Positions 1 through 64,000 of a stretch of 64,000 nucleotides of DNA are shown piece after piece. The DNA is from Aurantimonas marina. GTDB lineage: Bacteria; Pseudomonadota; Alphaproteobacteria; Rhizobiales; Rhizobiaceae. The stretch lies in the NCBI RefSeq assembly GCF_017183135.1, contig NZ_JADDXW010000007.1:62001-126000 (forward strand). Direction: 5' to 3'. How positions within the stretch are numbered: position 1 is the stretch's first letter; every line of letters begins with the position of its first letter. The position numbers and the translations under genes were made by a program. A model generated the notes under the pieces. The model was not told the origin of the DNA, did not search any database, and worked only from the letters and a program-made list of their open reading frames with translations.

Positions 1-820
1 TGTCGCCCGCCTCGGCAAAGTCGAGCGGCACGCGCTCGAGGCCCCGGAAGGCGAGGATCTTCGAGATGCGGCCGGTTTCCAGCAGCTTGCCGTCGCCGTG
101 CAGCACCTTGACCGCCTGGTTCGGCTTGATCGAGCCCGACTGGATACGACCGGTGATCAGCCGGCCGAGGAACGGGTTCGCCTCCAGAATCGTGCCGATC
201 ATCTTGAACGGCTCGTCCTTGCCGGCGGTATCGGGCTCCGGCACATGCTTCAGAATCAGGTCGAACAGCGGCGTGAGGCCCTGATCCTGCGGGCCTTCCG
301 GCTCCTCGGCCATCCAGCCGCCACGGCCCGAACCGTAAAGCACCGGGAAGTCGAGCTGCTCTTCAGTCGCGTCGAGCGCGACGAACAGGTCGAAGATCTC
401 GTTGAGCACTTCCTGATGGCGCTCGTCGGAGCGGTCGATCTTGTTGATCGCCACGATCGGCTTCAATCCGACCTTGAGCGCCTTGCCGAGCACGAATTTC
501 GTCTGCGGCATCGGACCTTCCGACGCGTCGACCAGGATGACCGCGCCGTCGACCATGTTGAGAATGCGCTCCACCTCGCCGCCGAAATCGGCGTGGCCCG
601 GCGTATCGACGATATTGATGCGGGTGTCCTTCCACTCGACCGAAGTCGCCTTGGCCAGGATCGTGATGCCGCGCTCCTTCTCCAGATCGTTGGAGTCCAT
701 CGCGCGCTCTTCCTGGCGCTGGTTCTCGCGGAACGAGCCAGACTGGGCCAGTAGCTTGTCGACGAGCGTCGTCTTGCCATGGTCGACGTGCGCGATAATC
801 GCGATGTTGCGGAGCTTCAT
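1..820 (-). CDS. typA: Translational GTPase TypA/BipA (partial, C-terminus beyond window)
   Basis: TypA is a ribosome-binding GTPase of the EF-G type that acts in the cytoplasm in ribosome assembly and stress adaptation. The gene reads leftward and is cut by the window start, so about 273 residues are visible. Starting at the ATG at 820, the G1 loop AHVDHGKTT lies at residues 10-18. It is followed by the switch region with LEKERGITI, the G3 motif DTPGHAD and the G4 motif NKID, then the beginning of the beta-barrel domain 2. This order and the spacing from the start are typical of TypA rather than EF-G or LepA. The next gene upstream (a cyclase) ends at 984, leaving a 163-base leader with a possible promoter. 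Confidence in the family is very high. Confidence 0.97.
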
Positions 821-892
821 GATTGTCACCGGAAACAAGTTAAGGCCGCGGCCGACACCTCAAATGTCCGCCCGGCGCTGATCTGGAGGCTC

Positions 893-920
893 ATATAGGG
901 TATTTTGTGCAATTGCGAAA
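893..920 (-). promoter_or_regulatory. Candidate promoter of typA
   Basis: On the minus strand, TTTCGC (915-920) is separated by 16 bases from CTATAT (893-898). CTATAT is the preferred -10 form in rhizobial housekeeping promoters. Transcription would start near 886, about 65 bases before the typA start codon. The -35 is a poor match to TTGAC, so this is a pattern match only. Confidence 0.35.
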
Positions 921-983
921 GAGCGATCTTGCGGAAGCAGGCAAGCGGCGCGCGCACGCCTCGCATTCCGCTGGGCCGCCGAT

Positions 984-2786
984 TCAACCACGGGCAAGCC
1001 AAGCCGGCGGGGCCGAGTTGTCGCGAAGGCCGGCTGCGAGAAGTCCGCCGACATAGCGGTCGAGTAGCGCCGGCTCCATGAAGTGCAGGGCGTCCCGGAC
1101 CGCGGCGGCGGTGACGTCCGGGCGGATCGCCAGAAAGGCCAGAAGCGCACGCCGGGCCTCGTCCATCTCGCCGGCCGACGCCAGGAAGGTCGCCAGGTCC
1201 CGCAGCGGCCAGGTCATCCCCGGCTTTTCGACGAGCGCGCGCCGTGTCCAGCGCGCCGCTTCCGCCGGCCGACCGGCGGAAAAATGCGACAAGCCCATTC
1301 CCACGATCGAATTGAAGCTGAAGGGGTCGCGGGGCGATAGCCGCATCGAGCGCTCGAAACAGGCGAACGCCTCGTCCGGCCGGCCGGCATAGACCCGCGC
1401 AAAACCCCGGCGGGTCCATGCCCAGGCATGATTGACGTCGATGTCGAGGGCTCGGTCGATGAGCGCGTTGGCCCGGTCCAGCGCGCCGTCGGTTAGCATG
1501 ATCGCAGTGGCGGCGGCGGTCAGCGCCAGCGGGTCATCGTCGATCTGTCCCGCCGTGGCTTCCAGATGCGCGCGACCGGCGGCGCGCTCGGCGGCAAAAT
1601 CCTCCGACCAGTTGTAGACGATGTGCTGGGCGTGCGCCCAGGCACAGATGGCCGCCGCGCGGCCGTTGTCGGGCTCCAGCGTCAGCGCCTCGCCGAGCAG
1701 CGCGATGGCGCGGATGTTCTCGTCCCGCCGATGCGCCCACAGATGCGGCAATGCCCGCATGACGAGGTCGTAGGCGACAAGACTCTCCGGCGCCTTGCGG
1801 CGTGAGCGGTCGACCTCGGCCTGGCGGATTGTTGGATGCAGCGCCCCGGAGACCAGTTCGGCGATGTGGTCCTGCACCTCGAACACGTCGGCGACCTCCG
1901 CCTCGATCCGGTCGCTCCAGATCTGCATGGCGGTCTCGCCGTCGACGAGGCGAAGCGACACGCGCATGCGCTCGCCGGCAAACCGCACGCTGCCTTCAAG
2001 CAGGTAGCGTACGCCGAGCTCGGTGGCGATGGCCCGCACGTCGAGTGACCGTCCCCGATAGGCGTAGGCCGAGTGCCGAGCAATGACGAGGAATTCCCTG
2101 ACCCGGGACAGGCTGGCGGTGATCTCCTCGACCATGCCCTCGATGAAGCTGTCGCGCTCGGCGTTGTTGCTCAGATTGTCGAAGGGCAGGACCGCGATGG
2201 AGGGGTGCGTCGCCGGGTCGGGTACGGCGACGGGGCTGCGTCGGCTGACGCCGACGATCTTCGGGTCCCATACCCAGATCCGATGGCGACCCGAAAAGCC
2301 TTTCAAAGACTGCTCGCCGATATCGGTGAAATAGAGATCGGTCTTGCCTGTCAGATACTCGAAGACCCCCCGCGAGATCGCCATGCCGCCGGCCGGCGAG
2401 AGTGCTTGAACCCGCGCTGCCATGTTGACGCCCTCGCCAAACCGATCGTCGTCCGACACCACCACGTCGCCGATGACGATCCCGGTGCGCACGCGCAGCG
2501 GCGCATCGTCCGGTTCGTCGGCGGCCATCGCGCGCTGGAAGCAAGCGGTCCATTTGACGGCGCTGACGGCGCTGGTGAATTCCGCCAGCAGGCCATCGCC
2601 GGTGGTCTTGAACACTGTGCCGCCGTAATCGCCGATCGTCGGGAGCACGCGCTTGCGATAGGTGTGCACGACGGCGCGGAGGGCGGCGGCTTCGTCGGCT
2701 TCGACAAGGCCGGAAAAGCCTTCCATATCCATCGACAGTATCGCGGCGAGGCGGCGGATCGGTCGGGCCATCGACATGGGTCCCAT
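984..2786 (-). CDS. Class III adenylate/guanylate cyclase with TolB-like and TPR domains
   Basis: A predicted soluble 600-residue nucleotide cyclase. The N-terminal catalytic domain (about residues 10-185) keeps the two metal-binding aspartates, D20 in MDMEGFS and D64 in TTGDG, so it looks active. Residues from about 200 (SIAVLPFDNLS) form a TolB-N-like domain. The rest (about 320-590) is TPR-like helical repeats, for example the segment around LEPDNGRAAAICAWA. This architecture is a recurrent rhizobial signalling family. The C-terminal parts probably sense or bind a partner, but the signal is unknown. Possible starts are the ATGs at 2786, 2777 and 2771, and none has a good Shine-Dalgarno. 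It is not obviously in an operon with its neighbours. Confidence 0.9.
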   Translation of the reverse strand: MGPMSMARPIRRLAAILSMDMEGFSGLVEADEAAALRAVVHTYRKRVLPTIGDYGGTVFKTTGDGLLAEFTSAVSAVKWTACFQRAMAADEPDDAPLRVRTGIVIGDVVVSDDDRFGEGVNMAARVQALSPAGGMAISRGVFEYLTGKTDLYFTDIGEQSLKGFSGRHRIWVWDPKIVGVSRRSPVAVPDPATHPSIAVLPFDNLSNNAERDSFIEGMVEEITASLSRVREFLVIARHSAYAYRGRSLDVRAIATELGVRYLLEGSVRFAGERMRVSLRLVDGETAMQIWSDRIEAEVADVFEVQDHIAELVSGALHPTIRQAEVDRSRRKAPESLVAYDLVMRALPHLWAHRRDENIRAIALLGEALTLEPDNGRAAAICAWAHAQHIVYNWSEDFAAERAAGRAHLEATAGQIDDDPLALTAAATAIMLTDGALDRANALIDRALDIDVNHAWAWTRRGFARVYAGRPDEAFACFERSMRLSPRDPFSFNSIVGMGLSHFSAGRPAEAARWTRRALVEKPGMTWPLRDLATFLASAGEMDEARRALLAFLAIRPDVTAAAVRDALHFMEPALLDRYVGGLLAAGLRDNSAPPAWLARG

Positions 2787-2898
2787 TGCGACGGGTCAAT
2801 TTACCAGATCGACCCGTGCCGCGCTACAAGACTGTCGGCCGTTCAGGGCCGCAGTGCGGACTGCCGCCCCGGCTTGCCAGATCGCCGGTCGTCGTGCC

Positions 2899-4956
2899 CT
2901 AACCCGCGACGAAGCCGCGCTTCTTCAAGAGCGCCTCGGTGGTCGGCATGCGGCCGCGAAAGGCGGTGTAGAGTTCGGCCGCGTCGCGCGAATTGCCGGC
3001 GGAATAGATGTGCTTCAGTAGCCGATCCGCCGTGGCGCGATCGAACGGATTACCCGTCTCGCCGAACGCCTCGAAGGCATCGGCGTCGAGCACCTCCGAC
3101 CACATATAGGAGTAATAGCCGGCCGAATAGCCGTCGCCGGAAAAGATGTGGGCGAAATGCGGCGAGCGGTGGCGCATGACGATCGCTCGCGGCATGCCGA
3201 GGGCCTCCAGCATTGCCCGTTCGGACTCCAGCGGCTTGTCCGGAACGGCTTCGGCCTCGTGCAGGCCCAGATCGACGAGAGCCGATGCGGTGTATTCGAC
3301 CGTGTCGAAGCCGGCGTCGAAGGTTCGCGCCGCGATCAGCTTGTCGAGCAGGGCCTGGGGCAGCGCCGCGCCGGTCTCGGCATGGCGGGCGTGCTTTTCC
3401 AGGATCTCGGGCACCGTCAGCCAGTGTTCGTAGAGCTGCGACGGCAGCTCGACGAAATCGCGGGCGACGGCGGTTCCTGCAAGCGACGGCCAGGTCACGT
3501 CCGAGAGCAGGCCGTGCAGGGCGTGGCCGAATTCGTGGAACAGCGTGCGGGCGTCGTCGAGCGACAGCAGCGCCGGCTCGCCCTGGTTCGGCTTGGCGAA
3601 ATTGCAGACATTGTAGATGATTGGCGTCTGGCCGCCATCCAGCTTGTGCTGGCCGCGCAGCGCGCTCATCCAGGCGCCGGAACGCTTCGAGGACCGGGCG
3701 AAATAGTCGCCGAGGAACAGGCCGCGCTCGGCGCCGGTCCGGTCGCGGACGGTCCAGGCCTTCACGTCCGGGTGCCAGGCCTTGACGTCGGGCGCCGGCT
3801 CGAAGGTCAGGCCGAACAGCCGGCCGGCGACGTCGAACGCCGCCTCGATCATGCGGTCGAGCTGGAAATACGGCTTCAGTTCCGCCTCATCGAGATCGAA
3901 CGCGGCGCGCCGGCGTTTCTCGGCATAATAGCGCCAGTCCCAGGGCTCCAGCGCATGGTTGTCACCGGTGGCGGCCGCGAGCGCGCGCAACGCTTCTGCG
4001 TCCTCTGCCGCACGCGCCTTGGCGTGATCCCAGACCTCTTCCAAAAGAGTCCGGACGGCGGCCGGCGTCTTGGCCATCTGGTCGTCGAGCTTGTAGGCGG
4101 CGTAGCTTTGATATCCGAGCAGCTCAGCCTTTTCGCCCCGAAGCCGCAGGATGTCGGCCATGATCCGCCGGTTGTCGGAGGGCCCGTCGTTTTCGCCGCG
4201 GCTGGTCCAGGCGCGGAACGCGGTCTCGCGCAGATCGCGCCGGTCGGAATAGGTCAGGAACGGCACGACAAGGGAGCGCGACAGGGTCAACCCATAGCCG
4301 TCGGTGCCGCGCTCGGCCGCGACCCCGGCCATGGACGAGACGAGGAAATCCGGCAAGCCGGAGAGGTCGTCCGTGGCGAGCGGCAGCAGCCAGTCGCGCT
4401 CGTCGGCAAGGATGTTCTGGGAAAAGCGTGTGCCGAGCGAGGCCAATTCCGCGTCGATCTCGGCCAGCCGTTCGCGGTCGGCTCCCTGAAGATTCGCGCC
4501 GCCGCGGACAAATCCGCTGTGAATGCGCTCCAGCAGCCGCGCATCTTCCGGTGCCAGGCGCGACTTTTCGTCGTTGTTCTGGGCGAGGGCATCGACCCGC
4601 GCGAAGAGTCCGGCATTCAGCATGATCGCCGAGGCATGGCGGGACAGCGCCGGGGAAATCTCGCGCTCGGCCGCCTGCAAGGCCGCGTCGGTGTTGGCGC
4701 CGGCCAGCGCAAAGAATACCCGGGCCAGGGCGTCTAGTCGCCGGCCGGAGCGCTCCATCGCCCCAAATGTATTGCTGAAATCCGGCGCGGACGGGTTGTC
4801 GGCGATCGCCGCGATCTCGGCCAGGTGTTCCGCCATCGCCGCCCGAAACCTCTCGGGAACACCGGCCGAGCCGATTGTGTCGAAGTCGAGACGCTGGTCC
4901 GATAAATTAATCGTGAAGTCATCATTTTTCCGGGCCGTGATACCGCGATCGTTCAT
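2899..4956 (-). CDS. M3 family metallopeptidase (oligopeptidase A / peptidyl-dipeptidase Dcp type)
   Basis: A cytoplasmic zinc peptidase that degrades short peptides. At 685 residues it is the normal length for the M3A family. The zinc site is visible: HEFGH at residues 474-478 with E475 as the general base, and the third ligand E503 in FVELPSQ, 25 residues further on. The helical N-terminal half forms the substrate channel, and the segment EVLDADAFEAF near the C-terminus is typical of the family. There is no signal peptide, which fits cytosolic peptide turnover. It cannot be decided from sequence alone whether it is a peptidyl-dipeptidase (Dcp) or an oligopeptidase (PrlC). It is divergent from the MarR gene across about 170 bases. 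Confidence 0.95.
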   Translation of the reverse strand: MNDRGITARKNDDFTINLSDQRLDFDTIGSAGVPERFRAAMAEHLAEIAAIADNPSAPDFSNTFGAMERSGRRLDALARVFFALAGANTDAALQAAEREISPALSRHASAIMLNAGLFARVDALAQNNDEKSRLAPEDARLLERIHSGFVRGGANLQGADRERLAEIDAELASLGTRFSQNILADERDWLLPLATDDLSGLPDFLVSSMAGVAAERGTDGYGLTLSRSLVVPFLTYSDRRDLRETAFRAWTSRGENDGPSDNRRIMADILRLRGEKAELLGYQSYAAYKLDDQMAKTPAAVRTLLEEVWDHAKARAAEDAEALRALAAATGDNHALEPWDWRYYAEKRRRAAFDLDEAELKPYFQLDRMIEAAFDVAGRLFGLTFEPAPDVKAWHPDVKAWTVRDRTGAERGLFLGDYFARSSKRSGAWMSALRGQHKLDGGQTPIIYNVCNFAKPNQGEPALLSLDDARTLFHEFGHALHGLLSDVTWPSLAGTAVARDFVELPSQLYEHWLTVPEILEKHARHAETGAALPQALLDKLIAARTFDAGFDTVEYTASALVDLGLHEAEAVPDKPLESERAMLEALGMPRAIVMRHRSPHFAHIFSGDGYSAGYYSYMWSEVLDADAFEAFGETGNPFDRATADRLLKHIYSAGNSRDAAELYTAFRGRMPTTEALLKKRGFVAG

Positions 4957-5126
4957 GGGAAGACCTTTGTTACAATAACATGAAGCCCGCCGGACGCTTC
5001 GGCCGGTTGGTCGAATGGCCTATAGACGCGCCGCTTCGGCGGGAGGATTATGCTAAGATGGACATGCCGATCCTGACGTGACGCTTCGGCATGCGCCAAA
5101 CGAAAAAAAACGGGACATTTGCCATC

Positions 5127-5618
5127 ATGTCGCAACTTCTTCCAGGAAACGCCCTCGGCTTCGTCGTGGTCGACATCGCCCGGCTTTATCGACAAGCCTT
5201 CGAAAAGGCGGTGGTGGAAGCCGGTCTGGCGTTGACGCCCGGAGAGATTCGCGCACTTGCCTATGTGGCACGCTACGAGGGCTCCCGCCAGGCGGTGCTG
5301 GCCGAGCGCATGGGCGTGGAGCCGATGACCCTGTCGGCCTATCTCGACCGTCTTGAGGCGCGCGGGCTGATCACCCGCTCCGTCGATCCGACCGATCGGC
5401 GCGCCAAGGTGATCGCACCGACAAAGGCCGCCGAGCAGGTGTTCGAGGAGGCCCGACCCGTAGCGCTCGCGGTCTATGAGCGTACGGTGAGCGGCCTGAA
5501 CGAGGACGAGCGCAAATTCCTCGATTCCGCGCTACAGACGATGCGGGCCAATCTGACCAACGATCCGCAGGTTCTGGGCGAGACGCCGGTCGAACAGCCG
5601 CTGCGCGGCGCCGCATAG
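5127..5618 (+). CDS. MarR family transcriptional regulator
   Basis: A winged-helix repressor-type regulator of about 163 residues. The central part LTPGEIRALAYVARYEGSRQ leads into the recognition helix region (VEPMTLSAYLDRLEARGLI) and the wing motif DPTDRRAKVI, which is diagnostic for MarR. I place the start at the ATG at 5127, because the in-frame ATG at 5091 is followed by an AAAAAAAA stretch that would code for an atypical basic leader. It lies 150 bases upstream of the Bcr/CflA exporter in the same direction, an arrangement common for ligand-responsive MarR/efflux pairs. That it regulates the exporter is inference; no operator is evident. Confidence 0.9.
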   Translation: MSQLLPGNALGFVVVDIARLYRQAFEKAVVEAGLALTPGEIRALAYVARYEGSRQAVLAERMGVEPMTLSAYLDRLEARGLITRSVDPTDRRAKVIAPTKAAEQVFEEARPVALAVYERTVSGLNEDERKFLDSALQTMRANLTNDPQVLGETPVEQPLRGAA

Positions 5619-5770
5619 ACTGCGCTGGCGGGCGGGTTTGCCAGGCCGCCGGATTGGAGTAGGACGCGAGCGGCCGCGGACCGTTCGCTTGGATGCGGCC
5701 GTGCGTCGCCGTCTGAGCCTCCAATAACGGATCGCCCCGCTTGACCGTCTCTTCTGCCCGCTCGCCTCTG

Positions 5771-7003
5771 ATGTCCGAGCGGCGGACCAGCCTCATCGGC
5801 GGCTGCCTGGTCGCGATCGGACCGATCTCGCTGGCGCTTTATACGCCGGCGATGCCGACCCTGGTCGCCGAATTCGGCACGACCGACTCGCTGATCAAGC
5901 TGACGCTCGCCGTCTATTTCGCCGGTTTCGCCCTCACCCAGCTGGTCTGCGGGCCGGTCTCTGACGCCTTCGGCCGCCGGATCACCACGCTCGGCTTCAT
6001 CGCGATCTATCTGGCCGGTTCGGTCCTTGCGGTCATCGCGCCCAACGTCGAGACGCTTCTGGCCGCGCGCCTGCTGCAGGGGATCGGGGCGTCCGTCGGA
6101 GTCGCGACATCGCGCGCCATCGTCCGCGATCAGTTCACCGGTGAAACCTCGTCGCGGATCATGAATACGATCGGCATCATCCTCGCCATCGGTCCGGCGG
6201 TGTCGCCGACGATCGGCGGTGTCCTGCTCGATCTCGCCGGCTGGCAGGCGATCTTCGTCGGCATGCTGGTCTGCGGCCTCGTGGTGGTTGGCGTAACGCT
6301 GGGCTACATGCGCGAGACCGTGATTCCCGATCCGTCCCGCATCCGCCCCATTGCGATCGTCCGCTCCTATCGGCAACTCGTCACCAACCGGCACTTCATG
6401 GCGACCAGCCTCACCGTCGCGGGCTCGGTCGGCGCGCTCTACACATTGGCGACGGTGCTGCCCTTCGTGCTCATCGATCGGGCCGGCCTGACGCCGACCC
6501 AGTTCGGTGTCGGCATGCTCACTCAGTCCGGCCTGTTCTTTTCCGGCTCGCTCGCCGTGCGCTTCCTGATGCCACGGACCGGCGCCCATCGCCTCGTTCC
6601 GGTCGGGCTCGGCTTCATCGCCGCCGGAAGCCTCAGCCTCGCCATATCGATCGCGGCGCTGCCGGTTTCCTATCTCTCGATCATGGGGCCGGTCGGCCTT
6701 TATGCCTTCGGCATCGCCTTCGTCATGCCGGCGATGACCACGGCTTCGCTGGCGCCGTTTCCGCATATGGCAGGCGCCGCCGCGGCGATGGCCGGCTTCA
6801 TCCAGATGGGCGCCGGCCTCGTCGGCGGGGTCATCGCGGCGCTGATCGGCGAGCCGGTGTTGGCGACGCAGATCGTCGTGCCCGGCCTCGGGATCATCGC
6901 GATCGGCGCCTATGGGGTCTATCGCGCCCATCCGCATCTCGCCGAGCCGGAGCCGCGACCGCGCGTATCGGCGCCGCCGATGCCGCGCGAGGAGCGGGAG
7001 TGA
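5771..7003 (+). CDS. Bcr/CflA family multidrug efflux MFS transporter
   Basis: A 12-helix major facilitator predicted to be a proton/drug antiporter in the inner membrane. The start of the Bcr/CflA signature is clear: ALYTPAMPTLVAEF in helix 1. MFS motif A follows, as GPVSDAFGRR in the loop between helices 2 and 3, and then RLLQGIGASVGVATSRAIVRD, which resembles the drug/H+ antiporter motif of helices 4-5. Length is about 410 residues, normal for the family. The ATG at 5771 is used here; a TTG at 5741 is an in-frame alternative that adds ten residues. The substrate cannot be told from sequence. It follows a MarR regulator in the same direction. Confidence 0.92.
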   Translation: MSERRTSLIGGCLVAIGPISLALYTPAMPTLVAEFGTTDSLIKLTLAVYFAGFALTQLVCGPVSDAFGRRITTLGFIAIYLAGSVLAVIAPNVETLLAARLLQGIGASVGVATSRAIVRDQFTGETSSRIMNTIGIILAIGPAVSPTIGGVLLDLAGWQAIFVGMLVCGLVVVGVTLGYMRETVIPDPSRIRPIAIVRSYRQLVTNRHFMATSLTVAGSVGALYTLATVLPFVLIDRAGLTPTQFGVGMLTQSGLFFSGSLAVRFLMPRTGAHRLVPVGLGFIAAGSLSLAISIAALPVSYLSIMGPVGLYAFGIAFVMPAMTTASLAPFPHMAGAAAAMAGFIQMGAGLVGGVIAALIGEPVLATQIVVPGLGIIAIGAYGVYRAHPHLAEPEPRPRVSAPPMPREERE

Positions 7004-7022
7004 GCGGCGGCGGCGATGTGGC

Positions 7023-8147
7023 TCAGAACGGGCCGATCTCGGTCCGGGCGGCGGGCTTCGGCCGGTCGACGCCGCCGGCCTGCGCGAGCATCAGATATTC
7101 GGCGATGTTTTCCTGGGTGATGTAGGCAATGAACCGCCCGGCGTGATCGACCACGCCGAGGACGCCGGCGCCGCGCTCGCGCATCGTCTTCATGGCGAAG
7201 GATAGCGCCGCGTGCTCACGCACCAGCGGCACGTCCCTGATCATGACGTCGACGACCGGCGTCTCCCGTCCCGACTGCGCCAGTGCCGCGATCAGCGTCT
7301 TCTGGGTCAGGACGCCGCGCAGCTTTCCGCCGCCGTCGACCACTGGGAATTCATGTTGGGTGGTGTGGATCAGCGCCTCGGCGGCGTCGGCGAGGCTCGC
7401 CGTGGGCCCGAGGCTCTCGAACCTTGTGATCATTACCTCATGGGCCGAGACCGAACGCGCCGCGTCGTCGACGCCGACCTGATAGCTCTCGCTGGCGGCG
7501 GCCACATAGACAAAGACGGCGATAAAGACCAGGAAGACGTTGCCGGTGGACAGGCCCCAGAATCCGAAGCCGAAGGCCAGGAACTGGCCGGCGCGCGCGG
7601 CGTAGCGTGTCGCCGTCGGACGGTCGAATTTGAGCGCCAGCAGGGCCCGCAAGACGCGCCCGCCGTCCATCGGGAAGGCCGGGATCAGGTTGAACAGGAC
7701 TAGAAGGATGTTGATGGTGGCGATCCGCGCCAGGAAACCCGCCGTGGGACTGTCGAGAGATGCCAGGCTTTCGGGGTCGAAGCGGGCGCCGAGAAAGACG
7801 ATCAGCACCGTGGCGATGACGACGTTGACGGCGGGGCCGGCCAGCGCGACGACGATTTCCTCACGCGGCCGTTCCGGCATCCGCTCGAGCCGGGCAATGC
7901 CGCCGATCGGTAACAGCGTGATGTCCGGAGTCTTGATGCCATAGCGCCGCGCAGCGATGGCATGGCCGAATTCATGGGCGACCACGCAGGCGAAGATGGC
8001 GATGATGAAGGCGAGGCTGGCGAGGGCGGCGGCAGCACCGCCTCTCTGATAGGCGGCGACGCCGATCCAGGCCAGGAGGATCAGGAAGGTGATGTGAATC
8101 CGAACCTCGGATCCGAACAGCCGGCCTAGGGTGAGGGACCAGGACAT
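7023..8147 (-). CDS. Site-2 protease family (M50) intramembrane metallopeptidase with two CBS domains
   Basis: A membrane-embedded zinc protease of 374 residues. The zinc motif HEFGH is at residues 58-62 inside the second hydrophobic segment. The third ligand is D161 in the FPMDGG motif, which matches the family's NPDG box. Residues 1-225 hold about six membrane segments. From about 235 to 360 there are two CBS modules (VMITRFESLGPTASLADAAEA and VMIRDVPLVREHAALSFAM), which usually bind adenine nucleotides and could gate the protease. This is the M50B/Rip3-like subgroup rather than RseP, since there is no PDZ domain. The substrate is unknown. Confidence 0.93.
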   Translation of the reverse strand: MSWSLTLGRLFGSEVRIHITFLILLAWIGVAAYQRGGAAAALASLAFIIAIFACVVAHEFGHAIAARRYGIKTPDITLLPIGGIARLERMPERPREEIVVALAGPAVNVVIATVLIVFLGARFDPESLASLDSPTAGFLARIATINILLVLFNLIPAFPMDGGRVLRALLALKFDRPTATRYAARAGQFLAFGFGFWGLSTGNVFLVFIAVFVYVAAASESYQVGVDDAARSVSAHEVMITRFESLGPTASLADAAEALIHTTQHEFPVVDGGGKLRGVLTQKTLIAALAQSGRETPVVDVMIRDVPLVREHAALSFAMKTMRERGAGVLGVVDHAGRFIAYITQENIAEYLMLAQAGGVDRPKPAARTEIGPF

Positions 8148-8281
8148 TCGCGGCTCTCCATTTCAGCGCCGGCCGCAAAGGCGGCGTGCGGGATGTGCGC
8201 CGACCAGCGTCGCCCCATCATATGGGGCTTCGGAATCCGCGAAACACCAGTCGGGGCGCTCGATCGAAGTGGATACCCGCG

Positions 8282-8869
8282 TCAGAAGATACCCGGAATG
8301 ATCCGCGCCGTCCGTGCCTTGTAGGTGCGATAGGCGTCACCGAAGGTTTCTTCCATCATCCGCTCCTCCGGGCCAATCCGGGCGGCGAAGAGAATACCGA
8401 AGCCGATCAGGCCGGCCGGTCCGGCGATCCAGTTGGGCACCAGCAGCGCCTGCGCCAGCGCCATCGCCCAGAACGCGCTATACATGGGATGGCGCAGTCG
8501 CCTGTAGATGCCGGATGTCACCAATTCGTGCTTCTCGCGGATGTCGAGCGAGACCGACCACATCTTGCCCAGCGCCTTGTGGGTCTTGCGGAACAAGACC
8601 AGCGCCAGCGCCATCGCGGCGACGCCGAACGCGATCCGCCCCCAGGACGGGTCGGTGCGGGCGAAGTCCGGCCAGCCGATCGCGACGAAGATCGCTGGGA
8701 GAATGCCGAGACCGGTCAGCGAGATCGCCATGCGCAGCGTCTCCGCCGGGCCCCGCCGGGTGCGTTCGACGCGCCGCCGCTTGGCGCGGCGCTCGAACGG
8801 ATAGCGGATGGCGTACCAGCCGACGACCATCAGCACCCACGCGATCGAACCGGCGAGGGCCGGACTCAT
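8282..8869 (-). CDS. ICMT-like integral membrane methyltransferase
   Basis: A 195-residue membrane protein of the isoprenylcysteine carboxyl methyltransferase / PEMT fold. After about four hydrophobic segments comes the conserved C-terminal SAM-binding signature, here GIYRRLRHPMYSAFWAMALA, followed by RIGPEERMMEETFGDAYRTYKART. The RHPMY and EE...FG.AY.TYK elements are diagnostic of the superfamily. Bacteria lack prenylated CaaX proteins, so the true acceptor is unknown; a lipid or a small thiol is possible. The start ATG at 8869 overlaps the stop of the upstream hydrolase gene in an ATGA, implying translational coupling with it. Confidence 0.88.
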   Translation of the reverse strand: MSPALAGSIAWVLMVVGWYAIRYPFERRAKRRRVERTRRGPAETLRMAISLTGLGILPAIFVAIGWPDFARTDPSWGRIAFGVAAMALALVLFRKTHKALGKMWSVSLDIREKHELVTSGIYRRLRHPMYSAFWAMALAQALLVPNWIAGPAGLIGFGILFAARIGPEERMMEETFGDAYRTYKARTARIIPGIF

Positions 8870-10056
8870 GGAGCGGCACCCCCGCACGGAGCTGGCGCAA
8901 GCGGCGGGACATCGACGGTTCTGGTTTCGGCGAAGTCGGCGACAGGGCGGGGCCCGAGCAGCAACATGTGGAAGGAATAGGGGCAGCGACGCTCGACGGC
9001 GAGCACGAACTGTCGGTGCAGGCGAAAGAAATCGCGCTTGATGCGCCGGTAGGTCTGCGGCGAGACGAGCCGCCTGAAGTGAACCCGCACAACCGCCGGG
9101 ATGCGGCCCTCGCGAATGCCGAGCGAGGTCGTGGGGTTCGAATTGTAGAAATTGATCGGGTCGGACAGGCCCTGGCAATCGGTCCAGGCGATGCGGTGCT
9201 CGGTGACGAGGCGGCGGACGGCCGCGCGTTGCGTCTTGGCGGCCGGATGCAGCGCCGTTTTCATCAGGCTGGAGCCGACGGTGAGAATATGCCAGCGGCG
9301 GTCGGTCTTCAGATCGCCCGATAACGCTCGGTCCAAGGCGAGGACGGCGAAGCTCGCGCCGAGGCTGTGGGCGGCGACGACGATCTCGTCCGCGTCACTC
9401 GCCGCCGCCCGCGCGGCGATTTCCTCGGCCTGCCGTGCGATCCGCGCCGACAATGCCGGGTTGCCCTCGCGGCAAAGGTCGCGGGCCAAGGCCCAATCGT
9501 CCATGGCCGTCAGAAGATGCCATCGCCGCTCCGCGAGAAACAGCAGCGCCAGCGCGGCGGCGAAGCCAAGGACGAAACCGATTGCGGAGCCGGCGAGGCT
9601 CGACAATAGGGCCGTCAACACGGCATGGACCAGCCAACCAATCAAGATGGCCGCCGTCATGACGGCAATCGGAAAGGCGAAGAAAAAGGCATAACGCCAG
9701 CTCACCCGGCAATAGCGGAAGAACGTGCCGGTCACGAGGAAGTCGGTCAGCGCCACCAGTCCGGTGGACAGCCGTTCGACTGCCGGGCGCGCGGCGTAAG
9801 CGAGAATGAGATCGCCCCACTCGCAGAAGACCAGTTCTGTCTCCGTGCGCCAGCCGGCCCTGCTAAGCGTCGCGTGAAGCGACGGGAAGAGCGTATCGTG
9901 CGGTGCGCCCGCAGATTGCTCCACATGGTCCAGCCGAAGGTCGGCTTCCCAGACGATGGCCGAGCGGTCGGCCGCCCGCCGAAACCGTTCCATATGGGCC
10001 AGGGCCAGCATCGGCTCGAAACCGGGGAACATAAACACGAGCCGCTTTTCGATCAT
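8866..10056 (-). CDS. Putative membrane-anchored alpha/beta-hydrolase (lipase-like)
   Basis: A 396-residue protein of unknown substrate. Residues 1-115 resemble the start of a hydrolase fold (LVFMFPGFEPM). Two or three membrane segments follow (about 122-175). Then comes a second soluble part containing VVAAHSLGAS with the nucleophile-elbow serine at S231, a GxSxG variant reading A-H-S-L-G. Splitting the hydrolase fold by a transmembrane hairpin is unusual. The gene is coupled by a 4-base overlap to the ICMT-like methyltransferase downstream, so the two products probably act on the same lipid or membrane substrate. That link is inference. I cannot assign a name. Confidence 0.75.
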   Translation of the reverse strand: MIEKRLVFMFPGFEPMLALAHMERFRRAADRSAIVWEADLRLDHVEQSAGAPHDTLFPSLHATLSRAGWRTETELVFCEWGDLILAYAARPAVERLSTGLVALTDFLVTGTFFRYCRVSWRYAFFFAFPIAVMTAAILIGWLVHAVLTALLSSLAGSAIGFVLGFAAALALLFLAERRWHLLTAMDDWALARDLCREGNPALSARIARQAEEIAARAAASDADEIVVAAHSLGASFAVLALDRALSGDLKTDRRWHILTVGSSLMKTALHPAAKTQRAAVRRLVTEHRIAWTDCQGLSDPINFYNSNPTTSLGIREGRIPAVVRVHFRRLVSPQTYRRIKRDFFRLHRQFVLAVERRCPYSFHMLLLGPRPVADFAETRTVDVPPLAPAPCGGAAP

Positions 10057-10268
10057 ACCTTCTCCACGATCCGCCCGACATGCTGTCGGGTGGCAGGGTC
10101 CACATTGACCGCGATCGAAAGGAAGCCAAGATCACGGTCGCGTATCGCCTAGCCCAGGGAGGGCGAGTTGAGAAGAAGGATACCCTCGGTCGGGTCCGGA
10201 TATGCCTCGGGCGTTGCCATCCTGCCCCATCCGCCGGGACTCAATCACGCCGGCGAAGCGGTCGGACC

Positions 10269-11279
10269 CTACGCGACTGCGCTGCGGGTATCTGCGACTG
10301 CGCGCATCGCCTGCGCCGCGATCTCGAAGGAGCGCATGCGCGCCGCGTGATCGTGGATCTGGCCGGTGAGGATCACCTCGTCCGGCGCATAGGCTTCGAC
10401 CAAGCGCGCAAGTTCGCGGCGGACGGTCTCCGGGGAGCCGGTGGCCGAGACTGCCAGCGCCTGCTCGACCATTGCCTTCGCCGCCGGTTCGACGCGAGCA
10501 TCGAAGTCGTCCACCGGTCGCGGCAGCGGTCCCGGCTGACCGGTTCGCAGATTGACGAAGGCCTGCTGCATCGAGGATTTCAGCACGCGACCTTCCTTGT
10601 CGCTCGCGGCGGCAAACACGTTGATCGCCAGCATGAAATGCGGCTTCGGCCAGCGCGCCGACGGGCGATAGGTCTCGCGATAGACATCCACCGCCTGATC
10701 CAGCGCGCCCGGCGCGAAATGCGAGGCGAAGGCATAGGGCAGGCCGAGATGGGCGGCGAGCTGCGCGCCATAGAGGCTAGAGCCGAGAATCCAGACCGGA
10801 ACGTGGGTGCCGGTGCCCGGCACCGCCCGGATCTTCTGGTTCGGCTCGGCCTCCTCGAAATAGGCCATCAACTCGACAACGTCCTGGGGGAAATTGTCGG
10901 AATTGTCGAGGCTGCGGCGTAGCGCCCGCGCGGTCGGCTGGTCGGTCCCAGGCGCGCGGCCGAGGCCGAGATCGACCCGGCCCGGATAGAGCGTCGCCAG
11001 CGTGCCGAATTGCTCGGCGATGACCAGTGGCGCGTGGTTCGGCAGCATGACGCCGCCGGCGCCGATCCGGATCGTCGACGTCTGGCTCGCGACATGGCCG
11101 AGCGCGACGGCGGTCGCGGCGCTGGCGATGCCGGTCATGTTGTGGTGCTCGGCCATCCAGAAGCGCAGATAGCCGAGGGACTCCGCATGCCGGGCAAGGT
11201 CGGCGGAATTCGCCAGCGCTTCGGCGGCGGTCGAGCCCTGCGGGATCGGCGACAGGTCGAGAACGGAATAGGGGATCAT
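10269..11279 (-). CDS. LLM class flavin-dependent oxidoreductase
   Basis: A 336-residue luciferase-like monooxygenase with a TIM-barrel fold that uses reduced flavin. The N-terminus [11 protein letters not shown] and the segment [19 protein letters not shown], with a conserved histidine pair, are typical of the MsnO8/YhbW group. [17 protein letters not shown] is another family hallmark. Length matches the family. The substrate is unknown; relatives oxidise small organic compounds. It is a single gene, separated from its neighbours by 85 and 212 bases. The stretch 10057-10268 between it and the hydrolase gene contains nothing I can identify. Confidence 0.92.
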
Positions 11280-11364
11280 GGCGGGCGCCCTTGTCTATGG
11301 TGAACCCCGATATGGACGCCGCGCTCTATGACATCAATGAAACGCTGCGTTCTTCCGCCCCTGC

Positions 11365-12585
11365 CTACCGCCCGTCGCGCTTGGCCAGCGTCCTGAGCCT
11401 GAGGGCGTTCAGGCGAATGAAGCCGGCCGCGTCCTTCTGGTCATAGGCGCCGTGATCGTCCTCGAAGGTGACCAACTCGTCGGAATAGAGCGATTGCGGC
11501 GACGAGCGACCGACGACGATGACATTGCCCTTGTAGAGCTTCAGCGTCACCGAGCCCTCGACATATTCCTGGCTGCGGTCGATCGCCGCCTGCAGCATCT
11601 CGCGCTCGGGCGAGAACCAGAAGCCATTGTAGATCAGCTCGGCATAGCGCGGCATCAGTTCGTCCTTCAGATGCGCCGCCCCGCGATCCAGCGTGATCGA
11701 TTCGATCGCCCGGTGCGCGGCGAGAAGGATGGTGCCGCCGGGGGTCTCGTAGATGCCCCGGCTTTTCATGCCGACGAAGCGGTTCTCGACCAGATCGAGC
11801 CGGCCGATGCCGTTGTCGCGGCCGAGATCGTTGAGCGCGGCCAGCAGCTCGTGGGGCTTGAGCGTCTCGCCGTCGATCGAGACCGGATCGCCCTTGGCGA
11901 AACCGATTTCGATCGTCGTCGCCTTGTCCGGCGCTTCCTCCGGGCTCACCGAGCGCTGGAAGACGTAGTGCGGCGGCGCCTCCGCCGGGTCCTCCAGCAC
12001 CTTGCCCTCGGAGGAGGAGTGCAGGAGATTGGCATCGACCGAGAACGGCGCCTCGCCGCGCTTGTCCTTGGACACGACGATCTGGTTCTTCTCGGCGAAG
12101 TCGATCAGGTCGGTGCGCGACTTGAACTCCCATTCGCGCCACGGGGCGATTACCTTGATGTCCGGATCGAGGGCGTAGGCGGCCAGTTCGAAGCGGACCT
12201 GGTCGTTACCCTTGCCGGTAGCGCCGTGGGCAATGGCGTCGGCGCCGGTCTCGTGGGCAATCTCGACGAGGCGTTTGGAGATCAGCGGCCGGGCGATGGA
12301 GGTGCCCAGGAGATAGGTGCCCTCGTAGACGGCGTTGGCGCGGAACATCGGGAAGACGAAGTCGCGGCAGAACTCCTCGCGCAGATCCTCGATGTAGATT
12401 TCCTGGATGCCGAGCATTTCCGCCTTGCGGCGCGCCGGCTCCAGTTCCTCGCCCTGGCCGAGATCGGCGGTGAAGGTGACCACCTCCGCGCCGTATTCGG
12501 TCTGCAGCCATTTCAGGATGATCGAGGTGTCGAGCCCGCCGGAATAGGCGAGGACGACCTTCTTGACGTCACGGGTGGGTGCCAT
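11365..12585 (-). CDS. argG: Argininosuccinate synthase
   Basis: Catalyses ATP-dependent condensation of citrulline and aspartate to argininosuccinate, the penultimate step of arginine synthesis, in the cytoplasm. The protein has 406 residues, normal for the short bacterial type. The ATP pyrophosphatase P-loop AYSGGLDTS is at residues 13-21. Other conserved segments include [15 protein letters not shown] and [17 protein letters not shown]. Argininosuccinate lyase is not next door, as is common in Hyphomicrobiales. The 5' leader contains a short inverted repeat (GCTTTGC at 12605-12611, GCAAAGC at 12624-12630), with no evidence that it is regulatory. Confidence 0.98.
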
Positions 12586-12780
12586 TGGAACTCTTTCGTC
12601 TTGCGCTTTGCCACGCCTCTAGCGCAAAGCAGGCCGGTAGGGAAACCGCTTCCTGGACGACGTGAGCCGCAGGCGAAGAAAACTCGGCTGGCGGGACGCG
12701 CGCCCGTTCCGTATTGACGATCAGCTCAGCTTGCGTTTTCGCCTCCCTCCAGATCGGGGGCACTGCGACGAGGCATACCG

Positions 12781-13425
12781 ATGACATTCCTGCCCGACCT
12801 TCCGACGCTTCTCGCCTTCACGCTGGCGGCCTTCGTGCTGACCATCACGCCGGGGCCGGACATGACGCTGTTCCTCGGACGCACGCTGTCCGAGGGGCGG
12901 GCGGCCGGCTTTGCGGCCATGCTCGGCGCGGCGTCTGGCATCGTCGTGCATACCAGTCTGGCCGCCTTCGGCATCTCGGCGCTGATCGCCGCTTCGCCGC
13001 GGGCGTTCTTCGCGTTGAAGATCGTCGGCGCCGGCTATCTGGTCTATCTGGCCGTGCAGGCGATCCGCGGCGGCTCGACCTTCAAGCTCGACGGCAAGCC
13101 GGCCGGGCGACGGCATAGCCTTACCTCGAACTGGCTGACCGGCCTCGGCATCAATCTGCTCAACCCGAAGATCGTCCTGTTCTTCGTGACCTTCCTGCCG
13201 CAATTCGTCTCCGCGCGGGACGCCGACGTCACCGGCAAGCTGTTCTTCCTCGGCATGTTCTTCATCGCTCTGGCGGTGCCGATGAGCGTCGCGATGATTC
13301 TCGCCGCCGACCGCTTCGCCGCCGCGCTGAAGCGCCGCCCAAAAGTGATGCGGGCGATCGACTGGCTGTTCGCCAGCGTGTTTTCGGCCTTCGCGGTACG
13401 CATTCTTTTGACGCAGGGGCGGTGA
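12781..13425 (+). CDS. LysE family translocator (amino-acid exporter type)
   Basis: A 214-residue inner-membrane protein with about six hydrophobic segments. The N-terminal signature FVLTITPGPDMTLFLGRTLSEGRAAG is the LysE/RhtB family hallmark, and the segment GINLLNPKIVLFFVTFLPQF is the second conserved block. Members export amino acids such as lysine, homoserine, threonine or leucine; the actual substrate is not predictable. A GAGG Shine-Dalgarno precedes the ATG. The EamA-type gene begins one base after this stop codon, so the two transporters form a probable operon. Confidence 0.93.
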   Translation: MTFLPDLPTLLAFTLAAFVLTITPGPDMTLFLGRTLSEGRAAGFAAMLGAASGIVVHTSLAAFGISALIAASPRAFFALKIVGAGYLVYLAVQAIRGGSTFKLDGKPAGRRHSLTSNWLTGLGINLLNPKIVLFFVTFLPQFVSARDADVTGKLFFLGMFFIALAVPMSVAMILAADRFAAALKRRPKVMRAIDWLFASVFSAFAVRILLTQGR

Positions 13426-13426
13426 C

Positions 13427-13879
13427 ATGGCGTCGCACCAGACATCGCTCGGCCTCGCGCAATCCTGGCAGTTCTGGGCGGTGCTTGCCGCGATGTTCGC
13501 TGCGGCCACAGCAATTCTGGCAAAGATCGGCGTCGAGGGGATCAATTCCGATCTCGCGACCTTCCTGCGGACGGCGGTCGTCGTCGTGCTGCTGGCGGCG
13601 ATCGTGAGCCTGACCGGCCAATGGCAGCCACGCGCCGAGTTGTCCCGTCGCAGCCTCGTCTTTCTTGCCCTGTCCGGACTGGCGACCGGCGCGTCCTGGC
13701 TGTGCTATTTCCGGGCGCTGAAGCTCGGGCCGGCCTCGGCCGTCGCGCCCGTCGACAAGCTGAGCGTCGTCCTGGTCGCCGTCTTCGGCGCGGCCTTTCT
13801 CGGTGAGCGCCTGTCGTGGACGAACTGGCTCGGCGTCGTCCTCATCATGGGTGGGGCGGTGCTGGTCGCCTGGCGCTGA
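13427..13879 (+). CDS. EamA/DMT family small transporter
   Basis: A 150-residue protein with about five hydrophobic segments forming a single EamA (drug/metabolite transporter) repeat. Visible features are the start QSWQFWAVLAAMFAAATAILAKIG and the C-terminal motif GEXLSWTNWLGVVLIMGGAVLV, seen here as GERLSWTNWLGVVLI. Half-size members like this are thought to function as dimers, matching the two repeats of full-length DMT proteins. The gene begins one base after the LysE stop, so co-translation is likely. The substrate is unknown. Confidence 0.9.
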   Translation: MASHQTSLGLAQSWQFWAVLAAMFAAATAILAKIGVEGINSDLATFLRTAVVVVLLAAIVSLTGQWQPRAELSRRSLVFLALSGLATGASWLCYFRALKLGPASAVAPVDKLSVVLVAVFGAAFLGERLSWTNWLGVVLIMGGAVLVAWR

Positions 13880-13885
13880 TCGCGC

Positions 13886-14545
13886 TCAGGCGTAGGCGTA
13901 GGGGCCGCCGCGCTTGAGGCCGCGCCGATAGGCGGGGCGGTCGTGGATGCGCAGCAGGAAGTCGCGCAGCTTCGGGCGGTCATTATAGCCGAAGCGACGG
14001 GCGGCCGCCTCGACCGGAAAGCTCATCATGATGTCGGCGACGGAAAGCTCCGGCCCGGCAAACCAGCCGCTCTTGCCGATCGCCTCCTCCCAATGGTCGA
14101 GATGCAGGGCGATCTGCGGGCGCACCAGCATCGCATCCACCTTGGCCATCGACGCTTTCAGGATCGGCTTGGTGAAGAATGGCGCCCGGCGCGGGATCAT
14201 CTCGAGCACGAGCATCAGGAACAGCGGCGGCATCGCCGAACCCTCAGCATAATGCAGAAAATGGCGGGCGGTCCAGTAGTCCTCCGTCCCCTCCGGCGGC
14301 ATCAGCCGGCCGTCGCCATATTGCGCCAGGAGATATTCGACGATGGCGCCGGTCTCGGCGATCGTCCCGCCGTCCTTGGTCAGCACCGGCGACTTTCCCA
14401 GCGGATGGATCTGCTTGAGCTCCTTCGGCGCTTGCATATCCTTGGTGCGCTCGTACCGCTTCACCTCATAGGCGACGCCGAGTTCCTCAAGCAGCCACAG
14501 GACACGCTGGGAGCGGGAATTGTTGAGATGATGGATGGTGATCAT
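13886..14545 (-). CDS. Glutathione S-transferase family protein
   Basis: A 219-residue cytosolic GST. The N-terminal thioredoxin-like domain shows HLNNSRSQRVLWLLEELGV and the cis-proline/glutathione-binding segment HPLGKSPVLTKDGGTIAETGAIVEYL. The C-terminal helical domain contains FAGPELSVADIMMSFP, with the conserved N-capping aspartate. This is closest to the bacterial GST-3-like group. The start is set at the ATG at 14545, where the protein begins MITIHHL; an upstream in-frame ATG at 14572 would add nine residues with no family match. It converges on the EamA gene with 6 bases between stops. Confidence 0.93.
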   Translation of the reverse strand: MITIHHLNNSRSQRVLWLLEELGVAYEVKRYERTKDMQAPKELKQIHPLGKSPVLTKDGGTIAETGAIVEYLLAQYGDGRLMPPEGTEDYWTARHFLHYAEGSAMPPLFLMLVLEMIPRRAPFFTKPILKASMAKVDAMLVRPQIALHLDHWEEAIGKSGWFAGPELSVADIMMSFPVEAAARRFGYNDRPKLRDFLLRIHDRPAYRRGLKRGGPYAYA

Positions 14546-14606
14546 AGGGCAAACCTTGCGCGCCACGTCCAAGAGGCAAGGCGCGAAGATCGTGCCCTGT
14601 GGCGAA

Positions 14607-14828
14607 CTAAAGCCCGGCCGATTTCCGCAACGCGGCGTTGATGCGCTCCTGCCAGCCCGGACCGTCCTCCTGGAACTGCGCCAGCACGTCGCGATCGATG
14701 CGCAGCGACACCATCTCCCGGCCTGTTGGGATGGCGGAGAGGGATTCCTTCATCCGCTCCGGCGGCGTCGTGGCGGATTTGAAGGCCGCCTCGGCGGCGT
14801 CGCGGGGATTGGTCGGGCGTCGGGCCAT
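14607..14828 (-). CDS. BrnA-like antitoxin (DUF4415), orphan
   Basis: A 73-residue basic protein. The C-terminal half matches the BrnA/DUF4415 family: REMVSLRIDRDVLAQFQEDGPGWQERINAALR, which is a short beta strand plus a ribbon-helix-helix-like DNA-binding part. In type II BrnTA modules the toxin BrnT (about 90 residues) normally precedes brnA. No BrnT-like reading frame is present on either side: the neighbours are a membrane protein ending 7 bases upstream and the GST gene downstream. It may therefore be an orphan antitoxin or a repurposed small regulator. It is probably co-transcribed with the membrane-protein gene. Confidence 0.8.
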   Translation of the reverse strand: MARRPTNPRDAAEAAFKSATTPPERMKESLSAIPTGREMVSLRIDRDVLAQFQEDGPGWQERINAALRKSAGL

Positions 14829-14834
14829 GAAGTC

Positions 14835-15296
14835 TTATCCTTTGATTGTCGGTTCTGCGGCCGGCGTCGTCCGCCCGGAGCCGCGGCGCCACCGCCCCGC
14901 GCTATGTCCGGCCAGAATCCAGTAGATCAGCGTGAACGACAGCGCCGCGACGACGATCGCGGTCTGGACGCTGGCATGCGGCAGATTATCGCCGTAGGCG
15001 GTAACGAGGATCGCGCCCGCACCGAAAAGGCCGGCGGCAAGATGCAGAAGTATTGACGAAAGCCCGAAGAGTTCGCTTGCCACCATGAACAACGCCCACG
15101 GCAGCAGGATCACCGAGCCGATCTGCGCCGATTGGGCGAGGAAGGCGATGACCGTGTGGAACAGGAAGATCGGGTCGCTCGCTCCCATGCCGGCAGGAAT
15201 GGTCAGGAACGGCCACAGCATCGCGAAGGCCGCCGTCATGCAAGCCGCGACGAAGCCGAACGGAATCACGAACAGAAAGCGGAGAACGGCGGTCAT
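14835..15296 (-). CDS. Uncharacterised small membrane protein
   Basis: A 153-residue integral membrane protein with about four hydrophobic segments (around residues 5-28, 45-72, 78-98 and 108-128) and a basic C-terminal tail (RWRRGSGRTTPAAEPTIKG). I do not recognise the family. It reads in the same direction as the BrnA-like gene, which starts 7 bases after this stop codon. It lies 50 bases downstream of rlmN, so it may be the second gene of an rlmN transcript. No catalytic motif is evident. Confidence 0.7.
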   Translation of the reverse strand: MTAVLRFLFVIPFGFVAACMTAAFAMLWPFLTIPAGMGASDPIFLFHTVIAFLAQSAQIGSVILLPWALFMVASELFGLSSILLHLAAGLFGAGAILVTAYGDNLPHASVQTAIVVAALSFTLIYWILAGHSAGRWRRGSGRTTPAAEPTIKG

Positions 15297-15346
15297 TCGA
15301 CGAAGGCGGTTCCTTTGCTAGCGCGCCTCGGCGCCGTGCTCGGCCC

Positions 15347-16591
15347 TCAGTGGGCCGCGAGTTCCGAGATTCGCGCCGTTTCGAGCTTCACTCGATCGCT
15401 CTTCTTCATCCGCTCGGATTCCGATTTCAGCTGGCCGCAGGCGGCGAAGATGTCGCGACCGCGCGGCGTGCGGATCGGCGAAGCGTAGCCGGCCTGGTTC
15501 ACATAGTCGGCGAAGCGCTCGATCTGGTCCCAATCCGAACATTCGTAGACCGTTCCCGGCCAGGGATTGAACGGGATCAGATTGATCTTCGCCGGAATGC
15601 CCTTGAGGATGCGGACCAATTCCTTCGCGTCCGCCATCGAATCGTTGACCCCCTTCAGCATCACATATTCGAAGGTGATGCGACGGGCGTTGGACACACC
15701 CGGATAGGCGCGGCAAGCGTCGAGCAACTCCTTCAGCGGATATTTCTTGTTGATCGGCACGAGTTCGTCGCGCAGTTCGTCGCGCACGGCATGGAGCGAG
15801 ATGGCCAGCATCACGCCCATTTCCTCGCCGGCCTTCGCGATCATCGGCACCACGCCCGAGGTCGACAGGGTGACACGCCGCCGCGACAGCGACAGTCCTT
15901 CGCCGTCGGTGGCGACGGCCAGCGCCTGCTTGACGTTATCGAAATTATACAGCGGCTCGCCCATCCCCATCATCACGACATTGGAGACGAGACGGCCCTC
16001 GGTCGGGACGATCGCGCCCGCCGGCGTGTCGGCATCGGGAAAGTCGCCGAGCCGTTCGCGGGCCACGAGAACCTGCCCGACGATCTCGTCGGATGTCAGA
16101 TTGCGGACCAGCCGCTGGGTGCCGGTATGGCAGAAGGTGCAGGTGAGGGTGCAGCCGACCTGGGAGGAGACGCAGAGCGTGCCGCGACCCTCTTCAGGAA
16201 TGTAGACCGTCTCGATCTCCACCGGGCGGCCGGCGCCTTTCGCCGGAAAGCGGAACAGCCATTTGCGGGTGCCGTCGACCGAGACCTGCTCCTCGACGAT
16301 TTCGGGGCGCGCGATCGAATAGGCATCGGCGAGCGCGTTGCGCAGGTCGCCCGCGACGTTCGCCATCTGGCCGAAATCGGCCACCCCGCGCACATAGAGC
16401 CAGTGCCAGAGCTGGGCGACGCGCATCCGCAACTGCTTTTCGGGCACGCCGACCGCGCGCAGTGCCTCGGCGAGGGCGTCGCGATTGAGGCCGATGAGCG
16501 ATGGTTTTTCGCGGTCCCCGAGCGCCGAAACCGTTTCCGGAGGGCGCGGGCGGTTGGCTGCAGAGGCGAGATCGAGTGAAACGGGCATCAT
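15347..16591 (-). CDS. rlmN: Dual-specificity 23S rRNA/tRNA adenine-C2 methyltransferase RlmN
   Basis: A radical-SAM enzyme that methylates C2 of A2503 in 23S rRNA and A37 of some tRNAs. The protein has 414 residues. The iron-sulfur motif CxxxCxxC is C147, C151 and C154 (CTLTCTFC). The conserved cysteine C140, seven residues earlier, and the C-terminal C385 in FAACGQLK are the family's methyl-transfer cysteines. [14 protein letters not shown] and [10 protein letters not shown]-like segments complete the signature. This sequence fits RlmN rather than the paralogue Cfr. Downstream genes in the same direction are a small membrane protein and the BrnA-like gene. Confidence 0.97.
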
Positions 16592-16777
16592 ATCCTCGGC
16601 CAGCGGCTGCCGACGAAATCATCGGTCATGAATAGGAATTGCCCCCTCAAATGACCCCTTCCGGCCATTGACGCAAGGTTTCAGGCAGATCCGGGCCCGG
16701 AACCGCGAAACGCCGAGCACGGGTCCGGCGGTCGCGTTTCCTGGCGATGTCGGCGCCCAGAAGCAGCCGCCGGCGCA

Positions 16778-17284
16778 TTATTTACAGTCGTTGATAGACT
16801 TCAGCGCGGCGGTCACGCCGGACAGGGAGAAGGTGTAGCTGGTCTGGGTGCCGCGCTGCGACACGGCGTCGACGGTCATCGCCTTGCCGGCGCGCAGATT
16901 GGCGACCAGTTGGGGTTCCTCGGCGGCGTTCTCCATCCAGGCCGACTCCCCCTTGACGAACATCGAGTAGTCCTTGCCGTCGACGTCGATCTTGACCTTG
17001 GAGCCCTCCTTGAGCGGATAGCCCATCACCGCCTGCGGCTCGTAGGAGACGCCCTGACCCGGCTTCTGCGAAATCAGGAAGAAGATGTCGCCATGATCGA
17101 CATTCGCCGGCTCCATCTTGGTCGGCGTCGACAGGATATAGCAGACCTTGCCGTCTGCGCCCGCATAGGAATACGTGCCCCAGGCGTTGAATTGACTCAT
17201 GCGCGTCGGGGTCTGGGCCGCGCCCGCGGCGCTCGAGAAGATCAGAATGGCCGCCGTGGCCGTCAGGACGTTCTTGAGGTTCAT
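16778..17284 (-). CDS. Invasion-associated locus B (IalB) family periplasmic protein
   Basis: A 168-residue exported protein. Residues 1-22 are a signal peptide (basic start MNLKNV, hydrophobic core, AGA/AQT cleavage region). The mature part shows the IalB fold signatures WGTYSYAGADGKVCYILSTP and GYPLKEGSKVKIDVDG, with two cysteines (C48 and the penultimate Cys in INDCK). IalB-type proteins are widespread in rhizobia and Bartonella/Brucella. The Bartonella member promotes erythrocyte entry, but most members have no known role. No operon partner: the adjacent spaces are 186 and 342 bases. Confidence 0.9.
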   Translation of the reverse strand: MNLKNVLTATAAILIFSSAAGAAQTPTRMSQFNAWGTYSYAGADGKVCYILSTPTKMEPANVDHGDIFFLISQKPGQGVSYEPQAVMGYPLKEGSKVKIDVDGKDYSMFVKGESAWMENAAEEPQLVANLRAGKAMTVDAVSQRGTQTSYTFSLSGVTAALKSINDCK

Positions 17285-17626
17285 AATTCCCCGCTCGTTC
17301 GGTGCGTGTTCGTATGATTTCCCACGGTCGAGGCCGAGGCCGGCAAGGCGCCGGAAGCGATGATACCCGACAAGCTAGCGCCAGGGCCGTTTATCGCTGG
17401 TTAACAAATAGCCAAAGCCGAGGAGAAGGATCGAAATATCTCCATGATTCGGCACTTCATTCGGCGACAAGCAGGGCGCGAACGTCCCGTTTCACCGAAA
17501 CCGGGCTCAAGCCGTGTGAATGACGGAACGAATTGGGCGACAATTTGGCGTGTCACGTCGAGGTCTTGTTACGGAATGGTAAGGCGCGCGCTGTGCGGAA
17601 GCAGGGCGCGCCCGCCGGTAGGCGTG
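17285..17626 (-). other. Non-coding stretch upstream of the IalB gene
   Basis: A 342-base gap between the IalB gene and the DUF1232 gene. The middle (about 17390-17520) is less GC-rich than the surroundings and includes GGTTAACAAATAGCC, so it could hold the IalB promoter. I could not find a convincing -35/-10 pair, RNA gene or coding sequence here. Confidence 0.4.
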
Positions 17627-18007
17627 CTACCGGTTCATTTCGCCAAGCGACTGGCGGGCCCGCTGATAATGCTCCGGCCGGATGTTCTGGCGCACCGCCC
17701 GGAACGCGGCCCACAACACCGCGATATCATCGGTAAAGCCGAGGCCGAGAATGAAATCGGGCACCACATCCATCGGAAGGACAAAATAGGCCAGCGCGGC
17801 CAGCAGGATGCCGCGGCTGGCGGCCGGCGTCTGCGGGTCGAGCGCACAGTAATAGGCCGCGACCACGTCTTCCATGAACGGGACCGACCGCAACGCGCGA
17901 CGGACGGTCTGGAAAAACGATGCGCGAACGCGCTCTTCCTGTTGCGCCTGTTCCTCGCTGGAACCGGGCAATAAAATTTCGCCGACCTTCGAGGTGTCGA
18001 GTGCCAT
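17627..18007 (-). CDS. YkvA/DUF1232 family membrane protein
   Basis: A 126-residue small protein. The DUF1232 signature is the block PQTPAASRGILLAALAYFVLP followed by MDVVPDFILGLGFTDDIAVL, a membrane-associated helical hairpin with conserved P-x-D-x-x-PD. The family's function is unknown. The start is the ATG at 18007, because a GGAGG Shine-Dalgarno lies six bases upstream. It reads in the same direction as thpR, 48 bases downstream of that gene, so co-transcription is possible. Confidence 0.88.
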   Translation of the reverse strand: MALDTSKVGEILLPGSSEEQAQQEERVRASFFQTVRRALRSVPFMEDVVAAYYCALDPQTPAASRGILLAALAYFVLPMDVVPDFILGLGFTDDIAVLWAAFRAVRQNIRPEHYQRARQSLGEMNR

Positions 18008-18055
18008 TGCGTCCTCCAATCTCGGGAGGTTAGATGGTCCATGACCGCCTCCGCC

Positions 18056-18700
18056 TCAAGAGGACCGGTTCATGGCGTTATTCGCGGCGGGCCGCGCCGG
18101 CCTGGTCAGCCGTTGCGCGTGGTCTCCCGAAACCGGCCGGGCGAGCCCCTCCGCCGAGGGGGTTCCTGTGTGCAGCGAAAACGCCTCCTCCAGCACATAA
18201 GGGCCGCCGCCGACCGAATCCCGCGCCGAATAGAGGCCGAATCGCTTGGCCGGGAACGCCGGAGTACGGAAATCGCCGCGCGTGGCGAGAAAATGCGCGA
18301 CTTCCGTCGGTTTCGGCTGCCGCAACCGTGCCAGCGTCACATGCGGCACGAATTTGCGTTGGTCGGCGGGAAGGCCGAGGCGCTTGCAGATGCGCTCGAT
18401 CTCACCCTGCAGTTCACATAGTTCGGACGATGCCTCGACGCCGGCGTAGATCGAGCGCGGCTTGCGTGTTCCGAATGCCCCCACTCCGCGCAACGCAAGC
18501 GCGAAGGCCGGCCGGTCGACCCGGTCGAGCGAAGCGACGATTTCATCGGCAAGCCGAGGTTCGACATCGCCGATGAAACGCAGGGTCAGATGATAGTTCT
18601 GCGGATCGATCCAGCGGGCCGACGGCAGGCCGCCGCGAAGAAAGGAGAGCGAAAGGGCGATATCCTGGGGGATTTCGAGGGCGGTGAACAGTCGGGGCAT
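18056..18700 (-). CDS. thpR: RNA 2',3'-cyclic phosphodiesterase (2'-5' RNA ligase family)
   Basis: A 2H-phosphoesterase of 214 residues that hydrolyses RNA 2',3'-cyclic phosphates, and in some assays joins 2'-5' ends. Both catalytic HxT motifs are present: H37-L-T39 in NYHLTLRFIGDV and H120-V-T122 in FVPHVTLARLR. The spacing of about 83 residues is normal. I set the start at the ATG at 18700, where AAGGA precedes by about seven bases; an in-frame ATG at 18757 would add an untypical basic leader. It lies upstream of the DUF1232 gene. Confidence 0.94.
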   Translation of the reverse strand: MPRLFTALEIPQDIALSLSFLRGGLPSARWIDPQNYHLTLRFIGDVEPRLADEIVASLDRVDRPAFALALRGVGAFGTRKPRSIYAGVEASSELCELQGEIERICKRLGLPADQRKFVPHVTLARLRQPKPTEVAHFLATRGDFRTPAFPAKRFGLYSARDSVGGGPYVLEEAFSLHTGTPSAEGLARPVSGDHAQRLTRPARPAANNAMNRSS

Positions 18701-18873
18701 CGGATATCCTTCCCTGCGTCGTTGCCGTCGCGAAAAGACTCTCACCTTGCGAGCCATGTTTCAAGGACAGGGCAGCCTTGCATGCCGCCGATCACCGTTG
18801 TTTGCGACGCGATGCACAATTATGTTTGATTCGCGGAGGGCGTCGCTGGGAGGCTGGACAAAGGCTATGATCC

Positions 18874-19566
18874 ATGCCCAACGTCACGGATTTCGTTTCC
18901 GCCAATATTGCCGACGGAGGAAATATCGTTCGCCATGAGCCAGTGGCGGGGGTGATATCCCCGGTTCACGTGCGCCGGCTGCACGCCCATGAAGCTGATC
19001 TCTTCCTTCTTCATCTCCAACGGCTTCCCGGTGAAACCCGGCGCCTGCGCTTCGGTAATTCCGTCAACGACACGTTCCTGGAACGCTATGCCGAGCTGGC
19101 ACTCGGTCCGGACTCGCTGGTGAAGGGCCTGTTCGTCGGTGGCGAGTTGCGCGGTGTCGCGGAATTGCGGTTTCTGACCGGGTCGCGCGATGAAGCCGAA
19201 GGCGCGTTCTCGATCGAGCCGGAATTCCAGGGCCACGGTCATGGGGATCGCCTTTTCGGCCGGCTGGTTGCCGCAGCCCGCAATCGCGGCGTTCGCCGGA
19301 TTTTCCTGACCTGCCTGCGAGAGAATCGCCGCATGCAGGCGATCGCCGCCAAGCACGGCGCTGATCTCAGTTTCATCGCCGGCGACGTGACTGCGGAGAT
19401 CGTGCGGCCTTACGCGGACGCGAAGAGCCTCGCGCGGGAATGGGCGGACGAGAGCGAGGCCTATGTGTTTGCCATGATCGAGGAGCGCGGGCGGCACCTG
19501 CGATTCTTCACCGAGCCGCTGCGGCGTCTGGTGGCGAGCTTTGGTCCGACATCTGCCGCGCACTGA
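18874..19566 (+). CDS. GNAT family N-acetyltransferase
   Basis: A 230-residue protein with an N-terminal extension of about 55 residues and then a GNAT core. The acetyl-CoA binding motif A is visible as FSIEPEFQGHGHGDRLFGRLVAAARNRG (Q/R-x-x-G-x-G/A type: QGHGHG). It is followed by RRIFLTCLRENRRMQAIAAKHG, which is motif B-like. The substrate is unknown. The last 59 bases overlap the 3' end of the convergent tesA gene, so the two transcripts are complementary at their ends. Confidence 0.88.
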   Translation: MPNVTDFVSANIADGGNIVRHEPVAGVISPVHVRRLHAHEADLFLLHLQRLPGETRRLRFGNSVNDTFLERYAELALGPDSLVKGLFVGGELRGVAELRFLTGSRDEAEGAFSIEPEFQGHGHGDRLFGRLVAAARNRGVRRIFLTCLRENRRMQAIAAKHGADLSFIAGDVTAEIVRPYADAKSLAREWADESEAYVFAMIEERGRHLRFFTEPLRRLVASFGPTSAAH

Positions 19567-20212
19567 CGGAATCGAGTGTCTCGCTCACCAAGGGCAGCAT
19601 CTTTTCCACGATCGCGGCGACGCCGTCCTTGTTTGGGTGTATGGCGTCGCCCTGGTTCAGGCCCGGCTGAGCCGCCACCCCATCGAGAAAGAACGGATAG
19701 AACGCGACCTCGTATTTTTCCGCCAGCCTGGCAAAGATCGGATTAAAGGCGGCCGCATAATCCGAGCCCATGTTGGGCGGGGCGATCATGCCGGCGAGGA
19801 TGACGGCCTGGCCGCGTTCGGTCAGCGTCCTCAGGATCTGGTCGAGGTTCTTTTCGGTGATTTCGGGAGCGATACCGCGCAACGCGTCATTGGCACCGAG
19901 TTCGACGATGACGATGTCGGCGTTCTCCGGCACCGACCAGTCGAGCCGGGACAGTCCGCCGCTCGACGTGTCGCCGGAGGCGCCGGCATTGGTCACCTCG
20001 ACGGCGTATCCCCGATCCCGCAAGGCGGCCTGCAGCTGCTCGGGGAACGCCTCGCCGGGGCCGACGCCGTAGCCGGCGACGAGGCTGTCGCCGAATGCGA
20101 CGACATGAAGCGAATTCTGGTGCTCAGCCCCTTGCGCGCCCGAAGCCGACGGCACCGTCAGCCATGACAATAGCGCTAGCGCCGCGAGGATCGGTTGGAA
20201 GCGTTGCATCAT
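19508..20212 (-). CDS. tesA: Arylesterase / acyl-CoA thioesterase I family SGNH hydrolase
   Basis: An exported serine hydrolase of about 234 residues. After a signal peptide (LAALALLSWLTVPSASGAQG) come the SGNH blocks: GDSLVAGYG with the nucleophile serine, the glycine in the NAGASGDTSSGGL block, GANDALRG with the asparagine, and DAIHPNKDG with the catalytic Asp/His. It acts in the periplasm on acyl or aryl esters. I use the ATG at 20212 (the protein starts MMQRF); 20209 is equivalent, and an upstream ATG at 20257 would give a poor signal peptide. It is divergent from the ybbA/ybbP-type ABC genes, the same neighbourhood as tesA in Escherichia coli. Confidence 0.93.
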   Translation of the reverse strand: MMQRFQPILAALALLSWLTVPSASGAQGAEHQNSLHVVAFGDSLVAGYGVGPGEAFPEQLQAALRDRGYAVEVTNAGASGDTSSGGLSRLDWSVPENADIVIVELGANDALRGIAPEITEKNLDQILRTLTERGQAVILAGMIAPPNMGSDYAAAFNPIFARLAEKYEVAFYPFFLDGVAAQPGLNQGDAIHPNKDGVAAIVEKMLPLVSETLDSVSARQMSDQSSPPDAAAAR

Positions 20213-20273
20213 ACACCCATATAGCGCAGGCCCCATACGGGGCGTCCGATCTCGCATATAGGAGCCGGCGGCC

Positions 20274-21011
20274 TTGGCAGAACCAGCGATCCGGTTACGA
20301 AACGTTCATCTCACGCTGGGAAGTGGCCGTAGCGCCGTCCACGTTCTGAAGGATGTCGGCCTTGCCGTCGACCGGGGCGAATCGGTCGGCATCGTCGGTC
20401 CGTCCGGCTCCGGCAAGTCGACGCTTCTGATGGTGGTTGCCGGATTGGAGCGGGCGGATGAGGGCTTCGTCGAAATCGCCGGCCAGTCGCTCGCCGGCCT
20501 CAGCGAGGACGAACTCGCGGCGTTCCGTGGCCGCAATATCGGCATCGTCTTCCAGTCGTTTCACCTGATTCCGAACATGACCGCGCTCGAAAACGTCGCG
20601 GTGCCGCTGGAACTCGCGGGCCATGATGACGCCTTCGAGCGAGCCGAGCGGGAATTGTCCAATGTCGGTTTGGCCGACCGCGTCACCCATTATCCCGGCG
20701 AATTGTCAGGCGGCGAACAGCAGCGCGTCGCGCTGGCACGGGCTCTGGCTCCGCAACCGGCAATTTTGATCGCCGACGAGCCGACCGGCAATCTCGACCA
20801 GGAGACCGGCCGGCAGGTCGCGGATCTGTTGTTCGCCGAATGCGAGCGGCGGGCCATGACGCTCGTCCTCGTGACTCATGATCCGGCGCTGGCGCATCGC
20901 TGCGGCCGCGAGGTCGCTGTCCGCTCGGGCGTCATTCATGACGACCGCGTGACGATGGTCGAGGCCGCCGGCGCGAACTTAGAGCCCGCCTTCGCTGGTG
21001 CCACTGGATGA
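20274..21011 (+). CDS. ABC transporter ATP-binding protein (YbbA/LolD type)
   Basis: A 245-residue ATPase of the MacB/LolD/YbbA subfamily. Walker [10 protein letters not shown] is at residues 42-50. The signature is [15 protein letters not shown], Walker B is [12 protein letters not shown], and the H-loop is VTHDP. It starts at a TTG at 20274 with GGAG about nine bases upstream; no ATG fits the family start. The stop overlaps the permease start as ATGA, so they are one translational unit. Divergence from tesA and the partner type point to the YbbA-YbbP exporter, whose substrate is not established. Confidence 0.93.
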
Positions 21012-23602
21012 GCGCACTCGATACCTCGGCCGGAATTGCCACCACCGCCCGGCCGAAGCCGACGAACGGACGCGGCAACCTGACGCTTGCCCTGCGTTTC
21101 GCGCTGCGCGAGATGCGCGGCGGCCTGTCCGGCTTCTACATCTTCCTTGCCTGCATCACCCTCGGCGTGGCGGCCATCGCCGCAGTGAATTCCGTTGCGA
21201 CGATGATGACCACCGGCATTGCCGAACAGGGGCGCTCGATTCTTGGCGGCGATCTGCGCTTCGCCCTTGTCCAGCGCCAGGCGTCGGCGGAGGAGGCCGC
21301 TTATCTCGCTGGTCTCGGGACGGTCGCCGAAGCGGCGTCGCTGCGCTCCATGGTACGGCTCCTGGACGGCGCCGACCAGTCGCTGGCCGAAGTGAAGGCG
21401 GTGGACGGCGCCTATCCGCTCTACGGGGCAGTCGAAACCCAGCCCGACGCCCCGCTGGACGATCTTCTCGCCAAGCGCGACGGCCGGTTCGGCGCGGTCG
21501 CCGCATCGGAGCTGTATGACCGGCTCGGTATCGAGCCCGGCGAGACCATCAAGCTCGGCGATGCCGAGATCGAATTGCGCGGCATTCTCGAGCGCGAGCC
21601 GGACGTCTTGTCCGGCCGCTTCAACTTTGCGCCGCGGCTGATGCTGTCGCTGGACGGGCTCGCGGCGAGCGGGTTGATCCAGCCTGGAAGCCTCGTCGAA
21701 TACGATTACAAGATCCGTTTGCCGAATGGCGGCGATGCCGCCGGGATCGCGGCGCAGGCGAAAGAGCGCTTTCCCGAATCCGGCTTCAACATTCGCACAT
21801 CGGCAGATGCCGCCCCCTCGCTCCAGCGCAATATCGAGCGCTTCTCGCAGTTTTTGACGCTGGTCGGGCTCACCGCGCTCATCGTCGGCGGGGTAGGCGT
21901 CGCCAATGCGGTCAATGCTTATCTCGATTCCAAGCGGGGCGTGATCGCGACCTTCAAGAGCCTGGGGGCCGGGGGCGGCTTCGTTGTCACGGTCTATCTG
22001 ATCCAGATCATGCTCTTGGCAGGTGTGGGCATTATCCTCGGCCTCGTCCTTGGAGCGATTGCGCCCTTCGCGACCGCCCGTTTCCTCGAAAGCGTCGTCC
22101 CAATAGCGGCCGAGGCGTCCGTCTATCCGGGCGCGCTCGCGCTAGCGGCCGTTTTCGGTGTGCTCACGGCGCTGGCCTTCGCGCTGCTGCCGCTCGGGCG
22201 CACCCGCGACGTTGCCGCGACGGCCCTGTTCCGCGAAGCCGGGGCGACCGGCGGCTACCGGATGCGCTGGGCTTATCTCGGCACGGCGCTCGGTCTTGCC
22301 CTCCTCATTTCCGCGCTGGCGCTGGTGATGGCCGGCGACCGCCGGGTGGCGCTTATCTTCCTCGTGGGCACGGCGGCTGCCTTCGTGATCCTGCGCGGCG
22401 TCGCGATGGCGGTCCAGTGGTTCGCCGCGCTGGCACCGCGGGTCCGCTCGACGCCGCTGCGACTGGCGATCGGCAACATTCACCGGCCGGGCGCGCTGAC
22501 GGGGTCGGTGGTACTGTCGCTCGGCCTCGGCCTGACGCTGCTGGTGACGCTAGCGACCATCGACTACGATCTGCGCCAGGAGATCGGCACGGGAATGGCC
22601 TCGCGGGCGCCCGACTTCTTTTTCGTCGACATTCAGAACGATCAGATCGACGGCTTTCGCCGGACCATCGACACGCTGGCGCCCGGCTCGGCCCTCAATG
22701 CCGCGCCGATGCTGCGGGGCCGGATCACCGCGCTTGATGGCCAGGACGTCTCCACCATGGCGGCCGACCACGAAGGCAGCTGGGTGCTGCATGGCGATCG
22801 AGGCCTGACCTATTCACCGACAATTCCTGAAAATTCCACCCTGACTGAGGGCGAGTGGTGGCCACAGGACTATTCCGGCGAGCCGCTGGTCTCGTTCTCG
22901 GCGGAGGAGGCCGGCGAACTCGGCCTAAAGATCGGCGACACACTGACCGTCAACGTCCTCGGCCGCAACATCACTGCTCGGATCGCGAATTTCCGTGCGG
23001 TGGAATGGGAATCCCTGTCCATCAACTTCGTCATGGTGTTCTCGCCCAACGCTTTCGCAGGCGCCCCCCATTCATGGCTGGCAACGCTGTCGATGCCGCA
23101 GGATGGCGAAGCCGTGGAGAAGGGCCTGATCAACGGCGTCACCAACGCCTATCCGGCGGTGACCACGGTGCGGGTGAAAGAGGCACTCGACGCGGTGAAC
23201 GGCCTGATCGCGCAGCTCGCACTGGCGATCCGGGTCGCCGCGGCCGTAGCGCTGATCGCCTCGGTCCTGGTCCTCTCAGGGGCATTGGCCGCCGGCAATC
23301 GCGGCCGGATCCATGACGCCGTCGTCCTGAAGACGCTCGGCGCGACCCGGCTGACCCTGATTCGCGCCTTCACGACCGAATATATGCTGCTGGGACTTGC
23401 GACGGGTGTCTTCGCGGTCGGGGCGGGCGCTCTCGCGGCGTGGTTCGTCGTCGCGCGGATCATGCAGCTTCCCTATGTTTTCGACTGGACGGTGGCGCTG
23501 ACGACCCTGGCCGTGTCTTTGGTGCTGACGGTCGGCATCGGACTCGCGGGAACATGGCGCGTTCTCGGGCAGAAGGCGGCGCCGGTGCTGCGCAATCTGT
23601 GA
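21008..23602 (+). CDS. FtsX-like ABC transporter permease (YbbP type)
   Basis: A large 864-residue inner-membrane permease with a tandem MacB/FtsX architecture. It has a membrane segment near residues 42-62, a periplasmic domain, three membrane segments (about 290-400), a central pair of membrane segments (about 415-465), a second periplasmic domain with LGLKIGDTLTVNV, and three C-terminal segments. The FtsX core GGVGVANAVNAYLDSKRGVIATFKSLGA appears in the first half, and a matching VVLKTLGATRLTLIRAF in the second. Size and duplicated layout fit YbbP. It is translationally coupled to the ATPase gene by a 4-base overlap. It probably works as a mechanotransmission-type exporter or lipid-handling pump (inference). 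Confidence 0.92.
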   Translation: MSALDTSAGIATTARPKPTNGRGNLTLALRFALREMRGGLSGFYIFLACITLGVAAIAAVNSVATMMTTGIAEQGRSILGGDLRFALVQRQASAEEAAYLAGLGTVAEAASLRSMVRLLDGADQSLAEVKAVDGAYPLYGAVETQPDAPLDDLLAKRDGRFGAVAASELYDRLGIEPGETIKLGDAEIELRGILEREPDVLSGRFNFAPRLMLSLDGLAASGLIQPGSLVEYDYKIRLPNGGDAAGIAAQAKERFPESGFNIRTSADAAPSLQRNIERFSQFLTLVGLTALIVGGVGVANAVNAYLDSKRGVIATFKSLGAGGGFVVTVYLIQIMLLAGVGIILGLVLGAIAPFATARFLESVVPIAAEASVYPGALALAAVFGVLTALAFALLPLGRTRDVAATALFREAGATGGYRMRWAYLGTALGLALLISALALVMAGDRRVALIFLVGTAAAFVILRGVAMAVQWFAALAPRVRSTPLRLAIGNIHRPGALTGSVVLSLGLGLTLLVTLATIDYDLRQEIGTGMASRAPDFFFVDIQNDQIDGFRRTIDTLAPGSALNAAPMLRGRITALDGQDVSTMAADHEGSWVLHGDRGLTYSPTIPENSTLTEGEWWPQDYSGEPLVSFSAEEAGELGLKIGDTLTVNVLGRNITARIANFRAVEWESLSINFVMVFSPNAFAGAPHSWLATLSMPQDGEAVEKGLINGVTNAYPAVTTVRVKEALDAVNGLIAQLALAIRVAAAVALIASVLVLSGALAAGNRGRIHDAVVLKTLGATRLTLIRAFTTEYMLLGLATGVFAVGAGALAAWFVVARIMQLPYVFDWTVALTTLAVSLVLTVGIGLAGTWRVLGQKAAPVLRNL

Positions 23603-23834
23603 CGGGAGCGGCGTGAGCCGCCTCGCGCCGAGATCCCGGGGGATGAATTTACACAAAATTAACCCTCATCGGGCGGCATTTTGTCGTTCCGGGCCGGCGG
23701 AGGCTTGTGCGCGAAGGCCACGATCCGCATATTATACGCAGGATCGCTGGGCGTCTCGCCAGCGGCGCCTCTTCGTGCCGACTGAAACCGTCGCACGGGG
23801 ACACCGGACGGGACACGCAGAAAGGAATTCTTCC

Positions 23835-24605
23835 ATGGCGGAATATCGGAACGCCGGCGCACGCACAGTGCCAGCAGCCGGTACAAGAGCGGACATCGAC
23901 CAGGGCCTCCGCTCCTATATGCTGAAGGTCTACAACCTGATGGCGGGTGGCCTTGCTCTCACCGGCGTTGCGGCCTATGTGCTGTACTCGCTCTCGGTGA
24001 CGGGCGAGGCGACGGCCTATCAGGTCCGGCCCGACCTTTATCTGACAGAACTCGGCTATACGGTCTTCATGTCGCCGCTGAAATGGGTGCTGATGCTAGC
24101 GCCGCTGGCGATGGTCTTCTTCTTGTCCTTCCGCGTTCACAAGATGAGCGTCCAGGCTGCGCAAGCGACCTTCTGGACCTATGCCGCGATGGTCGGTCTG
24201 TCGCTTTCGACGATCTTCCTCGTCTACACGCAGGAATCCATCACCCAGGTGTTCTTCATCACCGCAGCCTCCTTCGGCGCGCTGTCGCTATGGGGCTACA
24301 CCACCAAGCGCGACATTTCGGGCTGGGGTTCGTTCCTGTTCATGGGCGTGATCGGCATCGTCATCGCGATGGTCGTCAACATCTTCCTCGCCTCGCCGGC
24401 GCTGCAGTTCGCCATCTCGGCGATCGGCGTCCTGGTGTTCGCGGGCCTCACCGCCTACGACACCCAGCAGATCAAGGAAATGTACTATGAGGGCGACGGC
24501 TCGGCGGTGATGGGCCGCAAGGCGGTCATGGGCGCGTTGCGCCTCTATCTCGACTTCCTCAACATGTTCCTGTTCCTGCTGCAGCTGTTCGGCAATCGCA
24601 ACTAA
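23835..24605 (+). CDS. Bax inhibitor-1/YccA family membrane protein
   Basis: A 256-residue inner-membrane protein with seven hydrophobic segments and an N-terminal cytoplasmic stretch. The family signatures include TAYDTQQIKEMYYEG and ALRLYLDFLNMFLFLLQLFG near the C-terminus. Bacterial relatives leak protons or calcium and some interact with FtsH, but the physiological role is unclear. The start is the ATG at 23835, with AAAGGA about nine bases upstream. The region 23613-23834 before it reads open but has no family match. A strong terminator follows 25 bases after the stop, so the gene is probably monocistronic. Confidence 0.94.
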   Translation: MAEYRNAGARTVPAAGTRADIDQGLRSYMLKVYNLMAGGLALTGVAAYVLYSLSVTGEATAYQVRPDLYLTELGYTVFMSPLKWVLMLAPLAMVFFLSFRVHKMSVQAAQATFWTYAAMVGLSLSTIFLVYTQESITQVFFITAASFGALSLWGYTTKRDISGWGSFLFMGVIGIVIAMVVNIFLASPALQFAISAIGVLVFAGLTAYDTQQIKEMYYEGDGSAVMGRKAVMGALRLYLDFLNMFLFLLQLFGNRN

Positions 24606-24629
24606 ACGTCAGGGTGGAACCGAAGATTC

Positions 24630-24654
24630 AGGGCGGCTCGCGGGCCGCCCTTTT
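24630..24654 (+). terminator. Rho-independent terminator of the Bax-inhibitor-1 gene
   Basis: AGGGCGGC (24630-24637) and GCCGCCCT (24644-24651) form an 8-base-pair perfect stem with a six-base loop. The stem runs straight into TTTT. It lies 25 bases after the BI-1 stop codon and before the next same-strand gene. Confidence 0.85.
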
Positions 24655-24710
24655 CATGTGTCGCCACGTCTGCGACACGAGCGCAGCAACTTTTTCCGGG
24701 CCAGCTTGCC

Positions 24711-25274
24711 ATGAGCGCTCATACGATCCGACCAGCCAGCATCGATGACGTCCGCGCGATCCGATCGATATACGAGGACGCGGTGCTGCATGGCACCGGG
24801 ACCTTCGAAATCGTGCCGCCGGACGAGGCGGAAATGGCGGTGCGCTTCACCGCGATAACCGGTCAGGGCTATCCCTTCATCGTCGCCGAGGACGCCGACG
24901 GCGTCGTCTTGGGCTACGCCTATGCCAATGCGTTCCGTGCCAGACCCGCTTATCGCTGGTCAGTGGAGGATTCGGTCTACATCGCGCCGACCGCCAGGGG
25001 GCAGGGTGTCGGCGGCGATCTATTGACCCGCCTCATGGAGATTGCCGCCGAGAGCGGATTTCGCCAGATGATTGCCGTCATCGGTGACTCCGGCAACGCG
25101 CCGTCCGTCAGACTGCATAAGCGGGCCGGCTTCCGCATGATCGGTGTCTTCCAGCAGTCCGGTTTCAAATTCGATCGCTGGATCGACACGGTGCTGATGC
25201 AGATGCCGCTCGGCGCCGGCGGTTCGACGCTGCCCGACGAAACGCGCTATCCGGGTACATTATATGACCGATAG
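24711..25274 (+). CDS. Pat/MnaT-type GNAT N-acetyltransferase
   Basis: A 187-residue acetyltransferase of the phosphinothricin/methionine-sulfone group. Characteristic blocks are IRPASIDDVRAIRSIYEDAVLHGTGTFEIVPP, then VEDSVYIAPTARGQGVGGDLLTRL with the acetyl-CoA loop RGQGVG, and GDSGNAPSVRLHKRAGF. The end SGFKFDRWIDTVLMQ is diagnostic of the family. Members acetylate amino-acid analogues such as phosphinothricin or methionine sulfone and sulfoximine, so a detoxification or amino-acid N-acylation role is likely. It is convergent with the YihY gene. Confidence 0.93.
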   Translation: MSAHTIRPASIDDVRAIRSIYEDAVLHGTGTFEIVPPDEAEMAVRFTAITGQGYPFIVAEDADGVVLGYAYANAFRARPAYRWSVEDSVYIAPTARGQGVGGDLLTRLMEIAAESGFRQMIAVIGDSGNAPSVRLHKRAGFRMIGVFQQSGFKFDRWIDTVLMQMPLGAGGSTLPDETRYPGTLYDR

Positions 25275-25288
25275 CGCATTCGTCAGGT

Positions 25289-26431
25289 CTACGGTCCACC
25301 TCGCTCCGACCGGCGCTTGAGAAAGGTCAGCAGGAGCGCGGCGGGCAGCGCCACAGCAAGCTTGCCGACCGATAATCCCTCGCGCCGTCTTCGGGCCTCG
25401 GGGCTTTCCTCGCCTTGCACCCGTCCTGCGCGCCGGCGACCGGCGGAGTGGGAGCCGGACGGCCCTCCCGCCACCTGGTCGGCCATCACCGCGCCACGCT
25501 GACCCAGCGGCTGTGGCGCGCCGGTCGTCGTGTCTCGCGCCGTCTGATGCTCCAATTCCGAATTCAATTCGCCGCCGACGATCAGAATGGTCATCGTCAT
25601 CCAGATCCAGGTCATGAAGCCGATCAGCGCCCCGAGGGAGCCGTAGGTCGCATCGTAGGAGCCGAAATTCGCGGTATACCAGGAGAACAGCAGCGAAACG
25701 ATCGCGGTGACCACGAGAGTCAGGATGGCGCCGGGTGTGATCCACCGCCATTTCGCATTCGCCCGGGAGGGACCCCAACGATAGAGCGCGGCGATGCCAA
25801 GCGACAGAGCGAGGATGGCCATGAGCAAGCTGACACCTGAGATCAGCCATTCCAATCCCTTGCCGAGCCCGAGATAGCCGAGCAGGATCGGCAGGACCAC
25901 GACCAGACCGATGAGCAGCAGTGCGGCAACGATCAGGCAGAGGGTGAAGGCGAGGGAGACCGCGTTCAGCCTGATGAAGGAGCGGGCCTCGCGTTCGTCA
26001 TAAGCGACGTTCATCGCCTCAAACAGCGACTTGACACCGGCGTTGGCGCTCCAGAGCGAGATCGCGAGCGAGAGGACCAAGGAGAATCCGAGCGTCGTCT
26101 GGTCCTTTGAGGCGAGACGCTGCAGTTGGGACCTCACCATCTCCATCCCGCCGCCGGGAACGAACGCGCTCAATTGTGCCAGATGGTCGCCGACTGTCGC
26201 GGGATTGGCGAAAAGACCGTAGAGCGACACAAAAGCCGCAAGGCCCGGAACCATGGCGAGCAGCAGGTAATAGGTCACGCCGGCGGCGACCAAGGTGACG
26301 CGATCGTCGCCGATCTCCTCGTAGACACGCCATAAAGTGCTCTTCCAGCCGGTACCGGGAATTTCACTGGGCCCGTCGGCATGCCGACCTTCACCTCGGG
26401 ACTCTCCCCGCTCTGTTTCGGTTCTGCTCAT
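25289..26431 (-). CDS. YihY/virulence factor BrkB family membrane protein
   Basis: A 380-residue inner-membrane protein with six hydrophobic segments in a YihY/BrkB arrangement. VTLVAAGVTYYLLLAMVPGLAAFVSLYGLF is the N-terminal signature, and YGSLGALIGFMTWIWMTMTILIVGGELNSELEHQ is the C-terminal one. The name ribonuclease BN was once attached to this family by mistake; there is no nuclease motif. The C-terminal 90 residues are polar and basic, then end in a seventh hydrophobic stretch (VGKLAVALPAALLLTFL), which is unusual. The function is unknown. Confidence 0.92.
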   Translation of the reverse strand: MSRTETERGESRGEGRHADGPSEIPGTGWKSTLWRVYEEIGDDRVTLVAAGVTYYLLLAMVPGLAAFVSLYGLFANPATVGDHLAQLSAFVPGGGMEMVRSQLQRLASKDQTTLGFSLVLSLAISLWSANAGVKSLFEAMNVAYDEREARSFIRLNAVSLAFTLCLIVAALLLIGLVVVLPILLGYLGLGKGLEWLISGVSLLMAILALSLGIAALYRWGPSRANAKWRWITPGAILTLVVTAIVSLLFSWYTANFGSYDATYGSLGALIGFMTWIWMTMTILIVGGELNSELEHQTARDTTTGAPQPLGQRGAVMADQVAGGPSGSHSAGRRRAGRVQGEESPEARRRREGLSVGKLAVALPAALLLTFLKRRSERGGP

Positions 26432-26565
26432 TCGCCCTCACGCGTTCCGGTTCTGCAGCAACGCCGGGACCGAGGCGGCGATCCCCTCCGTAAGCGGCAA
26501 GCGGAATAAAGTTCCGTAGCCGGCGATGGAATCGACCGTCCGAACCGTCCCCGCGGTGGACGGCA

Positions 26566-26943
26566 TCAACCGTTCTCCGCCAGCTTCAGGCCCTTGTCGA
26601 AGACACGCAGAACGGCGGTCAGGTCATGGCCGCGCTTCATCACGAGGCCGCCGGCGGCGACGACCTGGTAGGCGCCCTGCTTGCGGGTGAGCTTGGGGGT
26701 TTTTTCCACTCGATAGAGCGGCATCTCGCTGGCCCGGCGAAACACAGAAAACACCGCCCGATCCTTCAACGTGTCGATCGCGTAGTCCCGCCATTCGCCG
26801 GCGGCGACCATGCGTCCGTAGATTTTGAGGATCTCGGACAGCTCCCGCCGGTCGAAGGACACGATGGCAAAACAGTTGGAATTCGGTCGGGGGAAGACGA
26901 GGAGATTGGTCGCGGCGTCTCCATTCGATCCGAAATCCGTCAA
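26566..26943 (-). CDS. DUF2794 family protein
   Basis: A cytoplasmic protein of about 125 residues with no known function. The conserved core reads VSFDRRELSEILKIYGRMVAAGEWRDYAID, followed by LKDRAVFSVFRRASEMPLYRVEK and KQGAYQVVAAGGLVMKRGHDL, which is the alphaproteobacterial DUF2794 signature. No ATG lies at the right place. I choose the TTG at 26943, because GAGGGG lies just upstream and the resulting start M-T-D-F-G resembles homologues. An in-frame ATG at 27165 would add 74 arginine/tryptophan-rich residues that look like antisense noise and would overlap the DUF1223 gene. The two genes are probably co-transcribed. Confidence 0.82.
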   Translation of the reverse strand: MTDFGSNGDAATNLLVFPRPNSNCFAIVSFDRRELSEILKIYGRMVAAGEWRDYAIDTLKDRAVFSVFRRASEMPLYRVEKTPKLTRKQGAYQVVAAGGLVMKRGHDLTAVLRVFDKGLKLAENG

Positions 26944-27109
26944 GACCGCCCCTCGTCCGATGTATTGCCGCGGACAAAGCCGCAACTCTTGGGCATGGTG
27001 GCATGAAAACGGGCCACGGGCAAAACCGTTCTGGCTGGTGACGACGTGGAATGTCCATCTGGCGGAAAAAGCCGGCCAGGTGGCTGACCAGCCGCGACGC
27101 GACTGGCGG

Positions 27110-27898
27110 TCACGGATCGTCGAAGTCCATCTGGGCGGCCGCGAGAATCGGACCCGGGACACCATCCCTCGTCACCGACTGGAGGATCACCGCGCAACCG
27201 CCGTTCGGTTCGCCACGCTTCAGCAGTGATGCCAAGGGCAGATCGATATCCATCGGTTCCTCCGAGGCCATGCCGAGGAGGCGCCAGTCGCGGACGGGGC
27301 GGGTGTTGACGATGGTGCGCCCGCTGTTTTCGCCGCGCTCGATCGTCGTGGTCGCTTCGTCATCGAAGGTGACCAGCATCAGCACCGGCGCCGGTGCGTC
27401 CGGATCCAGCTCGCCGACGTCGGCGGTGATGTGCAGCCGGTCGCCCTCGACACTGAGCGCTACCTTCGGCGTGCCATCACCCGCCGGCAGGGCGGTCGTC
27501 CGCATCAGCTTGCGGATCTTGGCCTCGTGCGACCCCACGACCCCCTTACGGCCATTCACCACCATTTGCGGGGTGTAGATCGTCGTGGTCGCGAAGGCCT
27601 GTGCGTAGGCTCGTTGCCGTTCGGTATTCGCTGCGGAGCCGAAGATATCGCGCCAGCCGATATAGTCCCAATAGTCGACGTGATAGCCGAGGGCAAGGAC
27701 GCCCGGTTCCTTGGCGAGCTTGGTCAGGAGGCGATCGGCCGGCGGGCAGGATGAACAGCCCTGGCTGGTGAACAATTCCAGAACCTGGGTGATCGGCTCG
27801 GCATCGGCCTCGCCCGCTCTGGCCTCACTATGGGTCAGGGTGGACACCAGGACGGCGAGGATCGCGAAAAGGCGCCCGAGCGGGCGAGGGACGGTCAC
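27110..27898 (-). CDS. DUF1223 family thioredoxin-fold exported protein
   Basis: A protein of about 262 residues. A signal-peptide-like start (ILAVLVSTLTHSEARAG) is followed by VLELFTSQGCSSCPPADRLLTKLA. This is a thioredoxin-like fold with a C-S-S-C pair, the DUF1223 hallmark. Other blocks are ALGYHVDYWDYIGWRDIFGS and YTPQMVVNGRKGVVGS. A periplasmic redox or chaperone role is plausible but not shown. The GTG at 27898 gives the most sensible signal peptide; an ATG at 27940 would lengthen it by 14 residues. It lies downstream of acnA, as in many rhizobia, with a possible terminator between. Confidence 0.88.
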   Translation of the reverse strand: MTVPRPLGRLFAILAVLVSTLTHSEARAGEADAEPITQVLELFTSQGCSSCPPADRLLTKLAKEPGVLALGYHVDYWDYIGWRDIFGSAANTERQRAYAQAFATTTIYTPQMVVNGRKGVVGSHEAKIRKLMRTTALPAGDGTPKVALSVEGDRLHITADVGELDPDAPAPVLMLVTFDDEATTTIERGENSGRTIVNTRPVRDWRLLGMASEEPMDIDLPLASLLKRGEPNGGCAVILQSVTRDGVPGPILAAAQMDFDDP

Positions 27899-28064
27899 GG
27901 GACCGCCCAGGACAAGCCTGCAGGCGTGTCCACCGGCCACGGACAGCCAGCACTCTGCAGTGCTTTTGTTTGGGGTTTCGTCATCGATCGTACCGTAGCG
28001 ATCGACGGCGTGGTCTGCCAGTCAATTGCGAATGACAAGTCATTGATCGGCCGGCCAAATGAGA

Positions 28065-28094
28065 GACGCCGCCGGCAGGATGCGCGGCGGCGTC
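28065..28094 (-). terminator. Possible terminator of acnA
   Basis: GACGCCGCCG (28065-28074) and CGGCGGCGTC (28085-28094) form a 10-base-pair perfect GC-rich stem with a ten-base loop, 38 bases beyond the acnA stop. On the minus strand it is followed by TCTCATTT, only a weak T run, so termination may be partial and the DUF1223 gene may be reached by read-through. Confidence 0.5.
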
Positions 28095-28132
28095 GATGAT
28101 CGTGATCAGCCCGCGCGGGCCGGCACCTGGGA

Positions 28133-30907
28133 TCAGGCCGCCAGCCGGCGCAGAACGTAATGCAGGATGCCGCCGTTCTTGTAGTATTCCAGCTCATCGA
28201 GCGTATCGATGCGGACCTGCAGCTTGATCGTGCGGGTCGAACCGTCGGCCGCCTCGATCGTCGCGTCCATGATCTCACGCGGCTTGATGTCGGCGAGTCC
28301 TTCTACGGTGACCTTCTCGTCGCCCTTCAGGCCGAGCGATTCCCAGGACGTTCCCGCCTCGGCGAAGACAAAGGGAACGACGCCCATTCCGACGAGGTTG
28401 GAACGGTGGATGCGCTCGAAGCTTTCCGCGATCACCGCCTTGACGCCGAGAAGCACGGTTCCCTTTGCCGCCCAGTCGCGGGACGAGCCGGTGCCGTATT
28501 CCTTGCCGGCGAAGACGACGAGCGGCACGCCCTCGTCCTTGTACTTCATCGCCGCGTCGTAGATCGGCATCTCGACACCCGACGGGTGATGGATGGTCAC
28601 GCCGCCCTCAACGCCCGGCACCATCTGGTTCTTGATGCGGATATTGGCGAACGTGCCGCGCATCATCACCTGGTGGTTGCCGCGCCGCGCGCCATAGGAA
28701 TTGAAGTCGACCGGGCGCACCTGATGGCTGACCAGATAATCGCCGGCGGGTCCGTCCTTCTTGATCGAACCGGCCGGGGAAATGTGGTCGGTCGTGATCG
28801 AATCCTTGAACAGGCCGAGGATACGCGCGCCCTTGACGTCCTCGACCGCCGCCGGCTCCTGGGTCATTCCCTCGAAATAGGGCGGGTTCTGGACATAGGT
28901 CGAGCGGTCGTCCCAATCGTAGGTCAGGCCGCCGGACACGGCGATCTTCTGCCAGTGTTCGTCGCCCTTGAAGACGTCCGCATAGCGGCTTTCGAACATG
29001 TCGCGCGTCACCGTCTCGCGAACGATCTCGGCGATCTCCTGGGTCGACGGCCAGATGTCCTTGAGGAAGACGTCGTTGCCGTCCTGGTCCTGGCCGAGCG
29101 CGTCCTTGGTGATGTCGACGAACATCGAGCCGGCGATGGCATAGGCGACGACCAAGGGCGGCGAGGCGAGATAGTTCGCCCGGACATCCGGATTGACCCG
29201 GCCCTCGAAGTTGCGGTTGCCGGACAGCACCGAGCAGGCGACGAGGTCGTTCTCGTTGATCGCGTCGGAGATCGGCTCGGGCAATGGCCCGGAATTGCCG
29301 ATGCAGGTCGTGCAGCCATAGCCAACGAGGTTGAAGCCCATCGCGTCGAGATCCTTCTGGAGATCGGCCTTCTCCAGATATTCGGTGACGACCTGGGAGC
29401 CCGGCGCCAGCGACGTCTTCACCCACGGCTTCACAGTCAGACCCTTGGTATGGGCTTTGCGGGCGAGAAGCCCGGCCGCGACGAGGACGTTGGGGTTGGA
29501 TGTGTTGGTGCAGGAGGTGATCGCCGCGATGACCACATCGCCGTGCGACAGCCCGTGGTTGGCGCCTTCAACGGAATGTAGCGTCTGGCCGTGGCGGTTG
29601 TCCTGGGGCGTGTCGTTCACCCCGGTCGCGCCTTCGTCCATGTAGCGCGAATCGCCCGTGGAGCTTGGGGTGTCGTTTGTCTTGCGTCCGCCATGGATCT
29701 CGGCGAGCGCGCTGTGGAATTTCGCCGCCGCCTCGGTGAGGGCGACACGATCCTGCGGGCGCTTTGGTCCGGCAAGCGAGGGAACGACCGTCGACAGGTC
29801 CAGTTCGAGCGTATCGGTGAAGATCGGATCTGCAATGCCGTCCTCGCGGTACATGCCCTGGGCCTTGGCGTAGGCCTCGACGAGGGCGATGCGGTCCTTG
29901 TCGCGCCCGGTCGCCTCCAGATAGGCGATGGTGTCCTTGTCGATCGGGAAGAAGCCGCAGGTGGCGCCGTATTCGGGCGCCATGTTGCCGATCGTCGCCT
30001 GATCCTCGAGGGTGAGGTTGGACAGGCCCGGGCCGAAGAACTCGACGAACTTGCCGACGACCCCATGGGCGCGCAGCATCTGGGTCACCGTCAGGACGAG
30101 GTCGGTCGCGGTGGTGCCTTCCGGCAGCTTGCCCTCGACGCGGAAGCCGATGACCTCGGGGATCAGCATGGAGATCGGCTGGCCGAGCATCGCCGCCTCG
30201 GCCTCGATGCCACCGACGCCCCAGCCGAGCACCGACAGGCCGTTGACCATGGTCGTATGGGAATCGGTGCCGACCAGCGTGTCCGGATAGGCGATCGTCT
30301 CGCCGTTCTCTTGCCGGGTCCAGACCGTCTGAGAGAGATATTCCAGATTCACCTGGTGGCAGATGCCGGTGCCCGGCGGCACCACGCGGAAGTTCTCGAA
30401 TGCCTCCGAGCCCCAGCGCAGGAAGGTGTAGCGCTCGCCGTTGCGGCCGTATTCGGCGTCGACGTTCTTTTCGAACGAATCCTTGCGGCCGAAGAAGTCG
30501 ACCATCACCGAGTGATCGATGACCAGGTCGACGGGAACCATCGGATTGATCTTCTTCGGGTCAGCGCCGAGACTCCTGGTCGCGTCGCGCATCGCGGCGA
30601 GATCGACCACCGCCGGCACGCCGGTGAAGTCCTGCATCAGCACGCGCGCCGGGCGGTAGGCGATTTCGTGGCCGGCCTTGCCCTTGTCCTCGGTCCAGTT
30701 GGCGACGGCGCGGATATCGTCCGCCGTCACGGTGCGGCCATCCTCGTTGCGCAGGAGGTTTTCCAGCAGCACCTTCATGGAGAACGGCAGGCGCGAAGCA
30801 CCGGCGAGGCCGTTCTTTTCGGCCTCCTTCAGATCATAATAGACATAGTCCTTGCCGGCGACCGAAAGGGTCTTGCGGCATTTGAAACTGTCGGATGCGT
30901 GAGACAT
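28133..30907 (-). CDS. acnA: Aconitate hydratase A
   Basis: The TCA-cycle enzyme that interconverts citrate and isocitrate through a [4Fe-4S] cluster. The protein has 924 residues from the ATG at 30907, where AAGGA precedes by about 11 bases; the ATG at 31045 would add 46 residues without a family match. Cluster cysteines lie in [10 protein letters not shown] and [10 protein letters not shown], and the swivelling domain has [14 protein letters not shown]. This is the AcnA/IRP1 type, not AcnB. A linker rich in polar residues ([20 protein letters not shown]) is an insertion common in alphaproteobacterial members. It is divergent from the ccm operon. Confidence 0.98.
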
Positions 30908-31288
30908 GTGGCTTCGTTCCTTCTCGAACCAGGATGGAAGTCCGAAGGGCGAACGGCCTTGAGCGCCGCGGAAAAGCGCTCGAAGATGCGGGTACGACCA
31001 TTTCCGCTTGTCCGCCCCGGCGCCCACCGGTGCCGGCGGGGCCATGAGATCGGCGCTGAAAAGTTTCCACGCCGGTCGCTGGTGTGGTTGCGGTCCTCAT
31101 ATCGAAGTTTGTAACGCCTATAAAGGGCATCTAGGTCCGAAGGCGGATTTTCCGGCGCGGCGAGAAAAGGCGGTTATGGTGGGGATGGGCAGACAGGGAG
31201 AAGTATCGGGCCGTCGCGCGCCGACGCATCGCGGATTACGATCGCTCTTCGGCCGACATCGCGTGACGGCGAATCGCGCCGGCTTACC
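30908..31288. other. Non-coding stretch between acnA and ccmA
   Basis: A 381-base divergent intergenic region. It must contain the acnA promoter and probably that of ccmA. A relatively AT-rich patch lies at about 31100-31130 (CGAAGTTTGTAACGCCTATAAAGG). I see no convincing promoter pair, terminator or small gene in it. Confidence 0.4.
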
Positions 31289-31984
31289 GTGCTGACGATC
31301 GCTGCCGCCGGGCTTGCGGTCGGGCGCGGGCGTGAAACGGTCGCGGGACCGCTGGATTTCGCTGTTCATGCGGGCGAGGCGCTGGTCGTGACCGGTCCGA
31401 ACGGCGCCGGCAAGTCGACGTTCCTGCGGACGCTTGCCGGGCTGCTGCGGCCGCTCGCCGGGCACCTTGCGGTCACGGGCGCCACCGCCGCCGACGGCGA
31501 ACCGGCCCGGACCGTCGCCGAGATCGCGCATTATGTCGGCCACCGCAACGCCATGAAGCCGGGCGTCAGTGTTGGCGACAATCTCAGCTTCTGGCGGGAT
31601 TATCTCGGCGGCGGTGGCGGCCGTTCGATCGAGGCGGCGCTTGCGGCAGTCGGCCTTCCCGATTTGGCGCACCTGCCGTTTTCCTATCTGTCGGCCGGCC
31701 AGCAGCGGCGCACAAGTCTCGCCCGGCTTCTCGTGGTTGAGCGGCCGGTGTGGATTCTCGATGAGCCGACATCGGCGCTCGATGCCGCGTCGCAAGAGCG
31801 ATTTGGGACGCTGATGGATGCGCATCTGGCCGACGGCGGCATCGTTATCGCCGCGACCCATCAGCCGCTGGGGATGGCGGCAGTACGCGAATTGCGGCTG
31901 GAGTCGCGCCGCCTGCCTGCCGCTGGCGAGCGATCCGGCGGCGTCGACGAGGCGGCGATCGCGGCTGCGGAGGGCTGGTTGTGA
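31289..31984 (+). CDS. ccmA: Heme ABC exporter ATP-binding protein CcmA
   Basis: The ATPase of the CcmABCD complex, which releases holo-CcmE during cytochrome c maturation (System I). The protein has 231 residues. Walker [10 protein letters not shown] is at residues 36-44, the signature is [15 protein letters not shown], Walker B is [11 protein letters not shown], and the H-loop is ATHQP. The short ATPase with a degenerate signature (SAGQQ) and the segment [23 protein letters not shown] are typical of CcmA. It starts at a GTG at 31289. The stop overlaps the ccmB start as GTGA. Confidence 0.95.
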
Positions 31985-32640
31985 TCGCGCTGTTCCGCCG
32001 CGACTTGGCGCTCGCCTTTTCCGGCGGCGGCGGGGCGATGACCGGCGTGATCTTCTTTCTCGCCGTGGTCGCGACGATCCCGTTCGGCATTGGGCCCGAC
32101 CTCAATCTTCTGTCGCGCATCGGGCCGGCGATCCTTTGGATCGGCGCGCTGCTGTCGGCGCTGCTCACCCTCGACCGGCTGTTCCAGGCTGACCGCGAGG
32201 ACGGTACGCTCGACCTCCTGATTGCCGGGCCGACGCCGATGCCGCTTGTCGTCCTCGCCAAATGCCTGGCGCTCTGGGTCGCCTCCAGTCTGCCGCTGGT
32301 CCTCGCCGCCCCGGTTCTCGGCCTCTTCCTCGCCCTCGATCCGGTGGCGATCGGGGCGGTCATGGCGACGCTTCTCGCCGGCACGCCAGCGATCACCTTC
32401 ATTGGCGCCGTCGGGGCCGCCGTCGCCGTCGCGCTGCCGCGCGGCGGATTGCTGGTCTCGGTCCTCGTCCTGCCGCTGGCGATTCCGGTGCTGATCTTCG
32501 GCGTCTCGGCGACCTACGGCGCGGTCAATGATCCCGATCCGTTTCTGCCGCCCTTCCTCATTCTCGTCGCTTTGACATTGTTCTTCGGAGCGCTCGGCCC
32601 GATCGCGGCCGGCGCTGCGCTGAAGACCAGCGCGGATTGA
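31981..32640 (+). CDS. ccmB: Heme exporter protein CcmB
   Basis: The membrane subunit of the CcmABCD complex, 219 residues with six hydrophobic segments. The start [28 protein letters not shown] and the block [29 protein letters not shown] are CcmB signatures. It begins with GTG at 31981 inside the ccmA stop, so it is translationally coupled. ccmC follows after 83 bases. Confidence 0.95.
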
Positions 32641-32723
32641 GAACGCGTCGGTCAAGTCATGCGGGGCGCCGATCATGCGATTGTCCATTTGCCGCTTGCC
32701 CTGGGAGCTTCTAGACTAGGCCT

Positions 32724-33482
32724 ATGACCGACCTTTCCGCCGCCAAGCCGTCGCGCTTGACCATCCTTGCCAATCCGACCCGCTTCCTGGCGCTGTCGGG
32801 CAAGCTTCAGCCCTGGCTCTACTCGGTGGCCCTTCTGGCGCTCGCCGTGGGGCTGACGCTCGGCTTCACCGCGCCGCCGGATTACCAGCAGGGCGCGACC
32901 GTGCAGATCATGTTCATTCATGTGCCCTTCGCCTGGATCGCGATGATGGCCTGGACGGTGATGAGCGTGTCGGCCCTCGGCACCCTGGTCTGGCGTCATC
33001 CGCTCGCCGACGTCGCGGTCAAGGCCGCCGCGCCGATCGGTGCCGTGTTCACCGCGCTGTCGCTGATCACTGGCTCGCTCTGGGGCCGGCCGATGTGGGG
33101 CACCTGGTGGGTATGGGACGCCCGTCTGACCTCCGTCTTCATCCTGTTCCTCATGTATCTGGGACTGATCGCGCTAACCCGGGCGCTGGACGATCCGGGC
33201 AGAAGCGCCAAGGCAGCGGCGATCCTCGTCCTCGTCGGCTTCGTCAACATTCCGATCATCAAGTTTTCGGTCGATTGGTGGAATACGCTGCACCAGCCGG
33301 CCAGCGTGATGCGCCCCGATGGACCGACGATGCCGGCGGTGTTTCTGGCACCGCTGCTGATCTCGGCGATCGGCTTTACGCTGCTGTTCTTCGCCCTGCA
33401 TCTGACGGCGATGCGCACCGAGGTGCTGCGCCGCCGCGTCGCGGCGCTGTCGCGGCTTGCGGCGCGCAACGCCGAAGCCTGA
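32724..33482 (+). CDS. ccmC: Heme exporter protein CcmC
   Basis: A heme-handling protein that loads heme onto the chaperone CcmE on the periplasmic side. The protein has 252 residues and six membrane segments. The tryptophan-rich heme-binding motif is GRPMWGTWWVWDARLTS, with conserved histidines in the flanking loops (IHVPFAW and NTLHQP). This is CcmC rather than CcmF, given the length and the single WWD motif. ccmD starts 9 bases after the stop. Confidence 0.96.
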   Translation: MTDLSAAKPSRLTILANPTRFLALSGKLQPWLYSVALLALAVGLTLGFTAPPDYQQGATVQIMFIHVPFAWIAMMAWTVMSVSALGTLVWRHPLADVAVKAAAPIGAVFTALSLITGSLWGRPMWGTWWVWDARLTSVFILFLMYLGLIALTRALDDPGRSAKAAAILVLVGFVNIPIIKFSVDWWNTLHQPASVMRPDGPTMPAVFLAPLLISAIGFTLLFFALHLTAMRTEVLRRRVAALSRLAARNAEA

Positions 33483-33491
33483 GGAAACGTC

Positions 33492-33683
33492 ATGAATTAT
33501 TTCGGTTTTATCGCATCGGCCTATGGGGTCTCGGCGCTGGCCCTCCTGGCGCTGGCGCTCTGGGTTTTCCTCGACGCCAGGGCGCAGCGACGCGCCTTGA
33601 AGGCACTCGAAGCAAGGGGTATTCGCCGGCGGTCCGCCGGTCGCCCCGCAGCCGCCTCCAAGATGACAGGGACGGCACAATGA
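33492..33683 (+). CDS. ccmD: Heme exporter protein CcmD
   Basis: A 63-residue single-span protein that holds CcmC and CcmE together in the release complex. It has the typical pattern of a short periplasmic start (NYFGFIASAYGVSAL), one membrane helix, and a basic cytoplasmic tail (DARAQRRALKALEARGIRRR). Its stop overlaps the ccmG start as ATGA. Confidence 0.93.
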   Translation: MNYFGFIASAYGVSALALLALALWVFLDARAQRRALKALEARGIRRRSAGRPAAASKMTGTAQ

Positions 33684-34360
33684 TCGAGGAGCCGACCGAG
33701 ACGACGATCCCGACCGCGCCGGCTGCGGCGCATGATGGCGAGACGCAGCCATCGCGGCCCGCCAAACCGCGGCGCAACTGGCTGGTCCTCTTGCCGCTGC
33801 TGCTGTTCGGCGGGCTTGCCTCCGTCTTTCTCTATCAGTTGCTTTCGGGAAAGAACGCCCAGATCATCCCGTCGGTGCTGATCGGCAAGACCGCTCCGGA
33901 AACCACACTGCCGCCGCTGGATGGGCTTGTGGGGGAGGATGGGCAACCGATCCCAGGTCTCGACCTGACGGGGTTTGGCGACGGCCGTCCCGTCATCGTC
34001 AACGTTTTCGCCTCCTGGTGCGCGCCCTGCCGCGTCGAGCATCCGCTGTTGATGGAACTCGCCAAGGACGATCGCTTCCGGCTCCTCGGTATCAATTACA
34101 AGGACAAGCCGGAAAACGCGCTCGAATTCCTGAAATCGCTCGGCAATCCCTACGATGCGGTCGGGGTCGATCCCAAGGGCACGGCGACGATCGACTGGGG
34201 CGTCTACGGCATCCCGGAAACCTTCCTCGTCACCCCGGACGGCGAGATCGTCTACAAGCAGACGGGACCGTTCTCGCCCGAGATCATCGAGACCGGTCTG
34301 ATGCCGGCGATCGAGGAAGTGCTGGCGCGAAAGCCGGCCGAGAAGGCGCCGACGAGCTGA
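33680..34360 (+). CDS. ccmG: Thiol:disulfide interchange protein CcmG/DsbE
   Basis: A membrane-anchored periplasmic thioredoxin that reduces apocytochrome c (or CcmH) before heme attachment. The protein has 226 residues. A proline-rich cytoplasmic start is followed by a membrane anchor at about residues 33-52, and then the thioredoxin domain with active site C114-A-P-C117 in FASWCAPCRVEHP. The CcmG-specific region GINYKDKPENALEFL and the cis-proline VYGIPETFLV follow. The ATG at 33680 overlaps the ccmD stop. The other System I genes (ccmE, ccmF, ccmH) are not in this window, which is usual for rhizobia. Confidence 0.95.
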   Translation: MIEEPTETTIPTAPAAAHDGETQPSRPAKPRRNWLVLLPLLLFGGLASVFLYQLLSGKNAQIIPSVLIGKTAPETTLPPLDGLVGEDGQPIPGLDLTGFGDGRPVIVNVFASWCAPCRVEHPLLMELAKDDRFRLLGINYKDKPENALEFLKSLGNPYDAVGVDPKGTATIDWGVYGIPETFLVTPDGEIVYKQTGPFSPEIIETGLMPAIEEVLARKPAEKAPTS

Positions 34361-34410
34361 TCTTTCGTGCGTTGCCGGTTCGAACGACCGCCGAGATCAT
34401 CTGTGACCAA

Positions 34411-34974
34411 ATGACCGAGCCCTCCTTCTCCCTCCGTACGCCCGAAGACGACGCCCTGCCGCGCAAGATCTGCGATACTTGCGGTTTCGTCGCCTACGAA
34501 AACCCCAAGATCGTCGTCGGCTCGGTGGTCCGCCACGATGGCAAGATCCTGCTCTGCAAGCGGGCGATCGAGCCGCGCAAGGGGTTCTGGACGATCCCGG
34601 CCGGCTATCTGGAACTGAACGAGACGCCCGAGGACGGCGCCCGCCGCGAGGCGCGGGAGGAAGCCGAGGCGGCGCTCACGATCGAGCGGCTGCTGGCTGT
34701 CTACGCCGTACCGCGGATCAGCCAGGTGCAACTCATCTACCGGGCGCGGCTTGCGGAGGCGACCATCGCGGCGGGACCGGAAAGCCAAGCCGTGGACATG
34801 TTCGCCTTCGACGCCATTCCGTGGGACGAACTGGCCTTTCCCTCGGTCCACTGGGCGCTCCACCACGACCGCGAGGCGGAAGCCGGTGCGCCGCCGGCGC
34901 CGTTCGGCAATCCCGACGGCGCCACCGGCAACGTCATGCCCGATGGGCGCGCCTTGAAGACCGGCGAGTTCTGA
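34411..34974 (+). CDS. NUDIX hydrolase
   Basis: A 187-residue protein. A short zinc-ribbon remnant (KICDTCGFVAYENPKIV) precedes a NUDIX domain with the box GYLELNETPEDGARREAREEAEA. The metal-binding REAREE core is present, but the usual glycine near the end of the box (EExG) is a glutamate. Relatives hydrolyse nucleoside diphosphate derivatives such as ADP-ribose or NADH; the substrate is not predictable. It lies 50 bases downstream of ccmG on the same strand and may be read through from it. It is convergent with the DUF533 gene. Confidence 0.9.
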   Translation: MTEPSFSLRTPEDDALPRKICDTCGFVAYENPKIVVGSVVRHDGKILLCKRAIEPRKGFWTIPAGYLELNETPEDGARREAREEAEAALTIERLLAVYAVPRISQVQLIYRARLAEATIAAGPESQAVDMFAFDAIPWDELAFPSVHWALHHDREAEAGAPPAPFGNPDGATGNVMPDGRALKTGEF

Positions 34975-34977
34975 CGG

Positions 34978-35763
34978 CTATTCCCGCACTTCGCGCGCAG
35001 TGCGGCGAATTTCCGCCGTCAGCTCCGCCGGAAGGTTCAGCCGCGCGGCGAGATGATCGAGATACGCTTGCTCGGCCGGGTGGTCCGGATCGATGGCGAG
35101 AACGGACGCGGTGTAAATTTCCATGGCGATCTCCGGGCTCGTCGCCCGCGAGGCGAGTTCGTCCACGGAAAGCGGCCGACGCATCTCGTCGATGACAAAG
35201 CCTTTTTCCTCGGCCTCCAGCCCCAGATCGTCGATGCGCCCGAAGATCGCCTGCTGTTCCGCAGCGTCGATATAGCCGTCGGCCTTGGCCGCGGCGATCA
35301 TCGCCGAGAGCATCAGGCCCGCCCGTCGATCTTCTTCGCCCTCCGGGAGGAAGGCCGTGCCCTCGGGGGCGGGGATTTCGCCGGCCGGGACCGGTTGCCG
35401 TCCGGAAACCGGCGTCGGCGCGGCGTTCGGCAGCGCGCCCGCGGCGGCGTTGTTCGCCTGGTAATTCTGATAGGCCTTGTAGGCGAGGCCGGCCACGAGC
35501 GCCGCGCCACCGAGTTTCAAGGCCGAACCGCCGAGCTTGCGAACGCCCTTGCCCCGGAACAGGCTTGAGGCCAAGCCGCCGACGAGCACGCCGGTCAGTG
35601 CCGACCCGCCCTTGCCGGACAGCATGTCGCCGATCTGATCAACGACGGAGCCCCCGGCGCCCGAGCCGCCAAGCCCGGCGCCGGCGCGCCGGTCTTGTCC
35701 GTAACCCTGCCGGCGGCTTTCACCTTGGCCGAGAAATTCACCGAGAAGCTTCTGCACATCCAT
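34978..35763 (-). CDS. TerB-like DUF533 family protein
   Basis: A 261-residue protein resembling E. coli YebE. The first third is glycine/arginine-rich (GQDRRAGAGLGGSGAGGSVVDQIGDM). A hydrophobic stretch follows at about residues 55-100 (LTGVLVGGLASSLF and LGGAALVAGLAYKAY), then a Pro/Ala linker. A TerB-like helical domain (about 140-261) comes last, with AMIAAAKADGYIDAAEQQAIF as its signature. The function is unknown; TerB-like domains have been linked to metal or stress responses. It is the last gene of the dapF-mtaB-ftsY-ispZ strand, 84 bases after ispZ. Confidence 0.88.
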   Translation of the reverse strand: MDVQKLLGEFLGQGESRRQGYGQDRRAGAGLGGSGAGGSVVDQIGDMLSGKGGSALTGVLVGGLASSLFRGKGVRKLGGSALKLGGAALVAGLAYKAYQNYQANNAAAGALPNAAPTPVSGRQPVPAGEIPAPEGTAFLPEGEEDRRAGLMLSAMIAAAKADGYIDAAEQQAIFGRIDDLGLEAEEKGFVIDEMRRPLSVDELASRATSPEIAMEIYTASVLAIDPDHPAEQAYLDHLAARLNLPAELTAEIRRTAREVRE

Positions 35764-35847
35764 GACATCGGATCCTTGTTGCTGCTGGCTCCGATATCGG
35801 GATGGTGATCCGGCATCGCAATGGCGGACGGCACCCCCCGGCCGGCG

Positions 35848-36513
35848 TCAATCCTTTGCGCTCACATGCTCCTTAACCAGTGGCTCGGTGGCGTGACGCT
35901 TGATCAGCGGGAACTGCGCCATCATGAATGCGATGGTGATCGGCATCGTGCCCCAGACCTTGAAGGCGACCCAGAAATCCGTCGAGAATGAACGCCAGAC
36001 CACCTCGTTGAGGATGGCCAGGAAGATGAAGAACAGGCCCCAGCGAAAGGTCAGCTTGCGCCAGCCCTCGGCGTCGAGTTTGAAGGCCTGATCGAAGACG
36101 TAGCCGAGCAGCGACTTGCCGAATAAGAGCCCGCCGAGGAGGACGCCGGCGAAGAGGCCGTTGACGATGGTCGGCTTCATCTTGATGAAGGTCTCGTCCT
36201 GCAGCCACAAAGTCAGCGTGCCGAACACAAGCACCACCGCACCGGAGACCAGCGGCATGATCGGCAATGTCCGGGTGATCGCCCAGGAAACGCTCAGCGA
36301 GATGGCCATCGCCGCCATGAACAGCGCGGTGGCGACGAACAGCGGGCCACCCAGTTCCTGCAGCACCGGAAAGACGTTGGCGATCTGCTCGCCGCGCGCA
36401 TTGGCGAAGAAGAAGACCAGCAGCGGCCCGAGCTCCAGCGCGAATTTCAGGAGCGGGTTCATCTCCTTTCGGGTCGGGGAATTCGGTTCTTCTTCGATGA
36501 TGTGGTCGGTCAT
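35848..36513 (-). CDS. ispZ: Septation protein A / inner-membrane-spanning protein YciB
   Basis: A 221-residue inner-membrane protein with five or six hydrophobic segments that has been tied to cell envelope and division in enteric bacteria and Shigella. Signatures include [18 protein letters not shown] near the start and [38 protein letters not shown] near the end. I choose the ATG at 36513 with a GGAG about seven bases upstream; an ATG at 36576 would add 21 residues. It sits downstream of ftsY, the conserved rhizobial order. Confidence 0.93.
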
Positions 36514-36618
36514 GGGCACTCCGTGTTCGCCCTCATATCGTTCGGGATCGCGGCAAATGATAGGCTGCGGCGCCAATATGGTCGGAATCTGACCGATCTT
36601 TGATGGACAGCCTAGCCA

Positions 36619-38375
36619 TCAGGGGGAATCCGACACACTCGCGATCGCACTGGCGAAATCCTTCGCCTTGAACGGTTCGAGATCGTCGATGCCCTCGCCG
36701 ACGCCGACGAAATAGACCGGCAGCTTGTGCTTGGCGGCGATGGCGACGAGGATGCCGCCGCGCGCCGTGCCGTCGAGCTTGGTCATCACCAGCCCGTTGA
36801 CGCCGGCGACATTGCGGAAGATCTCGACCTGGTTGAGGGCATTCTGGCCGGTGGTGGCGTCGAGGGTCAACAGCACGGTGTGCGGCGCGTCCGGCTCACG
36901 CTTGCCGAGGACGCGGATGATCTTTTCCAGTTCCGCCATCAGCTCGGTCTTGTTCTGCAGGCGCCCGGCCGTGTCGATGATCAGGACATCGGAGTCGTTC
37001 TCGACCGCGCGGTCATAGGCCTCGAAGGCCAGCCCCGCCGCATCTGCGCCGATCGCCTTGGCGACGACCTCGGAGCCGGTGCGCTCGCCCCAGATCTTCA
37101 ACTGCTCGACGGCGGCGGCGCGGAAGGTGTCGCCGGCGCACAGGGTTACCTTGAGCCCGGCGCGGCTGAGCTTCGCCGCCAGCTTGCCGATCGTCGTGGT
37201 CTTGCCGGTGCCGTTGACCCCGACCACGAGAATGACGTGCGGCTTCTTTTCCAGATCGAGCTCCAGCGGCATCGCCACCGGCGCCAGCGTTTTCTCGATT
37301 TCGCCGGCAAGGATCGAGCGGACTTCCTGACTGGCGATCTCGCGGCCGAAGCGGCCTTCCGACAGGCGGTCGGTGATGCGCAACGCCGTCTCGACGCCGA
37401 GATCGGCCTGGATCAGCACGTCCTCGAAATCCTGCAGCGTCTCCTCGTCCAGGCGCCGTTTGGTGAAGATCGAACCGATCGAGCCGGACAGCTGGTTGGA
37501 CGAGCGCGACAGCCCCTGGCGCAGGCGTTGCAGCCAGGGCGCCGTTACTTCGGGGGCGGGCGCGGCCGGGGTCGCCTGTTCGCGAAGCCGAAAGCCGGCC
37601 TCGGGGTCCACCGGCGGGCGGGCGGTGACGGGCTGCTGGGGCGGGGAAGGGAGCGGCGCGTCGGTGCGGGGTTCGGGTGTCTCGTCGAAGGCGGGGACGA
37701 TCCGCCCGGACGTCTCGAGCGCGGCGTCGTCGTCCGGCGGCAGCTCCGCGTCGAGCCAGGAAAAATCCGCCTCCTCGTCGGGCAGGTCTTCGCCATGCCC
37801 GTCCAGATGATCGTCTTCGGAGGCCGGCCCCACAGCGGGGGCCGCCGCGTCCGCGGCCTCGGAGGCTTCCCGCCGTTCGCCCGCGACGGGCGGCGGTGTC
37901 TCATCCTCGGGAGGAATCGGCTGTTCCAGAAACGAGAAGTCGGGGCTCTCCGCCGTCGCTTCCGCCGATTCGATCGGCTCCGGCGCCTCCAGCCAGGAGA
38001 AATCCGCGCCGTCGTCGGCTTCAGCCGGTTCGGCTTGTTCGCCCGCCGTTTGCCCTAGGAGGATTTCGGAGTTTTTTTTTGAGCCGCGCTCGCTTCATGG
38101 CCGATCGAAGCGTCCGCCGGGTCGTCCGTGGGGCGTTTTTCCGCGCCTTCGGCGAGTGGCGTGATGCCGCCTCCCTCATCGAGCGCCGCACCGGCCTCGC
38201 CGTCGGCGACGGAACTCGCCGCCGCCTCCGGATGCATGTCCGGGTCCGGCGATCCGGCGCGGCCGACTTCGGTATCGGACGGCCGCGGCAGTTCGCCATG
38301 CTCGGGAACGCGATCTTCCTCGCGGTCGGAACCGAAGGAGAAGATGCGCCGGAAGAAACCTTTTTGTTCAGCCAT
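36619..38375 (-). CDS. ftsY: Signal recognition particle receptor FtsY, reading frame shifted in the linker
   Basis: FtsY is the membrane-associated GTPase that receives SRP-ribosome complexes. The NG domain is intact in the frame ending at 36619: GVNGTGKTTTIGKLA, DTAGRLQNKTELMAEL and TKLDGTARGG. That frame is open upstream to the A run at 38072-38080, but it has no family-like start; its first ATG is at 37833. The expected N-terminus (MAEQKGFFRRIFSFG, a basic membrane-targeting helix) begins at 38375 in another frame, 18 bases after mtaB, and stops at 38055. A -1 shift at the A9 run joins them into about 585 residues. This is either real slippage or a one-base sequence error. The acidic linker carries three DFS(W/F)L repeats. 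Confidence 0.9.
38055..38375 (-). CDS. ftsY: N-terminal segment of FtsY in its own frame (ends at TAG after the A9 run)
   Basis: 106 codons from the ATG at 38375. The first 16 residues (MAEQKGFFRRIFSFGS) are the lipid-binding helix typical of alphaproteobacterial FtsY. The rest is an acidic, alanine-rich A-domain linker. Without a frame change, translation ends eight codons after the start of the A run (KKTPKSS then TAG at 38055-38057), yielding only the A-domain part. Reading -1 at the run instead continues as KKNSEILLGQ into the main ftsY frame. Confidence 0.8.
   Translation of the reverse strand: MAEQKGFFRRIFSFGSDREEDRVPEHGELPRPSDTEVGRAGSPDPDMHPEAAASSVADGEAGAALDEGGGITPLAEGAEKRPTDDPADASIGHEASAAQKKTPKSS
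38071..38081 (-). other. A9 run / candidate slippery site within ftsY
   Basis: On the minus strand the frame of the N-terminus reads CAA AAA AAA ACT, giving an A_AAA_AAA heptamer that is prone to -1 ribosomal slippage and also to RNA-polymerase slippage. A -1 shift here enters the open frame of the FtsY linker and NG domain. A tenth A would have the same effect. Confidence 0.6.
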
Positions 38376-38393
38376 GTGTCAGATCGTTTCTCT

Positions 38394-39689
38394 TCAAACC
38401 CGGTTCGCCCCTTTTCGGGGCTGAACGACGCGGGCGGAAAGCCGCCCGTCGCGTTCCTGCGCGATGATAGTGTCGACAAGCTGGCCGGGGAGCCCGGCGT
38501 CGACATGACAGAGGGTGAAATCCTCGCAGCGGCCAATGCCGTCCCGTTCGATGAGCACGCTCTGTGCCGTGCCGACGAGGCGGGCAAGGTGCGCGGCATG
38601 GGCCGCGTCGCCGGCCTCGCGCAGACGCGCCGCGCGTTCCTTGACGAGAGGGCGGGACAGTTGCGGCATGCGCGCCGCCGGTGTGCCCTCGCGCGGCGAG
38701 AACGGGAAGACGTGGAGGTGAGTCAACCCGCACTCCTCGACCAGCTTCAGCGAGTTTTCGAACATGGCGTGGGTTTCGGTCGGAAAGCCCGCGATGATGT
38801 CGGCGCCATAGACGATGTCCGGCCGCGCCGCGCGCATGTCCGCGCAGAAGCGGATCGCGTCGTCGCGGTTGTGGCGGCGCTTCATCCGTTTCAGGATCAT
38901 GTCGTCGCCGGCCTGCAGCGACAGGTGCAGGTGCGGCATCAGCCGCTTTTCCGAGCCGATCGCCTCGATCAGCGCCGGGTCGGCCTCGACGGAATCAATC
39001 GAGGAAAGCCGCAGACGCCGCAGATCCGGCACATGGCGCAGGATCGCCTGGACGAGGTCGCCGAGCCTTGGCTGGCCGGGCAGATCGGCGCCCCAACTGG
39101 TCATGTCGACGCCCGACAGCACCACCTCATTGTAGCCGCCGGCGACGAGGCGCTTGACCTGATCGACGGCCGCGCCCATCGGCACCGAGCGCGAATTGCC
39201 GCGGCCAAAGGGGATGATGCAGAAGGTGCAGCGGTGGTCGCAGCCATTCTGGACCTGGACGATGGCGCGTGCGCGTCCCTCGATCGCGTCGACCATGTGG
39301 CCAGCGGTTTCGGTGATGCTCATGATGTCGTTGACGCGGATTTTCTCTTCCGTCGCCACGCCGAAATCCGGCAGGGCGCGATAGGACGCGGCGACTAGCT
39401 TGTCGTCATTGCCGATCACGGCGTCGACTTCGGCCATTTCGGCGAAGCGGCCGGGTTCGGTCTGCGCCGCGCAGCCGGTGACGACGATGCGCGCTTGCGG
39501 GTTATCGCGCCGGGCCCGGCGGATTTGCTGGCGCGCCTGGCGCACCGCCTCGGCGGTGACGGCGCAGGTGTTGAAGACGATCGCGCCCGGACCGTCCTCG
39601 CCGAGGCCGGCGGCCAGCGCCTCGCGCTTCATCACCTCGGCCTCGTAGGTGTTCAGCCGGCAGCCGAAGGAAACGACATCGACGCCCAT
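38394..39689 (-). CDS. mtaB: tRNA (N6-threonylcarbamoyladenosine37-C2) methylthiotransferase MtaB
   Basis: A radical-SAM enzyme converting t6A37 to ms2t6A in ANN-decoding tRNAs. The protein has 431 residues. The N-terminal UPF0004 domain carries cluster cysteines C10, C42 and C73 (FGCRLN, NTCAVT, TGCAAQ). The radical-SAM cysteines are C150, C154 and C157 (GCDHRCTFC). A TRAM-like tail follows. The text FGCRLNTYEAE and CIIPFGRGNSRS separates MtaB from MiaB and RimO. The ATG at 39689 shares its first base with the dapF stop (TGATG), so the genes are coupled; ftsY follows 18 bases after its stop. Confidence 0.96.
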   Translation of the reverse strand: MGVDVVSFGCRLNTYEAEVMKREALAAGLGEDGPGAIVFNTCAVTAEAVRQARQQIRRARRDNPQARIVVTGCAAQTEPGRFAEMAEVDAVIGNDDKLVAASYRALPDFGVATEEKIRVNDIMSITETAGHMVDAIEGRARAIVQVQNGCDHRCTFCIIPFGRGNSRSVPMGAAVDQVKRLVAGGYNEVVLSGVDMTSWGADLPGQPRLGDLVQAILRHVPDLRRLRLSSIDSVEADPALIEAIGSEKRLMPHLHLSLQAGDDMILKRMKRRHNRDDAIRFCADMRAARPDIVYGADIIAGFPTETHAMFENSLKLVEECGLTHLHVFPFSPREGTPAARMPQLSRPLVKERAARLREAGDAAHAAHLARLVGTAQSVLIERDGIGRCEDFTLCHVDAGLPGQLVDTIIAQERDGRLSARVVQPRKGANRV

Positions 39690-40603
39690 CAGGCGGGTTC
39701 CGCTGCGGTCTGGTTGTCGCGGACATAGGCGCCCCTCGCCGGGTCGAGGCGACCCGACCATTCCCATGTCGCGGGGCCGGTCATGATGACGTGGTCGTCG
39801 TCGCGCCATTCCAGCAGGAGATCGCCACCCGGCACGGTGACGGTCACCGTCCGGTCGGTTCGCTGCGTCCGCGCGGCCGAGACGGCGGCGGCGCAAGCGG
39901 CCGAGCCGCAAGCCATGGTCAGGCCGACGCCGCGCTCCCAGGTCCGAAGCGTCAACGCGCTCGGGCTTGTCACCTGAGCAATGGAGATGTTCGCCCGTTC
40001 GGGAAAAATCGGATGGTTTTCAAGGATCGGACCGAAGCGATCGAGATCGTAGCTCCAGACGTCGCGATCGACCCAGAAGATCGCATGGGGATTGCCCATC
40101 GAGGCGACCGAAGGCGAATGCAACACCGGCGCGTCGATCGGCCCGATCTGAAGTTCGATGGCACGGGTATCGTGGAATTCCTCGGCCAGCGGGATGTCCG
40201 CCCAGCCGAAACGCGGTCGGCCCATGTCGACGGAAATCAACCCGTCCGGCCGTTCGGTCGCGGTCAGGATGCCGGCCCGCGTCTCGAAGGTGAAGTCGCG
40301 CCGACCAGTCTCGGCAGAAAGTGCCTGGACGACGCAACGCGTACCGTTGCCGCAGGCCTCGGCCTCGGAGCCGTCGCGATTGATGATCCGGATATAGGCG
40401 TCGGTGCCGGCGGTTCTGGGGTCGTGGATCGCCATGATCTGGTCGAAGCGGGTCGCGGGGTCGGCAGCTAGCGCACGCGCGCTATCGGACGATATGCGGG
40501 CGTCGGTGCCGCGCAGATCGGCGACGATGATCTCGTTGCCGAGCCCATTCATCCGCGCGAAGGCGATGGCGGGCTCAGCGGCGGTGCCGGCGCTCTCGGT
40601 CAT
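39689..40603 (-). CDS. dapF: Diaminopimelate epimerase
   Basis: A cofactor-free epimerase that converts LL- to meso-diaminopimelate for lysine and peptidoglycan. The protein has about 304 residues. The catalytic cysteine pair is C84 in EACGNGTRC and C232 in [10 protein letters not shown], with the supporting motif [11 protein letters not shown] use the ATG at 40603; an in-frame ATG at 40624 adds seven residues, and neither has a clear Shine-Dalgarno. It is the first gene of dapF-mtaB-ftsY-ispZ, an order conserved in Hyphomicrobiales. Confidence 0.96.
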
Positions 40604-40773
40604 GGCGGCTATATGGCCGATCATGGTGGCAAAGGAAAGGAGGCCGCGTGGTCGCCCACGCGGCCGGAGGCTTTGGGCGTCTTGCCCAAGACCACCAGGC
40701 AGAGGTGCCAAAGCTGCTACCTTCCGGCTGCCACCGATCACGGCAACGAACCGCGCCAACCGGTTGCCATCGG

Positions 40774-41157
40774 TTAGTTGGCCGGTGCCGGGGCCTCTGT
40801 CGCGGCGGGAGCTTCCGGTGCTGCCGTGTCTGCCGGAGCTTCCGGAGCCGCGGGTGGCGCTTCGGAGGCCGCCGGGGTCGCGTCGCTTTCCGCGGCGGGC
40901 GTTTCGACGCTGGCGTCGGGGGTATCCACGGTAACGTTCGTCGTGCTGCTGTCGCCCACGTCTCCGCCGGAGAGGCCGTCACCGAACAGGAAGAAGGCGC
41001 CGACGAGGAGAACGAGAATGAGAACCGCCGCGGCGATCATGCCACCGCTGCCGCCGCCTCTCGGGCCGTCGACGCGATCGTTGTTGACGATGACGGTTCG
41101 GTCCTCGCCGGGAGGGACCCTGTCCACCGGAGGGGGGACGTCGCGTGGGTCTGACAT
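40774..41157 (-). CDS. Single-span membrane protein with Ala/Pro/Glu-rich tail
   Basis: 127 residues, family not recognised. A polar start ([30 protein letters not shown]) precedes one membrane helix (about residues 40-58, [19 protein letters not shown]). The rest is low-complexity Ala/Pro/Glu sequence ([22 protein letters not shown]), probably exposed in the periplasm. The start is the ATG at 41157, preceded by AGGAGT at good spacing. The gene reads in the same direction as the SH3-domain protein gene just upstream, 89 bases apart, so both may belong to one envelope-related transcript. Confidence 0.75.
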
Positions 41158-41246
41158 GTGACTTACTCCTGTTGGGCCGCGGCGATCTGCATGCCGGGCG
41201 AGGGGGAGCGCCGGTGTTCCGGCGCTCCAATGATGCACGGCAGCCG

Positions 41247-41903
41247 TTAGCGTACGACGTAGACGACCTTGCGTGTGTTGGCTTCGACGAGGACTGGCTG
41301 TCCGTTCACATAGACATAGCGGTACTCGTAATCCGGAATCTCCCGAAGTTCGACCGTCTCGGGAAGGCTGGCGCCGACGACGGCTTCACCCTCGAGATAA
41401 ACAGGATCGACCTGGTTCGAGCGGACGTAGGATACGGCGGTCTCAGGTGGGTCTATGACGGCGCCCGCGGCAAGACCCGCCGCTCCGCCGATCGCAGCGC
41501 CCACGGGGCCGCCTACGATGGCTCCCGCGACGGCGCCCGTCGTTGCGCCGGCGAGCCCGCCACCAGCATCGTTCTCGTAGGTCGTCACCGGAACGGAAAG
41601 TTCCTGTCGGCGGGTGGTGACGACGACCTGCTCACCCGCCATGTCGGCGGTCAGATAGTCTGAGTAAGCCCAGCCTTCCTTGCCGTCGACGCTCACCTTG
41701 CACCAGGAACCGCCTTCGATGCACCCATCGACCGTGGCGCTACCTTCATTCGCAATCATACCGATGATCTCGTAGTTCGGTCCGGGTCCTGCGCGGAGGT
41801 TGAGATCGGTCGTCGCCTTCACGGCTGTCTGTGCGAATGCGGGCATGGCAAGCGCGACCAAAGCGGTGGTGGTGCCGGTGACGAGAATATGTCGAAGTTT
41901 CAT
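41247..41903 (-). CDS. Exported SH3-domain protein with glycine-zipper and DUF1236-like tail
   Basis: A 218-residue periplasmic or outer-membrane-associated protein. The signal peptide ends near AFA/QTA (residue 24). A bacterial SH3 domain (about 28-88) shows TTDLNLRAGPGPNYEIIG and EGWAYSDYL. A glycine-zipper stretch follows (AGATTGAVAGAIVGGPVGAAIGGAAG, about 117-145). The C-terminal part has the DUF1236-like ending YEYRYVYVNGQPVLVEANTRKVVYVV. Such proteins are common in rhizobia and are thought to bind the cell wall. The exact role is unknown. Confidence 0.88.
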   Translation of the reverse strand: MKLRHILVTGTTTALVALAMPAFAQTAVKATTDLNLRAGPGPNYEIIGMIANEGSATVDGCIEGGSWCKVSVDGKEGWAYSDYLTADMAGEQVVVTTRRQELSVPVTTYENDAGGGLAGATTGAVAGAIVGGPVGAAIGGAAGLAAGAVIDPPETAVSYVRSNQVDPVYLEGEAVVGASLPETVELREIPDYEYRYVYVNGQPVLVEANTRKVVYVVR

Positions 41904-42038
41904 AAATTTAAATCCTGACGAGAAAGCCCTTCGCTCGTCAAAATGTCGCAGATTGATAATTGTTCCTGACCAACCGCTGCATTGTGCAACGAACCTCTCA
42001 CCTGCCTGCCCCTGGGACCCAGGATTCCGGGCGCGCGT

Positions 42039-43127
42039 CTATTTCTCCCAGTCGGTACCAATTGCATGGCGGTCGAGGGCGCGGGCGTCTTTTTCGATCT
42101 CCGCACACTCCTCGCGATCCGCCGCGTCTTCCCTCTCGGGCAGTTCCGCTTCCTCGGCCGAAGCCGTCAGGGCCAGCTTGAAATACATCGGATAGTGGTC
42201 GGAGCCGATATCGGGCAGCCGCTTCATTGCAATCAACTGGAAGCGGGCATCGTGGAACAGATGGTCCAGCGGCCAGCGCATGAACCAGAAGCGGGTGTCG
42301 AATGTGTTATAGAACCCGCGCCCGACGCGTGGATCGAGAAGCCGCGATATCCGCTGAAAGAGCCGGGTGGTATGGGACCAGGCGACGTCATTGAGATCGC
42401 CGCAGACGATTGCGGGCACGCGGTCTTCCTTCACGAGTTCGGCCACCTGGACCAACTCGGCATCGCGCCCGGCCGAATCCACATGCGGTACCGGCGGCTC
42501 CGGATGGACGCCATAGAGATGAAAGCGCTGCCCATCCGGCAGGACGACGGTCGTGATGATCGAGGGCACGTCTTCCATGACGAGATATTGGACTTTGGTG
42601 TCCCGCAACTGGTGGCGGGACATGAGAATCATACCATAGGAGTTCTCCAGCGGATGCGAGACCCCATGCGGCCAGTCGTCGCTCAGCGCCTTGATCGCAT
42701 CGGCCCAACCCTCGTCGGTCTCCATGAAAATCGCGATATCGGGGTCGGCTTCGCGGACGAGGGCGATTGCCCTGTCATAGTCGCGATTGGACATTTTGAC
42801 GTTGTAGGAAAGGACCGACACCGTGTTCTTGCCATTCGGGTCGCCCTCGTAGCTTTGGGACTGGCGCTTGCGCAGCGGCGTGAACTGCGCGATCGAAACC
42901 GCCTGCACGGCCAGCACGATGGCTTGTCCGGCAAGTAAGCTCCACATCCACATGGCGGACTCGACCAGCCAGACTGTCAGCGGCACGAGGACAAGCGTCA
43001 GGGCAAGGAATTGCAACCGGGGAAAGGCAAAAACCCGGACGAAGCCGTGCGCGATGCGGGCGAAGGAAATGCCAGTCGCAAAAAGAAGAAAGATCGTGAG
43101 TGCGGTCAGAATTAGGGCAGCCGTCAT
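42039..43127 (-). CDS. Membrane-anchored endonuclease/exonuclease/phosphatase family protein
   Basis: A 362-residue protein with three N-terminal membrane segments (about residues 2-85). An EEP (DNase I-like) domain follows: VLSYNVKMSN with the metal-site asparagine, IFMETDEGW with the catalytic glutamate, VCGDLNDVAWS, and the final DIGSDHYPM carrying the Asp-His pair. All key residues are present, so it should be an active metal-dependent phosphodiesterase. Relatives cleave nucleic acids, lipids or phosphoinositides; this one probably faces the periplasm. The start is the ATG at 43127 with GAGG close upstream. The acidic tail (EEAELPEREDAADREECAEIEKD) is unusual. Confidence 0.9.
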   Translation of the reverse strand: MTAALILTALTIFLLFATGISFARIAHGFVRVFAFPRLQFLALTLVLVPLTVWLVESAMWMWSLLAGQAIVLAVQAVSIAQFTPLRKRQSQSYEGDPNGKNTVSVLSYNVKMSNRDYDRAIALVREADPDIAIFMETDEGWADAIKALSDDWPHGVSHPLENSYGMILMSRHQLRDTKVQYLVMEDVPSIITTVVLPDGQRFHLYGVHPEPPVPHVDSAGRDAELVQVAELVKEDRVPAIVCGDLNDVAWSHTTRLFQRISRLLDPRVGRGFYNTFDTRFWFMRWPLDHLFHDARFQLIAMKRLPDIGSDHYPMYFKLALTASAEEAELPEREDAADREECAEIEKDARALDRHAIGTDWEK

Positions 43128-43551
43128 GACCTCAACGCGATTGGAGTGATCCGTAGACGGCCGGGAACAAGCCGACCGTTGTCGAGCACTTGTATCCAAA
43201 GCTGCATAGGACAAGGGCGCATGGTTGGCGCCTGCTGATAGCAGGGGGGCCGCGGCATCCCTTCAAGCGGCTCGCAGACCGCCGCCGGCTGCCCCGGCCT
43301 CCCGACCCGCCCCCGAATTGACAATTCGAGCGCTTTGGTGTTCTTGCTCGGCAAATCCGCGACATACCGTCCGCGACCCGCCGACCATGCCCCTTCTCCT
43401 GGAGCCGCATGGAGGTCCCCATCCGCCAGCGAGTTTCGCCCGCGGATGCGTTCATGCTTTGAGCAACGTCCGCTCCCGGCATGAAGGGTTTGCGGTCCTC
43501 GGCGATGCGCACCACCTTCCGGGGCAATTCGGAAGGACGGAAGGAAGCTTG
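43128..43551. other. Divergent non-coding region upstream of ffh, with a TTGACA-containing palindrome
   Basis: 424 bases between the EEP gene and ffh with no supported gene. At 43314-43328 it holds a perfect 15-base palindrome-like repeat, CGAATTG-A-CAATTCG, whose right half contains TTGACA, a consensus -35 for the ffh direction. No good -10 lies 16-18 bases downstream. The stretch just before ffh (43536-43551) holds the purine-rich ribosome-binding site. Confidence 0.4.
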
Positions 43552-45090
43552 ATGTTCGACTCGCTCCAGGACCGCCTTGGGTCCATCCTGAACGGTCTTA
43601 CCGGCCGCGGCGCGCTCTCCGACAAGGATGTGGGGGCGGCGCTGCGCGAGGTCCGCCGGGCGCTGCTCGAAGCCGACGTCGCGCTGGAAGTGGTGCGGGG
43701 CTTTACCGACCGGGTGCGCGAAAAGGCCGTCGGCGCCGAAATCCTGAAGTCGATCAAGCCCGGCCAGATGGTCGTCAAGATCGTCCATGACGAACTGATC
43801 GAAATGCTCGGTCGGGACCAGGTGCCAATCGACCTCAACGCGCCGGCACCGGTCGTCGTGATGATGGTCGGCCTGCAGGGCTCGGGCAAGACCACGACCA
43901 CCGGCAAGATCGCCAGGCGCCTGACCGAGCGGCAGCGCAAGAAGGTGCTGATGGCCTCGCTGGACACCCGTCGGCCGGCCGCGCAGGAGCAGTTGAGGGT
44001 TCTCGGGGAGCAGACCGGTGTCGCGACGCTGCCGATCATCGCGGGGCAGGGACCGGTGGAGATCGCCGTCCGGGCCCATCAGGCCGGCAAGCTCGGCGGC
44101 TACGATGTTGTCATTCTCGACACCGCCGGCCGCACTCACATCGACGAGCCGCTGATGGTCGAGATGGCGGAGATCAAGGCGCGGGCGAACCCGCACGAGA
44201 TTCTCCTCGTTGCCGACTCGCTTACCGGTCAGGACGCGGTCAATCTCGCCCGTTCCTTCGACGAACGGGTCGGCATCACCGGCATCGTCCTCACGCGCGT
44301 CGACGGCGACGGACGCGGCGGCGCGGCGCTGTCCATGCGCGCGGTCACCGGCAAGCCGATCAAGCTGATCGGCACCGGCGAGAAGATGGACGCGCTGGAG
44401 GATTTCCATCCCTCGCGCATCGCCGACCGCATCCTGGGCATGGGCGACATCGTCAGTCTTGTCGAGAAGGCGGCCGAGAACATCGACGCGGAAAAAGCCG
44501 CGGCGATGGCCAAGAAGATGCAGTCGGGGAAGTTCGACCTGAACGACCTTGCCGACCAGATCCGCCAGATGCAGAAGATGGGCGGCATGGGCGGCATGAT
44601 GGGTCTGATGCCCGGCATGGGAAAGATGAAGGACCAGATGGCCTCCGCCGGTCTCGACGATAAGATGCTGAAGCGCCAGCTCGCCGTCATTTCGTCGATG
44701 ACCCCGGCCGAGCGCGCTCGCCCCGACATCCTCAAGCACAGCCGCAAGAAGCGCATCGCAGCCGGCTCCGGCACGTCGTCGGCCGAGATCAACAAGCTCT
44801 TGAAGATGCACCGACAGATGGCCGACGTCATGAAGTCGATGGGCAAGGGCAAGGGCGGCATGATGGGCAAGATGATGGGCGGCCTTGCCGGCAAAATGGG
44901 CCTTGGCGGCATGGGTGGTCCCGGCGGCGGTATGCCCGGCGGCATGCCGGACCTGTCGAAGATGGATCCCAAGCAGATCGAAGCGATGGCGAAAGCCGCG
45001 CAGGGCGGTGGGCTTCCCCCTGGTCTCGGCGCGCCCGGCGGATTGCCGGGCCTTCCCGGACTTCCCGGCCTGCCGGTCAAGAAAAAATAG
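43552..45090 (+). CDS. ffh: Signal recognition particle protein Ffh
   Basis: The SRP GTPase that binds signal sequences of nascent membrane proteins and hands them to FtsY. The protein has 512 residues. The N domain is followed by the G domain with P-loop [10 protein letters not shown] (107-116), [20 protein letters not shown] and [10 protein letters not shown]. The methionine-rich M domain begins at about 320 ([20 protein letters not shown]) and contains the SRP-RNA-binding [14 protein letters not shown]. After it comes a long Met/Gly/Pro-rich tail ending in repeated GLP units and three lysines. GGAAGGAAG precedes the ATG at 43552. It is first in the ffh-rpsP-rimM-trmD-rplS cluster. Confidence 0.98.
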
Positions 45091-45185
45091 GGGTCCAGCG
45101 GCCAAGCCGCGACCACGCGAACACCTCGAACAGCAAACTCCGGCATCCGACAACGGGCCGACATCCAACAGAAGGAAAACTCCAC

Positions 45186-45632
45186 ATGCCCCTGAAAATG
45201 CGCCTCGCCCGTGCCGGCTCGAAAAAGCGGCCTTATTACCATGTCGTCGTCGCGGACGCCCGGAGCCCCCGCGATGGCCGGTTCGTCGAGCAGCTCGGCT
45301 CCTGGAACCCAATGTTGCCGAAGGACGCCGAGCGCGTGAAGTTGAACGAAGAGCGCATCAAGCACTGGCTCGGCGAGGGCGCACAGCCGACGGATCGCGT
45401 CATGCGCTTCCTTGATCAGGCCGGCATTCTCAACCGTCCCGCCCGCGTCAATCCGGTGAAGGGCAAGCCGGGCAAGAAGGCACAGGAGCGCGAAGCCGAG
45501 CGCGTGCAGCGCGAGGAGGACGCCAAGGCGGCGGCCGAGCAGGCAGCCGCCGATGCCGAAGCCGCCAAGAATGCGCCGGCCGAAGAGGCTCCCGCCGCAG
45601 ATGAGGCGACTACGGAAGAACCCGCATCGTAA
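45186..45632 (+). CDS. rpsP: 30S ribosomal protein bS16
   Basis: Ribosomal protein S16, 148 residues. The conserved core is the first 80 or so residues ([40 protein letters not shown]). It then continues into an Ala/Glu-rich helical tail of about 60 residues ([21 protein letters not shown] and onward) that enteric S16 lacks; such tails occur in alphaproteobacteria. GAAGGA precedes the ATG. It lies 95 bases after ffh. A strong hairpin follows, separating it from the diguanylate cyclase gene. Confidence 0.98.
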
Positions 45633-45674
45633 GTTTGCGTGAGGAAAGTTTCCACTGTAATCGTTAGACCTGAG

Positions 45675-45696
45675 CAACGGCGCCATTCGGCGCCGT
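45675..45696 (+). terminator. Hairpin after rpsP (possible terminator or attenuator)
   Basis: AACGGCGCC (45675-45683) and GGCGCCGTT (45688-45696) form a perfect 9-base-pair stem with a four-base ATTC loop, 43 bases after rpsP. No T run follows (CGAGCAATC), so it may only reduce read-through or stabilise the rpsP mRNA 3' end. Confidence 0.45.
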
Positions 45697-45753
45697 TCGA
45701 GCAATCGGAACGCATCTTACGAAATGCGGACCGCCTGTCATCGAGGTCAGCCG

Positions 45754-47277
45754 ATGCCGAGTTCCGCCGAAGCCCCAATGGACGCTCGCTACGAGGCCGT
45801 GTCCACAGGGGATCTCGGCTTGTTCGAACTCGCGCCGATCCCGCTCTGGATCGAGGATTTCAGCGGCGTCAAGGCGCTGTTCGACGAATGGCGTGACGCC
45901 GGCGTCACCTCGATCCGCGAGCATCTGGAGGAAGACCCGGGCCGTGTGAAGGCGGCGGCGGATCGCATCGGGCTTATCGCCGTCAATGCCTGCACCCTGT
46001 CGCTGTTCGAGGCGGGTGGCTTCGACGAACTGGCCGCGAACCTCGACCAGGTGTTTTCAGGCGACATGCTCGACAGCCATCGCGAGGAACTGATCCAGCT
46101 GTGGGAGGGGCGGACTGCGTTTACCAGCTACGCGGTCAACTACACGCTGTCCGGCCGTCGGCTGGACGTCCAGCTGAAGGCTCGCATCCTGCCCGGTTTC
46201 GAGGATGATTGGAGCTGCGTTCTGATCGCCACCGAGGATGTGAGCGAGCGCGAGGAAGGCCGGCGCAGGCTGGTCGCCAGCGAGGCGTTCACCCAGGGCC
46301 TGTTCGAGCATTCGCCGATCTCCCTTTGGGTTGAGGATTTCAGTGCGGTGAAGGCGCTGATCGACGATGTCCGGGCGCGCGGCGTCGTCGATTTTCGCAC
46401 CTTCGTCGACGTGCATCCGGAATTCGTTTCGCGCTGCATGAGCGAAATCCGCGTCATCGACGTCAATCAGCATACGCTCGAACTGTTTTGCGCGGCGGAC
46501 AAACCCGCGTTGCTCAGCCGTCTCAACGAGGTTTTCCGCGATGGCATGGAGCAATATTTCCGGGAGCAACTGATCGATCTGTGGGACGGCAAGCTGTTCC
46601 AGCAGCGCGAGGTGGTGAATTATTCGCTCGAGAGCGACGAACTGCACGTTCACATGCAGTTCTCCGTCTTTCCGGGGCGTGAGGCGGACTGGTCGCTGGT
46701 GCAGGTGGCGCTCACCGACATCACCGCGCGCAAGAAGGCAGAGGCGTATCTGGAATATCTCGGAAAGCACGACGTACTGACGAAACTCTACAACCGGTCA
46801 TTTTTCGTCGACGAGCTCAATCGGCTGGAGCGCAAAGGGCCAACGCCGGTGACGCTGATCGTCGTCGATCTCAACGGGTTGAAACCGGTCAACGACCATC
46901 TGGGGCACGCCGCGGGAGACGCCCTGCTGCGGCGCGCCGGCGAGGTGCTCAACAAGGCGGTTGCCAAACCCTGTCATGCCGCCCGCATCGGTGGAGACGA
47001 GTTCATCGTTCTGATGCCCGCGACCAGCGAAGCCGAAGGGCTGGAGATGATCGCGACGATCGAGGATCTGGTAGCGGTCAACAACCAGTTTTATCCGGGC
47101 GCCCATCTGTCCTTTTCGCTGGGCCTGGCGACGGCCGGCCCGGACGAGCGGCTGGAGGAAGTGGTCAAGCGCGCCGACATGCGGATGTACGAGGCGAAAC
47201 GCCTGCATTACCTGAAAGCCGGTCTCGACCGCCGCGGCAAGGCGGAAGGGGATGTCGAGCCGGCCCTCAATGCGTAA
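45754..47277 (+). CDS. Diguanylate cyclase with two tandem PAS-like sensor modules
   Basis: A soluble GGDEF protein of about 507 residues predicted to make c-di-GMP. Two sensor modules, each about 135 residues, precede it: the first starts at IPLWIEDFSGVKALFDE and the second at ISLWVEDFSAVKALIDD. They share the same order (LWxEDFSxVK, then INVNxxTLxLF-like and VNYxL segments), which indicates an internal duplication. The C-terminal GGDEF domain has the full GGDEF motif (codons start at 46990). The RxxD inhibitory site upstream is absent, so product inhibition is not expected. I place the start at the ATG at 45754 with GAGG nearby; 45724 is an alternative. Confidence 0.93.
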   Translation: MPSSAEAPMDARYEAVSTGDLGLFELAPIPLWIEDFSGVKALFDEWRDAGVTSIREHLEEDPGRVKAAADRIGLIAVNACTLSLFEAGGFDELAANLDQVFSGDMLDSHREELIQLWEGRTAFTSYAVNYTLSGRRLDVQLKARILPGFEDDWSCVLIATEDVSEREEGRRRLVASEAFTQGLFEHSPISLWVEDFSAVKALIDDVRARGVVDFRTFVDVHPEFVSRCMSEIRVIDVNQHTLELFCAADKPALLSRLNEVFRDGMEQYFREQLIDLWDGKLFQQREVVNYSLESDELHVHMQFSVFPGREADWSLVQVALTDITARKKAEAYLEYLGKHDVLTKLYNRSFFVDELNRLERKGPTPVTLIVVDLNGLKPVNDHLGHAAGDALLRRAGEVLNKAVAKPCHAARIGGDEFIVLMPATSEAEGLEMIATIEDLVAVNNQFYPGAHLSFSLGLATAGPDERLEEVVKRADMRMYEAKRLHYLKAGLDRRGKAEGDVEPALNA

Positions 47278-47433
47278 CGCCAGCAACGTTTCGTCGATGA
47301 TCCGAACCTGCTACCGGGTGCACCGGTCGCATGGTCTCGGTAAGATGGGCGCCTGACCGCGGGTCCCGATGCCCTGTTCGTGGGGAGCCATTGTCGAGTT
47401 CGGCGCGTCAGGCGCCAATGGATGTGAAGTCTC

Positions 47434-48012
47434 GTGTCGCAAATTGCATCAAAACCGGAAAATCCGGTCCTGCTTGGCGTCGTCGGCGGCGCGCACGGAC
47501 TGAAGGGCGAATGCCGCGTCCGCTCGTTTACCGATAGCCCTGTCGATCTTGGCGCCTATGGGCCGCTCTTTGACGCGGAGGGCAATCGCTACACGGTGAA
47601 GAGCGCCCGCCTTCAGAAGAACGTCGTTGTCGTCCGCTTTGCCGAGGTGGAGGATCGCAACCACGCCGAGCGGCTGAACGGCCGCGAACTCTTCATCGAT
47701 CGCTCCGCCTTGCCGGAGCCGGACGAGTCGGACGAGTTCTACCTGGGCGACCTTGTCGGCCTCGCCGTGGAGACGGTGTCCGGCGCAAGCGTCGGAACGG
47801 TCGTGGCGTTCCATGATTTCGGCGCCGGCGACATCGTCGAGATCAAGCCGCCCGAAGGCCCGACCGTAATGATCCCGTTTTCCGAGGCGGCGGTTCCTAA
47901 GATCGACGCGGATCGCGGCGTGATGATCGTCGAACCCTTCGCCGCCGGGCTTGTCGAGGCCGAAACAGATGAGCCAGGCGGTGCGACCGAGCCACCGGCG
48001 GACGATGACTGA
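47434..48012 (+). CDS. rimM: Ribosome maturation factor RimM
   Basis: Helps assemble the 30S head by binding S19. The protein has 192 residues. The N-terminal beta-barrel shows VVGGAHGLKGECRVRSFTDSP. The linker FYLGDLVGLAVET leads into the PRC-barrel domain with FHDFGAGDIVEI and VMIPFSEAAVPKID. It begins with GTG at 47434; no ATG fits the family start. Acidic and proline-rich extra residues end the protein (ETDEPGGATEPPADDD). It is followed after 114 bases by a small monooxygenase gene. Confidence 0.96.
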   Translation: MSQIASKPENPVLLGVVGGAHGLKGECRVRSFTDSPVDLGAYGPLFDAEGNRYTVKSARLQKNVVVVRFAEVEDRNHAERLNGRELFIDRSALPEPDESDEFYLGDLVGLAVETVSGASVGTVVAFHDFGAGDIVEIKPPEGPTVMIPFSEAAVPKIDADRGVMIVEPFAAGLVEAETDEPGGATEPPADDD

Positions 48013-48126
48013 CGCCCCGCTCCGTCGTCGTCTGCGGTTTACTCCGCACCTTGTGGCGCGTAACCGATCCCCTTTTTTGCCCGCTGCGCGTATCTCTGCC
48101 CCTGCCGCCATCGAAAGGAATGCCTC

Positions 48127-48429
48127 ATGATCATCGTCGCCGGAACCCAGCGTCTTCATCCCGCCGATCTCGAAGCTTTGCGGGAGACCGCGAATGCCAC
48201 CATCGCCGCGACCCGAGCCGAGCCCGGCTGTCTCGTCTATTCCTTTGCCCAGGATCTGACCGAGCCGGGCCTGGTGCGGATCTACGAGGAGTGGGAGAGC
48301 CGGGACGATCTGACGCGTCATGGCAAATCCGACCACATCGCGGCCTGGCGCGCGGCGCTGAGTAAGGTCGAGGTGCTCGGGCGCGATCTGAAGATCATTG
48401 AGGTCGCCAAGAGCGAGCAGCTCGCCTGA
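48127..48429 (+). CDS. Antibiotic biosynthesis monooxygenase (ABM) domain protein / putative quinol monooxygenase
   Basis: A 100-residue ferredoxin-like ABM-fold protein. Signature blocks are [42 protein letters not shown] and [24 protein letters not shown]. Members act on quinols or heme-like or polyketide substrates without cofactor, or are simply unassigned. AAAGGA precedes the ATG. It lies between rimM and trmD, with only 7 bases to trmD, an insertion into an otherwise conserved ribosomal operon. Confidence 0.9.
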
Positions 48430-48436
48430 TCCCATC

Positions 48437-49120
48437 ATGAGCTTTCGCGCCACCGTCCTCACGCTCTATCCGGAGATGTTTCCCGGACCGCTCGGCGTCT
48501 CGCTGGCCGGCAAGGCGCTCGCACGCGGTGATTTCGCGCTGGAGACGGTGCAGATTCGCGACTTCGGCGTCGGCCGTCATCGCACGGTCGACGACACGCC
48601 GTCCGGTGGCGGCGCCGGCATGGTGATGCGCGCCGATGTGCTGGCCAACGCGATCGATTCGGCCTCGCCGGCGGGCGACCCACGGCCGCGACTGCTGATG
48701 AGCCCGCGCGGCAAGCCGCTGACCCAGGTGCGTGTGCGCGAACTCGCTGCCAGTGCGGGCGCCGTGATCCTCTGCGGGCGCTTCGAGGGGGTCGACGAGC
48801 GGGTGATCGAGGCGCGCGACCTCGAGGAGGTCTCGGTCGGTGATTACATCCTGTCGGGCGGAGAGATGGCCGCCATGGTGCTGCTCGACGCCGTAGTCCG
48901 GTTGCTGCCCGGTGTCATGGGCAACGCCCGCTCGGGCGAGACGGAAAGCTTCGAAACCGGCCTGCTCGAACATCCCCATTATACGCGGCCGGCAGAATGG
49001 GAGGGTCGGACAATCCCCGACGTTCTGACCTCCGGCGACCACGGGGCGGTCGAACGCTGGCGGCAGGCCGAGGCGGAGTTCATAACCCGGACGAGGCGGC
49101 CGGATCTGCTCGCCGAGTGA
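48437..49120 (+). CDS. trmD: tRNA (guanine37-N1)-methyltransferase TrmD
   Basis: An SPOUT-fold methyltransferase that makes m1G37 and prevents +1 frameshifting. The protein has 227 residues from the ATG at 48437, where it begins [17 protein letters not shown]. The SAM-binding knot includes [15 protein letters not shown] and the hallmark [28 protein letters not shown]. The C-terminal domain keeps [12 protein letters not shown] with the catalytic aspartate region ([11 protein letters not shown]). It is immediately downstream of the ABM gene and is followed by rplS after 228 bases. Confidence 0.97.
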
Positions 49121-49348
49121 CGTTGCTTGGTCGACTCCGCAGCCCCGTTCGGGCATAATCGAACCGCCGCGAATGCCGCTGGTGCCTGGGGCCTTGCAAA
49201 AGTCGCGTCGGAAGTCGGCGCGAGATAGTGACAAAGGCGGCAAAGCGGTGTATGGGCGACACCGATTTCCTCAGAATAACTTGACCGTACTCGCGGCCAT
49301 GTCGGCTGAGACTGACTTTTCCGGCATGAAACGAATTGAGGCTATGCC

Positions 49349-49807
49349 ATGAACATCATCTCCGAACTCGAGGCGGCCGAGGCCGAGCGGATCAACGCGA
49401 TCCGTACCATTCCGGAATTTTCCGCCGGCGATACGCTACGCGTCAACGTCAAGGTCACCGAGGGCACGCGCACGCGTGTCCAAGCCTATGAAGGCGTCTG
49501 CATCGCGCGATCGGGCGCGGGCATCCAGGAAAACTTCACGGTCCGCAAGATTTCCTATGGCGAAGGCGTCGAGCGCGTCTTCCCGCTCTATTCGCCGCAG
49601 CTCGATTCGGTCGAGGTCGTTCGGCGCGGCAAGGTGCGGCGGGCTAAGCTCTATTATCTGCGCGATCGCCGCGGCAAGTCGGCCCGTATCGTCGAGGCCA
49701 CGAATGTTCGCGCCCGCAAGCTGAACGACGACGCCCGCCAGATCCTCGTCGCCGAGCGCGACAAGGCCAAGGCCGAGAAGCAGGCGGCCAAGGACGCCGC
49801 CGAATAA
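49349..49807 (+). CDS. rplS: 50S ribosomal protein bL19
   Basis: Ribosomal protein L19 at the 30S/50S interface. The protein has 152 residues. Core text [37 protein letters not shown] and [33 protein letters not shown] is fully conserved. A charged Ala/Lys tail extends it beyond the enteric length. GAGG precedes the ATG. A terminator follows. The 228 bases before it (49121-49348) may hold a separate promoter, since the gap is larger than others in the cluster. Confidence 0.98.
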
Positions 49808-49836
49808 GCCGACCTCTTGGTCGGACAGGATTTCAG

Positions 49837-49867
49837 AAGGCGGTCCTGCGGGGCCGCTTTCTTGCGT
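49837..49867 (+). terminator. Terminator after rplS
   Basis: AAGGCGGTCC (49837-49846) pairs with GGGCCGCTTT (49851-49860) through ten pairs including two G-U wobbles. The loop is TGCG, and the stem ends in TTTCTTGCGTTT. It lies 30 bases after the rplS stop and closes the ribosomal cluster. Confidence 0.75.
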
Positions 49868-49942
49868 TTGGGCAGTGAAATTTTCAGGAGCACCGGCGGA
49901 CGGCGTTTCCAGCATCGACCAGAAGCGCCTCTCGCCGCGCAT

Positions 49943-50185
49943 TCAGCGATCAAGAGTCGCCGTCTCGCGGATCGTGCCGGTCGCCGAAATCCAGCCCCAC
50001 CGAACACCGGCCCACACCCGCTCGTGCGCGAGATAGGTGAAGAAGCCGAGCAGGCCCGATGCGGCGGCCAGCGCGCCGCCGGAGGAGAGCGAGCCGGTAA
50101 ACAGAAACCCCAGGATCGACATGGTCACGAGGCCGAGAAGCTGCCACGACGCGGCTTTCACGAGGCTTCGGCTGCGGGTTTCCAT
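49943..50185 (-). CDS. DUF2061 family small membrane protein
   Basis: An 80-residue protein. The start TRSRSLVKAASWQLLGLVTMSILGFLFTG and the ending FTYLAHERVWAGVRWGW are typical of DUF2061, a family of two membrane helices of unknown role often found near sulfate or phosphate genes. The ATG at 50185 has GGAG eight bases upstream. It is convergent with rplS, and divergent from the XRE regulator across 244 bases. Confidence 0.88.
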   Translation of the reverse strand: METRSRSLVKAASWQLLGLVTMSILGFLFTGSLSSGGALAAASGLLGFFTYLAHERVWAGVRWGWISATGTIRETATLDR

Positions 50186-50411
50186 CGAAAATCTCCATGT
50201 GCATGAGCGAATTAGTCCGTCGCGATGCGCCGCATCGGTGGGCAGATTCGATTGTTTGTCGAAATCCAGGGCGCCGACGCCGGCTTGGGAGGCGGGCGGG
50301 GAGCCGACGCCCTGGGAGCAGATGTCGCGACCATAGGCTTCTCGGCTCTTCACGGGAATTCTGTGAATTCTCATGGTTTGATTCACAAATGTAGATATCG
50401 ATCTGCAATCA

Positions 50412-50423
50412 TGATAATTATCA
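50412..50423 (+). promoter_or_regulatory. Palindromic candidate operator of the XRE regulator
   Basis: TGATAATTATCA is a perfect 12-base palindrome ending six bases before the XRE start codon, inside an unusually AT-rich stretch (about 50365-50430). A second symmetric element, GAATTC-TGT-GAATTC, lies at 50357-50371. Position suggests autoregulation by the downstream HTH protein. Binding is not proven. Confidence 0.45.
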
Positions 50424-50429
50424 CTAATC

Positions 50430-51275
50430 ATGGATAAACGACAAAGATCCCGCCTTTTTCGCGAGCGCCTGGCCTCTGCCATGACCTCGGCGGCGATGTC
50501 GAAGAGTGCGTTGGCGCGCGCCACCGGCGCCGATCGCTCGACCGTCTCGCTGCTCCTGTCATCCGACGAGGGGCGCCTGCCCAACGCGCAATTTGCGGCC
50601 GAATGCGCCAGCGCGCTCGGGGTTTCCTGCGACTGGCTGCTGGGGCTCACCGACCGGCGCGAGCGCAGTGCCGATGTCCTTCAGGTGGCAATGCGCATCG
50701 AGGAGGCGGCGCGGGCGCCCTCCGACAAGTCGATCTATCGCTGGCACGAGGAGGCGCGCGGCTACAAGATCCGCCACGTCCCCGCAACGCTGCCGGACAT
50801 GCTGAAATCCGAGGCGGTGCTACACTTCGAATATGGTGACTTTCTCGGCCGCACGTCCGATCAGGCGATCGCCGACATGCGCGACCGCCTCGCCTATCTG
50901 AGGGCGCCGGACACCGACTACGAGATCGCCATGCCGATCGACGCGCTGGAAAGCTTCGCGGCCGGCGAGGGCTACTGGCGCGGATTGCCAAGCGCGGAGC
51001 GGCGGGTGCAACTGGAGCGGTTGGCCCGTTTGACCGAAGAGTTATATCCCTCGCTTCGGCTCTATCTCTTCGACCGGAAGAAGGTGTTTTCCGCGCCGGT
51101 GACGATCTTCGGCCCGCTGCAAGCGGCAGTCTATGTCGGCCGCTTCTATCTCGCCTTTCGCGAACGGCGGCAGGTGATGGAATTGACCCGGCATTTCGAC
51201 GGCCTGGTGCGCGAGGCCGATTTCGAGGCGCGGCATACGCCGCGCTTCATCGAGGGGCTGGTCGTGCCCGACTAG
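50430..51275 (+). CDS. XRE-type helix-turn-helix transcriptional regulator with large C-terminal domain
   Basis: A 281-residue regulator. The N-terminal HTH (about residues 15-75) reads MSKSALARATGADRSTVSLLLSSDEGRLPNAQFAAECASALGVSCDWLLGL, a Cro/CI-type fold. The C-terminal 200 residues contain HVPATLPDMLKSEAVLHFEYG and a block ending RFYLAFRERRQVMELTRHFDGLVREADFEARHTPRFI; I do not recognise the ligand type. No Shine-Dalgarno lies before the ATG, so translation may be weak or leaderless. It is convergent with the antiporter gene, 15 bases apart. Targets are unknown, apart from a possible own operator. Confidence 0.9.
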   Translation: MDKRQRSRLFRERLASAMTSAAMSKSALARATGADRSTVSLLLSSDEGRLPNAQFAAECASALGVSCDWLLGLTDRRERSADVLQVAMRIEEAARAPSDKSIYRWHEEARGYKIRHVPATLPDMLKSEAVLHFEYGDFLGRTSDQAIADMRDRLAYLRAPDTDYEIAMPIDALESFAAGEGYWRGLPSAERRVQLERLARLTEELYPSLRLYLFDRKKVFSAPVTIFGPLQAAVYVGRFYLAFRERRQVMELTRHFDGLVREADFEARHTPRFIEGLVVPD

Positions 51276-51290
51276 GCTGGCGGGGTGTGC

Positions 51291-52613
51291 TCAGGTGGGG
51301 CTCGCGCGTTGCCGGTCGCCCACCGAATCCGTCCGCTTTTTCCGCCCGCCGCGCCGAATGCGGATAGGGAATGGAAATACGGTTCGCCGCTCGCTGTTTG
51401 TACGTTCCTCCCCCGCCGCTTCGATGCGGCGGCCATAGGCCCGCGCCGCCGGCGATGCCGAAATACCATGCAGCAAGACGCTCAGCAGCACCGTGAGCAG
51501 TACCGTGGTCGCAACATCGCTCATGCCTCCAGGTTCGCCGCGCTCGATGATCAGAAGAAGATAGAGGATCGAAGCCAGTCCGCGCGGACCGAACCATCCG
51601 AGAAAGACGACCGTCACTGGCAGAAGCCGCGTTCCTACGAGACTGATCGCGACCGCGAACATGCGGACCAGCGTCAGCGACAGGATTGCGTAGATGACAT
51701 GCCGCCAGCCGATATCGCTGAAGATGCTCGGAAGAAGAATCGCGCCGAACAGCATAAAGACAACCAGATTGAGCAGTTGACCCTCGGTCTCGCCGAAATC
51801 CTCGATCGCTTCGAGCAGACGGCGCGACCGCGTGCCCACCACCATGCCGGCGACGAAGGCCGCGATGAAGCCGTTGCCCTCGATCAATTCCGCTCCGCTG
51901 AAGGCGAGGACGGCCAGGCCGAGAACCGAGATTTGCAGGAAGACGTGGTTCATCCACCTCCGCCTGTGTGCAAACTCGACGAGATAGGCGCCTCCGAAAC
52001 CGACAATGAGGCCGGCGACGGGGCCAAGGACGATCTGCTGGGCTACGAAAAATCCCCATTCGCCCGCCGAACGTCCGCCTTGTGTTTCGATCGCCAGCGA
52101 AATGGCGATCAGTAGAACCGGGAACGCGAGCCCGTCATTGAGACCGCTTTCAACATTTAAGGCTTGCCGTATCCGCAGCGGAATCTTCTCGTTGGCGATC
52201 ACCGCCTGGCCCAACGCGGCATCGGTGGGCGCCAGGATGATCCCGAGGATCGCCGCCTGCCAGAGGCCGAGTGAGGGAAAGACCAGCAGAGCCAGCCCGG
52301 CCCCGAGCAGCATTGCCAACGGCAGGCCGATGCCCAGAAGCCGCAAGGGCACGTCGTGTTGGCGATCGAGCCGCCTGATGTCGATCCGCGAGGCATCCGC
52401 AAACAGGGCCAGGACGAGCGTGATCTCGGCGAGCTCGTTGATAAAGGCATTCTCGACGGGAAGATCGACAAGATTGAGCGCCGCCGACCCGATGAGGAGC
52501 CCGAACAGCGTGAACACGATCGGCCCGGTCACGCTTCCCTTCTCGCTCTTTCGCGAAAACAGCGCGTATGCGAAGATTCCCGCTGCGATGACGAAAAGGT
52601 CGGGAGTGTTCAT
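51291..52613 (-). CDS. CPA1-type cation:proton antiporter
   Basis: A 440-residue inner-membrane antiporter with 12 or 13 hydrophobic segments. The functional core shows APTDAALGQAVI, then NVESGLNDGLAFPVLLIAISL with the paired Asn-Asp of the CPA1 (NhaP/NHE) group. GWFGPRGLASILYLLLIIERGE is the third conserved block. The C-terminal 45 residues are basic and cytoplasmic (RRTVFPFPIRIRRGGRKKR). It probably exports Na+ or K+ in exchange for protons. It is monocistronic, convergent with the XRE gene. Confidence 0.94.
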   Translation of the reverse strand: MNTPDLFVIAAGIFAYALFSRKSEKGSVTGPIVFTLFGLLIGSAALNLVDLPVENAFINELAEITLVLALFADASRIDIRRLDRQHDVPLRLLGIGLPLAMLLGAGLALLVFPSLGLWQAAILGIILAPTDAALGQAVIANEKIPLRIRQALNVESGLNDGLAFPVLLIAISLAIETQGGRSAGEWGFFVAQQIVLGPVAGLIVGFGGAYLVEFAHRRRWMNHVFLQISVLGLAVLAFSGAELIEGNGFIAAFVAGMVVGTRSRRLLEAIEDFGETEGQLLNLVVFMLFGAILLPSIFSDIGWRHVIYAILSLTLVRMFAVAISLVGTRLLPVTVVFLGWFGPRGLASILYLLLIIERGEPGGMSDVATTVLLTVLLSVLLHGISASPAARAYGRRIEAAGEERTNSERRTVFPFPIRIRRGGRKKRTDSVGDRQRASPT

Positions 52614-53005
52614 GCCGTGCGCCCTGCCGATTCATGCCGGTCGTCGAGGGCCGCCGTGCCGGCTATCGACTGCCATCCAAGCATAGGCGTCAACCGCCGC
52701 TCGGCCAGAGGGTGGGCTGCTCCGCTCGTGGCGACCGCCGCGTCGTTGTCACGGTCGTGCGCAGTTGCTATTTCTTGCCCATGACCAGAATTGGAAACAG
52801 GAAGGCGCGGGCGCCTCTGCCGACCAGCGAGGGCTTCGCCAAGCTCTCCGATCACGCGCGCCTGCCCGGCCGATTCTTCTACCGGCTGATCGCCGCTGAC
52901 GGCCGGTAGAGCGGCCGACGAGCGCCCCGATGGCGCGCGACGCGATCCATTCTTTTCGCATTCTACCGACCGTGGCCCGAGAGGCCGCCGGACAAGGACC
53001 GAGCC
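52614..53005. other. Non-coding stretch between the antiporter gene and leuC
   Basis: A 392-base divergent region. It contains a short open frame at 52634-52909 whose composition and sequence look random (Arg-rich, no family match), so I do not call it a gene. The end carries AAGGA just before the leuC ATG. No riboswitch or leader peptide was recognised. Confidence 0.4.
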
Positions 53006-54424
<1,419 letters not shown>

Positions 54425-54466
54425 AGACTGTCGTCCGAGGCTCCAATCGGCTTTGGGCGAACGGGA

Positions 54467-55654
54467 TTAGGCGACCCGCGAGATTGAACCGACTGCGCCC
54501 GGTTGTCTGGTTGCGACGACGGTCATCGCGGCCGCGATGACGCAGTCCCGGCCGGCTTGCTTTGCCTGGTAGAGCCTGTCGTCCGCCCGCCGATAGGCGG
54601 ATTCGAAGCTCTCGCCCGGCCGGGCGGCGGCGACCCCGAAGCTGGCCGTAATCTGAATGCCGACCAGCGGCAGCGGCCAGGCGACGCCCTTTAGCGCCTC
54701 GCGGATTTCGAGAGCCCTCGCGGCGCCCGCCGATGTATCGGCTCCTTCGACGAAGATCGCGAACTCCTCGCCGCCCATTCGTCCGGCAAAGCCGAGGCGA
54801 TCGGCGAACAGACCGAGAAGCGCCCCCAAGCCGGCGATCACCATGTCGCCGGCCGCATGACCATTGCGGTCGTTCACGGCCTTGAAGTGGTCGACGTCGA
54901 TCAGGACGAGCGCACCCTCGGCTTCCCGGCGCTCCGTGGCGGCGCGTAGTTGCAACTCGAAACCGCGGCGATTGAGGAGGCCCGATAGAAGGTCCGTCTC
55001 GGAGGAGACGCGATAGCGCTCGACGGCATCGAGACCGATGGCGATGAGCGCGGTGAAGGCGAACAGAAGACCGAACGCAATGCCGCCGAGCTGGAAGAAA
55101 AACGCCCAGCTCGACTGTCGCCAGTCGGCCATTGTCAGCTGGGGAGACGGATCGAGGAGAAACCAGACGTTCTGCGCCAGCAGGTTTGTTGCCAAAAGCA
55201 GGGCGAGTGCGAACAAGGCCCGGTTGACCGGTTTTTGCAGATTGCCCCACATTCGTGTGGCGGCGAAAAGCGCGAAGGCGGCGCATCCGGTCTGCACGGC
55301 GGCGATCTCCGTCGGAACGCTGTCGTAGAAGACCAGAGCGAGTCCGGCCACGACAAGCGTCAGCGCGACCACGGCCAGGGCGGCGCAGTCGTGCGGACGG
55401 CGCTGGAACCGCTGGGATATGCCGCGCGCCATCGCCATCATGGCGAACAGGAACAGGGAATCTTCGAAGATCGCTTTTGCGGCGCCGTAGTCCCCGCCTG
55501 GAAAGACCGCCGTCGCATAGCCGATGGCCGCCAGCGCGTATGCGATGCCCCATGAGACCCCGCCGGGAACGGTGACGCCGAGGACGAGGAAGACCCCCGA
55601 GATCGCCGCAAGAGCGAGAGGCACGCACCAGGCCAGAATGTCTGCTTCGCTCAT
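54467..55654 (-). CDS. Membrane diguanylate cyclase (MHYT-less multi-span GGDEF protein)
   Basis: A 395-residue protein. Eight or so hydrophobic segments (about residues 5-220) form an unassigned membrane sensor. A C-terminal GGDEF domain follows (about 228-385), with SETDLLSGLLNRRGFELQL, ALVLIDVDHFKAVNDRNGHAAGD and the catalytic GGEEF. The RxxD inhibitory site is absent (residues before GGEEF read DRLGFAGRM). It should synthesise c-di-GMP. The start is the ATG at 55654 (the protein starts MSEADILAWCVPL); upstream in-frame codons lack family support. It is divergent from the GNAT gene. Confidence 0.92.
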   Translation of the reverse strand: MSEADILAWCVPLALAAISGVFLVLGVTVPGGVSWGIAYALAAIGYATAVFPGGDYGAAKAIFEDSLFLFAMMAMARGISQRFQRRPHDCAALAVVALTLVVAGLALVFYDSVPTEIAAVQTGCAAFALFAATRMWGNLQKPVNRALFALALLLATNLLAQNVWFLLDPSPQLTMADWRQSSWAFFFQLGGIAFGLLFAFTALIAIGLDAVERYRVSSETDLLSGLLNRRGFELQLRAATERREAEGALVLIDVDHFKAVNDRNGHAAGDMVIAGLGALLGLFADRLGFAGRMGGEEFAIFVEGADTSAGAARALEIREALKGVAWPLPLVGIQITASFGVAAARPGESFESAYRRADDRLYQAKQAGRDCVIAAAMTVVATRQPGAVGSISRVA

Positions 55655-55960
55655 GGCGGCTCGTAATCGAAAGACGGCCACGGGGCCGTGCGGGGTGACG
55701 GCGCCCCGATCCGTTGCTTGGAGCCATCGTATCTGGCTTAAGTTAACGCACCGCTTAAGTTGATCGTAGTATTGGCTCTGACTAGATCCGGAAATTGCTT
55801 TTAAAAACGGTGTGGTGACAGAGGCATGACGGAGGGGGATGCGGCCATCATTGGAGATTTGCGTGGCGGTCGTGCTGATCGGGCATGGCGCAAGCGAATC
55901 GGCCTCAGGGCCGGTCGCGAGGCTTGACGCCGGCCCCCGCAGGCGTGAAAGGCTTTTGCC
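55655..55960. other. Divergent non-coding region with tandem GCTTAAGTT repeats
   Basis: 306 bases between the GGDEF and GNAT genes. It contains two direct copies of GCTTAAGTT (55736-55744 and 55753-55761), each with a CTTAAG palindromic core, 17 bases apart start to start. This is a spacing that could place a dimeric regulator on one face of the helix, but no known consensus matches. No gene is visible. Confidence 0.4.
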
Positions 55961-56440
55961 ATGGAAACGCTGGCCCCCGACATCGATATCAGGCGACTGC
56001 GCCTCAGCGACGCGCGCGATCTGGCACCGTTGATCTCGGCCTACAACCAGTCGCTTTTTCGCGGTGCGCCGGGGCCTCCGGACACCTATTACGCCGAGCA
56101 GCTGCTGCAGGACCGGACAGCGGAATTGCTCGGCGCGCGGCTGGATGGCGAGCTCGTCGGCTTCGTTCTGTTCTATGACATCCCGGATGTGTGGACCGGC
56201 ATGCGCTCGGGGCTCGCCGACCACATCTATGTGGATCATCGGCATCGCCGCAAAGGCATCGCCAAGGCGATGATCGATCTGCTTGCCGACGAGGCGGACG
56301 GGCGCGGCTGGTCGAAACTGGTTCTGCATTCGCCGAGGAATCCGGGCAATGGGCGCCGGCTCTATGAAAAGATCGCCGATCCCGCGGACTGGTCGAGCTA
56401 CGTGATCCGCTTTATCGACCGGGAGCCCCCGCCGACGTGA
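55961..56440 (+). CDS. GNAT family N-acetyltransferase
   Basis: A 159-residue acetyltransferase. It starts TLAPDIDIRRLRLSDARDLAPLISAYNQSLF. The acetyl-CoA motif is DHIYVDHRHRRKGIAKAMIDLLADEADGRGW (RRKGIA loop), followed by LVLHSPRNPGNGRRLYEKIADPADW. Subfamily and substrate are unknown; the size and text resemble SSU072-like small-molecule or amine acetyltransferases only in general. It lies 222 bases upstream of sdhC on the same strand and is probably not part of that operon. Confidence 0.88.
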   Translation: METLAPDIDIRRLRLSDARDLAPLISAYNQSLFRGAPGPPDTYYAEQLLQDRTAELLGARLDGELVGFVLFYDIPDVWTGMRSGLADHIYVDHRHRRKGIAKAMIDLLADEADGRGWSKLVLHSPRNPGNGRRLYEKIADPADWSSYVIRFIDREPPPT

Positions 56441-56662
56441 TTCGAAAGCAGCAAGGAAGGTGCCGGACCTGTCTGGGCGAGTTGCGCCCTCTTGCCGCGC
56501 CTAATCGATTAAGCTGGCCTCGCCGTCCCGACTGCGATGCGAGAGACTTGCTTTCGCAGTTGCGATAAGCCTTTTAGGGTTCATCCGATCGCGCTGTGCG
56601 GCGTGAGGCCTTTGCCTATATGCTGCGTGGCGCAAGGGAAATTCGAGGACGAGAGAGCACCG

Positions 56663-57055
56663 ATGTCCGACGCCCCACCCCCGCGGCCCCTCTCGCCGCA
56701 TCTCAGCATCTACAAATTCCGCCCCACCATGGCGATGTCGATTCTGCATCGAATCACCGGCAGCGCGCTTTACGTCGGCACGCTGTTCTTCGTCTGGTGG
56801 CTGGTCGCCGCGGCCAGTGGTCCTGAGGCCTTCTCCTATGCCTCGTCGTTTTTCGGCTCCATCGTCGGCCGGTTGATCTTGTTCGGCTACAGCTGGGCAT
56901 TGCTCCACCACATGTTCGGCGGCATCCGCCACCTCATCTGGGACACGGGGCACGGGCTTGGCAAGGAAACCTCGACCCTTCTGGCCCAGGCGACGCTGGT
57001 GGCATCGCTGGCCGTCACGCTGATCCTGTGGGTCGGCATCCTGGTCTTCGGTTGA
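56663..57055 (+). CDS. sdhC: Succinate dehydrogenase, cytochrome b556 subunit
   Basis: A membrane anchor of complex II, 130 residues with three membrane helices. The motif SPHLSIYKFRPTMAMSILHRITG is the family start. HMFGGIRHLIWDTGHG contains the probable heme-ligand histidine and the quinone-site region. The ATG at 56663 follows GAGAG; the in-frame upstream extension has no homology. sdhD starts 11 bases after the stop. Confidence 0.96.
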   Translation: MSDAPPPRPLSPHLSIYKFRPTMAMSILHRITGSALYVGTLFFVWWLVAAASGPEAFSYASSFFGSIVGRLILFGYSWALLHHMFGGIRHLIWDTGHGLGKETSTLLAQATLVASLAVTLILWVGILVFG

Positions 57056-57066
57056 GGGAGCGCGCC

Positions 57067-57447
57067 ATGACCGACATGAGAACACCTTTGCGCCGCGTCC
57101 GAGGTCTCGGATCGACGCGCGGCGGCACCGATCATTTCTGGCAGCAGCGGCTGACCGCCGTCGCCAACCTGTTTCTGATCAGCTTCTTCGTGATCCTCGT
57201 CATCGCCCTTCACAACGAGAGCTATGCGGATGTGAGAGCCGCCTTCGCTAATCCGCTCGTCGGAATCGCCATGGCGCTGGTGACCGTGTCGGCGGCGGTT
57301 CACATGAAAATCGGCATGCAGGTGATCATCGAGGACTATGTCCACGGCGATGCGAAAGTGCCGCTGCTCATCCTCAACACCTTCTTCGCGGTCGCCGTCG
57401 CCGGCGCGAGCCTGTTCGCGATCGTCAAGATGAGCTTCGGAGTCTGA
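57067..57447 (+). CDS. sdhD: Succinate dehydrogenase, hydrophobic membrane anchor subunit
   Basis: The second membrane anchor, 126 residues with three membrane helices. The block [23 protein letters not shown] has the heme-side histidine and the Asp-Tyr pair near the ubiquinone site. The start is the ATG at 57067 after GGGAGCGC. sdhA begins two bases after the stop codon. Confidence 0.95.
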
Positions 57448-57449
57448 CC

Positions 57450-59312
57450 ATGGCAACGAATGGAACCGCCGACGGCAATAGAGCCGGGCAGCCGCATCGC
57501 AGCGCCCCGGCCCAGAACGGCAAGGCCTATCCCGTTACCGACCACACCTTCGACGTCGTCGTCGTCGGGGCCGGCGGCGCCGGTCTTCGCGCGACCCTTG
57601 GCGCCGCGCAGGCCGGACTCAAGACCGCCTGCATCACCAAGGTGTTCCCGACGCGCTCGCACACCGTGGCCGCGCAGGGCGGCGTCGCCGCTTCGCTCGG
57701 CAACATGGGCAAGGACGACTGGCGCTGGCACATGTACGACACCGTCAAGGGGTCGGACTGGCTGGGCGACCAGGACGCCATCGAATATCTGGTGCGCGAG
57801 GCGCCGGCCGCGGTTTATGAGCTGGAGCATTTCGGCGTGCCCTTCTCGCGTACCGAGGATGGCAAGATCTACCAGCGGCCCTTCGGCGGTATGACCACCG
57901 ATTTCGGCCAGGGTCCGCCTGCCCAGCGCACCTGTGCCGCCGCCGACCGGACCGGGCACGCGATGCTGCATACCCTCTACGGGCAGTCGCTACGCCACTC
58001 CACCGAGTTCTTCATCGAATATTTCGCCATCGACCTGATCATGGACGAGGAGGGGGTCTGCCGGGGCGTGATCGCGCTCTGCCTCGACGACGGCACGCTG
58101 CATCGCTTCCGCGCCAAGAAGACGATCCTGGCCACCGGCGGCTACGGCCGCGCCTATTTCTCCGCGACCTCGGCCCACACCTGCACCGGCGACGGCAACG
58201 CCATGGCGCTCAGGGCGGGCCTGCCGCTGCAGGATATGGAGTTCGTGCAGTTCCACCCAACCGGCATCTACGGCGCCGGCTGCCTGATCACCGAGGGCTC
58301 GCGCGGCGAGGGCGGCTATCTCACCAATTCCGAGGGCGAGCGCTTCATGGAGCGCTACGCGCCGTCGGCCAAGGATCTGGCGTCGCGCGACGTGGTCAGC
58401 CGGGCGATGACGCTGGAAATTCGTGAGGGGCGCGGCGTCGGCAAGCAGAAGGACCACATCTTCCTGCACCTCGACCACCTCGATCCGGCGGTGCTGCACG
58501 AGCGGCTGCCCGGCATTTCGGAATCGGCAAAGATCTTCGCCGGGGTCGACGTGACCCGCGAGCCGATTCCGGTGCTGCCGACGGTCCACTACAATATGGG
58601 CGGCATACCGACGAACTATCACGGCGAGGTGCTGACCAAGAACGGCGGTAATCCCGATACTGTCGTGCCGGGGCTGATGGCGGTAGGCGAGGCGGCCTGC
58701 GTCTCCGTCCACGGGGCCAATCGGCTCGGCTCCAATTCGCTGATCGATCTCGTCGTGTTCGGCCGTGCCGCGGCGCTGCGCTGCGCCGAAACCGTCACGC
58801 CCGGCGAGGGCCACGCGCCGCTGCCGGCCGATGCCGGCGACAAGGCGATCGCCCGCCTCGACCGGTTCCGCCATGCCGCCGGCTCGACGCCGACGGCCGA
58901 ACTCCGTAACCGGATGCAGCAGACCATGCAGTCGAACTGCGCGGTGTTCCGCACCGGCGAGGTTCTGGAGGAGGGGCACCAGAAGATTCACGAGGTCTGG
59001 TCCGCCTCGGAAGATGTCAGGGTGACCGACCGGTCGCTGATCTGGAACACCGACCTCGTCGAGACGCTCGAATACGACAATCTGATCGCACAGGCGGTGG
59101 TGACGATGGATTCGGCGCGCAATCGGACGGAATCGCGCGGCGCCCATGCCCGCGAGGATTTCCCCGACCGCGACGACGCCAACTGGATGAAGCACACGCT
59201 GTCGTTCTGCGACACCGATGCCAGGACCGTGACACTCGAGGACCGGCCGGTGCATGCCTATACGCTGTCGAACGAGATCGACTATATTGAGCCGAAAACG
59301 CGGGTGTATTGA
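57450..59312 (+). CDS. sdhA: Succinate dehydrogenase flavoprotein subunit
   Basis: Oxidises succinate with covalent FAD. The protein has 620 residues. The dinucleotide fold [15 protein letters not shown] is near residue 32. The FAD-attachment histidine lies in [15 protein letters not shown], and the active-site segment [21 protein letters not shown] is intact. The C-terminal part ends [26 protein letters not shown], as usual. An N-terminal extension of about 25 residues ([15 protein letters not shown] type, polar) precedes the family start. The gene downstream begins 12 bases after its stop and is not sdhB: three other genes intervene. Confidence 0.98.
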
Positions 59313-59324
59313 TCGACAATCGGC

Positions 59325-60182
59325 ATGGCGGAATTTGGCAGGTGTAAGCTAACCGGGAAACACGGGCGATTGGTAAAGTCCCATATCATCCCCCGAGCCT
59401 TCACCGACCTTGTCTTGGACCATATTACCAGAGTCGAATATGGCTGTGGGTCCGATAGGCCGGTCGTCAGGAGAAGTAGCTGGTTCGACAACAAGCTGGT
59501 TACCAAAGAAGGTGAGGACATCCTTGCTCGGATCGATTCGGACGCGGTCAACGAAATAGATCGGCTCGGCTTGGCATGGCGTAGCTTTCCATTGACGGAA
59601 AATGCGGGGCGTTATTCGCTACCGGGCGCAGAGTTTGAGATTCTAACGCTTTATGATGTTAATTCGGAAAAGCTTAGACTATTCTGCCATAGTCTCCTGT
59701 GGCGGGCTAGTTTTAGTAGACGGTCGGAGTTTAGGGAAATTCGTATCGACCCAGTCGCAAAAAGAAAGCTGACGAACATTATTGTGGGAAGAGTTGAAGC
59801 GTCGCTTTCGGACTTCCCATGCTCGTTGATGCTGATAACGTCAATCGGGCAGCGGCATGTGCATAGTCCGTGTCGCGTGAAAATTCCTGTCTTTGGTTAT
59901 AACAATGAAACATACGCGGACTTAAAGGTATTTCGTTTCTTTGTAGATGGATTGATAATCTATACGGGCAGGAAATTGTCTGATAAAAATCTGCTGAAAT
60001 TTTGGGGCAATCGCGTAATCGGTGCATCCAACCAGCTTATGGTGCTGGGTAGAAAATTCGAAGGCTCTCGGCAGGAGGCAATGCTTAATTTCTTTCAGGA
60101 TGAAATGTCTGAAAAATTTCCGGAGAACGCGGCGCGCATCTATCAATACCTCAACAACGAGAAGCTCCGAAACGCGCCCTAA
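59325..60182 (+). CDS. Uncharacterised SHIIP-motif (HNH-like) protein inserted in the sdh operon
   Basis: A 285-residue protein whose DNA is visibly AT-richer than everything around it, with AT-ending codons (AAT, TTT, ATA, TTA), so it was probably acquired recently. The N-terminus CKLTGKHGRLVKSHIIPRAF resembles the treble-clef start of HNH-type nucleases (usually CxxC then SHIIP), but only one cysteine of the pair is kept. Later text includes RRSSWFDNKLVTKEGEDILARID and RLFCHSLLWRASFS. No further catalytic motif is evident, and the activity is unknown. No Shine-Dalgarno lies before the ATG at 59325, only 12 bases after sdhA, so it would depend on sdh transcription. Confidence 0.8.
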   Translation: MAEFGRCKLTGKHGRLVKSHIIPRAFTDLVLDHITRVEYGCGSDRPVVRRSSWFDNKLVTKEGEDILARIDSDAVNEIDRLGLAWRSFPLTENAGRYSLPGAEFEILTLYDVNSEKLRLFCHSLLWRASFSRRSEFREIRIDPVAKRKLTNIIVGRVEASLSDFPCSLMLITSIGQRHVHSPCRVKIPVFGYNNETYADLKVFRFFVDGLIIYTGRKLSDKNLLKFWGNRVIGASNQLMVLGRKFEGSRQEAMLNFFQDEMSEKFPENAARIYQYLNNEKLRNAP

Positions 60183-60311
60183 TTTTCGGGTCTAACCGTT
60201 ACAGAAGGGGGAACCGGTCTGCCACAACCCGTCCATTGCCCTAGATATTTCTCGGGCACCGGTGACCGGTCCGCTTGAGCGGCCGACATTCAGTCATTTC
60301 GGAGGAACTGC

Positions 60312-60965
60312 ATGAACCGATCAACAGGCGCCGGGCTCGCGGTAGTTGCCGCGCTCGCTCTGATGAATGCGCCAGCCCTTGCGCAATCGACGACCGAGGT
60401 GCCGAAGACCCGAAGTGAAGGGATTGCCGAGGCCGAAGCGGGTGGACCTGCGCAAGGAGTCCCGACGCCGACCAACCCAGCCGCGACGGAAACGCCCGAG
60501 AAACCGGCCGCTTCGGGCGGCGAGGCGAGCGATGCGACGGCCTCCGGTTCGCCGGCGGGCTCGGCGACGTCAGCGGCCGGGTCAGGTACGGTGGAGAGCG
60601 AGGGCAGCGCCATGCCGTCGAACGAGGTCGGCGAGAAATTCGAGCTGCCCCGCGTCAGCGGCGACAATCAGATCGAGATGATCGCGGGGCTCTGCGGCGT
60701 GCAGATGAAGCAGATGACGCCGGCCGCGTGCACCTGTCTTGCGACTGAAGCGATGAGCGAATTGTCAGACCCGCAGCGCGATTATCTGATTGCCAGTGTG
60801 GTGGCGCCGCCGGTCGCCGACCGCATGCTCAAGGACCGCCGCGTTAGCGAATCCGATCAGAAAACGATTTTCGCCTTCCTCAACACGACGTCGGACGCCT
60901 GCGCGACCGGAACGTTCGTTCCGGCACAGAACGGCAAGTCAGAGGCGCCGGCGCCCGCCAAATAG
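60312..60965 (+). CDS. Uncharacterised exported protein with Cys-containing C-terminal domain
   Basis: A 217-residue protein. Signal peptide residues 1-25 (LAVVAALALMNAPALAQS). A low-complexity Pro/Ala/Glu/Ser linker follows (about 26-115). A conserved-looking C-terminal domain (about 118-200) carries four cysteines: GLCGVQMKQMTPAACTCLATEAMSEL and TTSDACATGTF. I do not recognise the domain; four cysteines in an exported protein suggest disulfides. GGAGG precedes the ATG. It is located between the SHIIP gene and the App1-type gene, within the split sdh cluster. Confidence 0.75.
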   Translation: MNRSTGAGLAVVAALALMNAPALAQSTTEVPKTRSEGIAEAEAGGPAQGVPTPTNPAATETPEKPAASGGEASDATASGSPAGSATSAAGSGTVESEGSAMPSNEVGEKFELPRVSGDNQIEMIAGLCGVQMKQMTPAACTCLATEAMSELSDPQRDYLIASVVAPPVADRMLKDRRVSESDQKTIFAFLNTTSDACATGTFVPAQNGKSEAPAPAK

Positions 60966-60989
60966 TCCTCGCGACGGAAGGGGCCGGTT

Positions 60990-62204
60990 GTGAAGCGACC
61001 GGCCTTTCGTCCGCCAGCAAGATTTTTTCTCGCCGAGCCATCGCGCAGCCCTATCGTCTGCGCGATGGCTCACGACAAAATTCACGCGCTCGCGCACCGC
61101 GCCGAAAATCTATGGGACAGAGCTCGCTTCCGGGCGAAGCGGGCGACCGGCCTTCTGGGCACGCCGATTCTTCTGGCCTATCGCGGGTTTCAAACGCCGC
61201 ATGGGCTGTGGCTGCGCGGCCGGGTCATCGAGGATCAGGGCGTGATCTCGGCCGAACACTCCGAGTCGATCGTCGGCAATATGTGGCTCAGTCTCAAACG
61301 CTATGAGACCGACGAGGTCAGGGACGCGCGAATTGCCTATTCGACGGGCAGCATCACCGGCGAGGTGACGACCGACGAAGAGGGATATTTCGATCTGACC
61401 ATCGAACACCCCGCGCTGAGCGAGGCGGCCCCTTGGCTTCCCGTCGAACTGATCCTCACCGAAGTGCCGCATTACAACGTGCGGCCGCTGGGAGCGAAAG
61501 CGGAAATCCGCATCGTTTCGCCAAAAGCCCGGTTCGGCGTCATCTCCGATATCGACGACACCATCGTGAAGACCGGTGCCACCAATTTCCTCAAGCACTG
61601 GCGGACGGTGGCGGCGAATTCGGCCGAGAGCCGGACCGCTTTTCCCGGCGTCACGCACCTTTACCGCGGGCTCGCAGAGGGCGAGGCGGGCCCGCAAACC
61701 AATCCGATCTTCTATGTCTCGTCCAGCCCCTGGAACCTGTTCGATCTGTTCGAGCGCTTCATGGTGCTGCACGATATTCCGCTCGGTCCGATGCTTCTGA
61801 AGGATTTCGGCCTCGACGCCACCAAATGGCTGACGGGCGGCCATGACGACCACAAGCTGACGATGATCGAGCGGGTGATGGCAGCCCATCCGCAACTGCC
61901 ATTCGTGCTGGTCGGCGATTCCGGTCAGCGCGACGCCGTGATCTACGCCGAAGCGGCGCGCCGCTATCCGGACCGCGTCCTGGCTGTCCACATCCGCGAC
62001 GTGACGGCGGGGCACCTCGCGCAGGAGGCCGACGAGGGTGTTGCCAGCCTGAAGCGCGCCGGCGTAGCCGTCACCGTGGCGCCGACGCTAGAGGAAGCGG
62101 CGGTCCACGCCGCCGAATCGGGGCTGGCGCGACCCTCCGTTCTCGAAGAGGTTCGCGGGGCCATTGAACAGAGGCGCCGGGAGGAGGGCCGTGTAGACGG
62201 CTAG
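60990..62204 (+). CDS. App1-type phosphatase domain protein (DUF2183)
   Basis: A 404-residue protein of the Lipin/App1 phosphatidate-phosphatase-like family. The HAD-type catalytic motif DIDDTIVKTGATNF is central, with SSPWNLFDLF (motif II-like) and VLVGDSGQRDAVIYAEAARRYPDRV (motif III/IV-like) following. This gives the full set of residues for an Mg-dependent phosphatase. Fungal App1 dephosphorylates phosphatidic acid; bacterial substrates are unknown. The GTG at 60990 has a strong GGAAGG upstream; an ATG at 61065 matches the usual family start and is the alternative. It lies upstream of sdhB in the same direction. Confidence 0.9.
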   Translation: MKRPAFRPPARFFLAEPSRSPIVCAMAHDKIHALAHRAENLWDRARFRAKRATGLLGTPILLAYRGFQTPHGLWLRGRVIEDQGVISAEHSESIVGNMWLSLKRYETDEVRDARIAYSTGSITGEVTTDEEGYFDLTIEHPALSEAAPWLPVELILTEVPHYNVRPLGAKAEIRIVSPKARFGVISDIDDTIVKTGATNFLKHWRTVAANSAESRTAFPGVTHLYRGLAEGEAGPQTNPIFYVSSSPWNLFDLFERFMVLHDIPLGPMLLKDFGLDATKWLTGGHDDHKLTMIERVMAAHPQLPFVLVGDSGQRDAVIYAEAARRYPDRVLAVHIRDVTAGHLAQEADEGVASLKRAGVAVTVAPTLEEAAVHAAESGLARPSVLEEVRGAIEQRRREEGRVDG

Positions 62205-62389
62205 GCCGCCGGCCCTGGATAGAGGCCGCACGGCGACATGGAAGGGGGCGTCGCCTGCCGGCGGGGCCGGTTCGCATCGGCACCGCGCCTATTCGGACGA
62301 TCGGGCCACTCCTGCGCCGTTTCGTCTCTGGTGTTTTGCAGCGCACGCTTTATGTTGCGGCCAATCCAACCGGCACCGGATAAAGCGTC

Positions 62390-63169
62390 ATGGTCGAACT
62401 CGCCCTTCCGAAGAATTCCACGATCAACCACGGCAAGGTGTGGGACAAGCCGGCGGGGGCGACGAACGTCCGCGAATTCAAAATCTACCGCTGGTCGCCG
62501 GATGATGGGGAGAATCCTCGCACGGACACCTTCTACGTCGATACCGACGACTGCGGGCCGATGGTCCTCGACGCGCTGCTGTGGATCAAGAACCGGGTCG
62601 ATTCCACGCTGACTCTGCGCCGCTCGTGCCGCGAGGGCATCTGCGGTTCCTGCGCCATGAACATCGACGGTTCCAACACGCTCGCCTGCACCAAGGGCAT
62701 GGACGAGATTGCCGGGCCGGTGAAGGTCTATCCGCTGCCGCATATGCCGGTGGTCAAGGATCTGATCCCGGATCTGACAGTGCCCTACGCCCAGCTTCGC
62801 TCGATCGAGCCCTGGCTGAAGACCGAGACGCCGGAGCCGGAGAAGGAGTGGCGCCAGAGCCACGCGGATCGCGAGAAGCTCGACGGCCTCTACGAGTGCA
62901 TTCTGTGCTTCTGCTGCCAGACCTCGTGCCCATCCTATTGGTGGAACGGCGAACGCTATCTCGGCCCGGCGGTGCTGCTTCAGGCCTATCGCTGGCTGAT
63001 CGATTCCCGCGACGAGGCGACGGGCGAACGGCTCGACGATCTGGAGGATCCGTTCAAGCTGTATCGCTGTCACACGATCATGAACTGCACCCAATCCTGT
63101 CCGAAGGGGCTGAATCCCGCCAAGGCGATCGCCGAAATCAAGAAGATGATGGTCGAGCGCCGCGTCTGA
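62390..63169 (+). CDS. sdhB: Succinate dehydrogenase iron-sulfur subunit
   Basis: Carries the [2Fe-2S], [4Fe-4S] and [3Fe-4S] clusters that pass electrons from SdhA to quinone. The protein has 259 residues. Cluster cysteines lie in [38 protein letters not shown] and [14 protein letters not shown]. The start is the ATG at 62390. It is separated from sdhA by three genes and a 185-base gap, so it may have its own promoter. Confidence 0.98.
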
Positions 63170-63313
63170 TCGCGGGTGCTTGTCGATTTCTCGCTGCGAG
63201 GGAACGCCGCGTGTGCGGCGACTCTGTCACACTGACGGTCAAAACGGCCGCGATGGGTCGTAAACGCGACGCCGGTCCAATTTCCGGACATTTTCTCCCG
63301 TCACGGATGCGGG

Positions 63314-64000
63314 ATGACGAGCATCCGATCTTTCCGCCGACTCGCGAGCGTATCCACCATCCTGTTCCCCTTCGTTCTCGCCGCCTGCGTCGGAACGCCG
63401 GAGATTGAGGATGTGATCAAGCCGATGAGCTACGGCCCGAGCCAGGAGTGTTTAGCGCGGGCGATGTATTTCGAATCCAACCGCTCCAGTCCCGACGGGA
63501 TGCTGGCGGTCGGCACCGTGGTGATGAACCGGGTGGAATCGGACCGCTATCCCGGTGATGTCTGCGAGGTCGTCGGGCAGCCGCGCCAGTTCGCCCCCGG
63601 TGTGATGACCCGCCAGATGGGGGCCGGCAAGGAACTCGCCATGCAGACGGCCGCCGAGGTACTCTCCGGCAAGCGGCATGGCGGCGTCGAGAACGCCAAG
63701 TTCTTTCATACGGCGGGACTGAAATTTCCCTATAACAACATGAACTACAAGGCGATTGCCGGCGGCAACGCGTTCTATGAAAAGGTGTCGCGCCGGCGTC
63801 GTCCAGACGTCAGGATTGCCTCTCAGGCGGAAATTCGCGGGACGGGAGCCTCCGGCGCCATCAACCGGATTCGGCGGAAGCCGACGGAGAAGACCGACGC
63901 CGAGACGCAAGTGGCCGCGGTCGCGAAGACAGAGGCGCGGACGCCGGATGACAGTCAGTTTCTGGCACTGTGGCAGGGCCTGGCCGCCGGGCAGCCCGTC
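63314..64000 (+). CDS. SleB-type cell-wall hydrolase lipoprotein (partial, runs off window end)
   Basis: At least 229 residues, unfinished at the window edge. The ATG at 63314 opens a lipoprotein signal peptide with lipobox LAAC (SVSTILFPFVLAACVG). Then comes the hydrolase-2 domain: SQECLARAMYFESNRSSPDGMLAVGTVVMNRV (ECLA...E signature with the catalytic glutamate), ICE-less RQFAPGVMTRQ, and AKFFHTAGLKFPY. SleB/CwlJ-type enzymes cleave the glycan strand. A Lys/Arg/Glu-rich linker then leads to further sequence. It starts 144 bases after sdhB. Confidence 0.9.
   Translation, partial: MTSIRSFRRLASVSTILFPFVLAACVGTPEIEDVIKPMSYGPSQECLARAMYFESNRSSPDGMLAVGTVVMNRVESDRYPGDVCEVVGQPRQFAPGVMTRQMGAGKELAMQTAAEVLSGKRHGGVENAKFFHTAGLKFPYNNMNYKAIAGGNAFYEKVSRRRRPDVRIASQAEIRGTGASGAINRIRRKPTEKTDAETQVAAVAKTEARTPDDSQFLALWQGLAAGQPV

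Follow-up and report, generated by a model that had tools for sequence, protein, structure and literature searches.

A gene of foreign composition behind sdhA in Aurantimonas marina, a candidate one-gene defence cargo of the SHIIP family

In the 64,000-nt stretch of Aurantimonas marina DNA analysed here (the window), the gene that immediately follows sdhA differs markedly from its surroundings. Where does such a gene come from, how might it be expressed from this position, and what could it do for the cell? The gene, denoted X below, is foreign in composition, has no match in the sister species, belongs to a family of related proteins and, in some relatives, shares its slots and neighbourhoods with anti-phage genes. 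We infer that X would be transcribed from sdh, may possess nuclease activity and may act against phages. Taken together, we consider it somewhat more likely than not that X is a horizontally acquired, solitary one-gene defence candidate, which occupies a small-cargo slot and is read from the sdh transcript.

Composition and expression of gene X

Gene X (positions 59325–60182, forward strand; GC content 48%) encodes an intact protein of 285 aa that could be aligned with 27 relatives. As the preliminary description had stated, its ATG start codon lies 12 nt past the stop of sdhA (57450–59312, forward strand), the upstream host gene for the succinate dehydrogenase flavoprotein (Pfam FAD_binding_2 and Succ_DH_flav_C). 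The comparison set for X comprised 48 further genes predicted in the window, taken from a mechanical, composition-filtered gene list. The GC content at third codon positions is 0.547, as opposed to a mean of 0.814 for the other genes (sd 0.047, minimum 0.711; z of about −5.7), the overall GC content is 0.483 (mean 0.653, minimum 0.601) and a codon-adaptation-like index is 0.386 (mean 0.673, minimum 0.559). The foreign composition and codon usage ascribed to X at the outset are thereby confirmed, GC3 and codon index falling outside the range of all 48 genes. X is present in a single copy in its own genome (4.03 Mb, 66 contigs).

A weak consensus scan of positions 56300–62500 returned no promoter-like sites; shuffled sequences yielded 1.5 by chance, and the scan therefore says little about the surroundings of X. 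The gene layout fits a reading of X from the sdh transcript, which is what we expect from the arrangement of the genes. With no promoter of its own found, X would be expressed via the sdh message.

The sdh locus in the genus Aurantimonas

The preliminary description placed X between GC-rich sdh genes on both sides. This has to be amended for the right-hand side, where two other genes intervene before sdhB. The first (60312–60965, forward strand) encodes a 217-aa protein that has no Pfam match; five of the seven sister species carry it at their sdh locus (G001, G002, G003, G004 and G006; genomes are denoted by G and loci by L throughout). The second (60990–62204, forward strand) encodes an APP1-type phosphatidate phosphatase domain protein (PF09949, E = 3e-46), the true start of which may lie downstream of the listed GTG. 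Its counterpart is present at the sdh locus of four of the seven other species (G001, G003, G004 and G006); in G002 no APP1 match was found at this locus. The gene for the iron-sulphur subunit, sdhB, follows at 62390–63169 (forward strand) and has a match in 40 of the 40 genomes searched, own genome included.

The order sdhC-sdhD-sdhA-(217-aa gene)-(APP1 gene)-sdhB is found in G003 and G004, the sdhD matches in the genus resting on a query read one base off. G001 shows the same order, save that there is no match to the sdhD query, and so does G006 where covered, with extra genes between the APP1 gene and sdhB. Three such genes are located at L039:1157-2860; judged by eye, we take them to be queE, queD and queC. 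In G005 and G007 the operon is split, with some 27 kb separating sdhA from sdhB and the two genes on opposite strands (G005:C1:43615-71618 and G007:C11:27335-55324).

X itself was found in none of the seven other species of the genus. Matches were present in two of the 60 genomes searched, its own and G022; among 52 further relatives G022 is thus the sole carrier, with the gene at another genome site and, judged by eye, beside an integrase-like gene. The possibility that X is fixed between sdhA and sdhB in most relatives, considered in the preliminary description, is not borne out by these counts.

How far the 217-aa gene lies from the sdhA stop varies considerably within the genus, from 176–177 nt in G001–G003 to 553 nt in G004, 588 nt in G006 and 999 nt in the window. 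In G004 and G006, the longer spacers harbour small frames together with the terminal part of a VapD-like gene; that of G006 also has another short frame in its middle, to which no plasmid match was found. At L038:3003-3393 (G004) and L039:4919-5330 (G006), a short MTRIGH frame is accompanied by frameshifted or cut VapD-like remains. The VapD label derives from tblastn hits to plasmid genes annotated as 'virulence factor' (63.6% identity over 44 residues) and to a plasmid gene annotated as 'Endoribonuclease VapD' (55% over 40 residues); these pieces have no Pfam match. In the window, the spacer 3' of X (60183–60311, forward strand) closely matches the G004 and G006 spacers from about position 60253 onward, and the right edge of the insert therefore lies at most about 70 nt past the X stop. 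Judging from the contents of the G004 and G006 spacers, some members of the genus thus have a variable site for small cargo right behind sdhA, where X is the cargo of the window species. X would have landed there directly behind the sdhA stop codon.

A rare protein family with two branches

Searches of Pfam, PADLOC and NCBIfam with the window protein gave no match. Within PHROGs, two phage families to which no function is given were retrieved, phrog_19960 (E = 8.5e-10) and phrog_7075 (E = 4e-4), with best stretches of 67 and 148 residues of the window protein, respectively. Tblastn searches with X identified 11 plasmids (10 of Agrobacterium and one of Cereibacter). The same method gave no match among 50,697 phage records, and a weak scan of viral contigs with strict peptide patterns revealed no X-type proteins. 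A phage origin of X was rejected on account of these two results, yet both of the PHROG families, and a predicted phage protein described below, do resemble it.

A genome-contig scan seeded with the single X protein found nothing; an alignment of four members retrieved 24 loci in named genomes, and whole-genome searches added a few. The family is rare: it was found in three of 397 genomes of the order, and both of its branches together in eight of 398 genomes of the phylum, own genome included in each case. Among 198 genomes taken for Rhodobacteraceae there were two carriers, one of which appears by eye to be the L066 locus again, the other being a weak hit (E = 1.6e-5). The label Rhodobacteraceae for these genomes is suggested by a parE sequence 87% identical to that of Rhodovulum and by the Arenibacterium locus carried by G921. 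Of the plasmid-borne relatives, WP_010974301.1 (ATU_RS24120, Agrobacterium fabrum C58 plasmid At) belongs to the same family and branch as X, with 33% identity over 89% of the query; it is part of a defence-rich plasmid island, next to Qat and other systems, whereas X follows a core gene.

None of the 36 family members matched any Pfam family or any PADLOC model at E = 0.01; the case for a defence role of the family is therefore drawn from the company that its genes keep. Neither the SHIIP family nor the slot behind parE described below was mentioned in the literature at the level of titles and abstract openings, a coverage from which subscription papers and bioRxiv largely fall out and which is no proof of absence.

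The family, named here after its SHIIP motif, comprises a zinc branch (eight aligned members) and the branch of the window protein (28 aligned members); two of the 24 loci, the broken L070 and L079, were left out of the alignment. The two branches align over 237 columns, i.e. nearly their whole length (hhalign probability 99.8%, E = 3e-28). Members of the zinc branch follow the pattern CxxC...(A/S)HIIP-like...CxxC(E/D), with both cysteines of the first pair in seven of eight rows (the eighth starts late) and the second pair in all eight. X carries the motif KSHIIPRAF, the histidine of which is H20. In the N-terminal CKLT...SHIIP stretch of X (residues 7–23; 59343–59393, forward strand), the alignment columns of C7, H20 and P23 are kept and C10 is replaced by threonine; in the degenerate second half of the knuckle (residues 55–71; 59487–59537, forward strand), D55, E64 and D71 are kept and the cysteines are replaced by T60 and G63.

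These replacements are characteristic of the whole branch: C7 is kept throughout (a count that includes L077 by alignment of its broken start), and the other cysteine places hold T10 (27/28), T, I or V at position 60, and G63. X had been described as having a SHIIP start with one missing cysteine; the SHIIP start is real, but three of the four cysteines are gone, and from the entire branch rather than from one copy. H20 and P23 are present in 27 of the 28 rows (the exception being L077, with its broken N-terminus) and in all eight zinc-branch rows. D55, E64, D71, W126 and R127 are invariant within the window's branch, and H178, likewise in 28 of 28 rows, does not occur in the zinc branch.

Such conservation bears on whether X has a function at all. 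Purifying selection operates in one clade of X relatives, as dN/dS is 0.12–0.22 among L066, L071, L078 and the Cereibacter copy (dS exceeds 1 in the three pairs with L007), and the frame of X is whole over 285 aa, retaining H20, P23, D55, E64, D71, W126, R127 and H178. These data argue against X being neutral or decaying acquired DNA that serves no present function. In favour of decay, X sits on a long branch of the family tree and carries V179 at a position occupied by N in 27 of the 28 aligned rows, and Y213 at one occupied by H in 26 of them; X may therefore be decaying or altered. Relatives in ruins also exist: L070 and L079 are in pieces, the N-terminus of L077 is broken and a SHIIP-type frame of G213 contains a stop. 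On balance, we consider decay an unlikely account of X, albeit one to be taken seriously.

Predicted fold and resemblance to nucleases

The AlphaFold model of X (pLDDT 83.5, pTM 0.84) predicts strands at residues 4–6 and 13–20 around the CxxC place, and a strand (54–60) followed by a helix (61–81), an arrangement that is knuckle-like. The structure search for an HNH or treble-clef fold suggested in the preliminary description turned up no solved counterpart of the X model, neither with Foldseek at E = 0.001 nor at Z = 2 in a second comparison; this does not prove that the fold of X differs from those of solved nucleases. Within a library of predicted viral structures, the sole match at E = 0.001 was A0A8S5THI9, an uncharacterised protein of Myoviridae sp. 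ctMnh10, with a whole-length fold match to X (E = 2e-12, TM 0.62/0.66, 15% identity). For structure prediction, the alignment was used without L070, L079, L077, L073 (which contains unknown letters) and some further loci.

The closest approach to a known nuclease family is to HNH_5 (PF14279), which shares the CxxC...H-I-P stretch with the zinc branch (hhalign probability 90%, E = 1.6e-6); only 20 columns align, and the Asn/His end of HNH is unmatched. With three cysteines lost, the window branch aligns to HNH_5 at a probability of 2.9%. Position by position, X keeps C7 alone of the two CxxC zinc pairs, has H20 and P23 for the D/H-H-x-x-P histidine motif, and holds D55 and E64 (D in three zinc-branch members) at the places, assigned by eye, of the Asn and the final Asn/His. 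Membership in the HNH family was rejected on the profile, the cysteines and the fold match. As the motif is similar and a solved structural match is missing, we describe X as resembling HNH proteins in its motif and refrain from classing it with the HNH nucleases; the earlier term 'nuclease-like' thus stands for the motif and fails at the level of a significant HNH_5 alignment of the window branch.

Genomic neighbourhoods of the relatives

The relatives of X recur in two kinds of setting, among defence or mobile genes and among core genes (not every locus was formally classified). On plasmid At of Agrobacterium C58, genes for QatC, QatD, a KAP protein, a restriction endonuclease, Fic and AbiEii-type proteins, as well as an ATP-dependent endonuclease-helicase pair, lie within about 18 kb of the relative. 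The Cereibacter plasmid copy has genes for multiubiquitin, ThiF (a weak E1-E2 match), DUF6527 and a BrnT-type protein nearby. HEC-03B (E = 1e-174) and HEC-03A lie beside X in L066, a PtuA/AbiL/OLD-like ATPase gene is next door to and divergent from X in L062, and a ThsA-like SIR2 protein is encoded about 3 kb away in L068. By eye, an NTPase-like gene ends 27 nt before X in L232; an integrase is encoded near X in L067 and a resolvase in L072. In L066 (5776-7622), the X copy lies 330–350 nt behind the HEC-03B/HEC-03A candidate defence pair.

In the core-gene setting, X of L058 is located 30 to 57 nt (depending on start choice) behind an O-methyltransferase gene near an rpoC-like gene, and in L230 an acyltransferase-like gene, judged by eye, precedes X by 48 to 150 nt. 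Other relatives lie near typA, gltX, uvrC or guaB, with a direction that is not always shared. An LprI-domain gene adjoins X at L061:8886-9524 and L072:8882-9826, perhaps by chance.

The suggestion that X is mobile or defence-related cargo is thus borne out by some relatives, which lie among defence and mobile genes, and not by several others, which lie between ordinary genes. Looking for homologues beside defence genes produced several clear cases, part of them in a selective scan of ten neighbouring proteins that were picked by eye for comparison with PADLOC and have no background rate; four of the ten had no match and one a marginal match only.

How far the moving unit extends can be seen from L066, L071 and L078, three copies that are 87–90% identical in DNA and whose flanking sequences next to X are dissimilar. 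Besides X, the roughly 1.03 kb that they have in common comprise about 150 nt upstream and 64 nt downstream of the gene, so the unit that moves seems to consist of X and its upstream region only. It includes no partner gene for X, which tells against a small addiction or stress module with X as its toxin or regulator, in a slot that takes any self-maintaining cargo. The VapD-like remnant in the sdhA slot of the sister species and the BrnT-type gene near the Cereibacter copy would fit such a module, which we nevertheless regard as distinctly improbable.

The slot behind parE

Three of eight Rhodobacterales relatives among the loci from the alignment scan (L059, L074 and L076) are located directly behind parE. 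The start of X overlaps the parE stop (TTGA) in L059 and L076, provided that the TTG starts are right, and lies 18 nt after it in L074. The parE genes of the three loci align at 77–80% in DNA, and in pairs with L059 the alignment ends at the stop; that of L074 and L076 runs on for about 100 nt and breaks off after the conserved SHIIP part of X. In a test that left out L077, the three X proteins did not form one clade (p-AU = 2.8e-11); pairs with L076 were rejected and the pair of L059 and L074 was not (p = 0.13). X therefore arrived behind parE at least twice, and possibly three times. By eye, a CWLC...SHMIP...YCNDCE frame with one stop, for which no start codon was identified, lies behind parE in G213 (L115:1968-2831), so that a gene of the zinc type may once have occupied this slot too.

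To see what else lies behind parE, loci were drawn from the same family of bacteria regardless of X, taking the best 30 of 41 genomes for parE and likewise for typA; 28 and 29 of them, respectively, had at least 600 nt past the stop. A GC drop was defined as a GC content of these 600 nt at least 0.10 below that of the last 450 nt of the gene. Such drops were found in 13 of the 28 parE loci and in none of the 29 typA loci (Fisher's exact test, 1.5e-5; Mann-Whitney p = 7e-4); the threshold was fixed with the parE loci already in view, and the single control gene was chosen before its own loci were viewed. The main AT-rich frame runs with parE in ten of the 13 cases, often overlapping the stop or following it closely, and in the opposite direction in three (G803, G807 and G835).

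Sixteen cargo ORFs were extracted from behind parE. Ten were scanned against both Pfam and PADLOC and four more against Pfam only, the latter giving one match, below its cut-off. Four of the ten match anti-phage families and six have no match. AbiTii in G804 has the same direction as parE (PADLOC E = 1e-40, Pfam E = 5e-38), as does PD-T7-4 in G823 (E = 9e-11), where the GC drop is 0.06 and which is thus outside the 13. HEPN_AbiU2 in G803 (Pfam E = 4e-18; no PADLOC match) and PDC-S31 in G081 (E = 1.5e-9; likewise outside the 13) run against parE and therefore cannot ride on its transcript; the parE slot does not always lend its transcript to the cargo.

A motif derived from the right-hand edges of L059 and L076 recurred, with at most three mismatches, in six of 33 parE loci and in none of 29 typA loci; as a general right-hand boundary behind parE cargo it was discarded because of the former figure.

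A lone gene with an HNH-like motif at an exact site behind sdhA or parE calls to mind a free-standing homing endonuclease, copied in by cutting the intact 3' ends of conserved genes. Intergenic homing genes of phages have the same layout, namely a lone gene directly behind a conserved gene. One enzyme should target one site, whereas L066, L071 and L078 lie in unlike flanks despite their DNA identity. Conversely, the site behind parE is common to X proteins of different clades and to other families such as AbiTii, so its attraction does not stem from a specificity of X itself; in addition, no Pfam homing family was matched. With near-identical copies in unlike sites and unrelated genes in one site, homing was rejected as the main reading and seems to us very improbable.

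Slots of the same type, then, hold X (behind sdhA and parE) and AbiTii, AbiU2 and others (behind parE). By analogy, this suggests that X is probably cargo of the AbiTii/AbiU2 class, that is, a one-gene defence that would need no promoter of its own behind sdhA. Given that relatives of X and some anti-phage genes use the point behind parE, the location of X is also a less odd place for cargo than had been thought.

Proposed role of X

Returning to X as solitary defence cargo, its company and its motif point to a putative nuclease with a role in defence. The N-terminal part would form a knuckle-like, HNH/treble-clef-like unit with a His-Asp-Glu core (H20, D55 and E64) and a lost structural zinc site. 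The C-terminal part of about 170 residues appears, as far as searched, to be particular to the family. The likeliest job of such a protein would be single-gene anti-phage defence, in which the C-terminal part may sense or bind and the N-terminal part may cut or bind nucleic acid.

A broader and more tentative proposal, to which we give less than even credence, is that the 3' ends of parE in Rhodobacteraceae and of sdhA in this genus are integrase-free slots for interchangeable single anti-phage genes, mostly promoterless and transcribed by the host, and that SHIIP proteins form a new family of one-gene defences for which such slots are a frequent location. Cargo might enter by homologous recombination within the conserved host gene, with gene transfer agents as one possible carrier. 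Gene transfer agents carry fragments of a size that would fit such cargo. Their genes are reported to be well conserved in Rhodobacterales (PMC9836097).

Defence hotspots of the E. coli pan-genome likewise hold interchangeable defence cargo at fixed positions between core genes; there, mobile elements (e.g. prophages and transposons) mostly carry the cargo, and sites count as empty if they contain three genes or fewer (PMC10121019). Here, in contrast, the cargo is one gene right behind a stop codon. Being single genes with no integrase, inserts of this kind readily escape searches that look for defence islands or mobile elements. If the proposal holds, one-gene immunity would be swappable at the ends of housekeeping genes, co-directional cargo would be active at once through the transcript of the host gene, and the region right behind parE would offer an easy starting point in the search for new anti-phage genes of Alphaproteobacteria.

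The loci with parE slots are L168, L169, L170, L171, L172, L175, L179, L180, L183, L186, L189, L190 and L115. Their unmatched cargo includes an alike-looking pair in G805 and G828, and a gene of G807 with the motif 'SVFINCPFDD', which has a shorter relative in G814.
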